Shown here in pieces: positions 1-64,000 of a DNA stretch of 64,000 nt. The position numbers and the translations under genes are program-made. Source of the DNA: Alphaproteobacteria bacterium (GTDB lineage: Bacteria; Pseudomonadota; Alphaproteobacteria; UBA8366); assembly GCA_028281325.1 (NCBI GenBank), contig JANQKC010000014.1, positions 87,310 through 151,309 on the forward strand, in the 5' to 3' direction. A model generated the notes under the pieces. It saw only the letters and a list, made by a program, of their open reading frames with translations, did not search any database and had not been told where the DNA came from. How positions within the stretch are numbered: position 1 is the first letter of the stretch; every line of letters starts with the position of its first letter.

Positions 1-147
1 TGGACGCTAACGGCCGCCCCTTGCATCACCCTGCCCCGCCTCGCGGTCGACGGCATGCCGGTGGGCCTGCAGGTGCTGGGCTTCCGAGATCGGGACGCGG
101 ACATGATGGCGGTCGCGCGCTGGCTAGACGACTTCTGCCTTTCGTAG
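1..147 (+). CDS. Amidase (amidase-signature family), C-terminal end only
   Basis: An open frame enters from the left edge and stops at TAG 145-147, giving the last 48 residues of a protein. It contains a stretch reading ITLPRLAVDGMPVGLQVLG, which matches the conserved C-terminal part of amidase-signature enzymes (GatA, AtzF and indole-acetamide hydrolase type): a proline-rich strand followed by P-x-G-x-Q-x-x-G. These enzymes hydrolyse amide bonds with a Ser-Ser-Lys triad, but the catalytic part lies outside the window, so the substrate cannot be told. It converges on the dehydrogenase gene on the other strand with only 19 bases between the two stops. Confidence 0.75.
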   Translation, partial: WTLTAAPCITLPRLAVDGMPVGLQVLGFRDRDADMMAVARWLDDFCLS

Positions 148-166
148 GCGGATTAGCTGCACACCG

Positions 167-1564
167 TTAGACGCTGATGATTTTCCCGGGGTTCATGATG
201 TTGTCGGGATCGAGCGATCGTTTCAGGACCCGCATGACGCTGACCGCATCGCCGTGTTCCGCCGTCAGGAAATGCATCTTGCCCTGGCCGATACCGTGCT
301 CGCCGGTGCAGGTGCCGCCGAAAGCGAGCGTCCGTTGGATCAGCCGGTCGTTCAACTCGTAGGCCCGGCGCATCTCGTCCGCGTCATCCGGGTCGACCAG
401 GATGATGAGATGAAAATTGCCGTCGCCGACATGGCCGACGATCGGCGCCACGAACCCGGACGCGTCGATATCCTTGCGCGTCTCCAGGATGCATTCCGCG
501 AGCCGCGATATCGGCACGCAGGCGTCCGTCGCGATCCCCTTCTTGCCCGGCGCGAGCGCCAATCCTGCGTAGAAGGCGTCATGCCGCGCCTGCCAAAGGG
601 CGGTACGCTCTTCCGCCTTGGCGGTCCATTGAAAGGCGCTGCCCCCGAAATCGTCGGAAATCGCCCGCACCATCTCGGCCTGTTCGGCCGCCGACGCCTC
701 GGTTCCATGGAACTCGAAGAACAGTGTCGGTTTCTCGTCGTATCCCTGTAAATCCGAATAGGCGATGCAGGCGCGCATCTGCACCTCGTCGAGCAACTCG
801 ATGCGCGCCACCGGAATCCCGGATTGGATCGTCAGGATGACGGTGTTCACGGCATCTTCCAGCGACGGGTATTGGCAGACCGCCGAGGTGATCGCCTCCG
901 GAATACCGTAGAGCCGGAGATGCACCTCGGTGATCACGCCGAGCGTCCCTTCCGAGCCCACATAGAGCCGGGTCAGGTCATATCCCGCGGCCGATTTCCG
1001 GGCCCGGCCGCCGGTCCGCACGATCCGGCCATCGGGTAGGACAACGGTCAGCCCGAGGACATTTTCCCGCATCGTGCCGTAACGGACCGCGTTGGTGCCG
1101 CTGGCCCGCGTGGCCGCCATCCCGCCGAGCGACGCATCGGCGCCGGGATCGATCGGGAAAAACAGCCCGGTATCGCGGAGATAGGTGTTCAGTTGCTTGC
1201 GCGTCACGCCCGCCTGGACACGGCAGTCCAGGTCCTCGCCATTCACCTCCAGCACCGCGTCCATCTGACTCAGGTCGATGCTGATCCCGCCGTGGACGGC
1301 CTGGATATGCCCTTCCAGCGAGGTGCCGGTGCCGTAAGGGATGACCGGAACACGGTCGCGCGCGCAAAGCGATACGATTTGCGCGACCTCCTCGGTCGTC
1401 CGGGCGAAGCAGACGGCATCCGGCGGCTGGATCGGCAGATAGTCCTCGCCATTCCCGTGATGGTCGCGAACGGCCTGCGCCGTCGAGACCCGGTCGCCGA
1501 GAAACGCCTGCAATTCCTCGATAAACGCGTCGGTTACAATGGCATGGGCCGCATTCGCCGTCAC
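167..1564 (-). CDS. FAD-binding oxidoreductase, D-lactate/glycolate dehydrogenase (GlcD/Dld) type
   Basis: A 465-residue flavoprotein of the FAD_binding_4 plus FAD-oxidase C-terminal family, which oxidises 2-hydroxy acids such as D-lactate, D-2-hydroxyglutarate or glycolate and passes the electrons to cytochrome c or quinone. The FAD-binding part (about residues 40-220) shows PYGTGTSLEGH, LGGMAATRASGTNAVRYG and YVGSEGTLGVITE. The C-terminal part holds GHVGDGNFH, the metal- and substrate-binding histidines of the family, and ends with CTGEHGIGQGK and the usual DPDNIMNPGKI. Length and motifs are normal for D-lactate dehydrogenase (cytochrome). The exact 2-hydroxy acid cannot be decided from sequence. 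It appears monocistronic; the next gene upstream on this strand starts beyond a 66-base gap. Confidence 0.88.
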   Translation of the reverse strand: MTANAAHAIVTDAFIEELQAFLGDRVSTAQAVRDHHGNGEDYLPIQPPDAVCFARTTEEVAQIVSLCARDRVPVIPYGTGTSLEGHIQAVHGGISIDLSQMDAVLEVNGEDLDCRVQAGVTRKQLNTYLRDTGLFFPIDPGADASLGGMAATRASGTNAVRYGTMRENVLGLTVVLPDGRIVRTGGRARKSAAGYDLTRLYVGSEGTLGVITEVHLRLYGIPEAITSAVCQYPSLEDAVNTVILTIQSGIPVARIELLDEVQMRACIAYSDLQGYDEKPTLFFEFHGTEASAAEQAEMVRAISDDFGGSAFQWTAKAEERTALWQARHDAFYAGLALAPGKKGIATDACVPISRLAECILETRKDIDASGFVAPIVGHVGDGNFHLIILVDPDDADEMRRAYELNDRLIQRTLAFGGTCTGEHGIGQGKMHFLTAEHGDAVSVMRVLKRSLDPDNIMNPGKIISV

Positions 1565-1630
1565 GCCGTCCTCCCGGCCGATTGGCCAATACAGTGGCTC
1601 TGGGGAGACTAAACCCGCGCCGGACGCGGT

Positions 1631-2329
1631 TCAACCGAGCGGCTTCGCGCCTCTGGCCGCCCGAACGTATTCGACCTGCGATCCGTCGCTCGCCGTGAAC
1701 CGGACGCGGACCAACGTCCCGTCCGTCCGGTCGTACCAAAGCTCCCGCTGGTAATCGCCGGTCACGCGATAATGTTCGGTCGCAATCGACTGACCGCCGA
1801 CCTTAACCACGTCCTCGCCAAGATGGGTCGCCTGCGTCTTCAGGATCGCGCCATCGACGGTGCCGACCATCTTGTTCCGCTTGACCGACACGACATTCCA
1901 CAGGCTGGCCGGCACCGCCTTGGCGTCCACCTTCTCCACCGTCTCCCCGCCCTTGACCGCCAGCACCTCGTCCACGGCCTTGACTTCCAGCCTGACCGGT
2001 TCGCCGTTGTCATTGGTGCTCGACTTCAACGACGCCAGCTTATCGCCATCCCAGACTTCCTGCGATACGTGGCGGAAGCGGTACAGCGGCACAAACAGAA
2101 CCTTGAAGTCGATTTCCGTCTGGATATCCACCTTTACGCGGTCGCCATCGCGGGTAAACCGATAGCGATGGGTGCCGATGGCCTCTCCGTTGCGGGTGAC
2201 CACGAAGTCCAGCCGGTCGCTGCTCGGCAGACTGGAGGGCAGCGCGACCGCCATGCCCGCAGTCAAGCCCAAGGTGGCCAAGACGAGCAACATCCTAGTC
2301 GCGCTTTTGATCAAGTGGGTCACGGTCAT
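1631..2329 (-). CDS. Secreted DUF6134/DUF3108-like protein
   Basis: A 232-residue protein with an N-terminal signal peptide: a positively charged start, then a hydrophobic run from about residue 12 to 29 ending in AVALP. The rest is a beta-rich domain with FVVTRNGEAIGTHRYRF near the start and HYRVTGDYQRELWYD near the end. This is the pattern of the small periplasmic DUF6134/DUF3108 beta-barrel-like proteins common in alphaproteobacteria. No enzyme motif is visible and no function is assigned. It is on the same strand as the dehydrogenase downstream of it (66 bases) and could share its transcript. It is divergent from the DUF3179 gene, with 261 bases between the two starts. Confidence 0.7.
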   Translation of the reverse strand: MTVTHLIKSATRMLLVLATLGLTAGMAVALPSSLPSSDRLDFVVTRNGEAIGTHRYRFTRDGDRVKVDIQTEIDFKVLFVPLYRFRHVSQEVWDGDKLASLKSSTNDNGEPVRLEVKAVDEVLAVKGGETVEKVDAKAVPASLWNVVSVKRNKMVGTVDGAILKTQATHLGEDVVKVGGQSIATEHYRVTGDYQRELWYDRTDGTLVRVRFTASDGSQVEYVRAARGAKPLG

Positions 2330-2590
2330 TCCTGCGTATGAAGTTTTCTTCGTCTATCCAAATAGGCCCATTTCCTTAACCAGCCAAGGAGCGGCGTCAC
2401 AGCTCACGCCGATTTGAGCGTGAATCCGCCCAGGGTGGTGTGAAAATGCAACAGTTCCACCGGTGGAAACACTGGAAATGCTCAGAAATGACTCTGTTCC
2501 CCGTGCCGGCGTGACGAAATCGTGACCCGCCTTCATTTGAGCGCCACCATCCGGACGGGCATGTACGGGTAACGACACGAAGGAATTCGG

Positions 2591-4024
2591 ATGAAAAATC
2601 ATCTTCCCGCCCTTGCGGTCCTCCTCGGCCTCGCCCTTGGCGCGCCGGCTTGGGCCGACGCCAACCCCGCCGAAACAAAAGAGGACAAGCCCCCGGCAGC
2701 CAAGTCCGAGAAGAAACCGATGACGCAGGAAGACCGCGAAGCGGTGCTCGTGCTCGCCGCGGCCCATCATCTCATCCATAACGATCCCGGACATCGGCAT
2801 GCGGCGATTCACGCGCTTCGGGACCGGGGAAAACCCGATGCGATTGCCGCGCTGATCCTCGCCTTGCGGTATTTCGACGAAGATGCCGACCGGCTCAACC
2901 ACGCATTGCGGGCGCTGACCGGCAGTGAGGACGAGACGCGCCGCGAATGGGCCGACTGGATGCTGTGGCAGGAAGACCATCCCGAAATCGAACCCTTTGC
3001 GGGCTTCGACGCCTTCAAGGCGCGCGCCTTGATCGCCATCGACCCTGGCTTCGTCAGCTTCGTCTACCCGCGGGTGAAACACGAGATACGCCTGGAGGAG
3101 ATCGTCTGGGGCGGCGTGCTGAAGGACGGCATCCCCTCGCTCGACAATCCCGAGCTGATCGCGCCGGAAAAGGCGACCTATCTGACCGAGGACGAGTTGG
3201 TCTTCGGCGTCGAGATCAACGGCGACGCGCGGGCCTATCCGCTGCGCATTCTCGACTGGCACGAGATGTTCAACGACGTGATCGGCGGCGTGCCGGTCGC
3301 GCTCGCCTACTGCACGCTGTGCGGTTCGGGCATCCTATTCGAGACTGAGGTCGAGGGCCGGGAGAAGCCATTGGTGTTCGGGTCGTCGGGACTGTTGTAT
3401 CGCTCGAACAAGCTGATGTTCGACCGCGAAACCAATTCGTTGTGGAACCAGTTCACCGGCCGCCCCGTGGTCGGCGAACTGACAGGCTCCGGCATCGAGC
3501 TGAAGATCCGGCCCGTCACGATCACCAGTTGGCGGCAATGGCACAAACGCCACCCGAAGACCAAGGTCCTGTCGCTCAACACGGGGCATCAGCGACCGTA
3601 CGAACCCGGCCTGCCTTATGGCGAGTATTTTGCCAGCCCCGACCTGATGTTCCCGGTACTGACCGCGGACAAACGCCTGAAACCGAAGGATTTCGTCTTC
3701 GCCTTGCGCGACGGGGCGCATGAAAAGGCCTGGCCGGTCGCCTTCTTCACGGACCGCCACGTGATAAACGACCGGATCGGCGACCTGCCCGTCGTCCTGA
3801 TCGGCGACGCGGCGACCCGAACGGTCCGCGCCTATGCATCCGAAGGACTGCAGTTCACCGCGAAGGACGGCAAACTGATATCAGGCGTCCAGACCTGGAC
3901 CGAAACCGAAACCGCGCTCACAAACGCATCGGGCAAATCGCTGCGCCGCCTGAGCGGCCATATCGCCTACTGGTTCGCGTGGAGCGGCTATAAACCGAAC
4001 GCCGAGTTGGCGTCATCACGATAA
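2591..4024 (+). CDS. DUF3179 domain-containing exported protein
   Basis: A 477-residue protein with a clear Sec signal peptide (MKNHLPALAVLLGLALGAPAWA, cleavage after AWA). Next comes a charged linker, a short helical region that looks HEAT-like (residues about 45-110), and then a DUF3179 domain from about residue 150 to the end. The domain signature is visible: DWHEMFNDVIGGVPVALAYC followed by TLCGSG, a Cys-x-x-Cys pair, then FGSSGLLYRSNKLMFDRET and SLWNQFTGRPVVG. The Cys pair suggests metal or redox chemistry, but the domain has no established role that I can name. The start is supported by GAAGGAATT about 5-10 bases upstream. The gene stands alone and is followed by an unusually AT-rich spacer. 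Confidence 0.8.
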   Translation: MKNHLPALAVLLGLALGAPAWADANPAETKEDKPPAAKSEKKPMTQEDREAVLVLAAAHHLIHNDPGHRHAAIHALRDRGKPDAIAALILALRYFDEDADRLNHALRALTGSEDETRREWADWMLWQEDHPEIEPFAGFDAFKARALIAIDPGFVSFVYPRVKHEIRLEEIVWGGVLKDGIPSLDNPELIAPEKATYLTEDELVFGVEINGDARAYPLRILDWHEMFNDVIGGVPVALAYCTLCGSGILFETEVEGREKPLVFGSSGLLYRSNKLMFDRETNSLWNQFTGRPVVGELTGSGIELKIRPVTITSWRQWHKRHPKTKVLSLNTGHQRPYEPGLPYGEYFASPDLMFPVLTADKRLKPKDFVFALRDGAHEKAWPVAFFTDRHVINDRIGDLPVVLIGDAATRTVRAYASEGLQFTAKDGKLISGVQTWTETETALTNASGKSLRRLSGHIAYWFAWSGYKPNAELASSR

Positions 4025-4297
4025 ATCGAGGTCACCCCCTATCGGCAAGGTGGAGACCCTCCCCAAAAATCCAAATCAACACGCATTTAAACAATCAAAA
4101 GTAGATTTTCTGAAAGAAAATAACTTTAGAATAGAAATCATTTGTTATTCTATTTAGAAATTATATTTATACGATAACTAATTTTATTTAAATTTATACA
4201 GTTGTTTAAAATACTTTAAAAATATTGACTCCTCTATTTCGGCAAAAAATACTCAAACCTCCTAAATTCAACTTAAAGTTTTTTATAGGAGGGTGCT
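4025..4297 (+). promoter_or_regulatory. AT-rich spacer with sigma70-type promoter for the orphan gene
   Basis: After about 4060 the base composition switches sharply from the GC-rich background to long A/T runs. Inside it a near-consensus promoter reads TTGACT (4225-4230), a 17-base spacer and AATACT (4248-4253), so transcription should start near 4260. A strong ribosome binding site AGGAGGG (4287-4293) sits 4 bases before the ATG at 4298. Composition and signal strength both differ from neighbouring genes and suggest imported DNA. No ORF of note lies in the spacer. Confidence 0.6.
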
Positions 4298-4957
4298 ATG
4301 ACCAACGATCAATCAACCCAAAGGTTCGTAAATCCTATCTCGATGACGCCGTTTCCTGCCAACGCTCTACCCAATCCAGGAGGCGACAACAGATATTCCC
4401 TCGTCATAACAGATGACGGCAGCCTCTTTGTGTCGGACGGAACGCAATATCGGGAAATTGGCGGTTCCGCGGATCCGGACCCCTACGGCGCCGGGAACCA
4501 ATGGCAGCATTTCAATGTGGAAATCAAGAATGTTGGAGGTACCCTGAACCACTTCATCAAACATCCCGACGCATCCGTCCCTGCTCCGCTCGTTAGCGCA
4601 GTCGCAAATGCTTCGTTCAGCCTTACACCCACGCCAACCGGCCCCGACGCAAGCACGGCATTCGCCGCAGGCGTAAAAATCGGCAATCCAGATTCGTTCA
4701 AAATTTGGTTGGACACCGCAGACATAGTGCCGGCCCAAGCATCGGTGATGGTACGGTTCAACAGCACCAACGACGGGGTAGCCTATCTACCTGACCCGGA
4801 ATTCGAGTCTGTCGATATTAACGGCGTTACGAGAACAAGGCTTGCGATAGGCATTCGCGACACTTCCCATGCCACTGTCGGGATAAACACTATCCTTCCA
4901 ACGAATGACCGTTTCATTCAGGTCGAAGTGATGGGATGGCTGCCCCCCTTCTCGTAA
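4298..4957 (+). CDS. Orphan hypothetical protein, possibly acquired
   Basis: A 219-residue protein that I do not recognise. It has no signal peptide and no membrane segment. The N-terminal part includes YSLVITDDGSLFVSDGTQY, reminiscent of beta-repeat or phage-structural proteins that decorate a surface. The rest is rich in Asn, Thr, Pro and Asp with predicted beta character (FNVEIKNVGGTLNHF, ASVMVRFNSTNDGVAYLP). Codon use is clearly less GC-rich than in flanking genes, in keeping with the AT-rich promoter region before it. The consensus-like promoter and Shine-Dalgarno site argue that it is a real, well-expressed gene. A stem-loop follows it. A phage or secreted structural role is only a guess. 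Confidence 0.6.
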   Translation: MTNDQSTQRFVNPISMTPFPANALPNPGGDNRYSLVITDDGSLFVSDGTQYREIGGSADPDPYGAGNQWQHFNVEIKNVGGTLNHFIKHPDASVPAPLVSAVANASFSLTPTPTGPDASTAFAAGVKIGNPDSFKIWLDTADIVPAQASVMVRFNSTNDGVAYLPDPEFESVDINGVTRTRLAIGIRDTSHATVGINTILPTNDRFIQVEVMGWLPPFS

Positions 4958-4987
4958 ATCACGATTCAAGTTGCCTGAAACCAAATA

Positions 4988-5044
4988 CCGGCGGATGTTC
5001 AAGCGCTAACCTCATATGGACTCAGCGTCCTGAGCATCCGCTGG
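4988..5044 (+). terminator. Stem-loop after the orphan gene (terminator-like, no T-run)
   Basis: CCGGCGGATGTTCA (4988-5001) pairs over all 14 positions with TGAGCATCCGCTGG (5031-5044) if two G-U wobbles are allowed. The wobbles are G-U on plus-strand RNA but would be A-C mismatches on minus-strand RNA, so the structure belongs to the plus-strand transcript of the orphan gene. The loop is 29 bases. There is no U-tract, so it may be a Rho-type end, an RNA-stabilising stem or a protein-binding hairpin. Confidence 0.45.
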
Positions 5045-5073
5045 CACATCAAACGCTGACGTAGACCTCTATT

Positions 5074-8000
5074 TCACTCCGCGGCGTCGCGCTGAGGCAT
5101 AGGGTCGCCGTAGCCGCCGCCCGCCGGCGTCTCCAGCACGAAGACGTCGCCGGGATGCATCACGGCGGCGTCGGTACCGCTCATTTCCGTGCGGCTTCCG
5201 TCCGCCCGGTCGACCCAGTTGCGGCCGCAGGCGCCCGGCTCTCCCCCGGCCATGCCGTAGGGTGCGACCACGCGATGGCCCGACAGAATCGCCAACTCCA
5301 TCTCTTCGAGAAAGCGAATCCGCCGCGCCGTGCCGTCGCCGCCCGTGTGGCGGCCGCGCCCGCCGGACCCGGTGCGGATCTCGAACCGTTCGAGGACGAC
5401 CGGAAAGCGCCATTCCAGCACCTCGGGATCGGTCAGGCGCGAATTGGTCATATGCGTATGCACCGCCGACGTGCCGTCGAAGTCCGGCCCCGCGCCCGAC
5501 CCGCCGCAGACCGTCTCGTAATACTGGTGCCGGTCGTTGCCGAAGGTGACGTTGTTCATCGTCCCCTGCGCCGCCGCCATCACGCCGAGCGCGCCGTACA
5601 GCGTGTCGGTGATGCATTGCGAGGTCTCCACGTTGCCCGCCACCACGGCGGCCGGGTAGGCCGGGCGCAGCATGCAGCCCTCCGGCAGGACGATGTCGAT
5701 GGGCTTTAAGCAGCCCTCGTTCATCGGGATATCGTCGTCGACAAGGGTTCGGAAGACATAAAGCACCGCCGCCCGGCACACCGCCGACGGCGCGTTGAAG
5801 TTGGTCGGCCGTTGCGGGCTGGTGCCGGTGAAGTCGACCCGTGCGCCGCGTTTCTCGCGGTCGATGGAGATGGTGGCCTTGATGACGCTGCCGTCATCCA
5901 TCTCGTAGGCGAAGCTGCCGTCCTTCAACACGTCGATGACGCGGCGGACCGATTCCTCGGCATTCGCCTGCACATGGTCCATGTAGGCCACGACCGTGGG
6001 CAAGGTGAAGTGATCGACCATGCGGCGCAGCTCGCGCACGCCTTTTTCGTTGGCGGCGATCTGCGCCTTCAGGTCGGCGATGTTCTGATCCGCGTTGCGG
6101 ACGGGATACTCGCCGGACGCCAGCAGGTCGCGCATCGCCGCTTCGCGAAAGTCGCCGCGATCGACCAGCTTGAAGTTATCGATCAACACGCCCTCTTCCT
6201 CGACGGTCTTGGTGTCGGGCGGCATCGACCCCGGCATGGTGCCGCCGATGTCGGCGTGATGACCGCGGCTGCCGACATAGAACAGGATCGACCGGCCGTC
6301 GTCGTCGAAGACCGGCGTGATCACCGTGACATCCGGTAGATGCGTCCCGCCGTTATAGGGGGCATTCAAGACATAGACGTCGCCCGGCTGGATCGTCCCG
6401 ACATTGTTCTCGATCACCGCGCGAACGCTTTCACCCATCGATCCCAGATGCACGGGCATGTGCGGCGCATTCGCGATGAGCTGCCCTTTCGCGTCGAACA
6501 CCGCGCAGGAGAAATCCAGCCGCTCCTTGATGTTCACCGAATAGGCCGTGTTCTGCAGCGTCAGACCCATCTGTTCCGCGACGGACATGAACAGGTTGTT
6601 GAAGACCTCCAGCATGACCGGGTCGCAATGGGTGCCGATCGCCTCGACGCGATCCAAGGGCACGACGCGGCGCAGCACCAGGTCGCCCGTGCCGGTCATC
6701 TCGGCCTGCCAGCCGGGTTCGAGCACCGTCGTCGCGACCGGCTCGGCGATGACCGCCGGCCCCATGATACGGTGGCCCGGCTTGAGATCGGTCACGTCGA
6801 AGACCGGCGCATCGTGATCCGCCCCGGCCATCCGCGCCTGCACGCTGGCGCGCGGCGCCGGCGTGCCGGTGGCCGCTACCGCCGTCTTCGACTTCTCGCC
6901 GACATCGGAGGCGAGACCGACCGCTTCGGCCGCGACGCTTTCCACGATCAACGGCTTTTCCTGCATAACGAATCCGTAGCGCTGTCGGTGCGAGGCCTCG
7001 AACGCCGCGACCATCGCCTCGACGGAATCCAGATCGACCACATGGGCGGTGTCGGTCCCTTGGTATTTGAGGTGGAGCCGCCGGTGTACCTCGATCCGGT
7101 CCGGTTTCACCCCTTGACCCAAGACCTCCTGCTCGGCATCCGCCGCCAATTCATCCAGCGCACTCTCGACCCCGGCCATCACCGACGCGTCCAGCACCGC
7201 CTCGACCGTGCGCTCCCGGATCGCCCGGATATCGGCAAGCCCCATGCCGTAGGCCGACAACACACCCGCGAAGGGATGGATCAAGACCTGCGTCATGCCC
7301 AGGGCGTCGGCGACCAGACAGGCATGCTGTCCGCCCGCGCCGCCGAAACAGCAGAGCGTGTATTCGGTCACGTCGTAGCCGCGCTCGATGGAGATTTTCT
7401 TGATCGCGTTCGCCATGTTCTCGACAGCGATCTTGAGAAACCCGTCCGCGACTTCGGCCGGGCTGCGCACGTCGCCCGTGGCCTCGCGGATCCCTTCGGA
7501 CAATTCGGCGAATTTTTCCTTCACCACGGCGGCGTCGAGCGGCGCATCCTGGTTCGGCCCGAAGACATGCGGAAAGAAATCCGACTGCAGCTTGCCCAAC
7601 ATGACGTTGCAGTCGGTCACCGTGAGCGGGCCACCGCGCCGGTAGCAGGCCGGTCCCGGATTCGCGCCGGCGGATTCCGGTCCGACCCGATAGCGCGCGC
7701 CGTCGAACTGGCAAATCGAACCGCCACCCGCCGCGACCGTGTGGATCTGCATCATCGGCGCGCGCATCCGCACGCCCGCGACCAGCGTCTCGAAGGCGCG
7801 TTCATACGCACCATCATAGTGGGCGACATCGGTCGACGTGCCGCCCATATCGAAACTGATGATCTTCCCGAAGCCGGCTTGCGCCGCCGTCTGCACCGCG
7901 CCGACGATACCGCCGGCGGGACCGGACAGGATCGCGTCCTTGCCCTGGAACAGCCGCGCGTCCGTCAACCCGCCGCTCGACTGCATGAACATCAACCGCG

Positions 8001-8709
8001 TGTCGCCCATCTGCTCCGCGACCTGATCCACGTAGCGCCGCAGGATCGGGGACAGATAGGCGTCGACCACCGTGGTATCGCCGCGGCTGACCAGTTTCAT
8101 CAGCGGACTGACCGCATGGCTCGTCGAGACCTGCGTGAAGCCGATCGCGCGGGCGATCTCGGCCACCTGCGCCTCATGGTCGGGGAAGCGATAGCCGTGC
8201 ATGAACAGGATCGCAACCGACCGGATGCCGTCGTCGAAGGCCGATTGCAGCAACCGTTGCGCGCCATCGCGGTCGAGCGGCGCGAGGACATCGCCGGCCG
8301 CGTTGACGCGCTCGTCGACTTCCACGACCCGTTCGTACAGCAATTCGGGCAAGTCGATCCGCCGGTCGAACAACCGCGGCCGCGCCTGATAGCCGATGCG
8401 CAAGGCGTCGCGGAACCCGGTGGTCGTGACCAACAGCGTCCGGTCGCCGTTTCGCTCCAGCAACGCATTGGTCGCCACCGTCGTACCCATCTTGACCGCC
8501 TCGACCGCATCGGACGGGATCGATTGGCCGGGCGCGAGTTGCAGCAGGTCCCGGATACCCTGCACCGCGGCATCCTGATAGTTCTCCGGATTCTCGGACA
8601 GCAGCTTGTGCGTCAACAACACGCCGTCCGGTTGCCGGGCCACGATATCCGTAAAGGTGCCGCCGCGGTCGATCCAAAACTGCCAACGGGCGTCCACTTG
8701 TTCGCTCAT
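5074..8709 (-). CDS. Hydantoinase A/B fusion (5-oxoprolinase-type ATP-dependent amidohydrolase)
   Basis: A 1211-residue protein that joins the two halves that are separate HyuA and HyuB subunits in many bacteria, as in eukaryotic 5-oxoprolinase. The HyuA half (about residues 1-690) begins with [13 protein letters not shown], an actin-like ATP-binding motif, and contains [10 protein letters not shown] and [12 protein letters not shown]. The HyuB half (about 700-1200) shows [51 protein letters not shown] and a glycine-rich tail ([11 protein letters not shown]). The family opens cyclic amides (5-oxoproline, hydantoins) using ATP; the fused length matches 5-oxoprolinase, but the true substrate is not certain. 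It is transcribed alone, divergent from the DUF3750 gene. Confidence 0.88.
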
Positions 8710-8878
8710 TCCGGTCGTCCTGCCTTCAACAATCCGTGATCACGCCAAGGAATTGGCGCTTTCCCGGCATAATTGGCCGCTTACGATGATTGTGCAACGC
8801 CGCAACGGCGGCTTATGTCTATATTTACCCACACGGGACATTGTCGCCTCCGATACACGTTCCTATTTAAAATGCTGC

Positions 8879-9685
8879 ATGAAAAAGCTCATTAAGTGGC
8901 TCGCCCGAATTTCCGTCGTTCTTCTCATTCTCCTGGCAGGTCCGATCACCACCCTCATGGCCGGTAAATCCAACAGCAACTGGTGGAACGCCTCGCGCGA
9001 GCCCGCTGGCACCGCGCCCGACCCGGCGGCCCATGCCCCGGCGATCGTGCAGGTCTATGCCGCCCGCGCCTTCAGCTGGCGCGGCGCGTTCGGCGTGCAT
9101 ACCTGGATTTCGGCGAAGAAAACGAACGAACCCGAATACACGGTTTACGAGGTCATCGGCTGGCGCGTCCGCAGCGGCCTGCCGGCGGTGGTCATTCATC
9201 AGGAAGCCCCGGACCGATATTGGTTCGGCAATAAGCCGACGATCCTCGCGGAACTGCGCGGCGACGGCGTCGATGACGTGATCGACCGGATCGACGCCGC
9301 GGCGCGCGCCTATCCGTACAAGAACCGGTATACCGTCTGGCCGGGCCCCAACAGCAATACCTTCACCGCATGGCTCGGCCGCGCGGCGCCGGAACTTAAA
9401 TTGGACCTGCCACCCACCGCCATCGGTAAGGATTGGCTGAACGCGCGCGAAGGCCACGTCGTGGCGCCGACGCCCAGCGGCACCGGCTTTCAGGTTTCGC
9501 TGTTCGGGCTCGTCGGCGTGCTCGCGGGGATCGAGGAAGGGTTGGAGGTCAACCTGATCGGCCTTACCGTCGGCGTCGATCCCTTGGATCTTGCAATCAA
9601 ACTACCCGGCTTCGGACGCCTCGGTGGCCGAAACGGCACGGAACCGGAGCCGCCCCCGACGACCACGGCCCAACGACGGCAATGA
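8879..9685 (+). CDS. DUF3750 membrane-anchored protein
   Basis: A 268-residue protein from ATG 8879 (MKKLIKWLARISVV...). The open frame extends further upstream, but that part overlaps the opposite gene and has no good start; the Lys-rich N-terminus followed by a hydrophobic segment (residues 8-27) marks a natural beginning with a membrane anchor or signal. The body matches DUF3750: WWNASREPAGTAPDP, VQVYAARAFSWRGAFGVHTWI and PYKNRYTVWPGPNSNTF. The last motif, with conserved Trp, Pro, Asn and Ser, is its hallmark. It may be a papain-like fold, but no activity is established. The C-terminus (last 25 residues) is low-complexity Pro/Thr. The next gene begins 59 bases on. Confidence 0.75.
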   Translation: MKKLIKWLARISVVLLILLAGPITTLMAGKSNSNWWNASREPAGTAPDPAAHAPAIVQVYAARAFSWRGAFGVHTWISAKKTNEPEYTVYEVIGWRVRSGLPAVVIHQEAPDRYWFGNKPTILAELRGDGVDDVIDRIDAAARAYPYKNRYTVWPGPNSNTFTAWLGRAAPELKLDLPPTAIGKDWLNAREGHVVAPTPSGTGFQVSLFGLVGVLAGIEEGLEVNLIGLTVGVDPLDLAIKLPGFGRLGGRNGTEPEPPPTTTAQRRQ

Positions 9686-9744
9686 CCAAACCGCAATCGA
9701 TGGCCGATTGCCCGCACCGGCAAGCGGGATTAAGTTAGCGCCAC

Positions 9745-10473
9745 ATGAGCATATGGGGAAAAATCGTGGGCGGCGTCGGTGGCTTTGCCATCGGCGGTCC
9801 GTTGGGTGCGATCATCGGCGCGGTCGCCGGTCACGCGGTCGACAAGATGCGCGCCGCCAAACCGCCGCCGGAAGACGCGACCAAGTCGATCGCCTTCACG
9901 ATCGCCGTCGTGGTGCTGGGCGCGAAGATGGCCAAGGCGGACGGCACCGTCACGCAAAACGAAGTCCGCGCCTTCAAGAAGGTCTTCAAGGTTCCGCAAC
10001 ACGAAGTGAAGAATGTCGCACGGGTCTTCGATCAAGCCCGCAAGGACAGTCATGGCTTCGAACCCTACGCGAGGCAGATCGCCGGCATGTTCCAAGGCAA
10101 TGCCGCGGTCCTCGAAGAGTTGCTGTTCTGCCTCAGCTTTATCGCCCGGGCCGATGGCGATTTGAACGAGGCGGAGACCGCCTATCTCCGCGCGGTGTCG
10201 GATATCTTCGGCCTCGACCGGGCGGCGTTCGAGCGGGTCACGGCAATCCGTCACGGCCCTGACGACGCCGATCCCTATCAAGTCCTCGGCGTCCCGCAAA
10301 CGATTTCCGACGACGATCTGAAATCCACGTATCGCCAGTTGGTGCGCGACAACCATCCCGACCGGCTCGTCGCCCAAGGCATGCCGGAGGAATTCATCGC
10401 CGTCGCGAACCAGAAACTGGCGGCGATCAACGTCGCCTACGACAAGGTCGCGGCGGAACGGGGGATATCCTGA
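9745..10473 (+). CDS. TerB/J-domain co-chaperone (DjlA-like)
   Basis: A 242-residue protein with three parts. Residues 1-36 are Gly/Ala-rich (GGVGGFAIGGPLGAIIGAVAG), like the glycine-zipper membrane insert of DjlA. Residues about 45-155 are an all-helical TerB domain (KMAKADGTVTQNEVRAFKKVF and IARADGDLNEAETAYLRAV, each an EF-like acidic repeat). Residues about 172-240 are a C-terminal J domain starting DPYQVLGV and containing the HPD tripeptide that stimulates the DnaK ATPase. This is the layout of DjlA, a membrane DnaK co-chaperone linked to envelope stress. The downstream amidase overlaps its stop codon, suggesting translational coupling. Confidence 0.85.
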   Translation: MSIWGKIVGGVGGFAIGGPLGAIIGAVAGHAVDKMRAAKPPPEDATKSIAFTIAVVVLGAKMAKADGTVTQNEVRAFKKVFKVPQHEVKNVARVFDQARKDSHGFEPYARQIAGMFQGNAAVLEELLFCLSFIARADGDLNEAETAYLRAVSDIFGLDRAAFERVTAIRHGPDDADPYQVLGVPQTISDDDLKSTYRQLVRDNHPDRLVAQGMPEEFIAVANQKLAAINVAYDKVAAERGIS

Positions 10474-11144
10474 CCGCCCCGTCCATCACCGACCGGCCGT
10501 CGCCCAATTTCAACGACCGAGCGCCGGACACCCCGATCGATATGTTGGTGCTGCACTATACGGGCATGGAAAATGCCGACGACGCATTGGCGCGCCTCTG
10601 CGATTCGGCGGCGCAAGTCAGCGCGCATTATCTCATCGACGAAGACGGCGGCGTGTATCGGCTGGTCGATGAGCCGAAGCGCGCCTGGCACGCCGGGCTC
10701 GGCCTATGGCGCGACCATCGCGACATCAACGGCCGGTCCATCGGCATCGAGTTGGCCAATCCAGGCCATGAGTTCGGCTACCGCGCATTCCCCGACCCGC
10801 AAATGCGGGCGCTTATCGGCCTGTCGCAGGATATCCTCAGCCGGCACGCCATTCCGGCCCGCAACGTGGTCGGGCACTCGGACGTCGCGCCGGACCGGAA
10901 ACTCGACCCGGGCGAATTCATGGATTGGCCGCGGCTGGCCGAGGCGGGAATCGGCCTGTGGCCGGACGAGGCCGAGGATCCAAGCACGGACCCCTTGCAG
11001 GATTTAGCGACCTACGGATACGACATCTCCGCCCGCCATGCCGTTTCGGCCTTCCAACGGCATTTCCGCCCGTCGCGCATCGACGGTATCGCCGATCCTC
11101 AGACCTGCCGGATGATCGCCGGACTGATCCGCAGCCTCGCCTGA
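10470..11144 (+). CDS. N-acetylmuramoyl-L-alanine amidase (AmiD/AmpD type), probable CTG start
   Basis: A zinc amidase of the Amidase_2 family that cuts the lactyl-L-alanine bond of peptidoglycan. Visible are the first zinc His in VLHYTGM, the GIELANPGHE segment, and GHSDVAPDRKLDPGEFMDW with the second His, the Asp and the catalytic Lys region. A small C-terminal peptidoglycan-binding segment follows (VSAFQRHFRPSRIDGIADPQT). The first ATG in frame is at 10542, but the in-frame residues before it (PSPNFNDRAPDTPIDMLVLHY) are plainly part of the conserved N-terminus. No ATG, GTG or TTG lies in frame nearby. CTG at 10470 overlaps the previous stop as CTGA and has a GGGGGA tract just upstream, so I choose it (224 residues). 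No signal peptide is seen, so it is probably cytoplasmic like AmpD. Confidence 0.85.
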   Translation: MTAPSITDRPSPNFNDRAPDTPIDMLVLHYTGMENADDALARLCDSAAQVSAHYLIDEDGGVYRLVDEPKRAWHAGLGLWRDHRDINGRSIGIELANPGHEFGYRAFPDPQMRALIGLSQDILSRHAIPARNVVGHSDVAPDRKLDPGEFMDWPRLAEAGIGLWPDEAEDPSTDPLQDLATYGYDISARHAVSAFQRHFRPSRIDGIADPQTCRMIAGLIRSLA

Positions 11145-11173
11145 CCGCATCGGCTGGCCGAATCGCAAAAAGG

Positions 11174-11202
11174 CTGAAAACGCCGCGGATAAACCCTATA
11201 TA
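11174..11202 (+). promoter_or_regulatory. Probable rnpB promoter
   Basis: CTGAAA at 11174-11179 and TATATA at 11197-11202 are separated by 17 bases and lie 6 bases before the first base of the RNase P RNA closing helix at 11209. The placement fits a sigma70-type promoter for this abundant RNA. The -35 element is a weak match. Confidence 0.5.
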
Positions 11203-11208
11203 CCAGAG

Positions 11209-11592
<384 letters not shown>

Positions 11593-11705
11593 ATTTTCAA
11601 AATTCGTCTTCAGAGTTCGTCGACAAAGCCGCCTGGAACGTCGAAACCGGAGGAGAACGTCCGGAGTAAAGGCGAGTCGATTATTGCAAGAAACGGTCCT
11701 CAAAA

Positions 11706-11731
11706 GAACATATTTAGAACATTCAAAGAAC
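11706..11731. promoter_or_regulatory. Tandem LexA-like operator (three GAAC half-sites, N7 spacing)
   Basis: GAAC occurs at 11706-11709, 11717-11720 and 11728-11731, with exactly 7 bases between each. All three are part of the identical 7-mer AGAACAT with an 11-base period. LexA of alphaproteobacteria binds the direct repeat GTTC-N7-GTTC, so on the minus strand this is two overlapping LexA boxes. A fourth AGAACAT lies at 11831-11837. Which transcript it governs is not clear; the dcw promoter is about 150 bases downstream. Confidence 0.5.
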
Positions 11732-11893
11732 ATCAACAGGCATTACTCTACAAAAACATTCAGGGAACACTATACCTAGTGGATTCTTTTTTGGCGGCGA
11801 CCATTTGTAGTGACTCAATTTCGACTGATGAGAACATGAAATAATAGTTCTTTTACGGTCAGTTTTACTTTAATCCATTGACCGCCTACAAAA

Positions 11894-11918
11894 TCCCATG
11901 ATATCCCAGATCATCCTA
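11894..11918 (-). promoter_or_regulatory. MraZ box (three TGGGA-type repeats, 10-base period)
   Basis: On the minus strand TGGGA occurs at 11898-11894 and 11908-11904 and the variant TAGGA at 11918-11914, each separated by 5 bases. MraZ is known to bind three TGGGN direct repeats with 5-base spacers in its own promoter, so this is the autoregulatory operator of the dcw operon. A possible -35 TTGACC (11878-11883) would put the -10 inside the repeats, consistent with repression by occlusion. Confidence 0.75.
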
Positions 11919-12023
11919 AAACTGACTTCATTCGGTATTTGAGCCACCGGTGGGCGGTGACGGGATGAAGAGGACGCAGAAGCGTCGCACAGGTAGCAAC
12001 GGTTTCGGGGGATGGCTGCCGCC

Positions 12024-12473
12024 ATGGCACTGTTTGCCGGCACATACACGGACAACAAAGTCGACCGGAAGGGGCGCGTCTCGCTTCCGGCGAAATTGCG
12101 TGCCGAGTTGCCGCCGGAGAACAACCGCGAAATCTTCATCTATCCCTCCCCGACCCTGGAAGGGCTGGAAGCCTGCGACCGCGCCTTCATGGAACAACTG
12201 CGCGACGCGGCCGGGATCGATCCTTATGAAGACGACGACGGGGATATGGGCTCGCTGATCGAAGAAGCGCAGCCGGTGACGATCGACACCGGCGGGCGGA
12301 TCATGATCCCAGCCGATTTCGCGGAATTCACCGATCTCGGTAACGAGCTGGTCTTCGTCGGCCGCGGCCACCGGTTCCTGATCATGTCCACCGCCGTCCA
12401 TACGGAATACCGCAAACGACGGCGCGACCGGATCAAGGCCCGCGCCAAACAACGCGCCGGAGACGGCGCATGA
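12024..12473 (+). CDS. mraZ: Transcriptional regulator MraZ
   Basis: First gene of the dcw operon and a repressor of that operon. The 149-residue protein has two SpoVT/AbrB-like swapped-hairpin halves: DNKVDRKGRVSLPAKLRAEL near residue 10, with the DxKGRxxxP DNA-binding motif, and TIDTGGRIMIPADFAEF near residue 88. An ATG at 12012 is in frame, but homologues begin with MALF followed by the first strand, so 12024 is preferred. The operator is found 106-130 bases upstream. The acidic insert EDDDGDMGS between the halves is typical of alphaproteobacterial MraZ. The stop overlaps the rsmH start as ATGA. Confidence 0.93.
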   Translation: MALFAGTYTDNKVDRKGRVSLPAKLRAELPPENNREIFIYPSPTLEGLEACDRAFMEQLRDAAGIDPYEDDDGDMGSLIEEAQPVTIDTGGRIMIPADFAEFTDLGNELVFVGRGHRFLIMSTAVHTEYRKRRRDRIKARAKQRAGDGA

Positions 12474-13438
12474 ACACGCAAATCCATGCACCCGTAATGC
12501 TTCGGGAAGTCCTTGAGGACCTCGATCCGCAGCCGAACGGCGTCTACGCCGACGGCACCTTCGGACGCGGCGGATACACCCGCGCCCTTCTCGACGCCGT
12601 CAATTGCACGGTCTATGCGATCGACCGGGACCAGGAAGCCGTGGACAGCGCCAAGGCCCTGCTCGCGGCCTACCGCGGCCGCCTCACGGTTCTCCACGGC
12701 CGTTTCGGCGACATGCTGACGCTGCTGCGGGACTGCGGCATTCAGCACGTCAACGGCATCATGCTCGATCTCGGCGTCTCGTCGCCGCAGATCGATCAGC
12801 CGGAGCGCGGATTCAGCTTCCGCGCCGACGGCCCGCTCGACATGCGGATGGGACTCTCCGGCGCCTCGGCGGCGGACATCGTCAATTCCGCGGATGAGGC
12901 GGCGTTGATCGACATTATCCGCAACCTCGGCGAGGAACGGTTCGCGCGGCGGATCGCCAAGGCCATCGTGGCCGCGCGCAGCGACTCCCCGATTACCCGT
13001 ACCAGTACATTGGCGGACATCGTCCGGGGCGCGGTGCCGCGCGCGAAGGACGGCCTGGACCCGGCAACGCGCACCTTTATGGCCCTGCGTCTGTATGTGA
13101 ATGACGAGCTCGGTGAGCTGGACCGCGCCCTCGAGGCGGCGGAGGAACTTCTCATCGCCGGCGGCCGACTGGTGGTCGTGTCCTTCCATTCGCTGGAAGA
13201 CCGGCGCGTAAAACGATTCTTGCAGCAGCGAAGCGACGACAGTGCCGGGGCTTCCCGGCACGTGCCCCTGCCGGAAACTCGGCCTGCACCGAGTTTCCGG
13301 CTTTTTCGCCGCCGCAGCCTGACACCGACCGCGGAAGAAACCCGTCAAAATCCCCGCGCGCGCTCGGCGCGGCTGCGGGCCGCGGAACGCACCGAAAATC
13401 CGCCTTGGCCGACCAATCCGGAAAGGACCGCAGCATGA
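12470..13438 (+). CDS. rsmH: 16S rRNA (cytosine-1402-N4)-methyltransferase RsmH
   Basis: A 322-residue SAM-dependent methyltransferase that modifies C1402 in the decoding centre of 16S rRNA (old name MraW). Motifs in order: HAPVMLREVLEDL at the N-terminus, the SAM-binding loop DGTFGRGGYTRALL (about 29-42), LDLGVSSPQIDQPERGFSF, DGPLDMRM, and a late VVVSFHSLEDRRVKRF. All are diagnostic. The helical insert with EERFARRIAKAI is present. The start overlaps the mraZ stop and the stop overlaps the ftsL start, so translation should be coupled. The C-terminal 60 residues are basic and Arg/Pro-rich, as usual. Confidence 0.96.
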   Translation: MNTQIHAPVMLREVLEDLDPQPNGVYADGTFGRGGYTRALLDAVNCTVYAIDRDQEAVDSAKALLAAYRGRLTVLHGRFGDMLTLLRDCGIQHVNGIMLDLGVSSPQIDQPERGFSFRADGPLDMRMGLSGASAADIVNSADEAALIDIIRNLGEERFARRIAKAIVAARSDSPITRTSTLADIVRGAVPRAKDGLDPATRTFMALRLYVNDELGELDRALEAAEELLIAGGRLVVVSFHSLEDRRVKRFLQQRSDDSAGASRHVPLPETRPAPSFRLFRRRSLTPTAEETRQNPRARSARLRAAERTENPPWPTNPERTAA

Positions 13439-13764
13439 GGACCTATGCAATCGCAGGATGGCTCTTGCTCATCATGGTCGCCGGCTACGCGATGTTCCGC
13501 GTCAGCTTCGAGGTGGAACTGTTGGAGGACCGGGTCAGCGAGTTGAACCGGGAAGCGCTGCAGGAACAGGAAGCGATCCATGTCCTGCGGGCCGAATGGA
13601 GCTATCTGAACCGCCCGGAACGCTTATCGCGTCTGGCCCATGATCTGCTGCCGAAGCTGCAGCCGCCGACGCTCAACCAGATTACGACGATCGACAAAAT
13701 TCCGACCGGCGAGGAAACAGACGAAGTCCTTCCCGCCGCCGTGAAACTGACACAGTCACGATAA
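13435..13764 (+). CDS. ftsL: Cell division protein FtsL
   Basis: A 109-residue bitopic membrane protein of the divisome that forms a coiled coil with FtsB and activates FtsWI. A short cytoplasmic N-terminus is followed by one transmembrane helix (about residues 5-21) and a heptad-rich periplasmic segment (VELLEDRVSELNREALQEQEA). Then comes AEWSYLNRPERLSRLA, the C-terminal signature shared by alphaproteobacterial FtsL. The ATG at 13435 overlaps the rsmH stop (ATGA), which fixes the start better than the in-frame codon 30 bases earlier. Confidence 0.88.
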   Translation: MRTYAIAGWLLLIMVAGYAMFRVSFEVELLEDRVSELNREALQEQEAIHVLRAEWSYLNRPERLSRLAHDLLPKLQPPTLNQITTIDKIPTGEETDEVLPAAVKLTQSR

Positions 13765-13801
13765 TAAATAACGCGTTTGGCAACGCCGAAGGATCAGAAC
13801 G

Positions 13802-15574
13802 ATGATCGGCAAGATAAGACAACAATTGATTCTTGGAACCCGTAATCCTTTCCGTGCGCCCGGGCGGCGACGGCCCTGCGTGCCGTCCAAGAAGCTCATC
13901 GCCGACGGCCCCGTGCGCGAAGCCATCGAAACCGGCCGCACCCGCCTGTTCATTACCGGCGCGGTCTTGATGCTCGCCTTCGGGTGCATCGGATTACGGC
14001 TGGTGGACCTGACCATTTTCCGGTCGGTCGAGGAACCGCGCGTCGGGCGTATTGTCCAATCCGAGCGGATCGAGACCGAGCGCGCCGACATCGTTGACCG
14101 AAACGGTACGATCCTCGCGACCGGCCTGCCGACCGCCTCGCTAGTCGCCGATCCCAAGATGGTGATCGATCCGGACGAAGCGGCGCAACTCGTCGCATCG
14201 GTGCTGCCGGACGCGAACGCGTCCGACATCGCGCGGAGACTACGGATGGATCGCCGGTTCGTCCTGCTGCGGCGGAAACTGACGCCGAACCAGCAATGGA
14301 ACATCCATCGGCTCGGCATTCCCGGGCTGAATTTCCAACGCGAAGAGACCCGCAGCTTCCCGCACGGCCGCCTGTTCTCGCATGTTCTCGGCTTCACCGA
14401 TGTCGACAACCATGGCTTGACCGGCATCGAGAAGAGCTTCGATGGCCGTTTGCGCGACGAACGCGAAGCACTGCGGCTGACTCTGGACGTCCGGCTTCAA
14501 CACATCATGCATACAGCGCTGTCCGACGCGATCGACGAATACGACGCGATCGGCGGCGCCGGCGTCATTCTCGACATCCGCAGCGGCGAAGTGCTGTCGC
14601 TCGTGTCGCTGCCCGATTTCGAGCCGTCCCAGGCGGGCGACGCCAGCGAAGAACAGCGCCGGAACCGCGCGACCCTCGGCGTCTACGAACTCGGATCGGC
14701 ATTCAAGATCTTCACCACCGCCATGGCGCTCGACGCCGGCGTGGTGACGATGGACGATGGCTACGACGCAACCAAGCCGATCAGAATTTCGCGATTCACG
14801 ATCCGCGATTTCCACGCGAAGAAACGCTGGCTGTCCGTTCCCGAAATCTTCATGTATTCGTCCAATATCGGCGCCGCTAAGATGGCGGTCGACGTCGGCG
14901 CGGAAACGCAACGGGATTACCTCGGCAAACTCGGTCTCTTGAAGCCGTCGCCCATCGAACTGCCGGAAGTCGGCAGCCCACTGCTTCCCCGACGGTGGCA
15001 AACGATCAGCACCATGACCGTCTCCTTCGGCCACGGCATCGCCGTCAGCCCTGTACAACTCGCCTCCGCCGTGTCCGCGGTCCTGAACGAGGGCGTCTAC
15101 TATCCCCCGACCCTGATAAAACGGTCGGACGACGCCCCAAAGCCGATGGGACAACGTGTCGTCTCCAAACAAACATCGCACGATTTACGCCGCCTGCTGC
15201 GGCTTGTCGTCGCGGAAGGGACCGGCGGGCGGGCCGCCGTTAAGGGCTTCCTCGTCGGCGGCAAGACCGGCAGCGCCGAGAAGCAAGTCAACGGCCGCTA
15301 CAAGCGCTCCTCGCTCATCTCATCCTTTGTCGGCGCCTTCCCGATGAACGACCCGAAGTATCTCGTGCTCGCCATTCTGGACGAACCCAAAGGCAACAAA
15401 TCCACCCATGGCTTCGCGACGGGCGGCTGGGTTGCCGCGCCGGTCGTGCGTCAGGTGGTGAAACGGATGGGTCCGATCGTGGGGATGGCCCCGGTCGACG
15501 AAACGTCCCCGGAAATACAGGAAACGCTCACCGTCACCTTGCCGAGCGAGGAACCCAAGCTTGCGTCTTTTTAG
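13802..15574 (+). CDS. ftsI: Septal peptidoglycan transpeptidase FtsI (PBP3)
   Basis: A 590-residue class B penicillin-binding protein that cross-links septal peptidoglycan with FtsW. A basic cytoplasmic tail (about 45 residues) and one transmembrane helix (about 51-70) are followed by the PBP dimer domain, beginning RADIVDRNGTILA. The transpeptidase domain has the catalytic SxxK motif as SAFK (in ELGSAFKIFTTAMALDAG), SSN (in YSSNIG) and KTG (in VGGKTGSAEK). It lies 37 bases after ftsL. Its last 14 bases overlap murE, which begins with TTG inside the ftsI reading frame. Confidence 0.96.
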   Translation: MIGKIRQQLILGTRNPFRAPGRRRPCVPSKKLIADGPVREAIETGRTRLFITGAVLMLAFGCIGLRLVDLTIFRSVEEPRVGRIVQSERIETERADIVDRNGTILATGLPTASLVADPKMVIDPDEAAQLVASVLPDANASDIARRLRMDRRFVLLRRKLTPNQQWNIHRLGIPGLNFQREETRSFPHGRLFSHVLGFTDVDNHGLTGIEKSFDGRLRDEREALRLTLDVRLQHIMHTALSDAIDEYDAIGGAGVILDIRSGEVLSLVSLPDFEPSQAGDASEEQRRNRATLGVYELGSAFKIFTTAMALDAGVVTMDDGYDATKPIRISRFTIRDFHAKKRWLSVPEIFMYSSNIGAAKMAVDVGAETQRDYLGKLGLLKPSPIELPEVGSPLLPRRWQTISTMTVSFGHGIAVSPVQLASAVSAVLNEGVYYPPTLIKRSDDAPKPMGQRVVSKQTSHDLRRLLRLVVAEGTGGRAAVKGFLVGGKTGSAEKQVNGRYKRSSLISSFVGAFPMNDPKYLVLAILDEPKGNKSTHGFATGGWVAAPVVRQVVKRMGPIVGMAPVDETSPEIQETLTVTLPSEEPKLASF

Positions 15575-17021
15575 CCTCCTTGGAAACAACGGCAAACCGG
15601 ACCGCCGGCCCGACTCCGATGTGGAGATCACGGGGTTGAGCGCCGACAGCAGGAAGATTCGGCCCGGATTCCTGTTCGCCGCGATTCCGGGAACGCAACA
15701 GGACGGACGCGACTATATCGACGACGCCATCGACGCCGGCGCGAAGGCGGTCCTCGGTCCGCCCGACCTGCGACAGGACACGCGCGCGACCGACGTAGCG
15801 GTCATTACCGATTCCAACCCCCGTCGGCAGCTCGCCCGCATGGCCGCGCGCTTCTACAGCGCGCAGCCGCGCACCGTCGCGGCGATAACCGGCACGAATG
15901 GGAAGACATCGGTCGCAACCTTCACCCAGCAATTCTGGACCCGGCTCGGCCATCCGGCCGCGAGCCTCGGCACGCTCGGCGTGCGCGGCCCCAATCTGAA
16001 GGGCGGTCCGAGCCTGACCACGCCCGACCCGGTCGAACTGCACCGCACGCTATCGAGCCTTCGGCAACAGGGCGTCAACCACCTTGCGCTCGAAGCATCG
16101 AGCCACGGCCTGGCGCAGTATCGCCTCGACGGCGTCCAGATAAGCGCCGCGGCCTTCACCAACCTGACGCGCGATCACCTTGACTATCACGGCACGATGG
16201 AGAAATACCGGGCCGCGAAACGCCGGCTGTTCACCGACCTGCTGCGCGACGACGGCGTTGCCGTCCTGAACGCGGAAAGCTCGGAATACGAAGGATTGCG
16301 AGGCATCGCGGAAGACCGCCGGCAACGCGTTGTCAGTTACGGCCTGCGCACCGGAAATCTTTGCTGCCTCGATGCGAATCCCTCCGCCGAAGGATGGGAT
16401 CTGCAAATTCGCGCCTTCGACAAGACGTTGACCACCACCTTGCCGCTGCCCGGCGATTTTCAAGTCGCCAACATGCTCTGCGCCTTGGCGCTGGTCGCGG
16501 CGTGCGGCGACGACGTCGATGAAGCGCTGCGGCATGTGGCCACGTTGGACGGCGTGCCCGGCCGGCTGGAATTGGCCGCTCGGCTCGGCAACGGCGCATC
16601 GGTCTATGTGGACTACGCGCACACGCCCGACGCGCTGGAGGTCGTGCTGAAGACCCTGCGCCCGCATGTGCAGAACAGGCTCGCGGTGGTGTTCGGCTGC
16701 GGCGGCGACCGCGACGCCGGCAAACGGCCGGAAATGGCCCGCATCGCCGACGAACGCGCGGACGCCGTGTACGTGACCGACGACAATCCGCGAACGGAGG
16801 ATGCGCAACGGATCCGCCGCGACGTCCTCGCCGGCTGCCCCGACGCCACCGAGATCGGCGACCGCCGCGACGCCATTGCCGCGGCCATGTCCGATCTGTC
16901 CGCCGGCGATATCTTGCTTGTCGCCGGAAAAGGACACGAAGAAGGCCAGATCGTCGGCGACGACGTGCTTCCCTTCCACGATGCAACGGTCATCCAAGAG
17001 CTTTCCGAGGGGCGCGCATGA
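15561..17021 (+). CDS. murE: UDP-MurNAc-tripeptide synthetase MurE (meso-diaminopimelate adding)
   Basis: A 486-residue Mur ligase that adds the third stem-peptide residue. The ATP loop is GTNGKTSVATF (about residue 112), followed by the carbamylated-Lys region and a C-terminal domain with the substrate-selecting DNPR motif (YVTDDNPRTEDA). DNPR marks enzymes that use meso-diaminopimelate, as expected in a Gram-negative. The start is TTG at 15561, giving the usual MRLFSLL opening. It has GAGCGAGGAA about 7 bases upstream and overlaps ftsI by 14 bases. No ATG lies near, so the TTG start is well supported. Confidence 0.95.
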   Translation: MRLFSLLGNNGKPDRRPDSDVEITGLSADSRKIRPGFLFAAIPGTQQDGRDYIDDAIDAGAKAVLGPPDLRQDTRATDVAVITDSNPRRQLARMAARFYSAQPRTVAAITGTNGKTSVATFTQQFWTRLGHPAASLGTLGVRGPNLKGGPSLTTPDPVELHRTLSSLRQQGVNHLALEASSHGLAQYRLDGVQISAAAFTNLTRDHLDYHGTMEKYRAAKRRLFTDLLRDDGVAVLNAESSEYEGLRGIAEDRRQRVVSYGLRTGNLCCLDANPSAEGWDLQIRAFDKTLTTTLPLPGDFQVANMLCALALVAACGDDVDEALRHVATLDGVPGRLELAARLGNGASVYVDYAHTPDALEVVLKTLRPHVQNRLAVVFGCGGDRDAGKRPEMARIADERADAVYVTDDNPRTEDAQRIRRDVLAGCPDATEIGDRRDAIAAAMSDLSAGDILLVAGKGHEEGQIVGDDVLPFHDATVIQELSEGRA

Positions 17022-18445
17022 CCGCCCTTTGGACCCATACCGAAGCCGCGGACGCGACCGGCGGCACAGCAACGGCGCCCTGGCGCGCCAGCGGCGTCTC
17101 CATCGATAGCCGAAGCTTGCGGCGCGGCGACCTGTTCATCGCGATCCGCGGCGATCGCAGCGACGGCCATGCCCATGTCGCCGATGCCCTGCGCAAGGGC
17201 GCCGCGGCCGCGATGGTGAACGACGCTTGGGCCAAGACGGCATCGGACGGCCCCCTGCTGACGGTCGAGGATACGGACCATGGCATGCGCGACCTCGCGC
17301 GTGCCGCCCGCGACCGCGTGAATGCCCGGATCATCGGCGTCACCGGCAGCGTCGGGAAAACCGGCACCAAGGAGATGCTGGCGTTGGCGCTCGGCGAACA
17401 GGGAGAAACGGCCGCGACGCACGGCAACCTCAACAATCATTGGGGCCTGCCGCTCAGCCTCGCACGCATGCCGCGAACGACCGAGTTCGGCGTTTTCGAA
17501 ATGGGCATGAACCACGCCGGCGAAATCGCGCCCTTGTCGGAACTCGTCCGCCCGCATGTCGCGGTGATCACCACGGTCGAAGCGGTTCATCTGGAATTCT
17601 TCGAGTCCGAAGAAGGAATCGCCGACGCAAAGGCGGAAATCTTCACCGGCCTGCGCGACGGCGGCGCGGCCGTCCTGAACCGCGACAACCGGCATTTCGA
17701 CCGCCTACGCCGCAGCGCCGACGCCATGGGCGTGAAACGGCTCTGTTCCTTCGGAAAACATCCTGACGCGACACTGCGGTTGATAAAGGCCGATCCAGAC
17801 CCGCACGGCAGCGCCGTGACCATCGAATTCGACGACCGGACAGTGGACTATGTCGTCGGCGCACCCGGTCTGCATTGGGTGATGAACAGCCTTGCCGTCG
17901 TTGGCGCCGTGCTCATGATCGGCGCGGACGTCGATCGCGCGGCGGCGGCCCTCGCCGGCATCCGGCCGATGAAGGGACGCGGCGAACAACAATCGATCTT
18001 ACTGAAGAACGGCAGTTTCACGCTGATCGACGAAAGCTACAACGCCAGCCCGGCGTCGATGCGCGCCGCATTCGACGTGCTGGGAGCCGCCACACCGGCC
18101 GCCGATGGCCGTCGTATCGCCGTCCTCGGCGACATGCTTGAAATCGGCGACACCGCACCCGACGCCCATGCAGCGCTTGCACCGGACCTGCTGCGCAACC
18201 ATGTCGATATCGTGATCGCCGCCGGCGAGAACATGGCGCATCTCGTCAGTGCATTGGCCGATGGAATCGTCGCGGTGCACGGTGCGGATAGCGAGGCCAT
18301 CCAAGACCGGGTGGTGGACACGGTCCGCGCCGGCGACATCGTCATGATCAAAGGGTCGCTCGGCAGCCGGATGATTCCAATTGCGGACGCGTTGCGCGCG
18401 CTCGACCGCCAAGACGGTCCGAGCGTCGCCGCCGGGGAGGCTTGA
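17018..18445 (+). CDS. murF: UDP-MurNAc-tripeptide:D-Ala-D-Ala ligase MurF
   Basis: A 475-residue Mur ligase that attaches D-Ala-D-Ala to the UDP-MurNAc tripeptide, the last cytoplasmic step of precursor assembly. Motifs: [18 protein letters not shown] (N-terminal uridine-binding domain), [15 protein letters not shown] (ATP loop), [27 protein letters not shown], and [16 protein letters not shown] in the C-terminal domain, which is the MurF signature. The start overlaps the murE stop as ATGA. Length is normal. Confidence 0.95.
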
Positions 18446-18453
18446 TATCCGCC

Positions 18454-19539
18454 ATGCTCTTTAACCTGCTATCGCCGTTTGCCGACCAGTTCCTTGCCTT
18501 CAACCTGTTCCGGTACATCACGTTCCGGACCGGCGGCGCGATCCTGACGGCGTTGATCATCAGTTTCCTGCTCGGCCCCATGGTCATTCAATGGCTGCGC
18601 AGCACGCAGAACGGCGCGTCCAACATTCGCGAAGACGTTCCCGAAGGCCATCTCGCCAAGGCCGGAACGCCGACAATGGGCGGCTTTCTGATTCTGTTGG
18701 CGATCGTTCTCAGCACGATCCTGTGGGCGGATATCAGCAACGGCTACGTTTGGATCGTCATGCTGGTCACCGTGGGTTTCGGTGCGATCGGATTCGCCGA
18801 CGATTATCTGAAACTCTCGAAACGCAATTCGAAAGGCCTGCCGGGCCGAATCAAGCTTGTCCTGCAGGTCACGATCGCCATCGGCGCAACCGTCTGGGTC
18901 CTCATGCTGACGCGCGAACCGTTGGCGGCAAGCCTGTCGGTGCCCTTTTTCAAGAACATCCTGTTCGACCTGGGATGGTTCTTCATTCCCTTCGCGGCCT
19001 TCGTCATGGTCGGCTCCTCGAATGCGGTGAACCTGACCGACGGTTTGGACGGACTGGCCATCGTGCCGGTGATGATCGCTGCGGCCTGCTTCGGCTTCAT
19101 CGCCTACCTCGTCGGCAACTCGATCTACTCCGAGTATCTGCAACTCCACTACGTTGCCGGAACCGGCGAACTGGCCGTGTTTTGCGGCGCAATGGTCGGC
19201 GCGAGCCTCGGTTTCCTATGGTTCAACGCGCCGCCCGCCATGGTTTTCATGGGCGACACCGGGTCGCTATCGGTCGGCGGCGCGCTGGGCGCGATCAGCG
19301 TCGTCACCAAGCACGAACTGGTGCTTGCGATCATCGGCGGCCTGTTCGTCTTGGAAACCGTTTCGGTGATCGTCCAGGTCGCTTCGTTCAAGTTGACGGG
19401 CAAGCGCGTTTTCGCGATGGCCCCGTTGCACCATCACTTCGAAAAGAAGGGATGGGCCGAATCCACGATCGTCATCCGGTTCTGGATCATCGCCTCGATC
19501 TTGGCGCTGATCGGGCTGGCAACTTTGAAACTGCGGTAG
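18454..19539 (+). CDS. mraY: Phospho-MurNAc-pentapeptide translocase MraY
   Basis: A 361-residue integral membrane transferase (about 10 transmembrane helices) that makes lipid I from UDP-MurNAc-pentapeptide and undecaprenyl phosphate. Visible signatures are [41 protein letters not shown] (with the Asp pair that binds Mg2+), [29 protein letters not shown], and [11 protein letters not shown] (the HHH loop). ATG 18454 is chosen over an in-frame TTG 12 bases earlier because homologues begin MLY/MLF-xLLSP. GGGGAGG upstream and a gap of 8 bases from murF fit. Confidence 0.95.
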
Positions 19540-19555
19540 CGCGGGAAAATTCCGA

Positions 19556-20968
19556 GTGATCGACCTGTCGACATATCGTGGTCAAACCGTCGCCGTGATG
19601 GGCCTGGGCGCCTCCGGCCTGGTTGCCGCGCGTGCGCTGCAACGCGGGGGCGCGACCGTGCGCGCCTGGGACGATCAGGAGTCGCGCCGACAGGCGGCGG
19701 CCGACGACGGGATTCCGGTGTCCGATCTCGCCAATGAAGCATGGGACGGCGTCGATGCGCTCGTCCTCAGCCCCGGCATCCCACACACCTATCCCGCCCC
19801 GCATCCGGCCGCCGCGCGCGCCAAGGAACACGGCTGCCCGATCATCGGCGATATCGAACTGCTCGCGAAGGCGCAGCCCGCCGCACGCTACGTCGGGATC
19901 ACCGGCACAAACGGCAAATCCACGACCACGGCGCTGATCGGCCATATCCTGAAACACGCCGGCCGGACCATCGATGTCGGCGGCAATCTGGGCATGCCGG
20001 CGCTCGATCTCGCATCCTTGGGTAAGGACGGAATCTACGTCCTCGAGATGTCGTCCTACCAGCTCGAACTGACGTCGCCGATCCCTTTCGACATCGCGGT
20101 GATGCTGAACATTACCGCCGACCACTTGGACCGGCACGGCGGCATGAACGGTTATGTCGCCGCCAAGAAGCGAATCTTCGACGGTCAGGACGCACGCCAT
20201 GCGGCGGTCGTCGGGATCGATGACGAGATTTGCCAATCCATCGCCGATGCCCTGCGCGACGACGCAACGCGCCGCGTGATCCCGATCTCCGGCAATCATC
20301 GTGTGTCCGGCGGCGTCTATGCGGTCGACCGTTTCCTCTACGACGATATGGACGGCGGCAATGCCCCGGTGCTGAGTCTCGACGATGCGTCCTCGATGCC
20401 CGGCACCCACAATGCCCAGAACGCCAGCGCCGCCTATGCCGTGGCGCGGCTGCTTGATATCGAGCCGTCCGTCATCGTGGCGGCCATCCGCAGCTATCCC
20501 GGCCTCGCCCACCGCCAGGAACTTGCCGCCGATATCGACGGTATCCGCTACATCAACGACAGCAAGGCGACAAATGCCGAGGCCGCGGCGCGGGCCTTGT
20601 CCTCATACGACCATATCTATTGGATCGCTGGAGGGTTGGCGAAAGACGACGGGCTCGACGCCGTCACACCCTACTTGCCGCGCATCCGGCACGCCTTCCT
20701 GATCGGCGAGGCCGCGGAAGACTTCGGCCGCGCGCTTGAAGGTAAAATCGACACGACACGGTCCGGCGACCTGGACGCCGCTGTCCGCGCCGCGCACGCG
20801 ATGGCGCAACGGGACGGCCATCCCGATGCCGTCGTGTTGCTGTCGCCGGCCTGCGCGTCCTTCGATCAGTTCCCGAATTTCGAGGAGCGCGGCCGCCGTT
20901 TCTGCCGCGCCGTCGCCGCGTTGCCCGGCAGCGCGCGCACCATCCGCAATGACGGGGGCGTCGCATGA
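19556..20968 (+). CDS. murD: UDP-MurNAc-L-alanine:D-glutamate ligase MurD
   Basis: A 470-residue Mur ligase that adds D-Glu. The N-terminal domain has the Rossmann-like VMGLGASGLVAARAL, followed by LVLSPGIP, then the ATP loop GITGTNGKSTTTALIG, the EMSSYQLE strand, and DSKATNAEAAARAL in the C-terminal domain, which is the MurD-type KATN motif. A C-terminal LLSPACASFDQFPNFEERG is also diagnostic. The start is GTG at 19556, 16 bases after mraY. No ATG upstream is compatible. The stop overlaps ftsW. Confidence 0.95.
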   Translation: MIDLSTYRGQTVAVMGLGASGLVAARALQRGGATVRAWDDQESRRQAAADDGIPVSDLANEAWDGVDALVLSPGIPHTYPAPHPAAARAKEHGCPIIGDIELLAKAQPAARYVGITGTNGKSTTTALIGHILKHAGRTIDVGGNLGMPALDLASLGKDGIYVLEMSSYQLELTSPIPFDIAVMLNITADHLDRHGGMNGYVAAKKRIFDGQDARHAAVVGIDDEICQSIADALRDDATRRVIPISGNHRVSGGVYAVDRFLYDDMDGGNAPVLSLDDASSMPGTHNAQNASAAYAVARLLDIEPSVIVAAIRSYPGLAHRQELAADIDGIRYINDSKATNAEAAARALSSYDHIYWIAGGLAKDDGLDAVTPYLPRIRHAFLIGEAAEDFGRALEGKIDTTRSGDLDAAVRAAHAMAQRDGHPDAVVLLSPACASFDQFPNFEERGRRFCRAVAALPGSARTIRNDGGVA

Positions 20969-22086
20969 TGATCCCCCTCGCACGCACCGATACATCCGTC
21001 CTCGGCCGGTGGTGGTGGACCGTCGACCGGTTATCTCTTTTCCTGTGTTGCGCGCTGATCGGCATCGGACTGGTGATGACGGGCGCCGCGAGCCCGGCGG
21101 TCGCCGAGCGCCTCGGCCTGCCGCCGACGCACTTCCTGCTGCGGCAAGCGCTTTTCGCAATCCCCGCGGTTGCGGTGCTGTTCCTGACCTCGATGCTCAG
21201 CCCGCGCCAGGTCCGGCGGCTGGCCGTGGTGGTTTTTCTCGCGTCGGTCGGTTTGCTGTTGCTGACCCTGGCGGTCGGAACCGAAATCAAAGGCGCGCGC
21301 CGCTGGGTCAGCGTCGGCGGCATGTCGCTGCAGATTTCCGAATTCGTCAAACCCGCCTTCGCGGTCACCGCGGCCTGGATGTTCGCCGCCCGGCGTCTCG
21401 GCGAGGACATCCCCGGCAACATGATTTCCACCGCGTTGCTCTTTGTGGTCATCGGCCTGCTGCTGGCGCAGCCGGATGTGGGCCAAACCGTCGTGGTCAC
21501 CATCGTCTGGTTCAGCCAGTTCTTTCTCGCCGGGCTGCCGATGGTTTGGGTCGCGGTCTTGCTGATGCTGGGGCTCGCCGGGTTGGTCACCGCCTATTTC
21601 GCGTTTCCACATGTCGCGAGCCGGGTCGACCGCTTCTTCAATCCCGAAGCCGGCGACAGCTACCAGGTCGACCGTGCGCTCGAAGCGTTCAAGAATGGCG
21701 GTCTGTTCGGAACCGGGCCCGGATCAGGCACGGCGAAGTCGTATCTGCCGGATGCCCATGCCGATTTCGTCTTCGCCGTCGCCGGCGAAGAATTCGGCCT
21801 CATCGCGTGCCTGCTGCTCGTGCTGCTGTTCGCCGCGATCGTGCTGCGCGGGTTCAGCCGTGTGCTGCAGGACAATGACCTGTTCATCGTCCTGGCGACG
21901 ACCGGGCTGCTGGTGCAGTTCTCGCTGCAAGCGCTGATCAACATGGCCTCCTCGGTCAACCTTGTGCCGCCCAAGGGCATGACCTTGCCGTTCGTTTCCT
22001 ATGGCGGATCGTCGATCCTCGCGATCGCCTTCGGCATGGGCATGATGCTCGCGTTGACGCGCCGACGGCCGGGAGAGTCACGATGA
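20965..22086 (+). CDS. ftsW: Septal lipid II polymerase FtsW
   Basis: A 373-residue SEDS-family glycosyltransferase with about 10 transmembrane helices that polymerises lipid II at the septum together with FtsI. Signatures: GARRWVSVGGMSLQISEFVKPA with the invariant KGARRW and QPSE-like segment, LAQPDVGQTVVV (the Asp-containing loop), YLPDAHADFVFAVAGEEFG (the SEDS catalytic-loop region) and PPKGMTLPFVSYGGSS. The start at ATGATG 20965 overlaps the murD stop; the second ATG three bases on cannot be excluded. Confidence 0.95.
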   Translation: MMIPLARTDTSVLGRWWWTVDRLSLFLCCALIGIGLVMTGAASPAVAERLGLPPTHFLLRQALFAIPAVAVLFLTSMLSPRQVRRLAVVVFLASVGLLLLTLAVGTEIKGARRWVSVGGMSLQISEFVKPAFAVTAAWMFAARRLGEDIPGNMISTALLFVVIGLLLAQPDVGQTVVVTIVWFSQFFLAGLPMVWVAVLLMLGLAGLVTAYFAFPHVASRVDRFFNPEAGDSYQVDRALEAFKNGGLFGTGPGSGTAKSYLPDAHADFVFAVAGEEFGLIACLLLVLLFAAIVLRGFSRVLQDNDLFIVLATTGLLVQFSLQALINMASSVNLVPPKGMTLPFVSYGGSSILAIAFGMGMMLALTRRRPGESR

Positions 22087-23231
22087 TCGCGCTCAACCGG
22101 CCCATCGTCCTCGCCGCCGGAGGCACCGGCGGTCATGTCTTTCCCGCCCAATCGTTGGCGGGCGCGCTGGCCGACCGGGGCATCCGGATCGCCCTGATTA
22201 CCGACCGGCGCGCGAACGCGCTCGACGGCGCGCTGGCGACGGCCGACACCTATCGCATCCGGGCCGGCGGCCTGAGCGGCCGCGGACCGATACAGCGGCT
22301 GGTCGCCTTGGTCGACCTTGGCGTCGGCTTCCTTCAGGCGCGGCGGATTCTCAAGTCGATCGACCCGATGGCCGTCGTCGGGTTCGGCAGTTATGCCTCT
22401 GCGCCGACCATGGCCGCCGCCGTCGGACTCGGCTGCCGGACGGTCATTCACGAACAGAATGCGATCCTCGGCCGTGCCAACCGTCTCTTCGCCTCCCGGG
22501 TCACGAATATCGCGACCGCCTTTCAAAATGTCGCCAATCTCCGCGACGAAGACCGGCCCAAGACCGTCTGGACAGGGAACCCGGTGCGGTCCGAGATTAT
22601 CGGCATCGCCGGCGCGCCCTACCCGGCCATCGAAGACGACGGTCCGATCAATCTGTTGGTCTTCGGCGGCAGCCTGGGCGCGACGGTTTTCAGCAAGGTC
22701 GTTCCCGAAGCGCTGAACGGCCTCCCCGATACCGTCCAGAAACGCATTCGCCTGACGCAACAGTGCCGCGCCGAAGATTTGGACGCGGTGCGCAAAATCT
22801 ATGACGACGCCGGCATGACGGCGGACCTGGCGCCGTTCTTTTCGGACATGCCGAAAAAGCTGGCCGAGGCGCATCTCGTAATCAGCCGCGCCGGCGCCTC
22901 CACGATCGCCGAACTCGCCGCGGCGGGGCGGCCCGCCATCCTCGTTCCCTACCCGCATGCGACGGACGATCACCAGACCCGCAACGCGGAATGCCTGTGC
23001 GACGCCGGGGGCGGCTGGATGATCCCGCAGGAAGCCTTTACGGCCGACTGCCTTGCCGCGCGGCTAACCACTCTGCTGTCCAACACCAAGAGCCTGCGGA
23101 CGACCGCGTTGTGCGCCGGACAGATCGGCATGCGGAACGCGACGGAAAACCTGACGGACCTGGTCCTGACGGCGGCGGGATACCCGGACAACGGCGAAAC
23201 CGCCGCGCATTCGAGGGAGGCCGCGGAATGA
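22083..23231 (+). CDS. murG: UDP-GlcNAc:lipid I N-acetylglucosaminyltransferase MurG
   Basis: A 382-residue GT28-family peripheral membrane enzyme that converts lipid I to lipid II. The N-terminal [17 protein letters not shown] loop is diagnostic, with [39 protein letters not shown] and the C-terminal donor site [33 protein letters not shown]. It overlaps the ftsW stop by 4 bases (ATGA) and is overlapped by murC at its own end, so it sits in the coupled run of dcw genes. Confidence 0.96.
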
Positions 23232-24649
23232 GAAGCATGCCGCTGTCCATCGGCACCATACATTTCGTCGGCATCGGCGGAATCGGCATGTCCGGGATCG
23301 CCGAGGTAATGCACAACCTGGGTTACAAAGTGCAAGGCAGCGACCTGGCGGAAAGCGCCAATGTTCTGCGCTTGCGGGATTTGGGCATGACCGTCCATGT
23401 CGGGCACAACGCGTCGAACTTGGGCGATGCGCAGGTCGTGGTCATCTCGACCGCCGTTCAGCCCGACAACCCCGAAGTGGTCGTGGCCCGGGAAACGATG
23501 ATTCCGGTGGTCCGCCGCGCCGAAATGCTGGGCGAGTTGATGCGCCTGAAATGGGCCATCGCGGTCGGCGGCACGCATGGCAAGACGACCACGACGTCGA
23601 TGGTCGCCTCCATCCTGGACGGCGCGCATCTCGATCCGACCGTGATCAACGGCGGGATCATCAATGCCTACGGCACCAACGCCCGGCTCGGAGAGGGCGA
23701 ATGGATGGTCGTGGAGGCGGACGAGTCCGACGGCACCTTCGTCAAACTGCCGGCCACGATCGCCATCGTCACGAACATGGACCCCGAGCATCTGGACTTT
23801 TACGGCACTTTCGACGAAGAGCGCGCCGCCTTTCGCAGTTTCGTCCAGAATCTGCCATTCTACGGCTTCGCCGCGTTGTGCATCGACCATCACGAAGTCC
23901 AGGCGATGATCGGCAGCATTTCGGATCGCCGCCTCATCACCTACGGCCTTAATCCGCAGGCCGAAGTACGCGGCGAGAATCTGCGCCCCGGCCCGAACGG
24001 GGTTACGTTCGACGTGCATTTCGACGGCCGCGCCGGCGACGACAGGCTGCTGCGCGACGTCCATCTGCCCATGTTCGGCGACCATAACGTCCAGAACGCT
24101 CTGGCCGCGATCGCCGTCGCCAATGAAATGTCGATCGACGAAGCCACCATTGTCAGCACGTTGGGCGGGTTCGAGGGCGTCAAGCGGCGTTTCACCAAGA
24201 CCGGCGAAGCCGACGGCATCACCGTCATCGACGATTACGGCCACCACCCCGTGGAAATCTCGGCCGTCTTGAAAGCGGCCCGGTCGGCCTCGGAAGGAAA
24301 TATCATCGCCGTCGTGCAACCGCACCGGTATTCGCGCCTGTCCAGCCTGTTCGAGGAATTCTGCGCCTGCTTCAACGATGCCGACACGGTCATCGTCTCC
24401 AACGTCTACGAGGCGGGCGAGACGCCGATCCCCGGCGCTGACCGCGACGCCTTGATCGAGGGGCTTCGCACCCGCGGGCACCGCCACGTCCTGGCCCTGG
24501 GCGATCCTGAGGACCTTCCACAGATCATTGGGGCTGTCGCGCGCAGGGGCGACATGGTCGTCTGTCTCGGCGCGGGGACGAGCACGGTTTGGGCGAACGA
24601 ACTGCCCGAAAAACTCAAGGCGCTCCAACCATCGGCGGGAGCCGGGTGA
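23228..24649 (+). CDS. murC: UDP-MurNAc:L-alanine ligase MurC
   Basis: A 473-residue Mur ligase that commits UDP-MurNAc to peptide addition. The N-terminus has [18 protein letters not shown], then [19 protein letters not shown] (ATP loop), [13 protein letters not shown], and [10 protein letters not shown], the MurC-type histidine pair. The frame is open further upstream, but ATG 23228 overlaps the murG stop (ATGA) and places the glycine-rich loop at the usual distance from the start. Its stop and the murB start overlap as TGATG. Confidence 0.95.
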
Positions 24650-25587
24650 TGGCCATGGCGGCGATAAAGCATCCCGATCGCCTCATCGACCGGCTTCCCG
24701 CTGCCCGCGGGGAGTATCGGGAAGATGTCGCCCTGGCGCGCTACACCTGGTTTCGCGTCGGCGGGCCGGCGGAGGTCCTGTTCCTACCCGCCGATCAAGA
24801 CGACCTGCAACAATTCCTCGCCGCAACACCGCCGGATGTTCCCGTGACCATCCTCGGCGTCGCGTCGAACCTGCTGATCCGCGACGGCGGCATTCCCGGC
24901 GTGGTCATCCGCCTGCGCGGCGCGTTCAACGAGACGTCCTTGACCGAAGGCGGCGTCGTGGCGGGAGCCGGTGCGCTCGACATCAACGTTGCACGGTATG
25001 CGGCGGAGAACGATCTCGGCGGGCTTGAATTCCTCTCCGGCATCCCGGGAACGGTCGGCGGCGCATTGCGCATGAACGCCGGCGCCTATGGCCGGGAGAT
25101 CCGGGACGTGTTGATCAGCGCCGATACCCTCGACCGCAGCGGCGTCGGGCACAGCTTCGACGCGGATGCGATGGGGTTCAGCTATCGCCATTCCGGCGTG
25201 CCGGGTGACCACATTTTCGTATCGGCGATCTTTGCCGCCGAGCCGGACGATCCGGCAAAAATTTCCGCGCGCCTGGACGAAATCGGCGCTGCCCGCAACG
25301 AGACGCAGCCGATCCGAAGCCGGACCGGCGGATCGACTTTCAAGAACCCCGAGGGCCAACACGCCTGGGAACTGATCGACGCCGCAGGATGCCGCGGACT
25401 GCGAATCGGCGGCGCGCAGGTCTCGGAAAAACACTGCAACTTCCTGGTCAATACCGGCTCGGCCACGGCGCATGACGTGGAGACGCTGGGCGAAGAAGTC
25501 CGCCGTCGGGTCCTCGACACTTGCGGCGTCGAGCTGCAATGGGAAATCCGGCGAGTCGGCATAGCCGGGAACGGAGGCCGGAAATGA
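24649..25587 (+). CDS. murB: UDP-N-acetylenolpyruvoylglucosamine reductase MurB
   Basis: A 312-residue flavoenzyme that reduces enolpyruvyl-UDP-GlcNAc to UDP-MurNAc with NADPH. FAD-binding motifs are [36 protein letters not shown] and [19 protein letters not shown]. The C-terminal half has [11 protein letters not shown] with the catalytic Ser, [17 protein letters not shown], and the GLRIGGA plus FLVNTG pair of type II MurB. ATG 24649 overlaps the murC stop; another ATG six bases later is also possible. The end overlaps ddl. Confidence 0.95.
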
Positions 25588-26498
25588 GCAAGCGTGTCGC
25601 GGTGCTTCTCGGAGGATGGTCGGCGGAGCGCGACGTGTCGCTCAGCAGCGGCACGGAATGTGCAGCGGCGCTGCGCGAGAGTGGGTACGACGTTGAGGAG
25701 ATCGACGTAACGCGCGACGTCGAGGCTTTATTGAAGAGACTAGAGCCCCGCCCCGACGCGGTGTTCAACGCGTTGCACGGACGTTTTGGAGAGGACGGCC
25801 ACATTCAGGCAATGCTCAATATTCTTGAGATTCCCTACACGCATTCCGGATTGCTGGCTTCGGCGACCGCGATGGACAAGGCGCGATCGAAGGAAATCTT
25901 TCGGTCCGCCGGCATCCAGTGCACGGAAGGCCAAGTTCTGCAAATCGGCGAGTTGCGGGGCGGCATCGTCATCGATCCGCCTTACGTCATCAAACCGAAC
26001 AACGAAGGGTCGAGCGTCGGCGTGCACATCATCCTCCCGGGCGACAACTACCTGCCGGTGGATGATTGGCAATACGGCGCCAATGCGCTTGTCGAACCCT
26101 ATATCCCCGGCCGCGAACTGACCGTCGCCGTGATGGGCGACCGGGCGTTGGGCGTAACCGAGCTGCGTCCGAAAGACGGATTCTACGACTACGAAGCCAA
26201 ATACACCGATGGCAAAACGGTGCATCTCTGTCCCGCGCCGATTCCGGATTCGATTGCGCAGCTTTGCATGGAGAACGCCGTCACCGCCCATCGGGCGCTG
26301 GGATGCCGCGGCGTCACCCGCGCCGATTTCCGCTATGACGACACGATGCGGAATCCGGGCGATTTGTACCTTCTGGAGATCAACACCCAACCGGGCATGA
26401 CGCCGTTGTCGCTGGTGCCGGAACAGGCGCAGCACGTGGGCATGTCCTTCCCGGAGCTGGTCAGTTGGATGGTGGAGAACGCCGCATGCGACGCGTAA
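25584..26498 (+). CDS. ddl: D-alanine-D-alanine ligase
   Basis: A 304-residue ATP-grasp enzyme that makes the D-Ala-D-Ala dipeptide used by MurF. Motifs: [17 protein letters not shown] (N-terminal substrate loop), [49 protein letters not shown] (ATP-binding strand) and [20 protein letters not shown] (Mg2+ ligands). The open frame extends upstream inside murB, but ATG 25584 overlaps the murB stop and gives the usual DdlB-type N-terminus. Its end overlaps ftsQ by 13 bases. Confidence 0.95.
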
Positions 26499-27376
26499 GG
26501 AAAACACGCCGCACCACCGGAGCACGGCGGAGCACGCGACGCCAGCACACCCTATGGAGCCGTATAATCGACCGGTTCGGCTTCGAATTGACGCCGATAC
26601 GGCGCTGGACGCTGTACGGCTGCGGCGCGCTGACATCCATCGGCATCATGATCGGCGGCCTGCTGTGGGCGTCGGGCGTCGACCTGCCCGGCCGGATGAT
26701 GCACGCGACGCGCACCGCCGTCGCCGACGCCACGCTCTGGGCCGGCTTCTCCATCCGCGAGGTCTATGTCGCCGGCCGCAAGGAAGCGACGCGGGCGCAA
26801 CTGCTTGACGCGCTGCAAACGCGCGTCGGCGAACCCATCCTGTTCTTCGACCCCGAGGGCGCGCGCCAAAGGCTGGAAGACCTGGGCTGGGTCGCCGAAG
26901 CCCGCATCGAGCGGCGATTGCCCGATACGCTGCTGGTCTTTTTGACCGAACGCGAACCCATCGCCATCTGGCAGAACAACAAACGGTTCTTTCTCGTCGA
27001 CAAGAGTGGCGTCGTCATCGGCTCGCAAGGGCTCGACCGCTACCGCAAACTCAAGATCATCGTCGGCGAAGACGCGCCGAAACACGCGGCCGCCCTGTTG
27101 ACGATGCTCGCGGGCGAACCGGAGATGATGCAGCGGGTCACGCACGCGGTATGGATCAGCGGCCGCCGTTGGAACATCCGCATCGAGGATTCCATCGATA
27201 TCCGGCTGCCGGCGGAGAACCCGGAAGCCGCCTGGCGCAAGTTGAGCGAGTTGGAAAAGGAGCACGGCCTCCTGAAACGCAACATTTCCGCCGTGGACAT
27301 GCGCGTCCCCGACAAGATGACCGTACGGATGAACCGGAAACCGACGCCGGCGGCACAGCGCGGCGACCAGACGTAG
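26486..27376 (+). CDS. ftsQ: Cell division protein FtsQ
   Basis: A 296-residue bitopic divisome protein. It has a very basic cytoplasmic N-terminus (many Arg, about 1-45), one transmembrane helix (about 46-66), and a POTRA domain starting FSIREVYVAGRKEATRAQLLDAL. The FtsQ beta domain follows (WVAEARIERRLPDTLLVFLTEREPIAIWQ ... DKSGVVI). It links FtsA/FtsZ-side assembly to FtsL/FtsB. ATG 26486 is inside the end of ddl with GGAGAA just upstream; an in-frame ATG 21 bases earlier is less likely. A 44-base gap precedes ftsA. Confidence 0.9.
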   Translation: MRRVRKTRRTTGARRSTRRQHTLWSRIIDRFGFELTPIRRWTLYGCGALTSIGIMIGGLLWASGVDLPGRMMHATRTAVADATLWAGFSIREVYVAGRKEATRAQLLDALQTRVGEPILFFDPEGARQRLEDLGWVAEARIERRLPDTLLVFLTEREPIAIWQNNKRFFLVDKSGVVIGSQGLDRYRKLKIIVGEDAPKHAAALLTMLAGEPEMMQRVTHAVWISGRRWNIRIEDSIDIRLPAENPEAAWRKLSELEKEHGLLKRNISAVDMRVPDKMTVRMNRKPTPAAQRGDQT

Positions 27377-27420
27377 ACGATGTGTTGAACAGGATCGAAT
27401 ACAAGGAAGGATGAGCAGTC

Positions 27421-28659
27421 TTGGCGAATAACGGCATCATATCCGCCCTCGATATCGGGTCGACGAAGATATGCTGCTTTATCGGTGAAGCGGACGAGAA
27501 CGATACGATCCGCGTTACCGGTATCGGCCATCAAGCCAGCCAGGGCGTCCGCGCCGGGCTGATCGTCGACATGGAGTCGGCCGAACAAGCGGTGTTGTCG
27601 GCCGTCCACGCCGCCGAACAGATGGCCGGCGTGACCATCCGCTCGTCCATCGTCAGCCTGACCGGCGGTCACCCGTGCAGTCATTCGCACTCCTTCGAGC
27701 ATCCGTTGCGCGGCGGCGCGATCGACGACACGGACATTCGCCGCCTGCTGCATGAATGCGGCACCGATACGGCGGTCAACGAACGGACGCTTATCCATGC
27801 CATCCCCGTCGGCTATGTCGTCGACGGCGCGAACGGCATTCGCGACCCGCGCGGCCTGCACGGCAGTTCATTCGGCGTCCATATGCACAAGGTCAGCGCC
27901 AAGGCCGGCGCCGTCCACAACATGGCCACCTGCGTCTCCCGTTGCCTGCTGGACGTCAGCGATATCGTCGTCGGTGCGTATGCCGCCGGACTCGGTTGCT
28001 TGGTCGAAGATGAAATCGACCTTGGCGTGACGGTGATCGATATGGGCGGCGGCACCACGTCGCTGGCGGTGTTCTATGACGGTGCGCTGGTCCATGTGGA
28101 TTCGATTCAGATCGGCGGCGGCCACGTGACGAACGACATCGCGCGCGGTCTGTCCACGCCGGTCCCCCAAGCGGAACGCCTGAAGACACTGCACGGCAAC
28201 TGCCTCTCCTCGCATGCCGACGACCGCGATATGGTGACGGTGCCGCAGGTCGCCGCCGAGGAGGACGGCCAGCCGGTTCAGATACCGAAATCGTTCCTGG
28301 TCGGGATCATCGCGCCGCGCATCGAAGAAACGATCGAATTGGTGCGGTCCCGGCTGGAGGCCAGCGGTCTCGACAAAATCGCCGGCCGCCGCGTGGTGCT
28401 GACCGGCGGCGCCAGCCAGCTTCCCGGCGTTGCGGAACTGGCCCGGCAGATCTTGAACAAACAGGTTCGGCTCGGCAAACCCCGCGGTTTGACCGGCCTT
28501 GCAGAAGCGACGTCGGGGCCCGCATTTTCGGCCTGCGCCGGCCTTCTGTCCTTTGCAGTGGACGACCGGGGCGACGCGCGCGGGATGACGACGCCTCAAC
28601 GAGACACGGCCGGCGGCCTGTTCGGCCGCCTAGGAGGGTGGTTACGTGAGAATTTCTAG
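27421..28659 (+). CDS. ftsA: Cell division protein FtsA
   Basis: A 412-residue actin-like protein that anchors FtsZ to the membrane. The nucleotide-binding motifs are ALDIGSTKICCFIGEA (phosphate 1), VIDMGGGTTSLAVF (phosphate 2) and VVLTGGASQLPGV (adenosine), with the 1C subdomain between. The C-terminal GGLFGRLGGWLRENF is an amphipathic membrane-targeting helix. The start is TTG 27421, with AAGGAAGG 10 bases upstream; the nearby ATG at 27411 is out of frame and ends after six codons. Confidence 0.94.
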   Translation: MANNGIISALDIGSTKICCFIGEADENDTIRVTGIGHQASQGVRAGLIVDMESAEQAVLSAVHAAEQMAGVTIRSSIVSLTGGHPCSHSHSFEHPLRGGAIDDTDIRRLLHECGTDTAVNERTLIHAIPVGYVVDGANGIRDPRGLHGSSFGVHMHKVSAKAGAVHNMATCVSRCLLDVSDIVVGAYAAGLGCLVEDEIDLGVTVIDMGGGTTSLAVFYDGALVHVDSIQIGGGHVTNDIARGLSTPVPQAERLKTLHGNCLSSHADDRDMVTVPQVAAEEDGQPVQIPKSFLVGIIAPRIEETIELVRSRLEASGLDKIAGRRVVLTGGASQLPGVAELARQILNKQVRLGKPRGLTGLAEATSGPAFSACAGLLSFAVDDRGDARGMTTPQRDTAGGLFGRLGGWLRENF

Positions 28660-28680
28660 CGTTAACCCTCTTTTTTTGAG

Positions 28681-28725
28681 CCCATGGGGCACCATGGGGG
28701 CGACGAATGCCGCTAAATACGGCAT
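28681..28725 (+). promoter_or_regulatory. Two inverted repeats in the ftsA-ftsZ gap
   Basis: CCCATGG-ggca-CCATGGG (28681-28698) and ATGCCG-ctaaata-CGGCAT (28707-28725) lie back to back in the 98-base gap before ftsZ, which is the longest gap inside the dcw run. They follow a T7 run rather than precede one, so neither is an intrinsic terminator. They could be operator sites or a leader structure adjusting FtsZ levels. Confidence 0.4.
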
Positions 28726-28757
28726 ATTTGGCATTGTAAGAGTGGAGAGCGAATAGA

Positions 28758-30566
28758 ATGACAATCAAATTGTCGATGCCCGATGTCGAGGGCGAACTCA
28801 AACCGCGAATCACCGTGGTGGGAGTCGGCGGCGCCGGAGGGAATGCCGTCAATAATATGATCGATTCCAACCTCGCCGGCGTCGAATTCCTGGTGTGCAA
28901 TACGGACGCGCAGGCGCTCGGACAGTCGAAATCCGAACGCCGCATCCAGCTCGGCACGAACCTGACCCAGGGTCTGGGGGCAGGTGCCCGTCCCGACGTC
29001 GGGCGCGCCGCGGCGGAAGAGGCGCAGGAAGAGACGCTCGACCATCTCGCCGGCAGCCACATGGTGTTCATCACGGCCGGCATGGGCGGCGGCACCGGTA
29101 CGGGTGCGGCCCCGGTCATCGCCCGCACCACCCGCGAGCAGGGCATTCTGACCGTCGGCGTCGTGACCAAGCCCTTTCATTTCGAAGGCCAACAGCGGAT
29201 GCGCCTCGCCGAAGAGGGCATCGAAGAGCTGACCCAGCATGTCGACACGCTGATCATCATCCCGAATCAGAACCTGTTCAGGGTGGCCAACGAGAAGACG
29301 ACCTTCGCGGACGCCTTCAACATGGCGGACAATGTGTTGTATTCCGGCGTTCGCGGCGTCACCGACCTGATGGTGATGCCGGGTCTGATCAACCTCGATT
29401 TCGCGGATGTCCGGACGGTCATGAGCGAGATGGGCAAGGCGATGATGGGAACGGGCGAGTCCGAAGGCGACCGCCGCTCCATCGAAGCGGCCGAGGCCGC
29501 GATCTCCAACCCGCTGCTGGAAGACATTACGATGGAAGGCGCCCGCGGCGTCTTGATCAACATCACCGGCGGCCCGGACATGACCTTGTTCGAAGTCGAC
29601 GAAGCGGCCAACCGCATCCGCGAAGAAGTCGACCCGGAGGCCAACATCCTCTTCGGGTCCACCTTCGACGAAACGATGGAAGGCAAGCTGCGCGTTTCGG
29701 TCGTTGCGACCGGCATAGACGCGGTGGAAATGTCGTCGCTTCAGCCGCAGCCCATTCGGACGGCGCGGGCCGCCGCGCAACCGGCGACGGCCGAGAGCGA
29801 ATCTCCGGTGGAAGTGGAAGAACGCACGGGTGCGACGCCGGTCGCCGTCGACGCGAGCGCCGACGACACGCCTTCGGCCGCCACCGAACCGCCGATGCCC
29901 ACCGCCGAAGAGGACACGACGCAAGCGGAAACGCCGGCCGCGCCGGAAAAACCGGCGATGAGCACGGCACCGCAACCGGCCAAACCAGCACCGGCGGCGC
30001 GGATCGAACCGTCCTTGACGATGCAGCGTCCGTCGACACCGCAACCGGTCGCCGCCACGCCGACCGCGGCCCACGCGACGGCGCCCGCACCGGCGCCGGA
30101 ACGGCGTCAGGAACCACAAGCGCGCGCCGACTCCTTGTCCCGGCCGGAACCGGGCGGCCGTCGCGTGCCGTTCATTCCGCCGCGCCCGGCGACGCCGACC
30201 GCCGGCGATGACAGCGGAACCGGCGCGGCGCCACGGTCCGCCGGCGAGCAACTGGACGATGCGTTGAGCCAGCCGTCGCGGCGGCGCAGTCTCTTCGAAC
30301 GCATGACGGGCGTCAGCCGCACGGCCGACATGGGGACGCGGCCATCGTCGATGCCGCAGGCAAAGGTGCCGACCGAACCGCATCTGCAACGGCGGCCCGC
30401 GCCGACGGCGCCACCGCTGACGGAACCGGCGGCGCCGTCCATGACGCCGGAAAATCCGCCGGCTCAGGTGCAGTCGGACGAGACGAGCGAAGAGCCCGAA
30501 AAGGCATCCTCAACCGAAGAAGAAGTGCTTGATATTCCCGCCTTTCTGCGACGGCAGGCGAACTAG
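28758..30566 (+). CDS. ftsZ: Cell division GTPase FtsZ, with extra-long C-terminal linker
   Basis: The tubulin-like GTPase that forms the Z ring. Residues 1 to about 318 are the GTPase core, with [16 protein letters not shown], the tubulin signature [10 protein letters not shown] (110-119), and [14 protein letters not shown]. From about 320 to 590 runs a Pro/Ala/Thr/Glu-rich, probably disordered linker of some 270 residues, many times the E. coli length. The last residues [12 protein letters not shown] are the C-terminal peptide that binds FtsA and other partners. Total 602 residues, long even for alphaproteobacteria. It ends the dcw operon before a strong terminator. Confidence 0.97.
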
Positions 30567-30602
30567 CGCTTCATTCCGGTCTTTCTGCAATGCCAATCCT
30601 CT

Positions 30603-30636
30603 GCACGGCCGCATCTACGATGCGGCCGTGCCTTTT
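30603..30636 (+). terminator. Intrinsic terminator of the dcw operon
   Basis: GCACGGCCGCATC (30603-30615), loop TAC, then GATGCGGCCGTGC (30619-30631): a perfect 13-bp stem followed by CTTTTT. It is 36 bases after the ftsZ stop and separates the dcw cluster from lpxC. Confidence 0.93.
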
Positions 30637-30821
30637 TCCGCACCCCGCCGTGTAACAATTGGTAACAAAGAGTGATTTGTTCTCTTTCGACGGGATTGGT
30701 ACACCATTGTAATAGAAACTAATTTTCCGGTGTCTCAACATCGGGTACGCGCTCGACAATATCGATCACGGTCGCAACCGCGGCAGCGATCACCAGAGCG
30801 TCAGACGTGGGGGACTTGAGT

Positions 30822-31790
30822 GTGGGAAAGCCGACCAACGTTGGTCTGAATGGTTCTGGTTCGACGATTTCTTCGAGACAAAAGACCCTGAAGAGCAGCA
30901 TCCACTGTAGCGGCATCGGTCTGCACAGCGGCGAAAAGATTTCCATGTCGCTGCACCCGGCCGACATAGACTCCGGTATAATTTTCCGCCGCGCCGACCT
31001 GCGCGGCCAGCAAGCGGAAATCGCGGCGTGTTTCGGCAACGTATCCGACACGCGACTTTGCACCACGCTATCCAACGATGCGGGCACGACGATCGCAACC
31101 GTCGAACACCTCATGGCGGCGTTGGCCGGATGCGAGATCGACAATGCGGTGATTGAGGTTACCGGGCCCGAAGTGCCGATCATGGATGGCAGCTCAGAGC
31201 CCTTCGTGTTTTTGATCGAATGTGCCGGTATCGAGGAACAGGCCGCCAATCGGCGGGCAATTCAGATTCTCAAGCCGAAATCGGCGCATATCGGCGAAGC
31301 GGTCACGAAACTGGAACCGGCCGACGTTTTCTCGATCGAACTGTCGATCGAATACGACAATCCGGTGATCGGTCAGCAGACGAAGACCGTCGCCATGTGC
31401 GCCGACACCTTCAAATCAGAGATTTGCCGCGCGCGGACCTTCGGTTTCCTCGAAGACGTCGAAGCGATGCGGAAAGCCGGCCTGGCGCATGGCGGATCCT
31501 TGGACAACGCCGTCGTCGTGAGCGGCGACAAAGTGCTGAACGACGGCGGACTGCGCTATGACGACGAGTTCGTCCGGCACAAGATTCTGGATAGCCTCGG
31601 CGATCTGTACCTGGCGGGCAGTCCGATCATTGGCCGTTTCTCCGGGCACCGCGTCGGACACCAGATCAACAATAAACTGTTGCGCGCCCTGTTCGCCGAC
31701 ACCTCGGCGTGGATCTACGTCTCGGAGAACGATATCCCGTTGCCGAGATCGGAACGCTGGGCCGACGCCCCGGCTGTCGCGGTCGCCTGA
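30822..31790 (+). CDS. lpxC: UDP-3-O-acyl-N-acetylglucosamine deacetylase LpxC
   Basis: A zinc deacetylase that carries out the committed step of lipid A synthesis. Zinc and catalytic motifs are visible: TVEHLMAALAGCEIDNAVIEV (His), IMDGSSEPFV (Glu/Asp region), and DLYLAGSPIIGRFSGHRVGHQINNKLL (two His, Asp nearby), with SRQKTLKSSIHCSGIGLHSGE at the N-terminus. Two GTG starts are in frame, 30807 and 30822; the second has GGGGGA 7 bases before it and is preferred (322 residues). Both give about 15-20 more N-terminal residues than usual. A promoter must lie in the 190-base gap after the dcw terminator. Confidence 0.93.
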   Translation: MGKPTNVGLNGSGSTISSRQKTLKSSIHCSGIGLHSGEKISMSLHPADIDSGIIFRRADLRGQQAEIAACFGNVSDTRLCTTLSNDAGTTIATVEHLMAALAGCEIDNAVIEVTGPEVPIMDGSSEPFVFLIECAGIEEQAANRRAIQILKPKSAHIGEAVTKLEPADVFSIELSIEYDNPVIGQQTKTVAMCADTFKSEICRARTFGFLEDVEAMRKAGLAHGGSLDNAVVVSGDKVLNDGGLRYDDEFVRHKILDSLGDLYLAGSPIIGRFSGHRVGHQINNKLLRALFADTSAWIYVSENDIPLPRSERWADAPAVAVA

Positions 31791-31946
31791 CCGCCGCCCG
31801 ACCTTCTATCTGTCAATTGAGAGTTACCGACCGACCGCCATATAGGAATGGGCGGCCGTCGGTGCTATATAGGCGTCGTGTACAGAGCATCGAGCGCGCG
31901 TCCCTGCGCTTAGCGTTTCGGCATTGTTGAGGATTTTGTAACGACG

Positions 31947-32816
31947 ATGACTGATCGGACTTCTTTTTCCCGACCGACCCGCCTTTCCGGCCCCGCGCCT
32001 GTCCTGCTGACCGTCTGCATGCTCATGCTTTCCGGCTGCGGCGCGCTGACCACCATCTTCGGCTCGCCCGAGGATGCGGTTCAAGAGGAGCAGGAACGCA
32101 GCGCGGAGGAAATCTACAACAGCGCGATGGATTACCTGGAGTCAGGCTGGAACGAGACCGCCGCCCAGGAGTTCGACGAGGTCGAACGGCAGCATCCCTA
32201 TTCGCGCTGGGCAACCAAGGCGCAACTGATGTCCGCCTACGCCTATTACCTCGAAGAGAAATACGACGAAGGCATCATCGCCCTCGACCGGTTCATCGAA
32301 TTGCACCCCGGCCATCCCGACATCGCCTATGCCTATTATTTGAAAGCCTTGTCCTACTACGAACAGATTTCCGATGTCGGCCGCGACCAAAAGATGACCA
32401 CCTTGGCCCTTGCGGCGGTGCGGGACGTCATCCAACGGTTCCCAAACACGACCTATGCGCGGGACGCCCGTTTGAAACTCGACTTGGCGCGCGACCATCT
32501 CGCCGGCAAGGACATGAGCATCGGCCGGTATTATCAGCGGAAAGGCGACAACCTCGCCGCGATCAACCGCTATCGCGCGGTTATTGAGAACTACCAGACG
32601 ACCACCCATGTGCCCGAGGCCTTGCACCGGCTCACCGAAGCCTATCTCGCCTTGGGCATCACCGACGAGGCACAGATGTCGGCCGCAGTCCTCGGCCACA
32701 ACTTCCCGGGCAGCAGTTGGTATGAAGACAGTTATGCCATGCTCGAGCGGCGCAACCTCAGTCCCGAACGCAAAGAGGGGTCGTGGTTGAGCTGGCTTTG
32801 GGATTGGACGTCTTGA
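31947..32816 (+). CDS. bamD: Outer membrane assembly lipoprotein BamD
   Basis: A 289-residue lipoprotein of the BAM complex that inserts beta-barrel proteins in the outer membrane. The lipoprotein signal ends with LSGC, so Cys31 is the lipidated residue. Then follow TPR-like helices: EIYNSAMDYLESGWNETAAQEFDEVERQHPYSRWATKAQLM, YAYYLKALSYYEQI, FPNTTYARDARLKLDLARDHLAGKDM and YQTTTHVPEALHRLTEAYLALG, all BamD hallmarks. The leader (31791-31946) carries an imperfect inverted repeat around 31829-31856 (ACCGACCGCC with GGCGGCCGTCGGT). recN starts 7 bases after the stop. Confidence 0.93.
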   Translation: MTDRTSFSRPTRLSGPAPVLLTVCMLMLSGCGALTTIFGSPEDAVQEEQERSAEEIYNSAMDYLESGWNETAAQEFDEVERQHPYSRWATKAQLMSAYAYYLEEKYDEGIIALDRFIELHPGHPDIAYAYYLKALSYYEQISDVGRDQKMTTLALAAVRDVIQRFPNTTYARDARLKLDLARDHLAGKDMSIGRYYQRKGDNLAAINRYRAVIENYQTTTHVPEALHRLTEAYLALGITDEAQMSAAVLGHNFPGSSWYEDSYAMLERRNLSPERKEGSWLSWLWDWTS

Positions 32817-32823
32817 CGGACCG

Positions 32824-38608
<5,785 letters not shown>

Positions 38609-38692
38609 GCCAACAATCTCTCTCTGTCTTCGACCTAAGCTAGCGAGCCGCCGCGAACAAACAAGCCATGCCGTCGTCCGGATGCATCTGCA

Positions 38693-39589
38693 TCACCCGG
38701 TCAGCACAAGGGTCGCCCACCCGTTTACCAGAATCCGGTCCTGCGGCGTGAATCCGCAGCGCCGATACGCGCTCAGAACCTGCTGCTCCTGCTCCGCCAA
38801 CAACCCGGAAAGAACCGCGCGTCCGCCCGATGCCGCGTGCCGGCGCAATACCGGCGCGAGCTTTATCAGCGGCCCCGCCAGAATGTTCGCCAGGATAAGA
38901 TCGTAGGGTGCCGACTCCAACAGCCGGCGATGCCTCCGGCCATTGCTTTGGATGGCAAATGCCTGACGGGCGACGCCGTTTTCCGAGAAATTTGCCCGGC
39001 TGACGCGCACGGCCTCCGGGTCGATATCGGCCGCGATCACCGGCCTCCGCCAGCGCTTGGCCGCCGCGATCGACAAAATCCCCGACCCGCAGCCCAGGTC
39101 CAATGTCCGTCGCGGCATGACCGAATCCGGCATGGCGTCGATGGCGTGCAGGCAGCCGCTCGTGCTGCCGTGCTCCCCCGATCCGAAGGCGGTCGCCGCA
39201 TCGATCCGAATGGCGATAGAACCGACCGGAATCGCCTCGGCATAATGCGACGGATAGACGAAGAACCGGCCGACCCGAACCGGCTGGAATGTCGCCAAGC
39301 TGTCTTTGAGCCAATCCGTCGCCGCCAACGGGACACAAGCGATGTCGGGCTCGGCGATATTCGCAGCCGTCGCGGCAAGCGCCACCGCCGCCGCCATCGG
39401 TCCCGGGTCCGGCGTCGCCTCCAGATAGGCTTCGACGGTCCAGTCCGCATCCACCGCTTCGCCGCCGAAAGCGGCAACGGATAATGCAAAGGGACGCAGC
39501 GCGTCGCTGAACAGGTCCACGGCATCGCCAGGCACCGACACAGCCAGCTTCCACGCCGCGGTCACGACCAGCGGACCCGAGGTCGACAA
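38693..39589 (-). CDS. prmA: Ribosomal protein L11 methyltransferase PrmA
   Basis: A 298-residue SAM-dependent methyltransferase that trimethylates ribosomal protein L11. The SAM loop is LDLGCGSGILSIAAAKR near residue 145, just after the PrmA-specific DAATAFGSGEHGSTSGCL. LILANILAGPLIKLAP follows, matching the N-x-x-A-N-I-L-xGPL signature, and SGLLAEQ near the end. It lies 19 bases downstream of the helicase on the same strand and may be co-transcribed. The first 100 residues are the L11-recognition ferredoxin-like domain. Confidence 0.92.
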   Translation of the reverse strand: MSTSGPLVVTAAWKLAVSVPGDAVDLFSDALRPFALSVAAFGGEAVDADWTVEAYLEATPDPGPMAAAVALAATAANIAEPDIACVPLAATDWLKDSLATFQPVRVGRFFVYPSHYAEAIPVGSIAIRIDAATAFGSGEHGSTSGCLHAIDAMPDSVMPRRTLDLGCGSGILSIAAAKRWRRPVIAADIDPEAVRVSRANFSENGVARQAFAIQSNGRRHRRLLESAPYDLILANILAGPLIKLAPVLRRHAASGGRAVLSGLLAEQEQQVLSAYRRCGFTPQDRILVNGWATLVLTG

Positions 39590-39608
39590 TGCTTCGATAG
39601 ACGCAAAG

Positions 39609-41900
39609 TCACGTCTTCTCGACGAAGGCGGCGACGACCTTCTTGGTGCCGGCCTTGTCGAAATCGATGGTCAGATGGTCGCCCTCAACGACGCGCACCC
39701 ATCCCATGCCGAACTTCTGATGGAAACACCGGTCGCCCAGCGCGAAAGCGATGCCCGATCCGTGCAATGCCTCGGGCTCGGCTTCGATCAGGCGGCTGCC
39801 GGGGCCGTTCCGCTGCAGGCGTTGCCAGCCGGGGCCGCCCCGGTGCGATCCGCCGACATCCGCGAACATCGACTCCTGACCAAGGCCGCCGCCGCCGTAC
39901 AGGCCGCTATCGCTTTCGAGTACCACCTGGTCCTGCGGCAATTCCTCGACGAAGCGCGACGGGATCGCGCTTTGCCAAAGGTTATGGATGCGGCGGTTGG
40001 CCGCGAAGCTGATATGCACGCGCCGGCGCGCCCGGGTGATACCGACATAGGCGAGACGGCGCTCCTCCTCCAATCCGGCGGCGCCGCTTTCATCCAGCGA
40101 CCGCTGGTGCGGGAACAACCCTTCTTCCCACCCCGGTAGGAAGACCGTTTCGAACTCCAGTCCCTTTGCGCTGTGCAGGGTCATGATACTGACCATGTCC
40201 TGATCGGCCGCTTCGATGTTGTCCATGACGAGGCTGACATGCTCCAGGAACCCGGCGAGATTCTCGAAATCCTCCAACGCGACGATAAGTTCCTTGAGGT
40301 TTTCCAGTTTTCCCGGCGCTTCGGGCTTCTTGCTTTCCTGCCACATTGTCGTGTAGCCGGATTCGTCGAGCACGATCTGCGCCAGATCCACATGCGAATT
40401 GATCGTCGACTCCACGCGCCAACGCTCGAAATCCTCGATGATCTTGCCGAGCGCGCGGCGCGATGCGGGCCGCAATTCGTCCGACTCGACGATCTTGATC
40501 GCCGCGATATACAACGGCACGCCTTGCGCCCGGGCCAGCGCATGCATCGCTTGCAGCGCCACCTTCCCGACCCCTCGCGTGGGCTTGTTGATAATCCGTT
40601 CCAACGCCATGTCGTCGTCTTGCTGATGGATCACCCGCAGATAGGCGATGGCGTCGCGGATTTCCTCCCGCTCGTAGAAGCGCGGCCCGCCGATCACGCG
40701 ATACGGCAGGCCCAACGTCATGAAGCGCTCTTCGAACTCGCGGGTCTGGAAACCGGCGCGCACGAGAATGGCGATCTCATTCAGCGCATGCCCCTTGCGT
40801 TGCAGGTTTTCGATCTCGTCGCCGACGACGCGCGCCTCCTCTTCGCCGTCCCAGACGCCGCGCACGCTGAGCGGTTCGCCCGCGGTCGAGTCGGTCCATA
40901 GCGTCTTGCCGAGACGATCCTCGTTTTGCTCGATCAGACCCGATGCGGCGGCCAGGATATGCGGCGTCGACCGGTAGTTCTGTTCCAGCCGGATGACCTT
41001 TGCGCCGGGAAAATCCTTCTCGAAGCGCAGGATGTTGCCGACCTCCGCGCCCCGCCATCCGTAGATGGACTGGTCGTCGTCGCCGACGCAGCAGATGTTG
41101 TGCCGTCCCTGGGCCAACAGGCGCAGCCAAAGATATTGCGCCACATTGGTATCCTGATACTCATCCACCAGAATGTAATGGAAGAGCCGTTGATAGTCCG
41201 CCAGCACGTCCGGGTTTTCCTTGAACAGGCGCAAGCAGAGCAACAGCAGGTCGCCGAAGTCGGCCGCATTCTGGACGGTCAACCGGTCCTGGTACTGACG
41301 ATAGATTTCCACGAGGCGACCGTTGGCGTAATCGCCCGCCTCACCGCCGGAGACGTCGTCCGGCATCAGACCTTTGTCTTTCCAACGCTGGATGACGGAA
41401 ATCAGCAGTCGCGCGGGCCAGCGCTTTTCATCGATCTGCTCCGCCTGCAGAATCTGCCGTAGAAGACGAATCTGATCGTCCGCATCGAGAATCGTGAAAT
41501 TGGACTTCAAGCCGACCAATTCCGCGTGCCGCCGCAGGAACCGTGCGCCCAGCGCGTGAAACGTGCCGAGCCAAAGCCCGTCGGCGACGCCGCCAACCAG
41601 ATTCTCCACCCGGCTTTTCATCTCACGGGCGGCCTTGTTGGTGAAGGTGACGGCCAGAATCTGATAGGGCCGGGCGCGGCGCGTGAACAGCAAATGCGCC
41701 AGGCGGGTGGTCAACACCCGGGTCTTGCCCGTTCCCGCGCCGGCAAGCACGAGAACCGGCCCGTCCAACGTCTCGACAGCTTGTTTCTGGTCCGGGTTCA
41801 GACCCTGCAGATGCGGTCCGGACGCGATATCGGGCGTCGACCCGGGAGCAACCGGTTCCGGCGGCGTTTGCAGATTATCTAAGGGATCATCCATCGGCAT
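39609..41900 (-). CDS. uvrD: UvrD/PcrA-type DNA helicase
   Basis: A 763-residue superfamily 1A 3'-5' helicase used in nucleotide excision and mismatch repair. Motifs: Walker A LVLAGAGTGKTRVLTTR (about residue 50), TFTNKAAREMKSRVE, GTFHALGARFLRRH, Walker B VDEYQDTN, GDDDQSIYGWRGA, LEQNYRS, TLHSAKGLEFETVFLPGWEEGLFPH and YVGITRARRR. The C-terminal region ends with a Tudor-like PcrA/UvrD domain (GDHLTIDFDKAGTKKVVAAF). UvrD versus PcrA is a matter of naming. No LexA-type repeat is seen in the 126-base gap before it, which it shares divergently with the pseudoprotease gene. Confidence 0.93.
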   Translation of the reverse strand: MPMDDPLDNLQTPPEPVAPGSTPDIASGPHLQGLNPDQKQAVETLDGPVLVLAGAGTGKTRVLTTRLAHLLFTRRARPYQILAVTFTNKAAREMKSRVENLVGGVADGLWLGTFHALGARFLRRHAELVGLKSNFTILDADDQIRLLRQILQAEQIDEKRWPARLLISVIQRWKDKGLMPDDVSGGEAGDYANGRLVEIYRQYQDRLTVQNAADFGDLLLLCLRLFKENPDVLADYQRLFHYILVDEYQDTNVAQYLWLRLLAQGRHNICCVGDDDQSIYGWRGAEVGNILRFEKDFPGAKVIRLEQNYRSTPHILAAASGLIEQNEDRLGKTLWTDSTAGEPLSVRGVWDGEEEARVVGDEIENLQRKGHALNEIAILVRAGFQTREFEERFMTLGLPYRVIGGPRFYEREEIRDAIAYLRVIHQQDDDMALERIINKPTRGVGKVALQAMHALARAQGVPLYIAAIKIVESDELRPASRRALGKIIEDFERWRVESTINSHVDLAQIVLDESGYTTMWQESKKPEAPGKLENLKELIVALEDFENLAGFLEHVSLVMDNIEAADQDMVSIMTLHSAKGLEFETVFLPGWEEGLFPHQRSLDESGAAGLEEERRLAYVGITRARRRVHISFAANRRIHNLWQSAIPSRFVEELPQDQVVLESDSGLYGGGGLGQESMFADVGGSHRGGPGWQRLQRNGPGSRLIEAEPEALHGSGIAFALGDRCFHQKFGMGWVRVVEGDHLTIDFDKAGTKKVVAAFVEKT

Positions 41901-42026
41901 GACTATATCACGGGACCGCGCAGCGTTAGAGAGCCATCACACTCGGTTGAGCGATTTAGGCGAGCACTGGACCATACCGGCAAACGCGCTAACTTTCTTC
42001 TCTCTGACCCAAGGGATCGACCCGTC

Positions 42027-43046
42027 ATGCGCACCGGCATTAAACTCCTTACGTTGCGATTGGCGTTGGCGGTCGTTCTGATCGCCGGCGTCCTTTATCC
42101 GCCCGAAAAAGCCGCGGCACAAGCCGAACCCTCGATCGAGGACGTTTTCAAGGCGATCGTCCGGATCGACAGCACAATTCCCGACGACGCGCGGACCCGA
42201 CAGGCGCTCGGGGCGACCCGCACCGGTCATGGCGCGGTGATCGACGCCAAGGGACTGATCGTCACGATCGGCTATCTCGTCCTAGAGGCGGATTCGGTCA
42301 CCGTGACAAGCCACGACGGGACGGAAATTCCGGCAACCGTCATCGCATACGATCAGGATAGCGGGTTCGGACTGGTGCGCGCCGCGCGTCCGATCCCCGT
42401 CAAACCGCTGCCGATCGGTACATCGGACGCCCTGAAGCAGACGGCAGCCGCGTTGATCGCGGGATATGGCGGGTCCGAGGCGGCGTTGCCCGTCCGGGTC
42501 GTCGCGCGGCGGGAATTCACCGGGTATTGGGAATACTTGGTGGAACGGGCCATCTTTACCGCCCCACCCTACGCAAATTTCGGCGGCGCGGCCCTCATCG
42601 ACTCGGTCGGCGCCCTGGTCGGGATCGGCTCGTTGTTGGTGCCGAACGCCGCCGGGAGCACGGAGTTCACGCCGGGCAACATGTTCATTCCGATCGACCA
42701 ACTCAAACCGTTGATCGCGCGGGTGGATACCCTGGGCCAGCCGATGCGATCCACGAAACCATGGATCGGGCTTTACACCGAAGAGGCGCGCGGTCGCCTG
42801 TTCGTGCAGCGGGTCGCGCAAGACGGCCCCGCCCAGCAAGCGGGGCTGGCCGAAGGCGATATCGTCATCAAGATCGGCGATGCGCCCGTCACGACCCAAG
42901 CCGATTTCTATCGCAAGCTATGGTCGATGGGCGGTCCGGGCACGAAAGTGCCGGTCACGGTGCTGACAACCGATTCCGAGGTGAAACGGGTCGAACTCGC
43001 ATCAAGAGACCGCTATCGCTGGTATCGTTTTTCCAAAGGAAACTGA
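42027..43046 (+). CDS. HtrA/S1C-like exported pseudoprotease with PDZ domain
   Basis: A 339-residue protein with a signal peptide (hydrophobic 10-24, cleavage near AAAQA at 29-33), a trypsin-like domain (about 40-230) and one PDZ domain (about 243-330, GLYTEEARGRLFVQRVAQDGPAQQAGLAEGDIV). All three catalytic residues of HtrA are gone. The TNNHV His position reads TIGYLV, so His becomes Tyr83. The Asp position in the TDLAL-like strand reads SGFGL, so Asp becomes Gly113. GNSGGP reads NFGGAA, so Ser becomes Phe185. The fold-defining residues are otherwise kept (GHGAVIDAKGLIVT, NMFIPIDQLKPLI). It should be a periplasmic scaffold or peptide-binding protein rather than a protease. It stands alone. 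Confidence 0.8.
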   Translation: MRTGIKLLTLRLALAVVLIAGVLYPPEKAAAQAEPSIEDVFKAIVRIDSTIPDDARTRQALGATRTGHGAVIDAKGLIVTIGYLVLEADSVTVTSHDGTEIPATVIAYDQDSGFGLVRAARPIPVKPLPIGTSDALKQTAAALIAGYGGSEAALPVRVVARREFTGYWEYLVERAIFTAPPYANFGGAALIDSVGALVGIGSLLVPNAAGSTEFTPGNMFIPIDQLKPLIARVDTLGQPMRSTKPWIGLYTEEARGRLFVQRVAQDGPAQQAGLAEGDIVIKIGDAPVTTQADFYRKLWSMGGPGTKVPVTVLTTDSEVKRVELASRDRYRWYRFSKGN

Positions 43047-43071
43047 CGGCGCGGCAGGCCCGTCCCTGCCG

Positions 43072-44862
43072 TCAGCATTCGTCGCCCGACATTTCGCGAG
43101 CGCCCAGGATCGCGCGGCTGTGGGCATGCATCACGTCCCGCTGATGCACGACGCCGACAAGCCGCATCGAGTCATGATCGCGCACCACCGGCACATGATC
43201 CTCTCCGCCGCCTTCCATCAACCGAAAAGCCTTCCCAAGGTCGTCATCCAGGTCGAGCGCCAACGGGTGTAGATGCGTGACATCCTGAGCGTTGAGCAAC
43301 ATGTCGAGCGACGTATCGAAAGCCGTATCCGACAAGTCGCTTAGCGTGATCGTCCCGTGCAGGACGCGGCTGCTGTCCACCACGAAGAGCGTCCCGAAAT
43401 GCGAGCGCATCAGCTTCGAGCGGACCGACGTCAAATCCGCGGCCGGATCGACGGTAATATAGTCGTCGCGCATGATCTCGCCGACCGAGATCGATTGAAG
43501 TAACCGCTGTTCCCGCGCGCCCTCAAGGCTGATGCCACGCGACTCGAGCTGCCAGGTGAAGAACGAACCGCCATGCAGATAGCGCGTCAGCAGCGACGCC
43601 AGGACGGTCGCAATCATCACCGCCACGGTCAGTTCGTAATTTCCGCTCAACTCGAACACCATCAAGATGGTCGAAATCGGCGCGCCCAACACCGCGCCGG
43701 CAACGGCGCCCATGCCGACCAGGGTGTAGGCGGTGTGGCCCGACGACAGTTCCGGGAATACCGATGTCGCGATAATCCCGAAGGCGCCGCCGGTCATCGC
43801 CCCGAGGAAGAGCGACGGGGAAAAGACACCCCCGCCGAAACCGCATCCGAGCGCGATGGATGTCGCGATGACTTTCGCGAACACCAGGATGATCAGGACG
43901 TGGAGCGCGATCATGCCGTTCAGCGCCATATCGGTCGCTTCATATCCGACGCCCAGGACTTGCGGGAACTGCAGCGCGATCAGACCGATCAGCAGTCCGC
44001 CGGCCGCCGGCCGCAACCAAGCCGGAACCGGGGATTTCTCGGCGATCGTCGTCGCCAGGGCCGCGACGCGCAGGAATATGATGGCCACAACGGCGCTGAC
44101 GACGCCAAGCAGCGCGAAGGCGGGAAACTCGAAAAAAGAGGTGATGTCGCTCACCGGCAAGATGAACGCCGGGAAGTCCCCGAAATAGACGCGGCTCAAC
44201 ACCGTTCCCGTTACCGACGCGATGACGACCGGCGCGAAAGCGCTGAGGGCGTAATGACCCAACACCACCTCCAACGCGAAGAAAACGCCGGCGATCGGCG
44301 CATTGAAGGAGGCGGCGACCGCGGTTGCGACACCACAGGCCAGCAAGGTACGGGACAGGGCTCGTCCCAGATGCAGTTTATCGGCCACAAAGGAACTCAG
44401 CGTGGCCCCGAGATGGACGACGGGTCCTTCCCGGCCGGTGGATGCCCCGGCGCCCAGCGATACGGCGCTGACCAAGGCGCTCGCCAAGCCGTTCCGCAGC
44501 GGCATCCGGCCTTCGCGCAACGCGCCGGCCGCGATGACGTCGGCGACGCCTTCGGCCCGGCCGCCGGGCACGACGTATTTGAGCAACAGACCGACCACCA
44601 GACCGCCGCCGGTCGTCACCGACAGTATATGCCACCAGGGCAAATCGGACGCGAGCGAGTGCAGCCGTTCGGAGATGAAACCGAAGCCGACCAGTTGCAC
44701 CAACGTGACCGCCTCGCGAAAGACGATCGCGCAGCCGCCGGCGATCAGGCCGGTCACCACCGCCAGAATCGAAAGGATGACCTGTTCGTGCCGCGCAAGG
44801 CGACCGACACGCCGCAAGACTTTGGTTATGCCGAAATACGTCACGTCAGCTTTGGTTGCCAT
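43072..44862 (-). CDS. CLC-family chloride transporter/channel with C-terminal CBS pair
   Basis: A 596-residue protein with about 10-12 membrane helices followed by two CBS domains (about 465-590: IMRDDYITVDPAADLTSVRSKL and VTHLHPLALDLDDDLGKAF). The gating Glu is present in GREGPVVHLGA (Glu145). FNAPIAGVFFALEVV follows at 186-200, and GGGVFSPSLFLGAMTGGAFG near 345. In the E. coli ClcA exchanger the internal proton-transfer Glu203 follows the FNAPLAG helix; here that position is Val199, as in channel-type CLCs. It may therefore conduct Cl- without tight proton exchange. The CBS pair suggests nucleotide control. It ends 25 bases from the convergent pseudoprotease gene. Confidence 0.88.
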   Translation of the reverse strand: MATKADVTYFGITKVLRRVGRLARHEQVILSILAVVTGLIAGGCAIVFREAVTLVQLVGFGFISERLHSLASDLPWWHILSVTTGGGLVVGLLLKYVVPGGRAEGVADVIAAGALREGRMPLRNGLASALVSAVSLGAGASTGREGPVVHLGATLSSFVADKLHLGRALSRTLLACGVATAVAASFNAPIAGVFFALEVVLGHYALSAFAPVVIASVTGTVLSRVYFGDFPAFILPVSDITSFFEFPAFALLGVVSAVVAIIFLRVAALATTIAEKSPVPAWLRPAAGGLLIGLIALQFPQVLGVGYEATDMALNGMIALHVLIILVFAKVIATSIALGCGFGGGVFSPSLFLGAMTGGAFGIIATSVFPELSSGHTAYTLVGMGAVAGAVLGAPISTILMVFELSGNYELTVAVMIATVLASLLTRYLHGGSFFTWQLESRGISLEGAREQRLLQSISVGEIMRDDYITVDPAADLTSVRSKLMRSHFGTLFVVDSSRVLHGTITLSDLSDTAFDTSLDMLLNAQDVTHLHPLALDLDDDLGKAFRLMEGGGEDHVPVVRDHDSMRLVGVVHQRDVMHAHSRAILGAREMSGDEC

Positions 44863-44960
44863 AGCTGAGTCAACCGCAAGCTATACGGATTCGGCGGTCG
44901 CGCCAAGGCGCGTTGTCGCGGACGCCGACAGGGGTCGTCGAAGCGTCCGCCATACCGAGA

Positions 44961-46007
44961 CTAGTCTGCGACGGCGCTCAGTTCGGTCTCGGCAACCACC
45001 CGATTCCGGCCGAGGCCCTTCGCCTGATACAGGCCGTCGTCCGCGCGTTTGATAAGGTCGCTCAACGCTTCGCCCGAGCGGTACTGGGACACGCCCAAGG
45101 ACAAGGTGATGTTGCCGATGTCGTCGCCGGTTTGTTTCTTGCGAAGATGCTTTCCCCCCACCGCAACGCGAATGGATTCGGCCAGCGCCACCGCCGCGGC
45201 CAGATCCGTATTCGGTAAGATGAGGGCGAACTCTTCGCCGCCGTATCGGGCCGGCAGATCGCTCGCCTTGACCGCCTTTTTCAGCATCGCCCCAACGAAT
45301 TTCAGGACATGATCGCCGGTCTGATGGCCATGGGTATCGTTGAAATTCTTGAAATGGTCGATATCGATCAGGACGAGCGCCAATGGCGCCCCTCTCGCCA
45401 CCGCCGCTTCGCTTTCGCTCTGCAGCACCATATCGAAATGCTTCCGATTGGCGATATCCGTCAAACCATCCGTCAGCGCCTCTTTCTGCACATCCTCGAG
45501 ATGCGTTTTCAGGGACTGGATTTCCTGGGAGGACGTCTCAAGCTTGCCCTGGAGCTGACGGTTCTGCGAAAGCATCTTCTTGGTATTCTCTGCCAGCAGC
45601 TTGACGACCTGCCCGACCGCCGACGGATCGGAAAGATCGGTCAGCGACCCGACGCTGTCTTCCAACGCGGCGCCAAACACTTCGGCATCGTCCGTTGCCT
45701 GACTGACCAACGACATGACGTCACTGACCAAACCGGACATTTGCGAACCGGTTTTCTGGATATCGGTGCCTTGCGAGAACTGGCTGAAGTAGCGGTCGAA
45801 GATTTCCGCGCTGTCTTCCTGCGAGACCGCCGCGGAATCGGAAACCAGATCGTCTAACGTATGCTTGAGATCGGGGTTGCTGTCGCTCGCATAGGCATAC
45901 CAGATCATAAAATTCTGCGGCGTGGACGGCACGTTGTGCTGATCCATCAGCTGCATCGCAGCTTCGGCATACTGCGCGGCTGTTCCTAAATCGTCGGAGA
46001 AATCCAA
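44961..46007 (-). CDS. GGDEF-domain diguanylate cyclase
   Basis: A 348-residue cytoplasmic protein. Residues 1-170 are a helical, coiled-coil-prone sensor region with no recognised domain, rich in Asp, Ser and Gln (DDLGTAAQYAEAAMQLMDQH, LLAENTKKMLSQNRQLQGKLE). Residues about 175-340 are a GGDEF domain: LTDGLTDIANRKHFD, LVLIDIDHFKNFNDTHGHQTGD, RYGGEEFALILP. The GGEEF active site is intact, so it should make cyclic di-GMP. The inhibitory I-site RxxD reads KASD, so feedback inhibition may be weak. The start is TTG 46007 with GGGG 7 bases upstream. The 139-base upstream gap is AT-rich and holds its promoter. Confidence 0.87.
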   Translation of the reverse strand: MDFSDDLGTAAQYAEAAMQLMDQHNVPSTPQNFMIWYAYASDSNPDLKHTLDDLVSDSAAVSQEDSAEIFDRYFSQFSQGTDIQKTGSQMSGLVSDVMSLVSQATDDAEVFGAALEDSVGSLTDLSDPSAVGQVVKLLAENTKKMLSQNRQLQGKLETSSQEIQSLKTHLEDVQKEALTDGLTDIANRKHFDMVLQSESEAAVARGAPLALVLIDIDHFKNFNDTHGHQTGDHVLKFVGAMLKKAVKASDLPARYGGEEFALILPNTDLAAAVALAESIRVAVGGKHLRKKQTGDDIGNITLSLGVSQYRSGEALSDLIKRADDGLYQAKGLGRNRVVAETELSAVAD

Positions 46008-46146
46008 CTTCGCACCCCAAGGTCTTCGTGCACTCGACGGTTTAAGTTTTTTAATCCGCGCTACTTAATAATTGCTTAATTCTTACAGGGTTGCGTCGAA
46101 AATATAGTGATCGCAACGGTTACCGCGTGCCGACACATCACAATTA

Positions 46147-46629
46147 TTACTTGCGCCGCATTCCTAACACTCGCCCCGCGCCATCGGGCACGGCGATTGT
46201 TCCATGCGAGTCTTGAATTGCCTGTAACCGATCGAGGATCTCGGGCGCCATGGCGCCGACCCGCCGGGTCGCCAGATCGATATGAAGCGACAGCAATTCG
46301 TTGGTCGCGGCCAGGAAACCGTCTTCGGCATGGTACATGCTGTGAAAGTAACGGAATTTCTTCGCGTCGAACTCCAGAAGCTGCGTCGTGAACCGCAGCG
46401 GCGCGCCTTCGACCACCTCGCGGATATAGGTCACGTTCATATCGCCGACGAAGGTCGTGACATTCGCCTTGGCCTTATAATCGTGATCAAGACCGATGTA
46501 GTCGAGGAACGCGTCGGTCGCGAAATCGAACGCCAGCACGTAATAGGCGACATTCATATGACCGTTATAGTCGATCCACTCGGGCCGTACTGTATCGGTG
46601 TGAAGGGATAACGGGGCAGGTATTGTCAT
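46147..46629 (-). CDS. Hot-dog fold acyl-CoA thioesterase (betainyl-CoA thioesterase-like)
   Basis: A 160-residue 4HBT-family protein. RPEWIDYNGHMNVAYYVLAFDFATD is the hot-dog active-site strand with the Asp and His pair of 4-hydroxybenzoyl-CoA thioesterase relatives; it most resembles the thioesterase half found beside or fused to carnitine dehydrogenase. No carnitine genes are nearby, so the substrate is left open. ATG 46629 is chosen over a start 45 bases earlier because homologues begin a few residues before the LHTDTVRPEWID strand. It follows metH by 127 bases on the same strand and could be read through from that operon. Confidence 0.8.
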   Translation of the reverse strand: MTIPAPLSLHTDTVRPEWIDYNGHMNVAYYVLAFDFATDAFLDYIGLDHDYKAKANVTTFVGDMNVTYIREVVEGAPLRFTTQLLEFDAKKFRYFHSMYHAEDGFLAATNELLSLHIDLATRRVGAMAPEILDRLQAIQDSHGTIAVPDGAGRVLGMRRK

Positions 46630-46756
46630 GCCGGCGACCCTAACGAGTAGGGCCGGGTCTTGGCAAGTTTGCACATCGCCGATGGTTCAGAAAACCGTGC
46701 GCATGCCCGCGCTTCGTCGGCCTGCCCGATTTTCCGCGTGGAATCCGGTCCGTACC

Positions 46757-49700
46757 CTACGCCAGATTCGGCGCCAGCCACCGTTCCGCCTGCTCGACCG
46801 AAACGCCCTTGCGCGCGGCATAGTCTTCGAGTTGGTCCCGGCCGATCTTTCCGATGCCGAAATAGCGCGACTCCGGATGCCAGAAATAGAACCCCGAGAC
46901 CGACGACGCCGGCATCATCGCGAAACTGTCCGTCAACGAGATCGACGCGTTCTTCTCCGCATGCAACAGATCGAACAACGTCCGCTTTTCGGTATGGTCC
47001 GGACACGCGGGGTATCCGGGCGCCGGGCGAATCCCTTGGTAGCGTTCCTTGATCAAGGCCTCGTTGTCGAAAGCCTCGTCCGGCGCATATCCCCAGAATT
47101 CCGTGCGTACGCGTTGATGCATACGCTCCGCGAAAGCTTCGGCAAACCGGTCCGCCACCGCCTTCAGCAGGATATCGTTGTAGTCGTCGTGATTGCTCTT
47201 GAATTCCTTCAACCGCTCATCGATCCGCAATCCGGCCGTTACCGCGAACCCGCCGATATAGTCGGCAACGCCGCTGTCCTTCGGCGCAACGAAATCGGCC
47301 AGGCAATAATTGGAACGGCCGTCGCGTTTGGCCATCTGTTGCCGCAGGAAATGGAACCGGGTGCGGACGGCCGTCCGGTCGTCGTCTTCGTAGAGTTCGA
47401 CATCGTCGCCGACGGCATTCGCCGGAAAGAAACCGATGACCGCCCGCGCCTCGAGCCATTGTTCCGCGATGATGCGGTCGATCATGGCGCGCGCGTCGTC
47501 ATACAGGCTCTGCGCGGTTTCTCCGACGATCTCGTCCTGCAGGATTTTCGGATAATTGCCCGCCAGTTCCCAGGTTCGGAAGAACGGCGTCCAGTCGATG
47601 CAGCCGACCAGTTCACCGAAATCGTAATCGACCAAGGACTTGACGCCGAGGAAGGACGGTTTCGGCGGCGTTACCGCCGGCCAGTCGATCTTGCAACGCG
47701 CGGCCCGCGCCTGGGCCAGCGTGCTTTGTTTGGCGCCCTTTCGCTGCCCAGCATGGGTCTCGCGAATGGTTTCGTATTCCGATCGGACGCTGGAAACAAA
47801 TTCATCCTTATGCGTGTCACTGACCAAGTTGCTCGTGACGCCGACCGCCCGCGAGGCATCAACGACATGCACCGTCGCCCCCTCGTAATTCGGCGCGATC
47901 TTGACCGCGGTGTGAACCTTCGACGTGGTCGCGCCGCCGATCAACAGCGGTTGCGTGAACCCTTGCCGGGTCATCTCCTTGGCCACGATGGCCATCTCTT
48001 CGAGCGACGGCGTGATGAGGCCGCTGAGCCCGATCGCGTCGACTTCCTCGCGCCGCGCGGTCTCGAGGATCGTCGTGTAGGGCACCATGACGCCGAGATC
48101 GATAACCTCGAAGTTGTTACACTGCAGTACGACGCCGACGATGTTCTTGCCGATATCGTGCACGTCGCCCTTCACGGTCGCGAGCAGGACCTTGCCCTTG
48201 GCCCGGGCGCCTTCCTCCTTTTCCGCCTCGATGTAAGGGAGAAGATGCGCCACCGCCTGTTTCATGACGCGGGCGCTTTTCACCACTTGCGGCAGGAACA
48301 TCTGCCCCGACCCGAACAGGTCCCCGACCACGTTCATGCCGTCCATCAACGGTCCTTCGATGACCTCAATCGGACGGTCGTAGCCGAGCCGCGCTTCCTC
48401 GGTATCCTCGACGACAAACTCGTTCAGCCCCTTTACCAGGGCGTGGGACAAACGTTCCTGGACGCTCCCCTCGCGCCACGACAGGTCCTCCACGGCGGAT
48501 TTCTTCTGGCCTTTGACCGTATCGGCAACTTCCAGCAACCGTTCGGTGCCATCCGCCCGGCGGTTGAGAACGACGTCCTCGACACGGTCGCACAGGTCTT
48601 CGGGAATCTCCGCATAAACCGCAAGCTGGCCTGCGTTGACGATGCCCATGTCCATGCCGGCGCGGGTCGCGTGATACAAGAACACCGCGTGCATCGCCTC
48701 GCGCACCGGATCGTTGCCGCGAAAGGAAAAGGACATGTTACTGACCCCGCCGCTGACCATCGCATGCGGCAACTCCCGCTTGATGTCACGCGTCGCCTCG
48801 ATGAAGTCGACGGCGTAGTTGTCGTGCTCTTCGATGCCGGTCGCGACTGCGAAGATATTCGGATCGAAGATGATGTCCTGCGGCGGGAAACCGACGGTCT
48901 CCGTGAGTATCCGATAAGACCGCTTGCAGATCTCGACCTTGCGCTCTCGCGTATCCGCCTGCCCTTTCTCGTCGAAGGCCATCACGACCACGGCCGCGCC
49001 ATAGCGCAAGATCTCCCGCGCCTGCTCGATAAAGAGCTCTTCGCCCTCCTTCAGGCTGATCGAGTTAACGACGCCCTTGCCCTGCATGCATTTCAGGCCG
49101 ATCTGGATCACGTTCCACTTCGATGAATCGATCATGATCGGCACGCGCGAGATGTCCGGCTCCGACGCGATCAGTTTGAGGAATTTCTCGACCGCCATCT
49201 CAGCGTCGAGCATGGCGTCGTCCATGTTGATGTCGATAATCTGCGCGCCGTTGTTGACCTGCTGGGCCGCGACCTCCAACGCGGTCTCGTAGTCGTCCTC
49301 CATGATGAGCTTCTTGAACCGCGCGGACCCGGCGACATTAGTGCGCTCGCCGATATTGACGAAGCCCGTCACCGAATCGATCGTCAGCGGTTCCAGGCCG
49401 CTCAGCCGACACCATGGCTCGACATCCGGGCGTTCCCGCGGCGGCAAAGGTTCGACGGCCTCTGCGATGGCGGAAATATGCTCCGGCTCGGTGCCGCAAC
49501 ACCCGCCGACGATGTTCAGGAACCCGCTCTCGGCGAACTCCTTCAGGGCGCCCGCCATGTATTCCGGCGTATCGTCATATTCGCCAAACTCGTTCGGCAG
49601 TCCCGCATTCGGATGAATGCTGACATAAGTGTCCGCCAGGCCTGAGATTTCCTGGATATGCGGCCGTAAATCCTCGGCGCCGAGCGCGCAGTTCAACCCG

Positions 49701-50452
49701 ATCGCCAACGGCTTTGCGTGCGCGACGGAGGTCCAGAAGGCGGCCGCGGTCTGCCCCGACAGTGTACGGCCCGACGCATCGGTAATGGTGCCCGAAATCA
49801 TCAGCGGCAGGTCGAGGCCTTCGCTGTCCAGGTAGCTTCGGATCGCATAGATCGCCGCCTTGCAGTTCAGCGTGTCGAACACCGTCTCGATCATCAGAAT
49901 ATCCGCGCCGCCTTCCACCAGACCGCGGGTGGCTTCGGTATAGGCGTCGACCAGTTCATCGAAACTGACGTTGCGGAACCCGGGATCGTTCACGTCGGGC
50001 GACAGCGACGCGGTTCGGTTGGTCGGCCCCAAGACGCCGGCGACGAAGCGGGGCCGATCCGGCGTCGCCGCATTCATCTCGTCCGTGGCGACCCGCGCCA
50101 ACCGCGCGCCTTCGCGGTTCAATTCATACACCAAGGATTCCATGCCGTAGTCCGCCTGCGCGATCGACGTGGAATTGAAGGTGTTGGTCTCGACGATGTC
50201 CGCACCCGCCTTCAAATAAGCGAGATGAATGTCGCGGATCACGTCCGGCTGGGTCAGCGTCAACAGGTCGTTGTTGCCCTTGAGCGGCTGGTTCCAGTCG
50301 GCGAACCGCGCCCCGCGATAGTCTTCCTCCTCGAATCGGTGGCGTTGGATCATCGTGCCCATGGCGCCGTCGAGAATCAGGATGCGCTGCCGGAGCAAAG
50401 AATCGAGAAGTTCGGTGACCGTCTGGCCCGATACAGGAGCAAATCCGTCCAT
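46757..50452 (-). CDS. metH: Cobalamin-dependent methionine synthase MetH
   Basis: A 1231-residue modular enzyme that transfers the methyl of methyltetrahydrofolate through cobalamin to homocysteine. Modules in order: homocysteine domain ([10 protein letters not shown]; zinc ligands Cys255, Cys318, Cys319 in LNCALG and [10 protein letters not shown]), pterin domain ([18 protein letters not shown] ... [10 protein letters not shown]), B12 cap and B12-binding domain ([21 protein letters not shown], with the lower-ligand His), and the C-terminal SAM-binding activation domain ([19 protein letters not shown]). All are intact, so it is a full-length E. coli-type enzyme in one gene. The frame is open into metF; ATG 50452, 11 bases after the metF stop, gives the usual N-terminus. 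Confidence 0.96.
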
Positions 50453-50463
50453 GAGGTTGTCGG

Positions 50464-51330
50464 CTACGCCGCCTCTTCCGCTGCCGACCGCACGCCAAGG
50501 CGCCAACAGATGGCCTTGGTCAGTTCCGCACGGTTCAGCGTGTAAAAGTGAAAATGTCCAACCCCTTCGCGCTGCAAGCCTTCGCATTGCTCGACGGCAA
50601 CCGTGGCCGCTACGAGCTTTCGGGTTTCGGGGTCGGTGTCGAGCCCGCTGAACATGTCGGCCATCCGGCTGGGCACCTTGGCCCCGCACTGCGCGCTGAA
50701 TTCCAAGACACGATTGAAATTCGTGACCGGCAGAATACCGGGAATCAGCGGCACGCGAATGCCGGCCGCGGCGACGCGATCCCGGAAACGGAGAAAGTCG
50801 TCGTTGTCGAAGAAATACTGCGTGATGGCCCGATTGCCGCCGTTGTCGATCTTGCGCTTGAGGTTGTCGATATCCGCATCGACCGACGCCGAGTCCGGAT
50901 GACATTCCGGGTAGGCGGCGACGGAGATATCGAAATCGGCGATTTTGCACAGACCTTCGACCAGCGCGGCGGCATTCTCGTACCCGTCGGGGTGCGGGAC
51001 GTATCGAGATTCACCTTTCGGCGGGTCGCCGCGAAGCGCCACGATCTGGCGGATGCCATCATCCCACCACGACCGCGCGAGCCGATCGATCGCATCTTTC
51101 GTCGCGCCGATGCAGGTCAGATGCGCGGCGGGTGCGATCGATGTCTCCGCATGGATACGGCGGACGATCCGATCGGTCCGCTCTTGCGTCGTACCGCCGG
51201 CGCCATAGGTCACCGAAAAGAAATCCGGACGCAGCGGGGTCAGCGTCTCGATGACCTTCCACAAGCGGTCTTCCGACGCCACATCATGCGGCGGAAAGAA
51301 TTCGAAGCTTACTGTCGGCAATCGCGCCAT
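50464..51330 (-). CDS. metF: Methylenetetrahydrofolate reductase MetF
   Basis: A 288-residue FAD barrel enzyme that makes the 5-methyl-THF used by MetH. Motifs: [10 protein letters not shown] at the N-terminus, [54 protein letters not shown] and [32 protein letters not shown] 51330 gives the family N-terminus; an upstream ATG at 51414 would add 28 residues inside the preceding gene. It is 4 bases downstream of the ArsR-type regulator and 11 bases upstream of metH, so the three form one methyl-cycle operon. Confidence 0.96.
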
Positions 51331-51334
51331 CGGA

Positions 51335-52327
51335 CTAAACCCGCACTTCGGCCATGGTTTGAGTGGTGCCCGGTCCGGCGACCACGGCATCGCTGCGGAC
51401 CGCCGGCCATACACAAACGGTCAGCGGATCGCCGGGCAGACGAATCGGCCGCTCCGGTTCGAGCCCCGCATGGGCGAACCAGGACTCGATCATCTCATCG
51501 TCGAACCCGAGCCAACGGTGCGCATGTTCGTCGCGCAGGCCTTCCACCTCGTGCGGCGCGAAATCGACGACGACGAGCCGACCACCCGGATTGAGGAACC
51601 GCGCCGCTTCCTTGATGGCCGCCGACGGATCATCGGCATAATGCAGAACCAGGTGAAAGGTCACCGCATCGAAGCTTTCCTGGTCGAGCGGCAGATCGTT
51701 CATATCCCCATAGCGCACATGGCAATTCCGCAGGCCTTGCTGCTCTAGATTGACACGCGCGACGGACAGCATCTCGTGGGACAGATCGATACCCACGCCC
51801 CGCTCGATCGAGTCACCGAAAATCTCCAGGATGCGGCCGGTGCCCGTTCCGATATCGAGCAGACCCCGTGTCTCGGCCTTCGACAATGTCCGGATCAACG
51901 CCGATTCGACCGACTGATCATCGATATAGAGCTTTCGAATCTTGTCCCACCGTTCGGCATTCTCGCGGAAAAAAGTCGCGGCCTGATCGGCCCGGGCCCG
52001 TTTTACGAACTGGAGGCGTTCGAGATCGCGCGAATGGACGCCGTCGCCCACGGGAACGAAATCGACGAGGCTGTGCGACAACTCCGCAGTTTCGGTGGTC
52101 TCCGAAAGCCGGTAATAGGCCCAGGCCCCTTCCCGGAACCGTTCCAAGAGGCCGGCATCGACAAGCAACTTCAGATGGCGGGAAACGCGCGGCTGACTTT
52201 GGTTCAGGATGTTCGTCAGATCGCTAACCGTCAGTTCGCCATGCGAACAGAGCGCCATGATGCGCAGGCGCGTCGGCTCCGCCGCGGCGCGTAAACCTTG
52301 TAGCAACCTATCCATGTCTACACTCAT
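51335..52327 (-). CDS. ArsR-family regulator fused to SAM methyltransferase domain (SahR-like)
   Basis: A 330-residue protein. Residues about 1-95 are an ArsR/SmtB winged helix (MALCSHGELTVSDLTNILNQSQPRVSRHLKLL, with a recognition helix QSQPRVSRHLK). No metal-site CxCxxC is present. Residues about 145-270 are a class I methyltransferase fold with LLDIGTGTGRILEIFGDSIERGVGIDLSHEML, a normal SAM/SAH pocket. It heads the metF-metH operon and sits 44 bases from a perfect palindrome. This fits SahR, the S-adenosylhomocysteine-sensing repressor of the methionine cycle in proteobacteria; the methyltransferase fold probably serves as the SAH sensor. The effector is inferred from the family and context. 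Confidence 0.82.
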   Translation of the reverse strand: MSVDMDRLLQGLRAAAEPTRLRIMALCSHGELTVSDLTNILNQSQPRVSRHLKLLVDAGLLERFREGAWAYYRLSETTETAELSHSLVDFVPVGDGVHSRDLERLQFVKRARADQAATFFRENAERWDKIRKLYIDDQSVESALIRTLSKAETRGLLDIGTGTGRILEIFGDSIERGVGIDLSHEMLSVARVNLEQQGLRNCHVRYGDMNDLPLDQESFDAVTFHLVLHYADDPSAAIKEAARFLNPGGRLVVVDFAPHEVEGLRDEHAHRWLGFDDEMIESWFAHAGLEPERPIRLPGDPLTVCVWPAVRSDAVVAGPGTTQTMAEVRV

Positions 52328-52370
52328 TGAGTGCGACCCCTGACCGTTGCACGATTATTGGGGAATATAC

Positions 52371-52390
52371 ATATAAAGATATCTTTATAT
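52371..52390. promoter_or_regulatory. Perfect 20-bp palindrome, probable SahR operator
   Basis: ATATAAAGATATCTTTATAT is a perfect inverted repeat, 44 bases upstream of the SahR-like regulator start, in an AT-rich patch. Its position and symmetry fit a winged-helix dimer binding to its own promoter. It should control the regulator-metF-metH operon (minus strand). Confidence 0.72.
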
Positions 52391-52734
52391 TGTAAAGATA
52401 AAACTTCCGTATCGAACTACCGCCGTCGCAGTGGTTCCAGGGAGCGGCGTCTCCGTCAATCCGAAGAGGGATAGCCGGCGAAGCACTTCTGCAACAGTGG
52501 ACAAGGGAATTTCACAAGACGTGATCGGTCGAATATGGTTTTTTTAGGTTTGCTGTGTTACGACAGATTGGGTCGGGGGCTTTTTGTGTTGAGAATACGA
52601 TCTATATCGGAACCTGCTATGCAGGTTTGTTTTCTAACGGAAAAAGGCTCCGCAGCGGACTGTTATCGACAGTCCGTTCCTGTTTAACTTTTCTGGCGCC
52701 GCATTGATCGGTTTGCCAGTAGGGTGGGATTTAA
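52391..52734 (+). promoter_or_regulatory. mlaA leader region with two tandem hairpins
   Basis: About 344 bases with no gene. Two perfect hairpins lie close together just before mlaA. The first is AACCTGC-TAT-GCAGGTT (52611-52627) followed by TGTTTTC. The second is CGGACTGT-TATCG-ACAGTCCG (52656-52676) followed by TTCCTGTTT. Both have short T-rich tails, so they could be attenuators or the end of a small RNA. The first part of the region faces the SahR-like promoter. Confidence 0.45.
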
Positions 52735-53565
52735 GTGCAAAGTAATTCGATGCTCGGGCAAATCCGCAAATTCTTTTGTGTTGCGTTGATTTCCGTGGCG
52801 CTGGCCGCCTGTGCAAGCGGGCCGAATAGCGCCAACGACGAGGCCTATGACCCGATTGAGCCGGTGAACCGGGTGTTCTTCGACTTCAATATGTTCCTCG
52901 ATAGGACGGTGTTGCGGCCCGTGACCCGGTTTTACGTGGACGTGGTGCCGGAAGGCATCCGCATGACGGTGCACAACATACTGGAAGTGCTGAACACGCC
53001 GATCGTCGCGACCAACCATCTGCTACAGGGCAACATTGACGGTTTCATGCATACCTTGGGGCGCGCAACGTTCAACATTGCCGGCGGCGCCGGTTTGATC
53101 GACGTGGCCGGCGAGAAAGCGCCCTTCAAAGATGAAGACTTCGGTCAAACCTTGGCCGTTTGGGGCGCACCGGAAGGTCCCTATCTCGTTTTGCCGTTCC
53201 TCGGCCCGTCCAACGTGCGCGACGCGATCGGAACCGGAGTGGACTCGGCCGCCGAACCTGTCGGGCTCCTGGTGAGTGAATTCGGCAGCGACCTCACGAC
53301 CTATCTCTTCAGCGGATCGAAGACGACGGCGACGATCCTGGACAAACGGTCACAAATTCTCGGCCAATTGGAAGAGCTTGAGAAAACGTCGCTCGACTTC
53401 TACGCCACGATCCGCAGCCTGTATCAGCAGCAACGACGGAACGATATCCGGAACGGCGACATTTCCGAGCCCCTACCGATCCCGGAAATCACGTTCGAGC
53501 GTGACGATTCGGCGCCACATGGCACGACGGCGTCGCCGACCAAGGCGAGCTACACGCAAAACTAA
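52735..53565 (+). CDS. mlaA: Outer membrane lipid-asymmetry lipoprotein MlaA (VacJ)
   Basis: A 276-residue lipoprotein of the Mla system that removes misplaced phospholipids from the outer leaflet of the outer membrane. The signal ends in LAAC with Cys26 as the lipid site. The MlaA signatures are YDPIEPVNRVFFDFNMFLDRTVLRP, FNIAGGAGLIDVAGE, DEDFGQTLAVWGAPEGPYLVLPFLGPSNVRDAIG. The start is GTG 52735 with AGGGTGGGA before it; an in-frame ATG at 52750 is possible. No mlaBCDEF genes are next to it. A bidirectional terminator lies after it. Confidence 0.93.
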   Translation: MQSNSMLGQIRKFFCVALISVALAACASGPNSANDEAYDPIEPVNRVFFDFNMFLDRTVLRPVTRFYVDVVPEGIRMTVHNILEVLNTPIVATNHLLQGNIDGFMHTLGRATFNIAGGAGLIDVAGEKAPFKDEDFGQTLAVWGAPEGPYLVLPFLGPSNVRDAIGTGVDSAAEPVGLLVSEFGSDLTTYLFSGSKTTATILDKRSQILGQLEELEKTSLDFYATIRSLYQQQRRNDIRNGDISEPLPIPEITFERDDSAPHGTTASPTKASYTQN

Positions 53566-53594
53566 CAAGCCGGTCGGTTTCGACCGCAAACGCG

Positions 53595-53626
53595 AAAGCG
53601 CCCGTCCTATGGTCGGGCGCTTTTTT
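53595..53626. terminator. Bidirectional intrinsic terminator between mlaA and ettA
   Basis: AAAGCGCCCG (53595-53604), loop TCCTATGGT, CGGGCGCTTT then TTTT: a GC stem flanked by an A-run on the left and a T-run on the right, so it can end mlaA on the plus strand and ettA on the minus strand, whose stops are on either side. Confidence 0.88.
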
Positions 53627-53655
53627 GCGTCTGATCGCAGCCTTGGGCCGGCCAA

Positions 53656-55335
<1,680 letters not shown>

Positions 55336-55424
55336 CGTCCTGTTCCTCCTCCGCCTTGCCGGGAATGCCGCCGCGCCGCATGGGCCAGCAAGCGCCGTTT
55401 ACATAGACCGAGAGGCCCGCACAA

Positions 55425-56801
55425 TCAACGGGACTGACCGGTCCACCAGCCGGATTTTTCCTGTTGGCGCAGGATGTCCTTGCGGCGGCGCGACAGCGCA
55501 ACCGCGTCTCCCAATGTCGTGACGCCGCTATCCGCCAACCGTGGAATAAGCCGCGCGAAGACTTCCGCCGTGACCAGGGCGTCGCCAAGAGCGGTATGCC
55601 GGCCCCGAACCCGGACCCCAAGGGATTCCGCCACGCTGTCGAGTTGCAGCGACGGAAGCCCCAGGTCCAAAGCGGCCGTCAGGAGATAGGTGCAGAGAAA
55701 AGGCGGCGGCGACCAATCGATCCCCGCCGCCCGGGTCGCATTCTGCAAATGAGCGATATCGAAACCGACATTATGGCCGACCAGCACGGCGCCATCGCTC
55801 ATCATCCGGAAGTCGGACCAAACCTCGGCGAAATCCGGAGCGCCTTCCACCATATCGTTGGTAATCCCGTGAATCGCCGTCGACCGCGGCGGAATGGGAC
55901 GTCCAGGATGCACGAGACAGTCTATGGTCACCGCGCGATAGATCGTACTTCCCTGCAACCGCACGCCGCCGAGAGAGACGATGGTGTCCACCGCCACGTC
56001 CAGGCCGGTGGTTTCAAGGTCGAATACGACAATGGGCAGCGCCTCGAGCCGGGTGTCGTCGGCCACCGAAGCGATCGGCGGCGGCATTTCAAGCAGATGC
56101 AGGTCGTGGTCGAGCGTCCGCGCCGCCTCACCGTGCGGCGGGTCAAAGGTCAATACCGCCCCCCGCCCACCGTCGACGGCGGCAACCCGGACCGTGAGCG
56201 ACCGGCCATCGACGGTGTCGACGTCGGTGTGAACCGGCACGACCCGCCCTTCCGCAAGGGCGAGCGCCCGTTCGACGCCCGCCGCATCCAACGCGTCGTA
56301 GATGCTCGTGCCGGGCTTCGCGACGTCCGGCCCCAACAACGTCTTCGCCGCCGCATTGATCAGGCTGACGAGGCCGGCGTGATTGATGACGACGATGGCG
56401 TCGGGCAGCGCCGACAAGACGGTTTCCAACTGCCGCGCCGGAATCGACTGTTGCGCCAACCGCCCCCCGATCAAGGAGTCGACCGCGTCGAGCAGGCCCT
56501 GCACTTCCGTCGGGAAATCGCCCGGCAACGGCTGCGGCATGGCGTCCGCCGTATCGGTTTGCATCAGGACGATGAAGCCCCGCAAGCGTTCAAGCGCCCT
56601 GCCGACACGGTCCGCGTGGGAAACGCCGTAAATCAACAGCGGTACGGCAAGCGCCAGCACGAGGACGGCAAGACTGTCGATCACGACCCGCGGGATCAAT
56701 CCGTGCCAACCGGCGCGGCCGTCCGCGATGACCAGGGCGGCGAAGAGGATCGCCAACGCGATCGCCCCGCAAAGCGCCAAATGCCGCCCCCGCCGCTCCA
56801 T
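55425..56801 (-). CDS. Membrane-bound PAS/DEDDh 3'-5' exonuclease (DnaQ-like)
   Basis: A 458-residue protein joining a membrane sensor-like part to a nuclease. Two transmembrane helices lie at about 10-28 and 38-58. Residues about 105-215 are PAS-like (ETVLSALPDAIVVINHAGLVSLINAAAKTLLG). Residues about 255-430 are a DEDDh exonuclease of the DNA polymerase III epsilon type, with VFDLETTGLD (Asp, Glu), HNVGFDIAHL (Asp) and RHTALGDALVTAEVF (His, Asp); all five acidic or His ligands are visible. ATG 56801 has a strong GGAAGGAGG ahead of it. It is downstream of the CBS/DUF294 gene, an association known around acetate-related symporters in Vibrio and Pseudomonas. Its substrate is unknown. Confidence 0.85.
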   Translation of the reverse strand: MERRGRHLALCGAIALAILFAALVIADGRAGWHGLIPRVVIDSLAVLVLALAVPLLIYGVSHADRVGRALERLRGFIVLMQTDTADAMPQPLPGDFPTEVQGLLDAVDSLIGGRLAQQSIPARQLETVLSALPDAIVVINHAGLVSLINAAAKTLLGPDVAKPGTSIYDALDAAGVERALALAEGRVVPVHTDVDTVDGRSLTVRVAAVDGGRGAVLTFDPPHGEAARTLDHDLHLLEMPPPIASVADDTRLEALPIVVFDLETTGLDVAVDTIVSLGGVRLQGSTIYRAVTIDCLVHPGRPIPPRSTAIHGITNDMVEGAPDFAEVWSDFRMMSDGAVLVGHNVGFDIAHLQNATRAAGIDWSPPPFLCTYLLTAALDLGLPSLQLDSVAESLGVRVRGRHTALGDALVTAEVFARLIPRLADSGVTTLGDAVALSRRRKDILRQQEKSGWWTGQSR

Positions 56802-56834
56802 CGGACCTAATCCTCCTTCCGGAAACACATACCC

Positions 56835-58295
56835 CTAGAAGACATCGCCGGTGACCTCCCCCCGCACGCGGTCCAGCAATCGCCGGATCGCTTTGAAGGC
56901 GTCGACCACCTCGTCGCGCTCACGCTCGTTCAGCGTATCGGGATGGACGTAATTCCCGACCTTCCGGCCCTTGTTGAAATCGTCGATCTGCTGGCGCAAC
57001 AAGACGAAGGTGATCTCCTGAAAGGCGTTGGTCAGGTAATCGAACTCCCCCGCGTCCAGGACGCCGGCGTCGTGCAGGCTTTGCAACCGGTCGCATGTCG
57101 ACGTGGCGGCAATGCCCTCACGCAAGGCCAGCAGCCGGATCGATTGCACCAGCGGCAGGGTGCCGCTGTGCTTCATATTGATCGTGCCTTCGTGCTCCGG
57201 ATCGTCTTTTACCGTGATGAACCGTCCGAACCACCCGAGCGGGACGCCATAGTCTTCGTCGTCGCGATACATATCCTTCAGAAAGGACAGGTTTCCCGCC
57301 ACGGCGCCGGTGACGAAGGACCGCAGCTCTGCCGCCAGATCCGGCGCCCCGTAACAGGACCGGAAATCGAAGAATATGTCCGACAGGCGCAGCGCCACCG
57401 TGTTGCGCCGCCGCAGCCAGCCGGCGACCTGCGCCTTCCATTGCGAGATCGTCTTGCGCCAGACCGGGTTCGTCGCCATGACGTATCCGTTGCAATACGG
57501 GAACCCGACCGCGTCCAAGTCGCGGGTCACCCGCTCGGCCAGGTCGATGAACCATGTATCGATCCGCGAATGATCTTCGTCCGGATAGTCATCCAGGATG
57601 AATCCGTTGTCCTGATCGGGATAGAGGAAATTCTCCCCACGGCCGCCGGACCCCATAACGATGAAGGCGAAAGGCACCGGCGGCGCACCCTTTCCTTCCT
57701 CTTCCATGGCGCGCAGGTTCATCTCGACGACACGGCGATGGATATCCCGGTTGATGTGGGTGAGCAGCGACTGGATCGTCGGCACCGGCACCGCGTCGTC
57801 GAACAACTGTTGCGCCAGGTCGACCTGGGCCGACTTGATTTCGCGCATGCCGTCGACCGTCCCTTCCTGGGTCAAACGATCGATCTGCGTGACCATGCGC
57901 GACGACACAGCCGCCAGGGCGGTGTCGAGATGAAGCATTCCCACCGGCTTGCCGGCCGCGTCGACAACCGGCATATGACGCAGCTTGAACCGCCGCATGC
58001 GCGCGATCGCGTGATAGAGATAGTCGTCCTCGGCGATCGTCATCACCGGCGCGGTCATGACATCCTGGACCGGGGTGTCCGAAACCGCTCGGAACGCCAG
58101 CCGGTGCACCACGTCCCGTTCGGTCAGGATGCCGCAAAGCCGCGCGTCCGGGCCCGTCACCAGGGCGGCGGTTACGCCCTTGTCGATAATGTCCGCCACC
58201 ACCGCGGCACTGGGTTTGTCGCCGGCGACAACGACCGGCGCGGCGGCCATATGGTCTCCGACGATCTGGCAGAACACGGCGGTCTGCGACCGCAT
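56835..58295 (-). CDS. CBS-domain/DUF294 putative nucleotidyltransferase
   Basis: A 486-residue protein with a CBS pair (about 15-135: VVADIIDKGVTAALVTGPDARLCGILTERDVV, VQDVMTAPVMTIAEDDYLYHAI, RHMPVVDAAGKPVGML). A DUF294 nucleotidyltransferase domain (about 150-290) follows, with the GSGGRGE and YPDQDNG motifs of GlnD-like enzymes, and a DUF294 C-terminal helical domain. The fold suggests transfer of a nucleotide to a protein or small molecule, controlled by adenine nucleotides at the CBS pair. Its partner is not known. ATG 58295 is 7 bases after the kinase stop; the frame is open upstream into the kinase gene. It is tightly linked to both the kinase and the exonuclease. Confidence 0.86.
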   Translation of the reverse strand: MRSQTAVFCQIVGDHMAAAPVVVAGDKPSAAVVADIIDKGVTAALVTGPDARLCGILTERDVVHRLAFRAVSDTPVQDVMTAPVMTIAEDDYLYHAIARMRRFKLRHMPVVDAAGKPVGMLHLDTALAAVSSRMVTQIDRLTQEGTVDGMREIKSAQVDLAQQLFDDAVPVPTIQSLLTHINRDIHRRVVEMNLRAMEEEGKGAPPVPFAFIVMGSGGRGENFLYPDQDNGFILDDYPDEDHSRIDTWFIDLAERVTRDLDAVGFPYCNGYVMATNPVWRKTISQWKAQVAGWLRRRNTVALRLSDIFFDFRSCYGAPDLAAELRSFVTGAVAGNLSFLKDMYRDDEDYGVPLGWFGRFITVKDDPEHEGTINMKHSGTLPLVQSIRLLALREGIAATSTCDRLQSLHDAGVLDAGEFDYLTNAFQEITFVLLRQQIDDFNKGRKVGNYVHPDTLNERERDEVVDAFKAIRRLLDRVRGEVTGDVF

Positions 58296-58302
58296 GAGGG
58301 TA

Positions 58303-61056
58303 TTATTCACCGGGCACCATGAAGGACGTTCGCGCATAAGGGACGGTAAAGACGAATTTCGCGCCGACGGATTGGTTGCGTTCAACCCAGATGCGCCCGC
58401 CGAAATACTCGACAATCTGCCGGCAAATCGGCAGCCCCAGCCCGGTGCTGACCGGCTTGCTGGTCGCGGTCACATCGGCCTGCTCGAATTTTTCGAAGAT
58501 TCGCTGTTCCGCCCCGGCGGGAATACCGGGACCGTTGTCCTCGACCGCGACCAGCAGGGCCTGCGACGTTTCCCGCACCGCGATCTGTATGCTCGGGTTG
58601 CTGCGGTTGCAGAACTTGACCGCGTTCGACAACAGATTGACGATGACCTGGATGAAGCGGTCCCGGTCGGCGCGCACCCGCCGGAGCTGGGAGGGCAGAT
58701 TGACGTCGAGCTGCATCCGGTTCTCCTGGAGCAGACTGCTGGTCGCCGCGATGGCTTCCTCGATCACCTCTTTCGGATCGATGTCCGATATCTGCCATTC
58801 GCCCCGGCCCGCCTCCAGCTTCGCCAGATCGAGCAACTGATTGATCAGCCGCGTGAGGCGCTCGCTCTCCTTGATGATGATCGTCAGGAACTCCCGGCGT
58901 TCCTCGATCGGCAAATCCGACTCGTCGAACAGGATTTCGCTGAACGACCGGATCGAGGTCAGCGGCGTCCGTAACTCATGGCTGACGGTCGACAGGAAAT
59001 CGTCCTTGAGACGATCGACCTCCTTCAGGCGTTCATTGGCGGCCTGCAGTTCCGCGGAGGCGATCTGCAACTCGCGCGATTTCTGTTCGAGCCGATGGCT
59101 GTACTCGATAACCTGCGACGTCTCGTCCAGGATCTCCATCACTTCGTCGATACTGGCGACTTCTCCTTTGACGACCGACCCGATCATCACGCGCGCCGAC
59201 GCGGCGCCGATCGCGCCCGCCAGGAGCTTTTCCGTGAAATTCAGCAAGGCAGGATCGGCCTCGGTGACTTTCTTCAGGCTTTCGCCGGTTTCTGCCGCGT
59301 AACCGTCGAAGGCGCGATCGGCCTGATCGCGCCCCACGAAACGCACGACCAGGGCATACAGGTCGGAGAATGTGGCGGTGCCGCGCCATAGCCCGGAGCC
59401 CCGGTCGTCATCGGATCGCCGATAGACATCGACAAACAGGGCCGCTTGAATCCTCTCCAACGCCGTCTGCCGGGTCGCCAAGGACACCCCGACATAACCG
59501 CCGATGTTGACCAGCATGCTCCAGAACAGCGCATGCGACAGGTTGTCAAACTCCGAGAGGCCGAACAGCGCATACGGCTTCAGCAATTCGGCACCGAAGG
59601 GACCGGCATCGATGAAGCTGTGGGGGATCCAGCCGGATAGCGCGAGCGAGGGCATCAACAGTGTGTAAATCCACATGGTGAAGCCCAAGCATAGACCGAC
59701 CAGCGCCCCGGCCCGCGTGCCCCCCTTCCAGAGCAGGCCGCCGACGATCGCCGGCGCGAACTGCGCCGCCGCCGCGAAAGACAGCAGGCCGACGGTCGCC
59801 AGCGCATAGGATTCGCCGATGAAACGGAAGTAACCGTAACTGAACAACAGGATGAACAGGATGCTGCCGCGCCGGATCGCCTGCAGCAGGCCGCCAAGGT
59901 CGCCCTTCTCGTTGAGCCGCAACCACGTCAGCCGCAACAGGACCGGCATGACCAAGTCGTTACACACCATCGTGCTGAGCGCGATGGTCGCCACGATCAC
60001 CATCCCCGTCGCGGCCGAGAGTCCCCCGATGAACGCGAACAGCGTCAGCAGTTCCTGCTGCTCATACATCGGCACGGTGAGGACGAAAGTGTCGGCGTCG
60101 ACCGTATCGCCCGAAAACATCAGCAAGCCGCCAAGCGCAATCGGCAGCACGAAGATATTGATGATCAGCAGGTATAACGGAAACAACCAGACCGCCTTGT
60201 TGAGGTGGCGCTCGTCGAGGCTCTCGATCGCGGTGACCTGGAACTGCCGCGGCAGGCATATGATCGCGGCCATGGACAGCAAGGTCATCGTGATCCACTG
60301 ACCATAGGTGCTCGCCGTGCCGAGCGTGATCAGCGAGCCGTACTCGGGCAAGGCCTTGGCCTCCGTGAACAGGTCGCCGAAGCCGTCATACAATCCGAAG
60401 GTCACGAACAAGCCGACCGACAGAAAGGCGACGAGTTTCACGACGGACTCGAACGCAATGGCCACGACCATTCCTTCGTGATGTTCGCTGGCGTCGATAT
60501 GGCGCGTCCCGAACAGGATCGTGAAGATCGCCATTAAGAGCGCCACGTAGAACGCCGTATCGTGCGGAATCGGAACCTCACCCAGGCCGGACGGCATGGC
60601 GATTTCCGGATAGCCGAGCAGCAGATTGAAACTCGTCGACACCGCCTTCAGCTGCAGCGAGATATACGGCATGATCCCGACCACCGCGATGATCGTCACC
60701 AGCCCGCCCAGCAGCGTGCTCTTGCCATAGCGCGACGCGATGAAGTCGGCGATCGACGTGATCCGGTTCTTCTTCGTGATCCGGATGATCTTGCCCAACA
60801 CAAACCACCACAGCACGAAGACCAGCGTCGGCCCCAGATAGATCGGCAGGAAATCCAGCCCGCTGGACGCCGCCCGCCCGACGCTGCCGTAATACGTCCA
60901 GGACGTGCAGTAGACCGCGATGGAAAGTGCGTAGATATAGGGGTTGTTGGCGAGGCTGCGGCCTTCGTCGGCCCGCTTGTCGCCGTAATAGGCGATCGCG
61001 AACAGCAGACACAGATACCCGAAGGAGACGAGAAGAACGACCCAGCCCTGAAGCAT
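58303..61056 (-). CDS. Sodium/solute symporter-histidine kinase fusion (CbrA/CrbS type)
   Basis: A 917-residue sensor kinase whose N-terminal 490 residues are a 13-helix SSS-family symporter (IYALSIAVYCTSWTYYGSVGRA near 41, KNRITSIADFIASRYG near 97, FQVTAIESLDERHLNKAVWLFP in the middle). A linker helix and coiled coil follow (ASAELQAANERLKEVDRLKDDFLS), then a DHp domain with phospho-accepting His693 in STVSHELRTPLTSIRSF and a catalytic domain with N-box LSNAVKF, EDNGPGIP and STGLGLPIC. CrbS, of the same architecture, responds to acetate and controls acetyl-CoA synthetase. The solute here is inferred only. It starts 2 bases after the small TM gene. Confidence 0.92.
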   Translation of the reverse strand: MLQGWVVLLVSFGYLCLLFAIAYYGDKRADEGRSLANNPYIYALSIAVYCTSWTYYGSVGRAASSGLDFLPIYLGPTLVFVLWWFVLGKIIRITKKNRITSIADFIASRYGKSTLLGGLVTIIAVVGIMPYISLQLKAVSTSFNLLLGYPEIAMPSGLGEVPIPHDTAFYVALLMAIFTILFGTRHIDASEHHEGMVVAIAFESVVKLVAFLSVGLFVTFGLYDGFGDLFTEAKALPEYGSLITLGTASTYGQWITMTLLSMAAIICLPRQFQVTAIESLDERHLNKAVWLFPLYLLIINIFVLPIALGGLLMFSGDTVDADTFVLTVPMYEQQELLTLFAFIGGLSAATGMVIVATIALSTMVCNDLVMPVLLRLTWLRLNEKGDLGGLLQAIRRGSILFILLFSYGYFRFIGESYALATVGLLSFAAAAQFAPAIVGGLLWKGGTRAGALVGLCLGFTMWIYTLLMPSLALSGWIPHSFIDAGPFGAELLKPYALFGLSEFDNLSHALFWSMLVNIGGYVGVSLATRQTALERIQAALFVDVYRRSDDDRGSGLWRGTATFSDLYALVVRFVGRDQADRAFDGYAAETGESLKKVTEADPALLNFTEKLLAGAIGAASARVMIGSVVKGEVASIDEVMEILDETSQVIEYSHRLEQKSRELQIASAELQAANERLKEVDRLKDDFLSTVSHELRTPLTSIRSFSEILFDESDLPIEERREFLTIIIKESERLTRLINQLLDLAKLEAGRGEWQISDIDPKEVIEEAIAATSSLLQENRMQLDVNLPSQLRRVRADRDRFIQVIVNLLSNAVKFCNRSNPSIQIAVRETSQALLVAVEDNGPGIPAGAEQRIFEKFEQADVTATSKPVSTGLGLPICRQIVEYFGGRIWVERNQSVGAKFVFTVPYARTSFMVPGE

Positions 61057-61058
61057 CG

Positions 61059-61301
61059 TCAGCCGTCCCTTGTGCGGCCGATACGGGGGCGCATGCCCGG
61101 CGACCGTCCGCGGCGATTCACGATCATCGCAACGAGCGCGATAAGCAACGCCCAGCTTGCGAAGATGTAGAGATAGAGAGCGGGAAACCCGAAAAGCGTG
61201 GCGTCAACGCCGAACAGCAGCAGCATCGGCGGGTTGAACAACAGCACGCCCAGGGCGAAAAGCGCCAAAAGGCTTTCGCTGACCGGCCGTCGTTGATTCA
61301 T
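61059..61301 (-). CDS. Small two-TM membrane protein, symporter-kinase partner
   Basis: An 80-residue protein with two hydrophobic helices (about 9-27 and 41-62: LLALFALGVLLFNPPMLLLFG and LYIFASWALLIALVAMIV) and a basic tail. It resembles the small integral proteins (DUF4212/DUF485-like) that are encoded directly before SSS-family symporters and probably act as their accessory subunit. Only 2 bases separate its stop from the kinase start, so the two are translated together. It may help assemble or tune the sensor transporter domain. Confidence 0.7.
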   Translation of the reverse strand: MNQRRPVSESLLALFALGVLLFNPPMLLLFGVDATLFGFPALYLYIFASWALLIALVAMIVNRRGRSPGMRPRIGRTRDG

Positions 61302-61378
61302 CCCGGGTTCCTCCCTTGCGCAATCCCGGTCGGCGGACCCGTTTCCCGGGTTCTGTCGCCGCCTATCGTCGCATCACG

Positions 61379-61774
61379 TCATCTAGCCTGCCCTGCCGCC
61401 GGCTGGGCGAGGTTGAGAATTCTCCCCACGCGGAACCGCACATCGCGGGTCGAGAACGGCTTGACGATGTAATCGTCCGCCCCGGCGGACAAACCCCGCG
61501 CGCGTTCTTCGTCCCGGCTTTTCGCCGTCAACATGATGATCTTGACGTCATCCCAGGCCGCGTTGGCGCGAATCGCGCGGCAGACGCTGAAGCCGTCCCG
61601 TTTGGGCATCATGACGTCAAGCAGCACCAAGTCCGGCGCCTGGCGTCCGATCTCCTGCAACGCAGCATCGCCATCCTCCGCGATGCGAACATCCAGGTCC
61701 ATCTGCTTCATCAAGAACTCGAGCGATAGAACGATGTTCGGTTCATCGTCCACCACCAGTACCGATTGCGTCAT
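61379..61774 (-). CDS. Single-domain response regulator
   Basis: A 131-residue CheY-like receiver with no output domain. The acidic pocket Asp9-Asp10-Glu11 (VVDDEPN), phospho-acceptor Asp53 (LLDVMMPKRDG), Thr83 (IMLTAKS) and Lys105 (IVKPFS) are all present. ATG 61774 has GGGAGGAG 6-7 bases upstream; the frame is open for 22 more codons without such a site. It lies 77 bases upstream of the small TM gene, on the kinase strand. CrbR-type partners normally carry a DNA-binding domain, which is lacking here, so its output must be through another protein. Confidence 0.93.
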   Translation of the reverse strand: MTQSVLVVDDEPNIVLSLEFLMKQMDLDVRIAEDGDAALQEIGRQAPDLVLLDVMMPKRDGFSVCRAIRANAAWDDVKIIMLTAKSRDEERARGLSAGADDYIVKPFSTRDVRFRVGRILNLAQPAAGQAR

Positions 61775-61959
61775 CAGCGGCTCCTCCCGAGGGCCAAACT
61801 GATATCTGCCATGCCGCCGTTCCGAACGGCAGCGTGGCAAAAACTGCGTTCTTTATCTTCTTGTTCCCTGAATTCTTACAGGAACGAAACGGTTTGCATA
61901 GCCTGGTGCGGTTTCCGATCGCCACGATCCTGCGTTGCCGCACGATGTCGTCCTAACGC

Positions 61960-61986
61960 AAAAGGGCTCCCCACGCGGGGAAGCCC
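61960..61986 (-). terminator. Intrinsic terminator after the 28-residue membrane protein gene
   Basis: On the minus strand GGGCTTCCCC, loop GCGT, GGGGAGCCC then TTTTGCG. The stem has one bulged base and a T4 tail. It is 29 bases past the stop of the small gene and separates it from the response regulator gene. Confidence 0.75.
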
Positions 61987-62014
61987 ATCCGAACTCGTCC
62001 GAATCCGACCGGCA

Positions 62015-62101
62015 TCAGCTCGTCATGATGCCGACGATCATCAACACGACAAACGCGCCAATCAGGGCAAGCAATGCTTTGTTCTTCAATACGGCGGCCA
62101 T
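62015..62101 (-). CDS. 28-residue single-TM small protein
   Basis: A short gene with its own strong signals. ATG at 62101 is preceded by GAGGAG 7 bases upstream and ends at TGA 62015-62017, just before an intrinsic terminator. The peptide begins MAAVLKNKALLALIGAFVV and continues with LMIVGIMTS: a basic N-terminus and one hydrophobic helix (residues 8-26). This is a typical small inner-membrane protein. It lies between the transcription factor and the response regulator, as a separate transcription unit. A paired TTCACA repeat found also before the transcription factor lies 150-164 bases upstream. Function unknown; a modulator of the symporter-kinase is a reasonable guess. Confidence 0.65.
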   Translation of the reverse strand: MAAVLKNKALLALIGAFVVLMIVGIMTS

Positions 62102-62250
62102 GAAAATCTCCTCGACTGATACACCTTGCATCGGATGGCGTTGGAACCATGGGACGCAAGTTAAGTTTTCACTGCCAATCAAGATGCAGACCAACCCCTT
62201 CTCTGGAAACACAGAATTTGTTCATTCTTCAAGTCGTCGAAATCGACGAC

Positions 62251-62265
62251 TGTGAATTTTGTGAA
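62251..62265 (-). promoter_or_regulatory. TTCACA-N3-TTCACA repeat upstream of the small TM gene
   Basis: On the minus strand TTCACA-AAA-TTCACA, with a 9-base period, lies between the regulator stop and the small gene. The perfect hairpin GTCGTCGA-AA-TCGACGAC (62233-62250) lies right beside it. The same repeat, with the same spacing, is found before the transcription factor gene (63926-63940). It is a candidate operator for that factor. Confidence 0.45.
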
Positions 62266-62297
62266 AACTGCGCCGCAACCAACCTGCGTTGGCAGCG

Positions 62298-63902
62298 TTA
62301 CACGGCCGCCGCCGTCGCCGCGCCCTCTTCGGCCGGCGCCGACCGCAGAACCGGCGGATGGGCGCGCTGGCCGCAATCGTCGCGATCGCAAACACGGCAG
62401 GTAACGCCGACCGGAACGATGGCGGCGTCCGACGCCAGGTCCATACCGTCGCTGTAGGCAAACCTGTCGGCATGCGCCACATCGCAACCGATCGCGACGG
62501 CGAAATGCCGCAATGACGATGGCCCGCCGATGGCCGGCTTCGACACCGTTCGCGCAACGGTAAAGAAGGTCGACCCGTCGGGCATGCGTTCGACCTGCCG
62601 GCTGATCTGACCGGGCGACATGAAGGCCGCATGAAGGATAGCGCGAGGACACACACCGCCGTAGCGCGGAATCCGAAGACCCGAGATCGAGAACCGCTTG
62701 CAGATGTTGCCGGCGATATCGACTTTGACGAAATGCAACGGCACGCCGGTCGCGCCCGGACGCTGCAAGGTCGTCAGGCGGTGACACACTTGTTCGACGC
62801 TGGCCTGAAACCGATCCTGAAGCCGCTTGACGTCATAGCGTCCTTCCTCCGCCGCGGACAGGAACCCATCGTAAGGCATGAGAACGGCGCCCGCGAAATA
62901 CGCGGCCAACGCCCTGCGGCATAGCTGAATCGCCGCGTCGCCGTCGAGCGCGCCTTCGGACGCGCAGGCGTCAATCGCATCGCCGAATGCCGACAGGCCG
63001 ACCTGTTTCGCGAGTTGGAACAACCGGCTTGCCGGCGACAGCGATTCAACCAGATACAGAGTGCCCGTCTCGGCATCGAACCGCGCCAGCGACGATTGCC
63101 CCGTCTCGGCCGGCATTGTTCGCACGGTAACGCCATAATGGTCGGACAATCGTTCGACCATGCCCGCTTGCGAGTCGTAATCGCTCAATCCGGCGGCTTG
63201 ACGGGCATCCTCCGCCGCCGCTTCCAGGGACGCGAAGTGGTTCAGTCGATCTTGAACGAAGTCGGTGACCTGTTCCTCCGGCGACCGCGAACCGCCCATG
63301 CCCGCGTGATCGCCGCCGGAACTCAACGACAGCATCCGGCCGATGATTTCGGCCAGCCGTTCGCTTTCGCGCACGACAATGCCGGCAAAACGCTGCTGAT
63401 CTTCCGGCTCCAGGTCCACGTGGTCATGCAGGATTTCGGCGAAGGATCGGATCGGCGTCAGCGCGCTTCGCAATTCATAGGCCGATGTCGACAGGAAATC
63501 GTCATCTGTCATACGCTCGCGCAACCATTCCACATCCTCGCGCGTGCGCCGGAACACGCGGTAGAAATCCAGCAACGCCCGCCCGGCCGACGGCGTGACA
63601 TTGACGATGTCCCGCAAGTCGCCGCGCGTGACGCCGCATTCGCGGAATACCGGATCGCCGAACATTTCCATCAGATCGACAAGCAATCGCGCGTCGTCAT
63701 CCTGCGTCAGCATGTCCGGACTGATGTCGAAGGCGTCCGCGGTCCGTTCCAACAACCGCAGCGTCATCGGCCGTTGGTTCCTTTCGATCATGTTGAGGTA
63801 ACTGGGCGAAATGCCGAGGTCTTTCGCCAGCGCAACCTGGGTTACGCCGGTCTCGCGCCGGATCCGGCGCAGCTTGTTTCCCAACCAGATGCTGTTCGCC
63901 AT
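62298..63902 (-). CDS. ScfR-family transcriptional regulator with inserted pseudo-histidine-kinase DHp domain
   Basis: A 534-residue regulator. Residues about 6-62 are an XRE-type helix-turn-helix (LRRIRRETGVTQVALAKDLGISPSYLNMIERNQRPMT). Residues about 250-345 are the IrrE/peptidase-like part without an HExxH zinc site. Residues about 375-520 are the ScfR C-terminal acyl-CoA-sensing domain, ending in the Cys cluster CRVCDRDDCGQRAHPPV (Cys502, 505, 510). This is the family of RamB, PrpC-type and PccR regulators of acetate and propionate use. Unusually, residues 134-195 (DDFLSTSAYELRSALTPIRSF and on) align with the DHp domain of the neighbouring kinase, with Tyr142 in place of the phospho-His. 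ATG 63902 is preferred over TTG 63923. Confidence 0.85.
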   Translation of the reverse strand: MANSIWLGNKLRRIRRETGVTQVALAKDLGISPSYLNMIERNQRPMTLRLLERTADAFDISPDMLTQDDDARLLVDLMEMFGDPVFRECGVTRGDLRDIVNVTPSAGRALLDFYRVFRRTREDVEWLRERMTDDDFLSTSAYELRSALTPIRSFAEILHDHVDLEPEDQQRFAGIVVRESERLAEIIGRMLSLSSGGDHAGMGGSRSPEEQVTDFVQDRLNHFASLEAAAEDARQAAGLSDYDSQAGMVERLSDHYGVTVRTMPAETGQSSLARFDAETGTLYLVESLSPASRLFQLAKQVGLSAFGDAIDACASEGALDGDAAIQLCRRALAAYFAGAVLMPYDGFLSAAEEGRYDVKRLQDRFQASVEQVCHRLTTLQRPGATGVPLHFVKVDIAGNICKRFSISGLRIPRYGGVCPRAILHAAFMSPGQISRQVERMPDGSTFFTVARTVSKPAIGGPSSLRHFAVAIGCDVAHADRFAYSDGMDLASDAAIVPVGVTCRVCDRDDCGQRAHPPVLRSAPAEEGAATAAAV

Positions 63903-63925
63903 GATGCCCCGACCATAACCCAAAC

Positions 63926-63971
63926 TTCACAATGTTCACAACCTAACAGTGTTTCCCGTTAGGTGTTCACA
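63926..63971. promoter_or_regulatory. Repeat cluster before the ScfR-type regulator (probable autoregulatory operator)
   Basis: TTCACA at 63926-63931 and 63935-63940 (9-base period) and again at 63966-63971. Between them lies the inverted repeat CCTAAC (63942-63947)/GTTAGG (63958-63963). This is immediately upstream of the regulator start on the minus strand, in an AT-richer patch. ScfR-type regulators commonly control their own gene. Confidence 0.5.
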
Positions 63972-64000
63972 TATTTGCCCTTGTAGGCCCACGCGGACAT

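Follow-up and report, generated by a model that had tools for sequence, protein, structure and literature searches.

A LexA-like triple repeat upstream of the dcw cluster

The 64,000-nucleotide stretch of an alphaproteobacterial genome analyzed here (the window) contains rnpB followed by mraZ and rsmH, the first two genes of the dcw cluster (Table 1). Between rnpB and mraZ lies a short repeat, GAACATATTTAGAACATTCAAAGAAC (11706-11731, + strand), in which three GAAC half-sites, each inside AGAACAT, recur with a period of 11. The resulting arrangement, GAAC-N7-GAAC-N7-GAAC, amounts to two overlapping GAAC-N7-GAAC boxes. A sequence-only reading of this DNA had described three half-sites with 7-base spacing, each within AGAACAT, and its description is exact. 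For mraZ, comparison with the proteins of relatives, which begin MALF... or similar, suggests that the ATG at 12024 is the likelier start. Downstream of the repeat, TTGAC is invariant at the place of the putative -35 element in the 24 relatives aligned, with TTGAT in one, and in most relatives it immediately precedes CCCA-N6-CCCA repeats of the MraZ type near mraZ. MraZ sites in other bacteria are described as period-10 repeats with a GTG core (available text of PMC7761207); the GAAC triple has a period of 11 and no GTG core.

Table 1. Features in and around the region between rnpB and mraZ (positions in the window)
Feature	Position	Strand	Basis or remark
rnpB (RNase P RNA), upstream neighbor	11210..11595	+	not beside the site in all relatives
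Tandem LexA operator (predicted), three AGAACAT units, period 11	11705..11733 (core 11706-11731)	+	motif counts; kept in relatives
Spacer, LexA box to dcw -35	11736..11877	.	91.5% identical to congener; near-constant length across families; sequence unconserved class-wide
CACTA-N4-TAGTG palindrome	11768..11781	.	as CACAA..TTGTG in most f1, f2 and f4 members
GAGAACA, lone GAAC half-site	11830..11836	+	42-48 bp upstream of -35
TTGACC, putative -35 of housekeeping mraZ/dcw promoter	11878..11883	+	172 bp after LexA-box start
Putative MraZ boxes, CCCATGATATCCCA on + (TGGG-N6-TGGG on -), period 10	11895..11908	-	pattern in most relatives
mraZ, first dcw gene	12012..12473	+	ORF opens at 12012
rsmH (mraW), second dcw gene	12470..13438	+	presumed from position and sequence

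Taken singly, the box is at chance level. GAACN7GAAC was found three times in the window against 3.09 expected, which is not significant, and the whole genome (5.1 Mb) holds 146 matches compared with 117 for the reversed pattern. The full GAAC triple has a single match in the 5.1-Mb genome and its reversed control none, and AGAACAT-N4-AGAACAT-N4-AGAACAT, allowing up to three mismatches, has an expectation of 0 in shuffles of the window. A chance origin therefore fits a single box, but not the triple and its recurrence in relatives. The window's remaining GAACN7GAAC, at 14651, sits inside a 590-aa open reading frame (13802-15574) and looks like chance.

Recurrence of the site upstream of mraZ

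In the congener G001 (MAG OFTM110; L033/L035), the triple is identical except for one spacer base. Positions 11701-11912 share 93.4% identity with that genome, compared to 75.2% for 11596-11700 and 75.8% at third codon positions of mraZ. Absence of the repeat from close relatives had been named as a test of the sequence-only reading; instead, the repeat is near-identical in the congener and present across families.

A search of 98 relatives with the MraZ protein of the window found mraZ in 81, and all 81 upstream regions were read. Between -420 and -220 of mraZ, GAACN7GAAC occurs in 31/81 regions and its reverse orientation, GTTCN7GTTC, in a further 5/81, the 81 including two regions too short to hold the site (L039, 51 bp; L101, 46 bp). 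The full triple is present in 14/81. Controls gave far less: other spacings (3-6 and 8-12) turned up in no more than 4 regions and reversed words in no more than 1, and dinucleotide-shuffled sequences gave a mean of 0.32 (maximum 5 of 200). Because the -420 to -220 range had been chosen on part of these data, 58 further mraZ loci were fetched, one listed place for each family unsampled before, the listed places covering part of the 241 genomes with a match; the mraZ start was taken from the second domain in 3/58, and G141, whose gene lies at a contig end, was left out. In this second sample the same range holds GAACN7GAAC in 16/58 loci and GTTCN7GTTC in 2/58 (57 were long enough, L136 being too short and nevertheless counted), and the same words at spacings of 4-6 and 8-10 were found in none.

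The exact box is absent from that range in 45/81 loci of the first sample and 40/58 of the second, including members of the same family (G002, G004, G006, G008, and G009); these are counts of exact motifs, which miss degenerate boxes. At the family level, in a count that ignores phylogeny, 35/103 genomes carry an exact-match site at mraZ, not far below the frequency at recA in the same class, where a LexA-type box lies within 500 bp in 15/30 loci (taken from the 30 genomes that scored best among 55 with a match). The gene upstream of the site is less constant. Among 20 loci scanned over 500-1500 bp upstream each, rnpB was found in 8 and none was detected in the rest, and in several f2 genomes the nearest upstream open reading frame is divergent and without a confident family. 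The upstream neighbor varies, and therefore the site follows mraZ. RNase P was rejected as the partner of the site, since rnpB was not found beside it in many relatives.

Probable identity of the site as a LexA operator

In alphaproteobacteria, the LexA operator has the form GTTC/GAAC-N7-GTTC/GAAC, represented in Caulobacter by GTTCN7GTTC (PMC12700426 and PMC6237742, as far as their available text goes). The core motif and spacer of the boxes at mraZ are identical to this operator, and the motif is likewise found at the genome's own lexA and recA and, as triples, at lexA in relatives. The single lexA copy (G000:C23) has a box, GAACCAAACTAGAAC, upstream at C23:7425-7439, and recA (L031/L184) carries a box of the same motif, GAACAAAAAAAGAAC. 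In G217, G253, G312, and G323, overlapping GAAC triples precede the lexA match by 24-75 bp; these are four of 54 genomes with a triple, and most other triples have G/C-rich spacers. The four lexA-preceding triples are the best independent evidence for LexA identity. With the box at the genome's own lexA and recA, and with the recurrence and spacing at mraZ, this comparative evidence strongly supports the earlier proposal that the repeat is a LexA target, and we predict with high confidence that the triple is a LexA operator. Presence of lexA and of the mraZ site are weakly associated (site in 34/91 genomes with lexA and 1/12 without; Fisher p 0.055).

Read directly, the four loci (L212, L213, L214, and L215, respectively) have their GAAC triples immediately 5' of lexA. 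L213 has a fourth GAAC after the triple, separated from it by a 6-base gap.

A near-constant distance to the dcw promoter

The LexA box lies at a median of 158 bp (interquartile range 154-161) from the -35 element of the MraZ-box dcw promoter, with 29/39 loci within 150-175 bp; the 39 are those of 47 loci that have both a recognizable TTGA(C/T) and MraZ repeats, and the set excludes the 7 loci in reverse orientation. At the class level, 13/22 box-to--35 distances fall within one 8-bp window, a concentration reached in 0 of 20,000 uniform draws, and for the distance from -35 to start codon an 8-bp window holds at most 6/22. The spacer itself does not align across the class. Conservation of length without conservation of sequence suggests that geometry or a distance constraint matters. 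That the site is coupled to mraZ/dcw we hold to be well supported, and on comparative grounds it very likely represents a LexA operator belonging to the mraZ/dcw promoter module.

Within this module, a further GAAC was found 20-60 bp before the -35 element in 18/29 loci against 4.5 in shuffles, a post hoc count in which 12 of the 18 are order members (the 29 loci have a recognized -35 at 140-190 bp, with near-duplicates L035, L050, and L069 dropped). The GAACA of the corresponding lone half-site in the window is invariant in 14/14 triple-bearing order members, and GAGAACA may, on this post hoc observation, be an accessory LexA contact. In three of the order's families (f1, f2, and f4), GAGAACA and the CACAA..TTGTG palindrome are both recurrent in the spacer that separates the LexA box from the dcw promoter. 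In two loci (L071 and L073), TTATCCACA, which we take to be a match to the DnaA box, occurs within about 40 bp downstream of the LexA box and upstream of mraZ.

A putative SOS-responsive start toward mraZ

As a whole, the best explanation of the locus, to which we assign a probability of roughly 60%, is a LexA operator of the mraZ/dcw module with an SOS start toward mraZ. As long as the DNA is undamaged, LexA would occupy the overlapping boxes as one or two dimers, some 170 bp ahead of the housekeeping dcw promoter. LexA generally undergoes RecA-stimulated self-cleavage, and DNA damage would remove it from the site by this route. Its loss would free an additional SOS-inducible start near the box, reading toward mraZ and giving a longer-leader mraZ-dcw transcript that would raise the level of the repressor MraZ. 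In both E. coli and Mycoplasma genitalium, MraZ is reported to repress the cluster to which it belongs (available text of PMC8475190). Read-through over the MraZ-box promoter, together with the extra MraZ, could then alter dcw expression during DNA repair. We infer LexA binding, the SOS start and its direction, and the sign of the effect on dcw; damage-controlled expression through the site is a plausible proposal, and the upstream-start mechanism itself is put forward tentatively, at somewhat less than even odds. The start was not seen, because simple scanning of 11580-12030 revealed no sigma-70-like promoter and no -10 or -35 element keeps a constant offset from the box in a set of 44 loci (of 47, near-duplicates L035, L050, and L069 having been removed). 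The third half-site is TTGAAC in some f2 genomes, where it might also serve as a -35 element, but no fixed-offset -10 among the 44 loci backs that.

An alternative hypothesis is that LexA acts on the housekeeping dcw promoter from its fixed distance, by looping or by contact with a bound protein, and that there is no second start. A near-fixed spacing (154-165 bp) whose sequence turns over is more readily accounted for by DNA geometry than by a second transcript, and this alternative explains the fixed spacing better than the upstream start does. The spacing of 172 bp in the genome studied here, and of 171 bp in L044, is about one helical turn greater than the 159-162 bp of the order, and the half-site before the -35 element might offer a second, promoter-proximal contact. 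Against these points, the outlying distances show no significant helical phasing (p 0.18 at 10.5 bp), a lone half-site would be an unusual LexA operator, and the best-known mode of LexA repression is overlap with a promoter. We consider action at a distance without a second start somewhat unlikely, while keeping it in close view beside the upstream start. A bolder proposal, which we hold to be unlikely, places the entire dcw cluster under an SOS checkpoint that is ancient and class-wide: LexA, bound at a constant distance of about 15 helical turns from the MraZ-controlled dcw promoter on its upstream side, would act on it through DNA geometry. If so, loss of LexA after damage would retune all septation and wall genes at once, and searches for LexA boxes confined to the vicinity of start codons would have overlooked the arrangement.

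The box might instead control a separate small RNA between rnpB and mraZ, leaving dcw a bystander. UpsM of Rhodobacter sphaeroides is such a leader RNA, with a promoter 268 nt upstream of mraZ (available text of PMC5089854), and conservation of the region in the congener well above that of third codon positions would suit an RNA of this kind. Yet little at the locus resembles one. A simple scan found no terminator between site and mraZ, the predicted fold of that region is unremarkable (z-score -0.11), RNAalifold returned 0 consensus pairs for 14 order members, and the sole Rfam match at E up to 10 is a chance-level hit on the - strand to a mammalian family. The sequence is not conserved across families, and among 139 upstream regions the 24 with a terminator-like hairpin show no pattern with the site. 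Like the R. sphaeroides dcw cluster, the locus has an extended region upstream of mraZ; unlike it, as judged by sequence motifs, it lacks a long structured leader and a Rho-independent terminator and has a nearer, MraZ-box promoter about 100 bp before mraZ. An UpsM-like terminator does occur in L115 (G064), where no LexA box was seen. Because of that arrangement, UpsM resembles a housekeeping leader rather than a LexA transcript. LexA and SOS go unmentioned in the portion of the UpsM report available (PMC5089854), and a survey of mitomycin-induced small RNAs of Caulobacter found no SOS box at them (available text of PMC6237742). A separate small RNA is accordingly quite improbable. The sequence-only reading had offered a hidden small RNA or peptide as an option: nothing favors the former, and the latter is unsupported, as no + strand open reading frame of at least 20 aa starts between 11732 and 11949.

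The MraZ-type repeats of L115 are found at -280; nearer to mraZ is a strong hairpin with a T-rich stretch after it, ending about 43 bp before the gene.

Two further alternatives are weaker. The site could belong to a different regulator, one specific for GAAC direct repeats of 11-base period, with the likeness to a LexA box being coincidental; three half-sites exceed the needs of one LexA dimer and the LexA assignment comes from sequence comparison, but the same overlapping triple directly precedes lexA in four genomes and the same motif lies at the genome's own lexA and recA, making a different regulator very unlikely. That the site serves its upstream neighbor, for example a divergent gene or an rnpB antisense RNA, would accommodate the divergent open reading frames of f2 genomes and the reverse-orientation sites (5/81 and 2/58), but the neighbor differs between loci while the distance to the mraZ -35 element is kept, and we give this almost no credence.

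Relation to known SOS systems

SOS control of division is usually understood as induction of a dedicated inhibitor, such as SulA, YneA, or SidA. The predicted operator at mraZ shares with SidA, the LexA-controlled division inhibitor of Caulobacter, an SOS arm on cell division; SidA is, however, an inhibitor protein (available text of PMC12700426), whereas no + strand peptide of at least 20 aa lies between the site and mraZ. Compared to the typical alphaproteobacterial LexA operator, the target here is mraZ/dcw and the box lies 220-420 bp from the gene, about 158 bp before its promoter. The box search described in the available text of PMC12700426 covered only 200 bp upstream to 75 bp downstream of the starts of predefined SOS genes.

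As an idea, SOS control of mraZ is not new, because a link from LexA to mraZ has been published for Gram-positive gut bacteria: in gut metagenome sequences, a LexA box upstream of mraZ was bound by B. subtilis LexA in electrophoretic mobility shift assays (PMC3998124). That system has the LexA-to-mraZ link in common with ours and differs in its Gram-positive motif and organisms, the available text including no alphaproteobacteria. LexA control of mraZ/dcw in alphaproteobacteria was not reported in the literature searched, a body that excludes older LexA-regulon papers and supplementary tables. Provisionally, then, what is new is the alphaproteobacterial operator at mraZ, its spread, and its fixed remote spacing. 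If a LexA operator is tied to the dcw promoter in many families, damage signaling would also act directly on the cluster of division and wall genes, and the recurrence of the site in many distantly related alphaproteobacteria points to an old, apparently little-noticed link between damage and division.

Other matches to the motif in the genome

When the spacer is required to begin A/T-rich, as in GAACNWWWNNNGAAC, the motif is matched 16 times in the genome, compared with 5 times for the reversed pattern. Among the 16 are boxes close to recA and to genes for a DNA glycosylase, a B12-type ribonucleotide reductase, and a RelE-family toxin. Other matches lie near MFS transporters, hemN, an ADH, a solute-binding protein, or LemA, or within open reading frames. 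The motif alone is no clean predictor, because these adjoin genes without an evident SOS role or sit inside coding sequence. Just 5' of the RelE-family toxin gene (L004, G000:C10:125830), GAACAAAATAAGAAC is reminiscent of the SOS-controlled higBA of Caulobacter. The gene for the B12-type ribonucleotide reductase NrdJ, with GAACAAAAATCGAAC 55 bp 5' of it (L011, G000:C15:284232), is a plausible SOS target. Finally, GAACATAACAAGAAC (L030, G000:C35:119942) lies between open reading frames that have no Pfam, NCBIfam, or PADLOC match and marks a candidate new SOS gene.

Follow-up and report, generated by a model that had tools for sequence, protein, structure and literature searches.

The window analysed here, a single stretch of alphaproteobacterial DNA of 64,000 nucleotides, contains, at its right end, genes for a transcription factor of the ScfR type (P0001), a stand-alone receiver (P0003), and a membrane histidine kinase (P0002), all on the minus strand. 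The features of the locus are as follows.

58303..61056, minus strand: SLC5-type membrane histidine kinase P0002, 917 aa, with HisKA at residues 684-750 and HATPase at 797-908 (Pfam)
58807..59007, minus strand: DHp domain of kinase P0002, residues 684-750, with His693 (Pfam)
61059..61301, minus strand: predicted membrane protein of 80 aa in the interval between the receiver and kinase genes (open reading frame)
61379..61774, minus strand: stand-alone receiver P0003, 131 aa, with Asp53, Thr83, and Lys105 intact (Pfam Response_reg)
61960..61986, minus strand: terminator-like hairpin with a T-run after it, separating the genes for the 28-aa peptide and the receiver (read from the sequence)
62015..62101, minus strand: predicted membrane peptide of 28 aa, MAAVLKNKALLALIGAFVVLMIVGIMTS (read from the sequence)
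62251..62265, no strand assigned: candidate operator TTCACAAAATTCACA, downstream of the regulator gene and upstream of the 28-aa peptide gene
62298..63902, minus strand: DHp-bearing ScfR-type transcription factor P0001, 534 aa (translation; Pfam HTH_31, HisKA, Peptidase_M78, ScfRs)
62325..62771, minus strand: ScfR C-terminal domain of P0001, residues 378-526 (Pfam, 181 bits)
62772..63143, minus strand: IrrE/M78-like (acyl-CoA pocket) domain of P0001, residues 254-377 (Pfam; Foldseek)
63318..63503, minus strand: DHp (HisKA) domain of P0001, residues 134-195 (Pfam, 39.7 bits; hairpin helices; omega 0.05)
63477-63479, minus strand: acceptor position of the P0001 DHp, Tyr142
63711..63887, minus strand: HTH (XRE-type) DNA-binding domain of P0001, residues 6-64 (Pfam; omega 0.035)
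63926..63940, no strand assigned: candidate operator TTCACAATGTTCACA in the interval between the regulator and symporter genes, 24 bp upstream of the regulator

In its N-terminal half, P0002 presumably resembles the SLC5 symporter portion of CbrA/CrbS, and this portion of the protein matches PDB 10ed_A, a solved histidine kinase, with an E of 1e-72. The receiver is conserved at its functional positions, with Asp and Lys-Pro present in 53 of 53 relatives and Thr or Ser likewise in 53 of 53. No match to the 80-aa membrane protein at 61059..61301 was found in NCBIfam, and the 28-aa peptide keeps 27 of its 28 residues in the sister species (G001). In the genus of the window, 523 bp and a terminator-like hairpin separate the receiver and regulator genes, so that the tight coupling of other lineages is relaxed here; a similar hairpin is present at locus L114. 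Downstream of the kinase on the same strand, at 55425-58415, are two further genes, one for a protein that resembles CBS-domain proteins through weak matches only and one for a DEDD exonuclease-like protein.

The domains of P0001 follow the order HTH, M78-like, and ScfR, each exceeding its Pfam cut-off, and the protein contains the Fe-S cysteines Cys418 and Cys502-X2-Cys505-X4-Cys510, which are nearly invariant among homologues. The C-X2-C-X4-C Fe-S motif has been described for PrpR (PMC6765138). The body of P0001 resembles MtPrpR (Foldseek against 6cyy, E 2e-25), PrpR being the closest solved structure and the best phmmer and Foldseek match. By domain content, P0001 is an acyl-CoA/Fe-S regulator of the ScfR (PrpR/RamB/PccR) family, with acyl-CoA binding predicted from the similarity of its fold to PrpR. 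The ScfR/IsaR regulators MtPrpR, RamB, and PccR share the HTH, the IrrE/M78-like CoA-pocket and ScfR domains, and the C-X2-C-X4-C motif; unlike P0001, they are described without a DHp domain.

Pfam HisKA, for which the curated cut-off is 26.9 bits, matches residues 135-195 of P0001 at 39.7 bits (E 5e-10). In the AlphaFold model (mean pLDDT 87), helices 135-160 and 166-195 are joined by a short loop, with the HTH on one side and the body on the other. The pLDDT of the hairpin helices is about 70-90, and the DHp fragment modelled alone gives the same two helices at low confidence (58.9). A Pfam match to a HATPase/CA domain was not found in P0001, and the acceptor His of HisKA, His693 in the kinase, is replaced by Tyr142. 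A preliminary description of this locus had proposed a DHp domain with Tyr at the phospho-His position and no ATPase domain, and the profile match, the modelled two-helix hairpin, and the residue alignment all agree with it. P0001 is thus neither a histidine kinase, for want of a HATPase/CA domain, nor a phosphotransferase of the ChpT/Spo0B type, for want of the His. ChpT and Spo0B are DHp folds that serve receivers without autokinase activity of their own. Both keep the His and a CA-like domain and do not bind DNA (the ChpT histidine phosphotransferase is described in PMC3433190), whereas P0001 is without the His.

The DHp domain of P0001 is markedly similar to that of the neighboring kinase, encoded 1.2 kb away. 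BLASTP aligns P0001 and P0002 with 38 of 81 identities (E 2e-16). The aligned stretch takes in DDFLST, the H-box region, and (V/I)(R/K)ESERL, and without gaps, residues 131-196 are 48% identical to the kinase DHp, much as first noticed. Within the whole genome, P0002 is the best DHp match to the segment at 58 bits and the next histidine kinase reaches 26 bits, which means that the likeness exceeds generic HisKA similarity. The preliminary description had read this likeness as a copy taken from the adjacent kinase, which as a local event is contradicted by the family as a whole. In a tree of 133 DHp sequences, weakly resolved on its 71 columns, the regulator DHps have a single origin, as one branch sets all 59 of them apart (SH-aLRT 99); the linked kinases adjoin them, and other kinases lie outside (support 62). 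A tree with the linked kinases kept together is not rejected (AU p 0.87), and the nesting of regulator DHps within the kinase family, seen in a quick tree, was dropped because the tree holding the kinases together is better. The linked kinases are plausibly the sister of the regulator DHp clade. Mean DHp identity is 0.32 between a regulator and its own kinase and 0.31 between a regulator and the kinases of other genomes, and repeated local copying therefore does not fit. Recent gene conversion from the local kinase is likewise rejected, as the regulator DHps form one clade and P0002 ranks only third among kinases for the DHp of the window regulator. One ancient capture of a DHp from the linked-kinase family fits these comparisons.

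DHp-bearing ScfR regulators are present in 53 genomes from 23 families within a sample of 387 alphaproteobacterial genomes, and 43 loci, partly from genomes already counted, came from scanning named genomes. An earlier phylum sample, with only DHp-less ScfRs outside the class, had suggested restriction to Alphaproteobacteria; this is overturned by loci in the Burkholderiales (Polaromonas, Zeimonas arvi, Lautropia, and Rubrivivax). End-to-end alignment shows the DHp as a clean insert of ~63 aa that is missing from paralogous ScfRs of the same genomes. The segments of relatives are often below detection by Pfam HisKA, with 29 of 49 matching at E up to 1. In 44 of 60 loci, the regulator gene is followed immediately by the receiver gene in the same orientation and then by the kinase gene, often with overlapping frames. 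The insert is conserved among homologues (91 distinct sequences) and co-occurs with the SLC5-type kinase, linked or on another contig, in 53 of 53 genomes; the kinase has a match in at least 11 of the 334 genomes without a DHp-ScfR, a lower bound at the threshold used. Kinase and stand-alone receiver are also found without the DHp regulator, so the pair does not depend on the regulator and the receiver has other possible outputs. At loci L122-L130, an SLC5-type kinase accompanies a stand-alone receiver with no DHp regulator, sometimes with one gene between. The regulators at loci L109-L113 (family f24) are shortened or diverged, with open frames of 287-483 aa that keep the DHp and its His, and their Fe-S/acyl-CoA part may be altered. 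In Paracoccus, the ScfR/IsaR protein Pden_1785 was remarked on as standing beside a two-component system but was not itself studied (PMC10370305). No description of a DHp-bearing ScfR was found in the literature searched, though an earlier mention may exist; the family is widespread and conserved, apparently undescribed so far, and the window shows its Tyr variant.

Conservation was counted over 91 distinct DHp segments of regulators, with positions numbered relative to the acceptor (0). The acceptor site is His in 79, Phe in 5, Tyr in 3, Gln in 2, and Asn in 2, with Tyr confined to the genus of the window and one other genome; the term pseudo-DHp, used at first for this domain, suits the window protein and not the family. 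Glu +1, a basic residue at +3, and Pro +5 are kept in 12, 9, and 0 of the 91 regulators and in 53 of 53 linked kinases, where SHE.RTP is invariant (53/53). These three positions are needed only or mainly for autokinase activity (PMC3510030). At +4, where Thr or Asn is required for phosphatase activity (PMC3510030), 88 of the 91 regulators have Thr, Ser, or Asn, Ser being the residue in 25, the window included. Further along the helix, Arg +10 is found in 82, Ser +11 in 88, Glu +14 in 82, and Ile +15 in all 91. With an entropy of about 3 bits, +1 and +5 rank with the most variable positions, and such variability in its neighbors indicates that the His is kept by selection in most lineages. In complexes of HisKA with receivers, positions 0, +4, +7, +8, +11, +12, and +15 face the receiver. 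These are conserved or conservatively replaced in the regulators, +12 excepted. The latter is a kinase specificity position, an invariant Phe in the linked kinases, and its variability in the regulators suggests that the docking mode may differ. Judged from the alignment, the receiver-facing stripe is kept and the autokinase-only positions are mostly lost in the regulators.

On the regulator tree, which covers 59 of the first 60 loci, omits the DHp columns, and does not contain either Asn sequence, the His has been lost three times: to Tyr in the genus of the window, to Phe or Tyr in a second clade, and to Gln in a third. In the lineages with Phe, with Gln, and with the Tyr of L103, the kinase and receiver genes stand displaced from the regulator or have no linkage to it. 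A tie between loss of His and loss of linkage was considered, as two of the three loss events have displaced kinase genes, and was set aside because independent pairs are not significant. Between the window and its sister species, the regulators are 89% identical, and dN/dS is 0.05 for the DHp (a value that rests on small counts, with 6.5 nonsynonymous changes), 0.035 for the HTH, 0.17 for the linker, 0.12 for the M78-like domain, and 0.09 for the ScfR domain. The Tyr form of the DHp is under strong purifying selection and is not a decaying domain. A vestigial domain is rejected by the omega of 0.05 together with the conserved stripe.

Candidate operators point to what the regulator may control. 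By exact-match search, TTCACANNNTTCACA has exactly two sites in the 5.1-Mb genome, 63926-63940 and 62251-62265. It stands at the same two places and nowhere else in the sister species, where the spacer differs. Several other lineages have less exact versions close to the start codon, with a mean best mismatch of 3.3 compared with 4.0 for shuffled sequences. From this distribution, TTCACANNNTTCACA is a likely operator of P0001, which probably acts on its own gene, on that of the divergent SSS sodium/solute symporter, and on that of the 28-aa membrane peptide. The symporter gene beside the regulator starts at about 64101, outside the window (L121:9411-11414). In other lineages, the divergent neighbor is a LivK/UrtA-like ABC uptake operon in 39 of 60 loci, and malonyl-CoA synthase is found beside the regulator in eight. 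Given these uptake-type divergent neighbors, the system probably governs the import of a carboxylate or a similar compound.

We propose, from the comparisons above, that the most economical role of the P0001 DHp is as a docking site for the stand-alone receiver. The DHp was inserted once, long ago, into an ScfR protein between its DNA-binding head and ligand-binding body. Because the receiver of this two-component system lacks an output domain of its own, P0001 would act on DNA in its place. The SLC5-type kinase would phosphorylate the receiver, which would dock on the P0001 DHp as it would on the kinase and so change how the HTH domains are spaced or how they oligomerise. In this way, P0001 may integrate an external or transport signal, arriving through the kinase, with internal acyl-CoA bound in the ScfR pocket. 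That P0001 is the output of the kinase-receiver pair by way of docking on its DHp seems to us somewhat probable; we infer the docking, its phospho-dependence, and the direction of regulation. In relatives that have His with Thr, Ser, or Asn at +4, docking is perhaps joined by phosphotransfer or dephosphorylation. In the genus of the window, the Tyr acceptor means that readout must do without His phosphotransfer and may resemble that of DivL and DivK. DivL, a Caulobacter pseudokinase with Tyr550, senses DivK~P, a stand-alone receiver, by docking with no phosphotransfer, and it binds DivK~P less well when Arg +3, Thr +7, or Tyr +12 is changed (PMC4211667). P0001 has Tyr142, Arg145, Thr149, and Phe154 where DivL has Tyr550, Arg553, Thr557, and Tyr562. 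Since the Tyr142 form shares these residues and DivL docks DivK~P, the window protein probably reads the phosphorylated receiver by docking. The likeness, of Tyr site, Arg +3, Thr +7, and aromatic +12, is one of mode of action and not of descent: DivL, a pseudokinase within the cell-cycle network, has the architecture PAS-DHp-CA, whereas P0001 holds a DHp without CA inside a DNA-binding protein.

Two rival readings also involve the receiver. In a phosphorelay, the phosphoryl group would move from the receiver to the His in the DHp of the regulator, as it does from Spo0F to Spo0B, the His~P form being active or inactive and the Tyr genus a derived loss. The His is retained in 79 of 91 sequences although its neighbors vary freely, the autokinase residues are lost as expected if the receiver rather than ATP were the phosphoryl source, and the receiver is phosphorylatable in all relatives (53/53). 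However, the independent losses of His and the purifying selection on the Tyr form speak for a module that works without it, and known DHp-type phosphotransferases pass the phosphoryl group to a second receiver, none of which is linked here. A relay of the His-Asp-His type with a transcription factor as its last member, and with the Tyr lineage a natural conversion to a non-phosphorylated DivL-like readout, is possible, if doubtful. Loss of the His would be tolerated by a phosphatase or sink, in which the DHp dephosphorylates the receiver through +4 and the acyl-CoA state of P0001 feeds back on the two-component system, with transcription control otherwise independent. The residue pattern is near that of kinase-minus/phosphatase-plus variants (PMC3510030), for which Glu +1 is dispensable, Thr or Asn at +4 essential, and His helpful and dispensable. 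Yet Ser at +4, of doubtful competence, is common (25/91, including the window), Pro +5, replacement of which lowered CrdS phosphatase activity, is absent in 91 of 91, and the pathway would be left with no output, since none other is known for the receiver. We regard such a role as unlikely.

DHp domains dimerise and XRE regulators need dimers, which would suit a mere dimerisation spacer between HTH and body, a vestigial domain being the other such reading; but the outward H, T/S/N, R, and S are unexpectedly fixed across the 91 distinct sequences, linkage to kinase and receiver is near-constant, omega is 0.05 in the Tyr form, and paralogous ScfRs manage without a DHp, leaving a spacer or vestige very unlikely. 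The regulator and kinase DHps belong to the same family and their genes are linked, and a mixed four-helix bundle of the two, as proposed for RetS/GacS, might tether P0001 to the membrane or control the kinase. Mixed helices of this kind had been suggested in the preliminary description and are argued against by the C-terminal half of helix 2 (184-196), a part of the dimer core that leads to the CA domain in kinases, which has diverged from the kinase to mostly 2-20% identity while the outward His stripe is kept. The identity of own pairs, moreover, hardly exceeds that of mismatched pairs, and we consider a mixed bundle highly improbable.

Among known systems, CrbS/R, CbrA/B, and RpuS/R (SLC5/STAC) have the same class of symporter-fused kinase as P0002. 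Those systems control genes for the uptake or use of carboxylates or amino acids (PMC9100948, PMC7918813). The response regulators of these systems have output domains of the LuxR or sigma-54 kind, whereas here the receiver stands alone and the output is apparently the DHp-ScfR. This arrangement suggests another route from an output-less receiver to transcription, with the docking domain of the kinase placed inside the regulator. If true, acyl-CoA/Fe-S sensing and two-component signalling would be merged in one DNA-binding protein, and a class of SLC5-type kinases present in Alpha- and Betaproteobacteria would gain its missing output. The natural series of His, Tyr, Phe, Gln, and Asn at one site also asks whether a docking signal needs phosphotransfer. 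The other loci at which the His is lost are L092, L097, L100, L105, and L107 (Phe), L103 (Tyr), L091 and L093 (Gln), and L197 and L198 (Asn).
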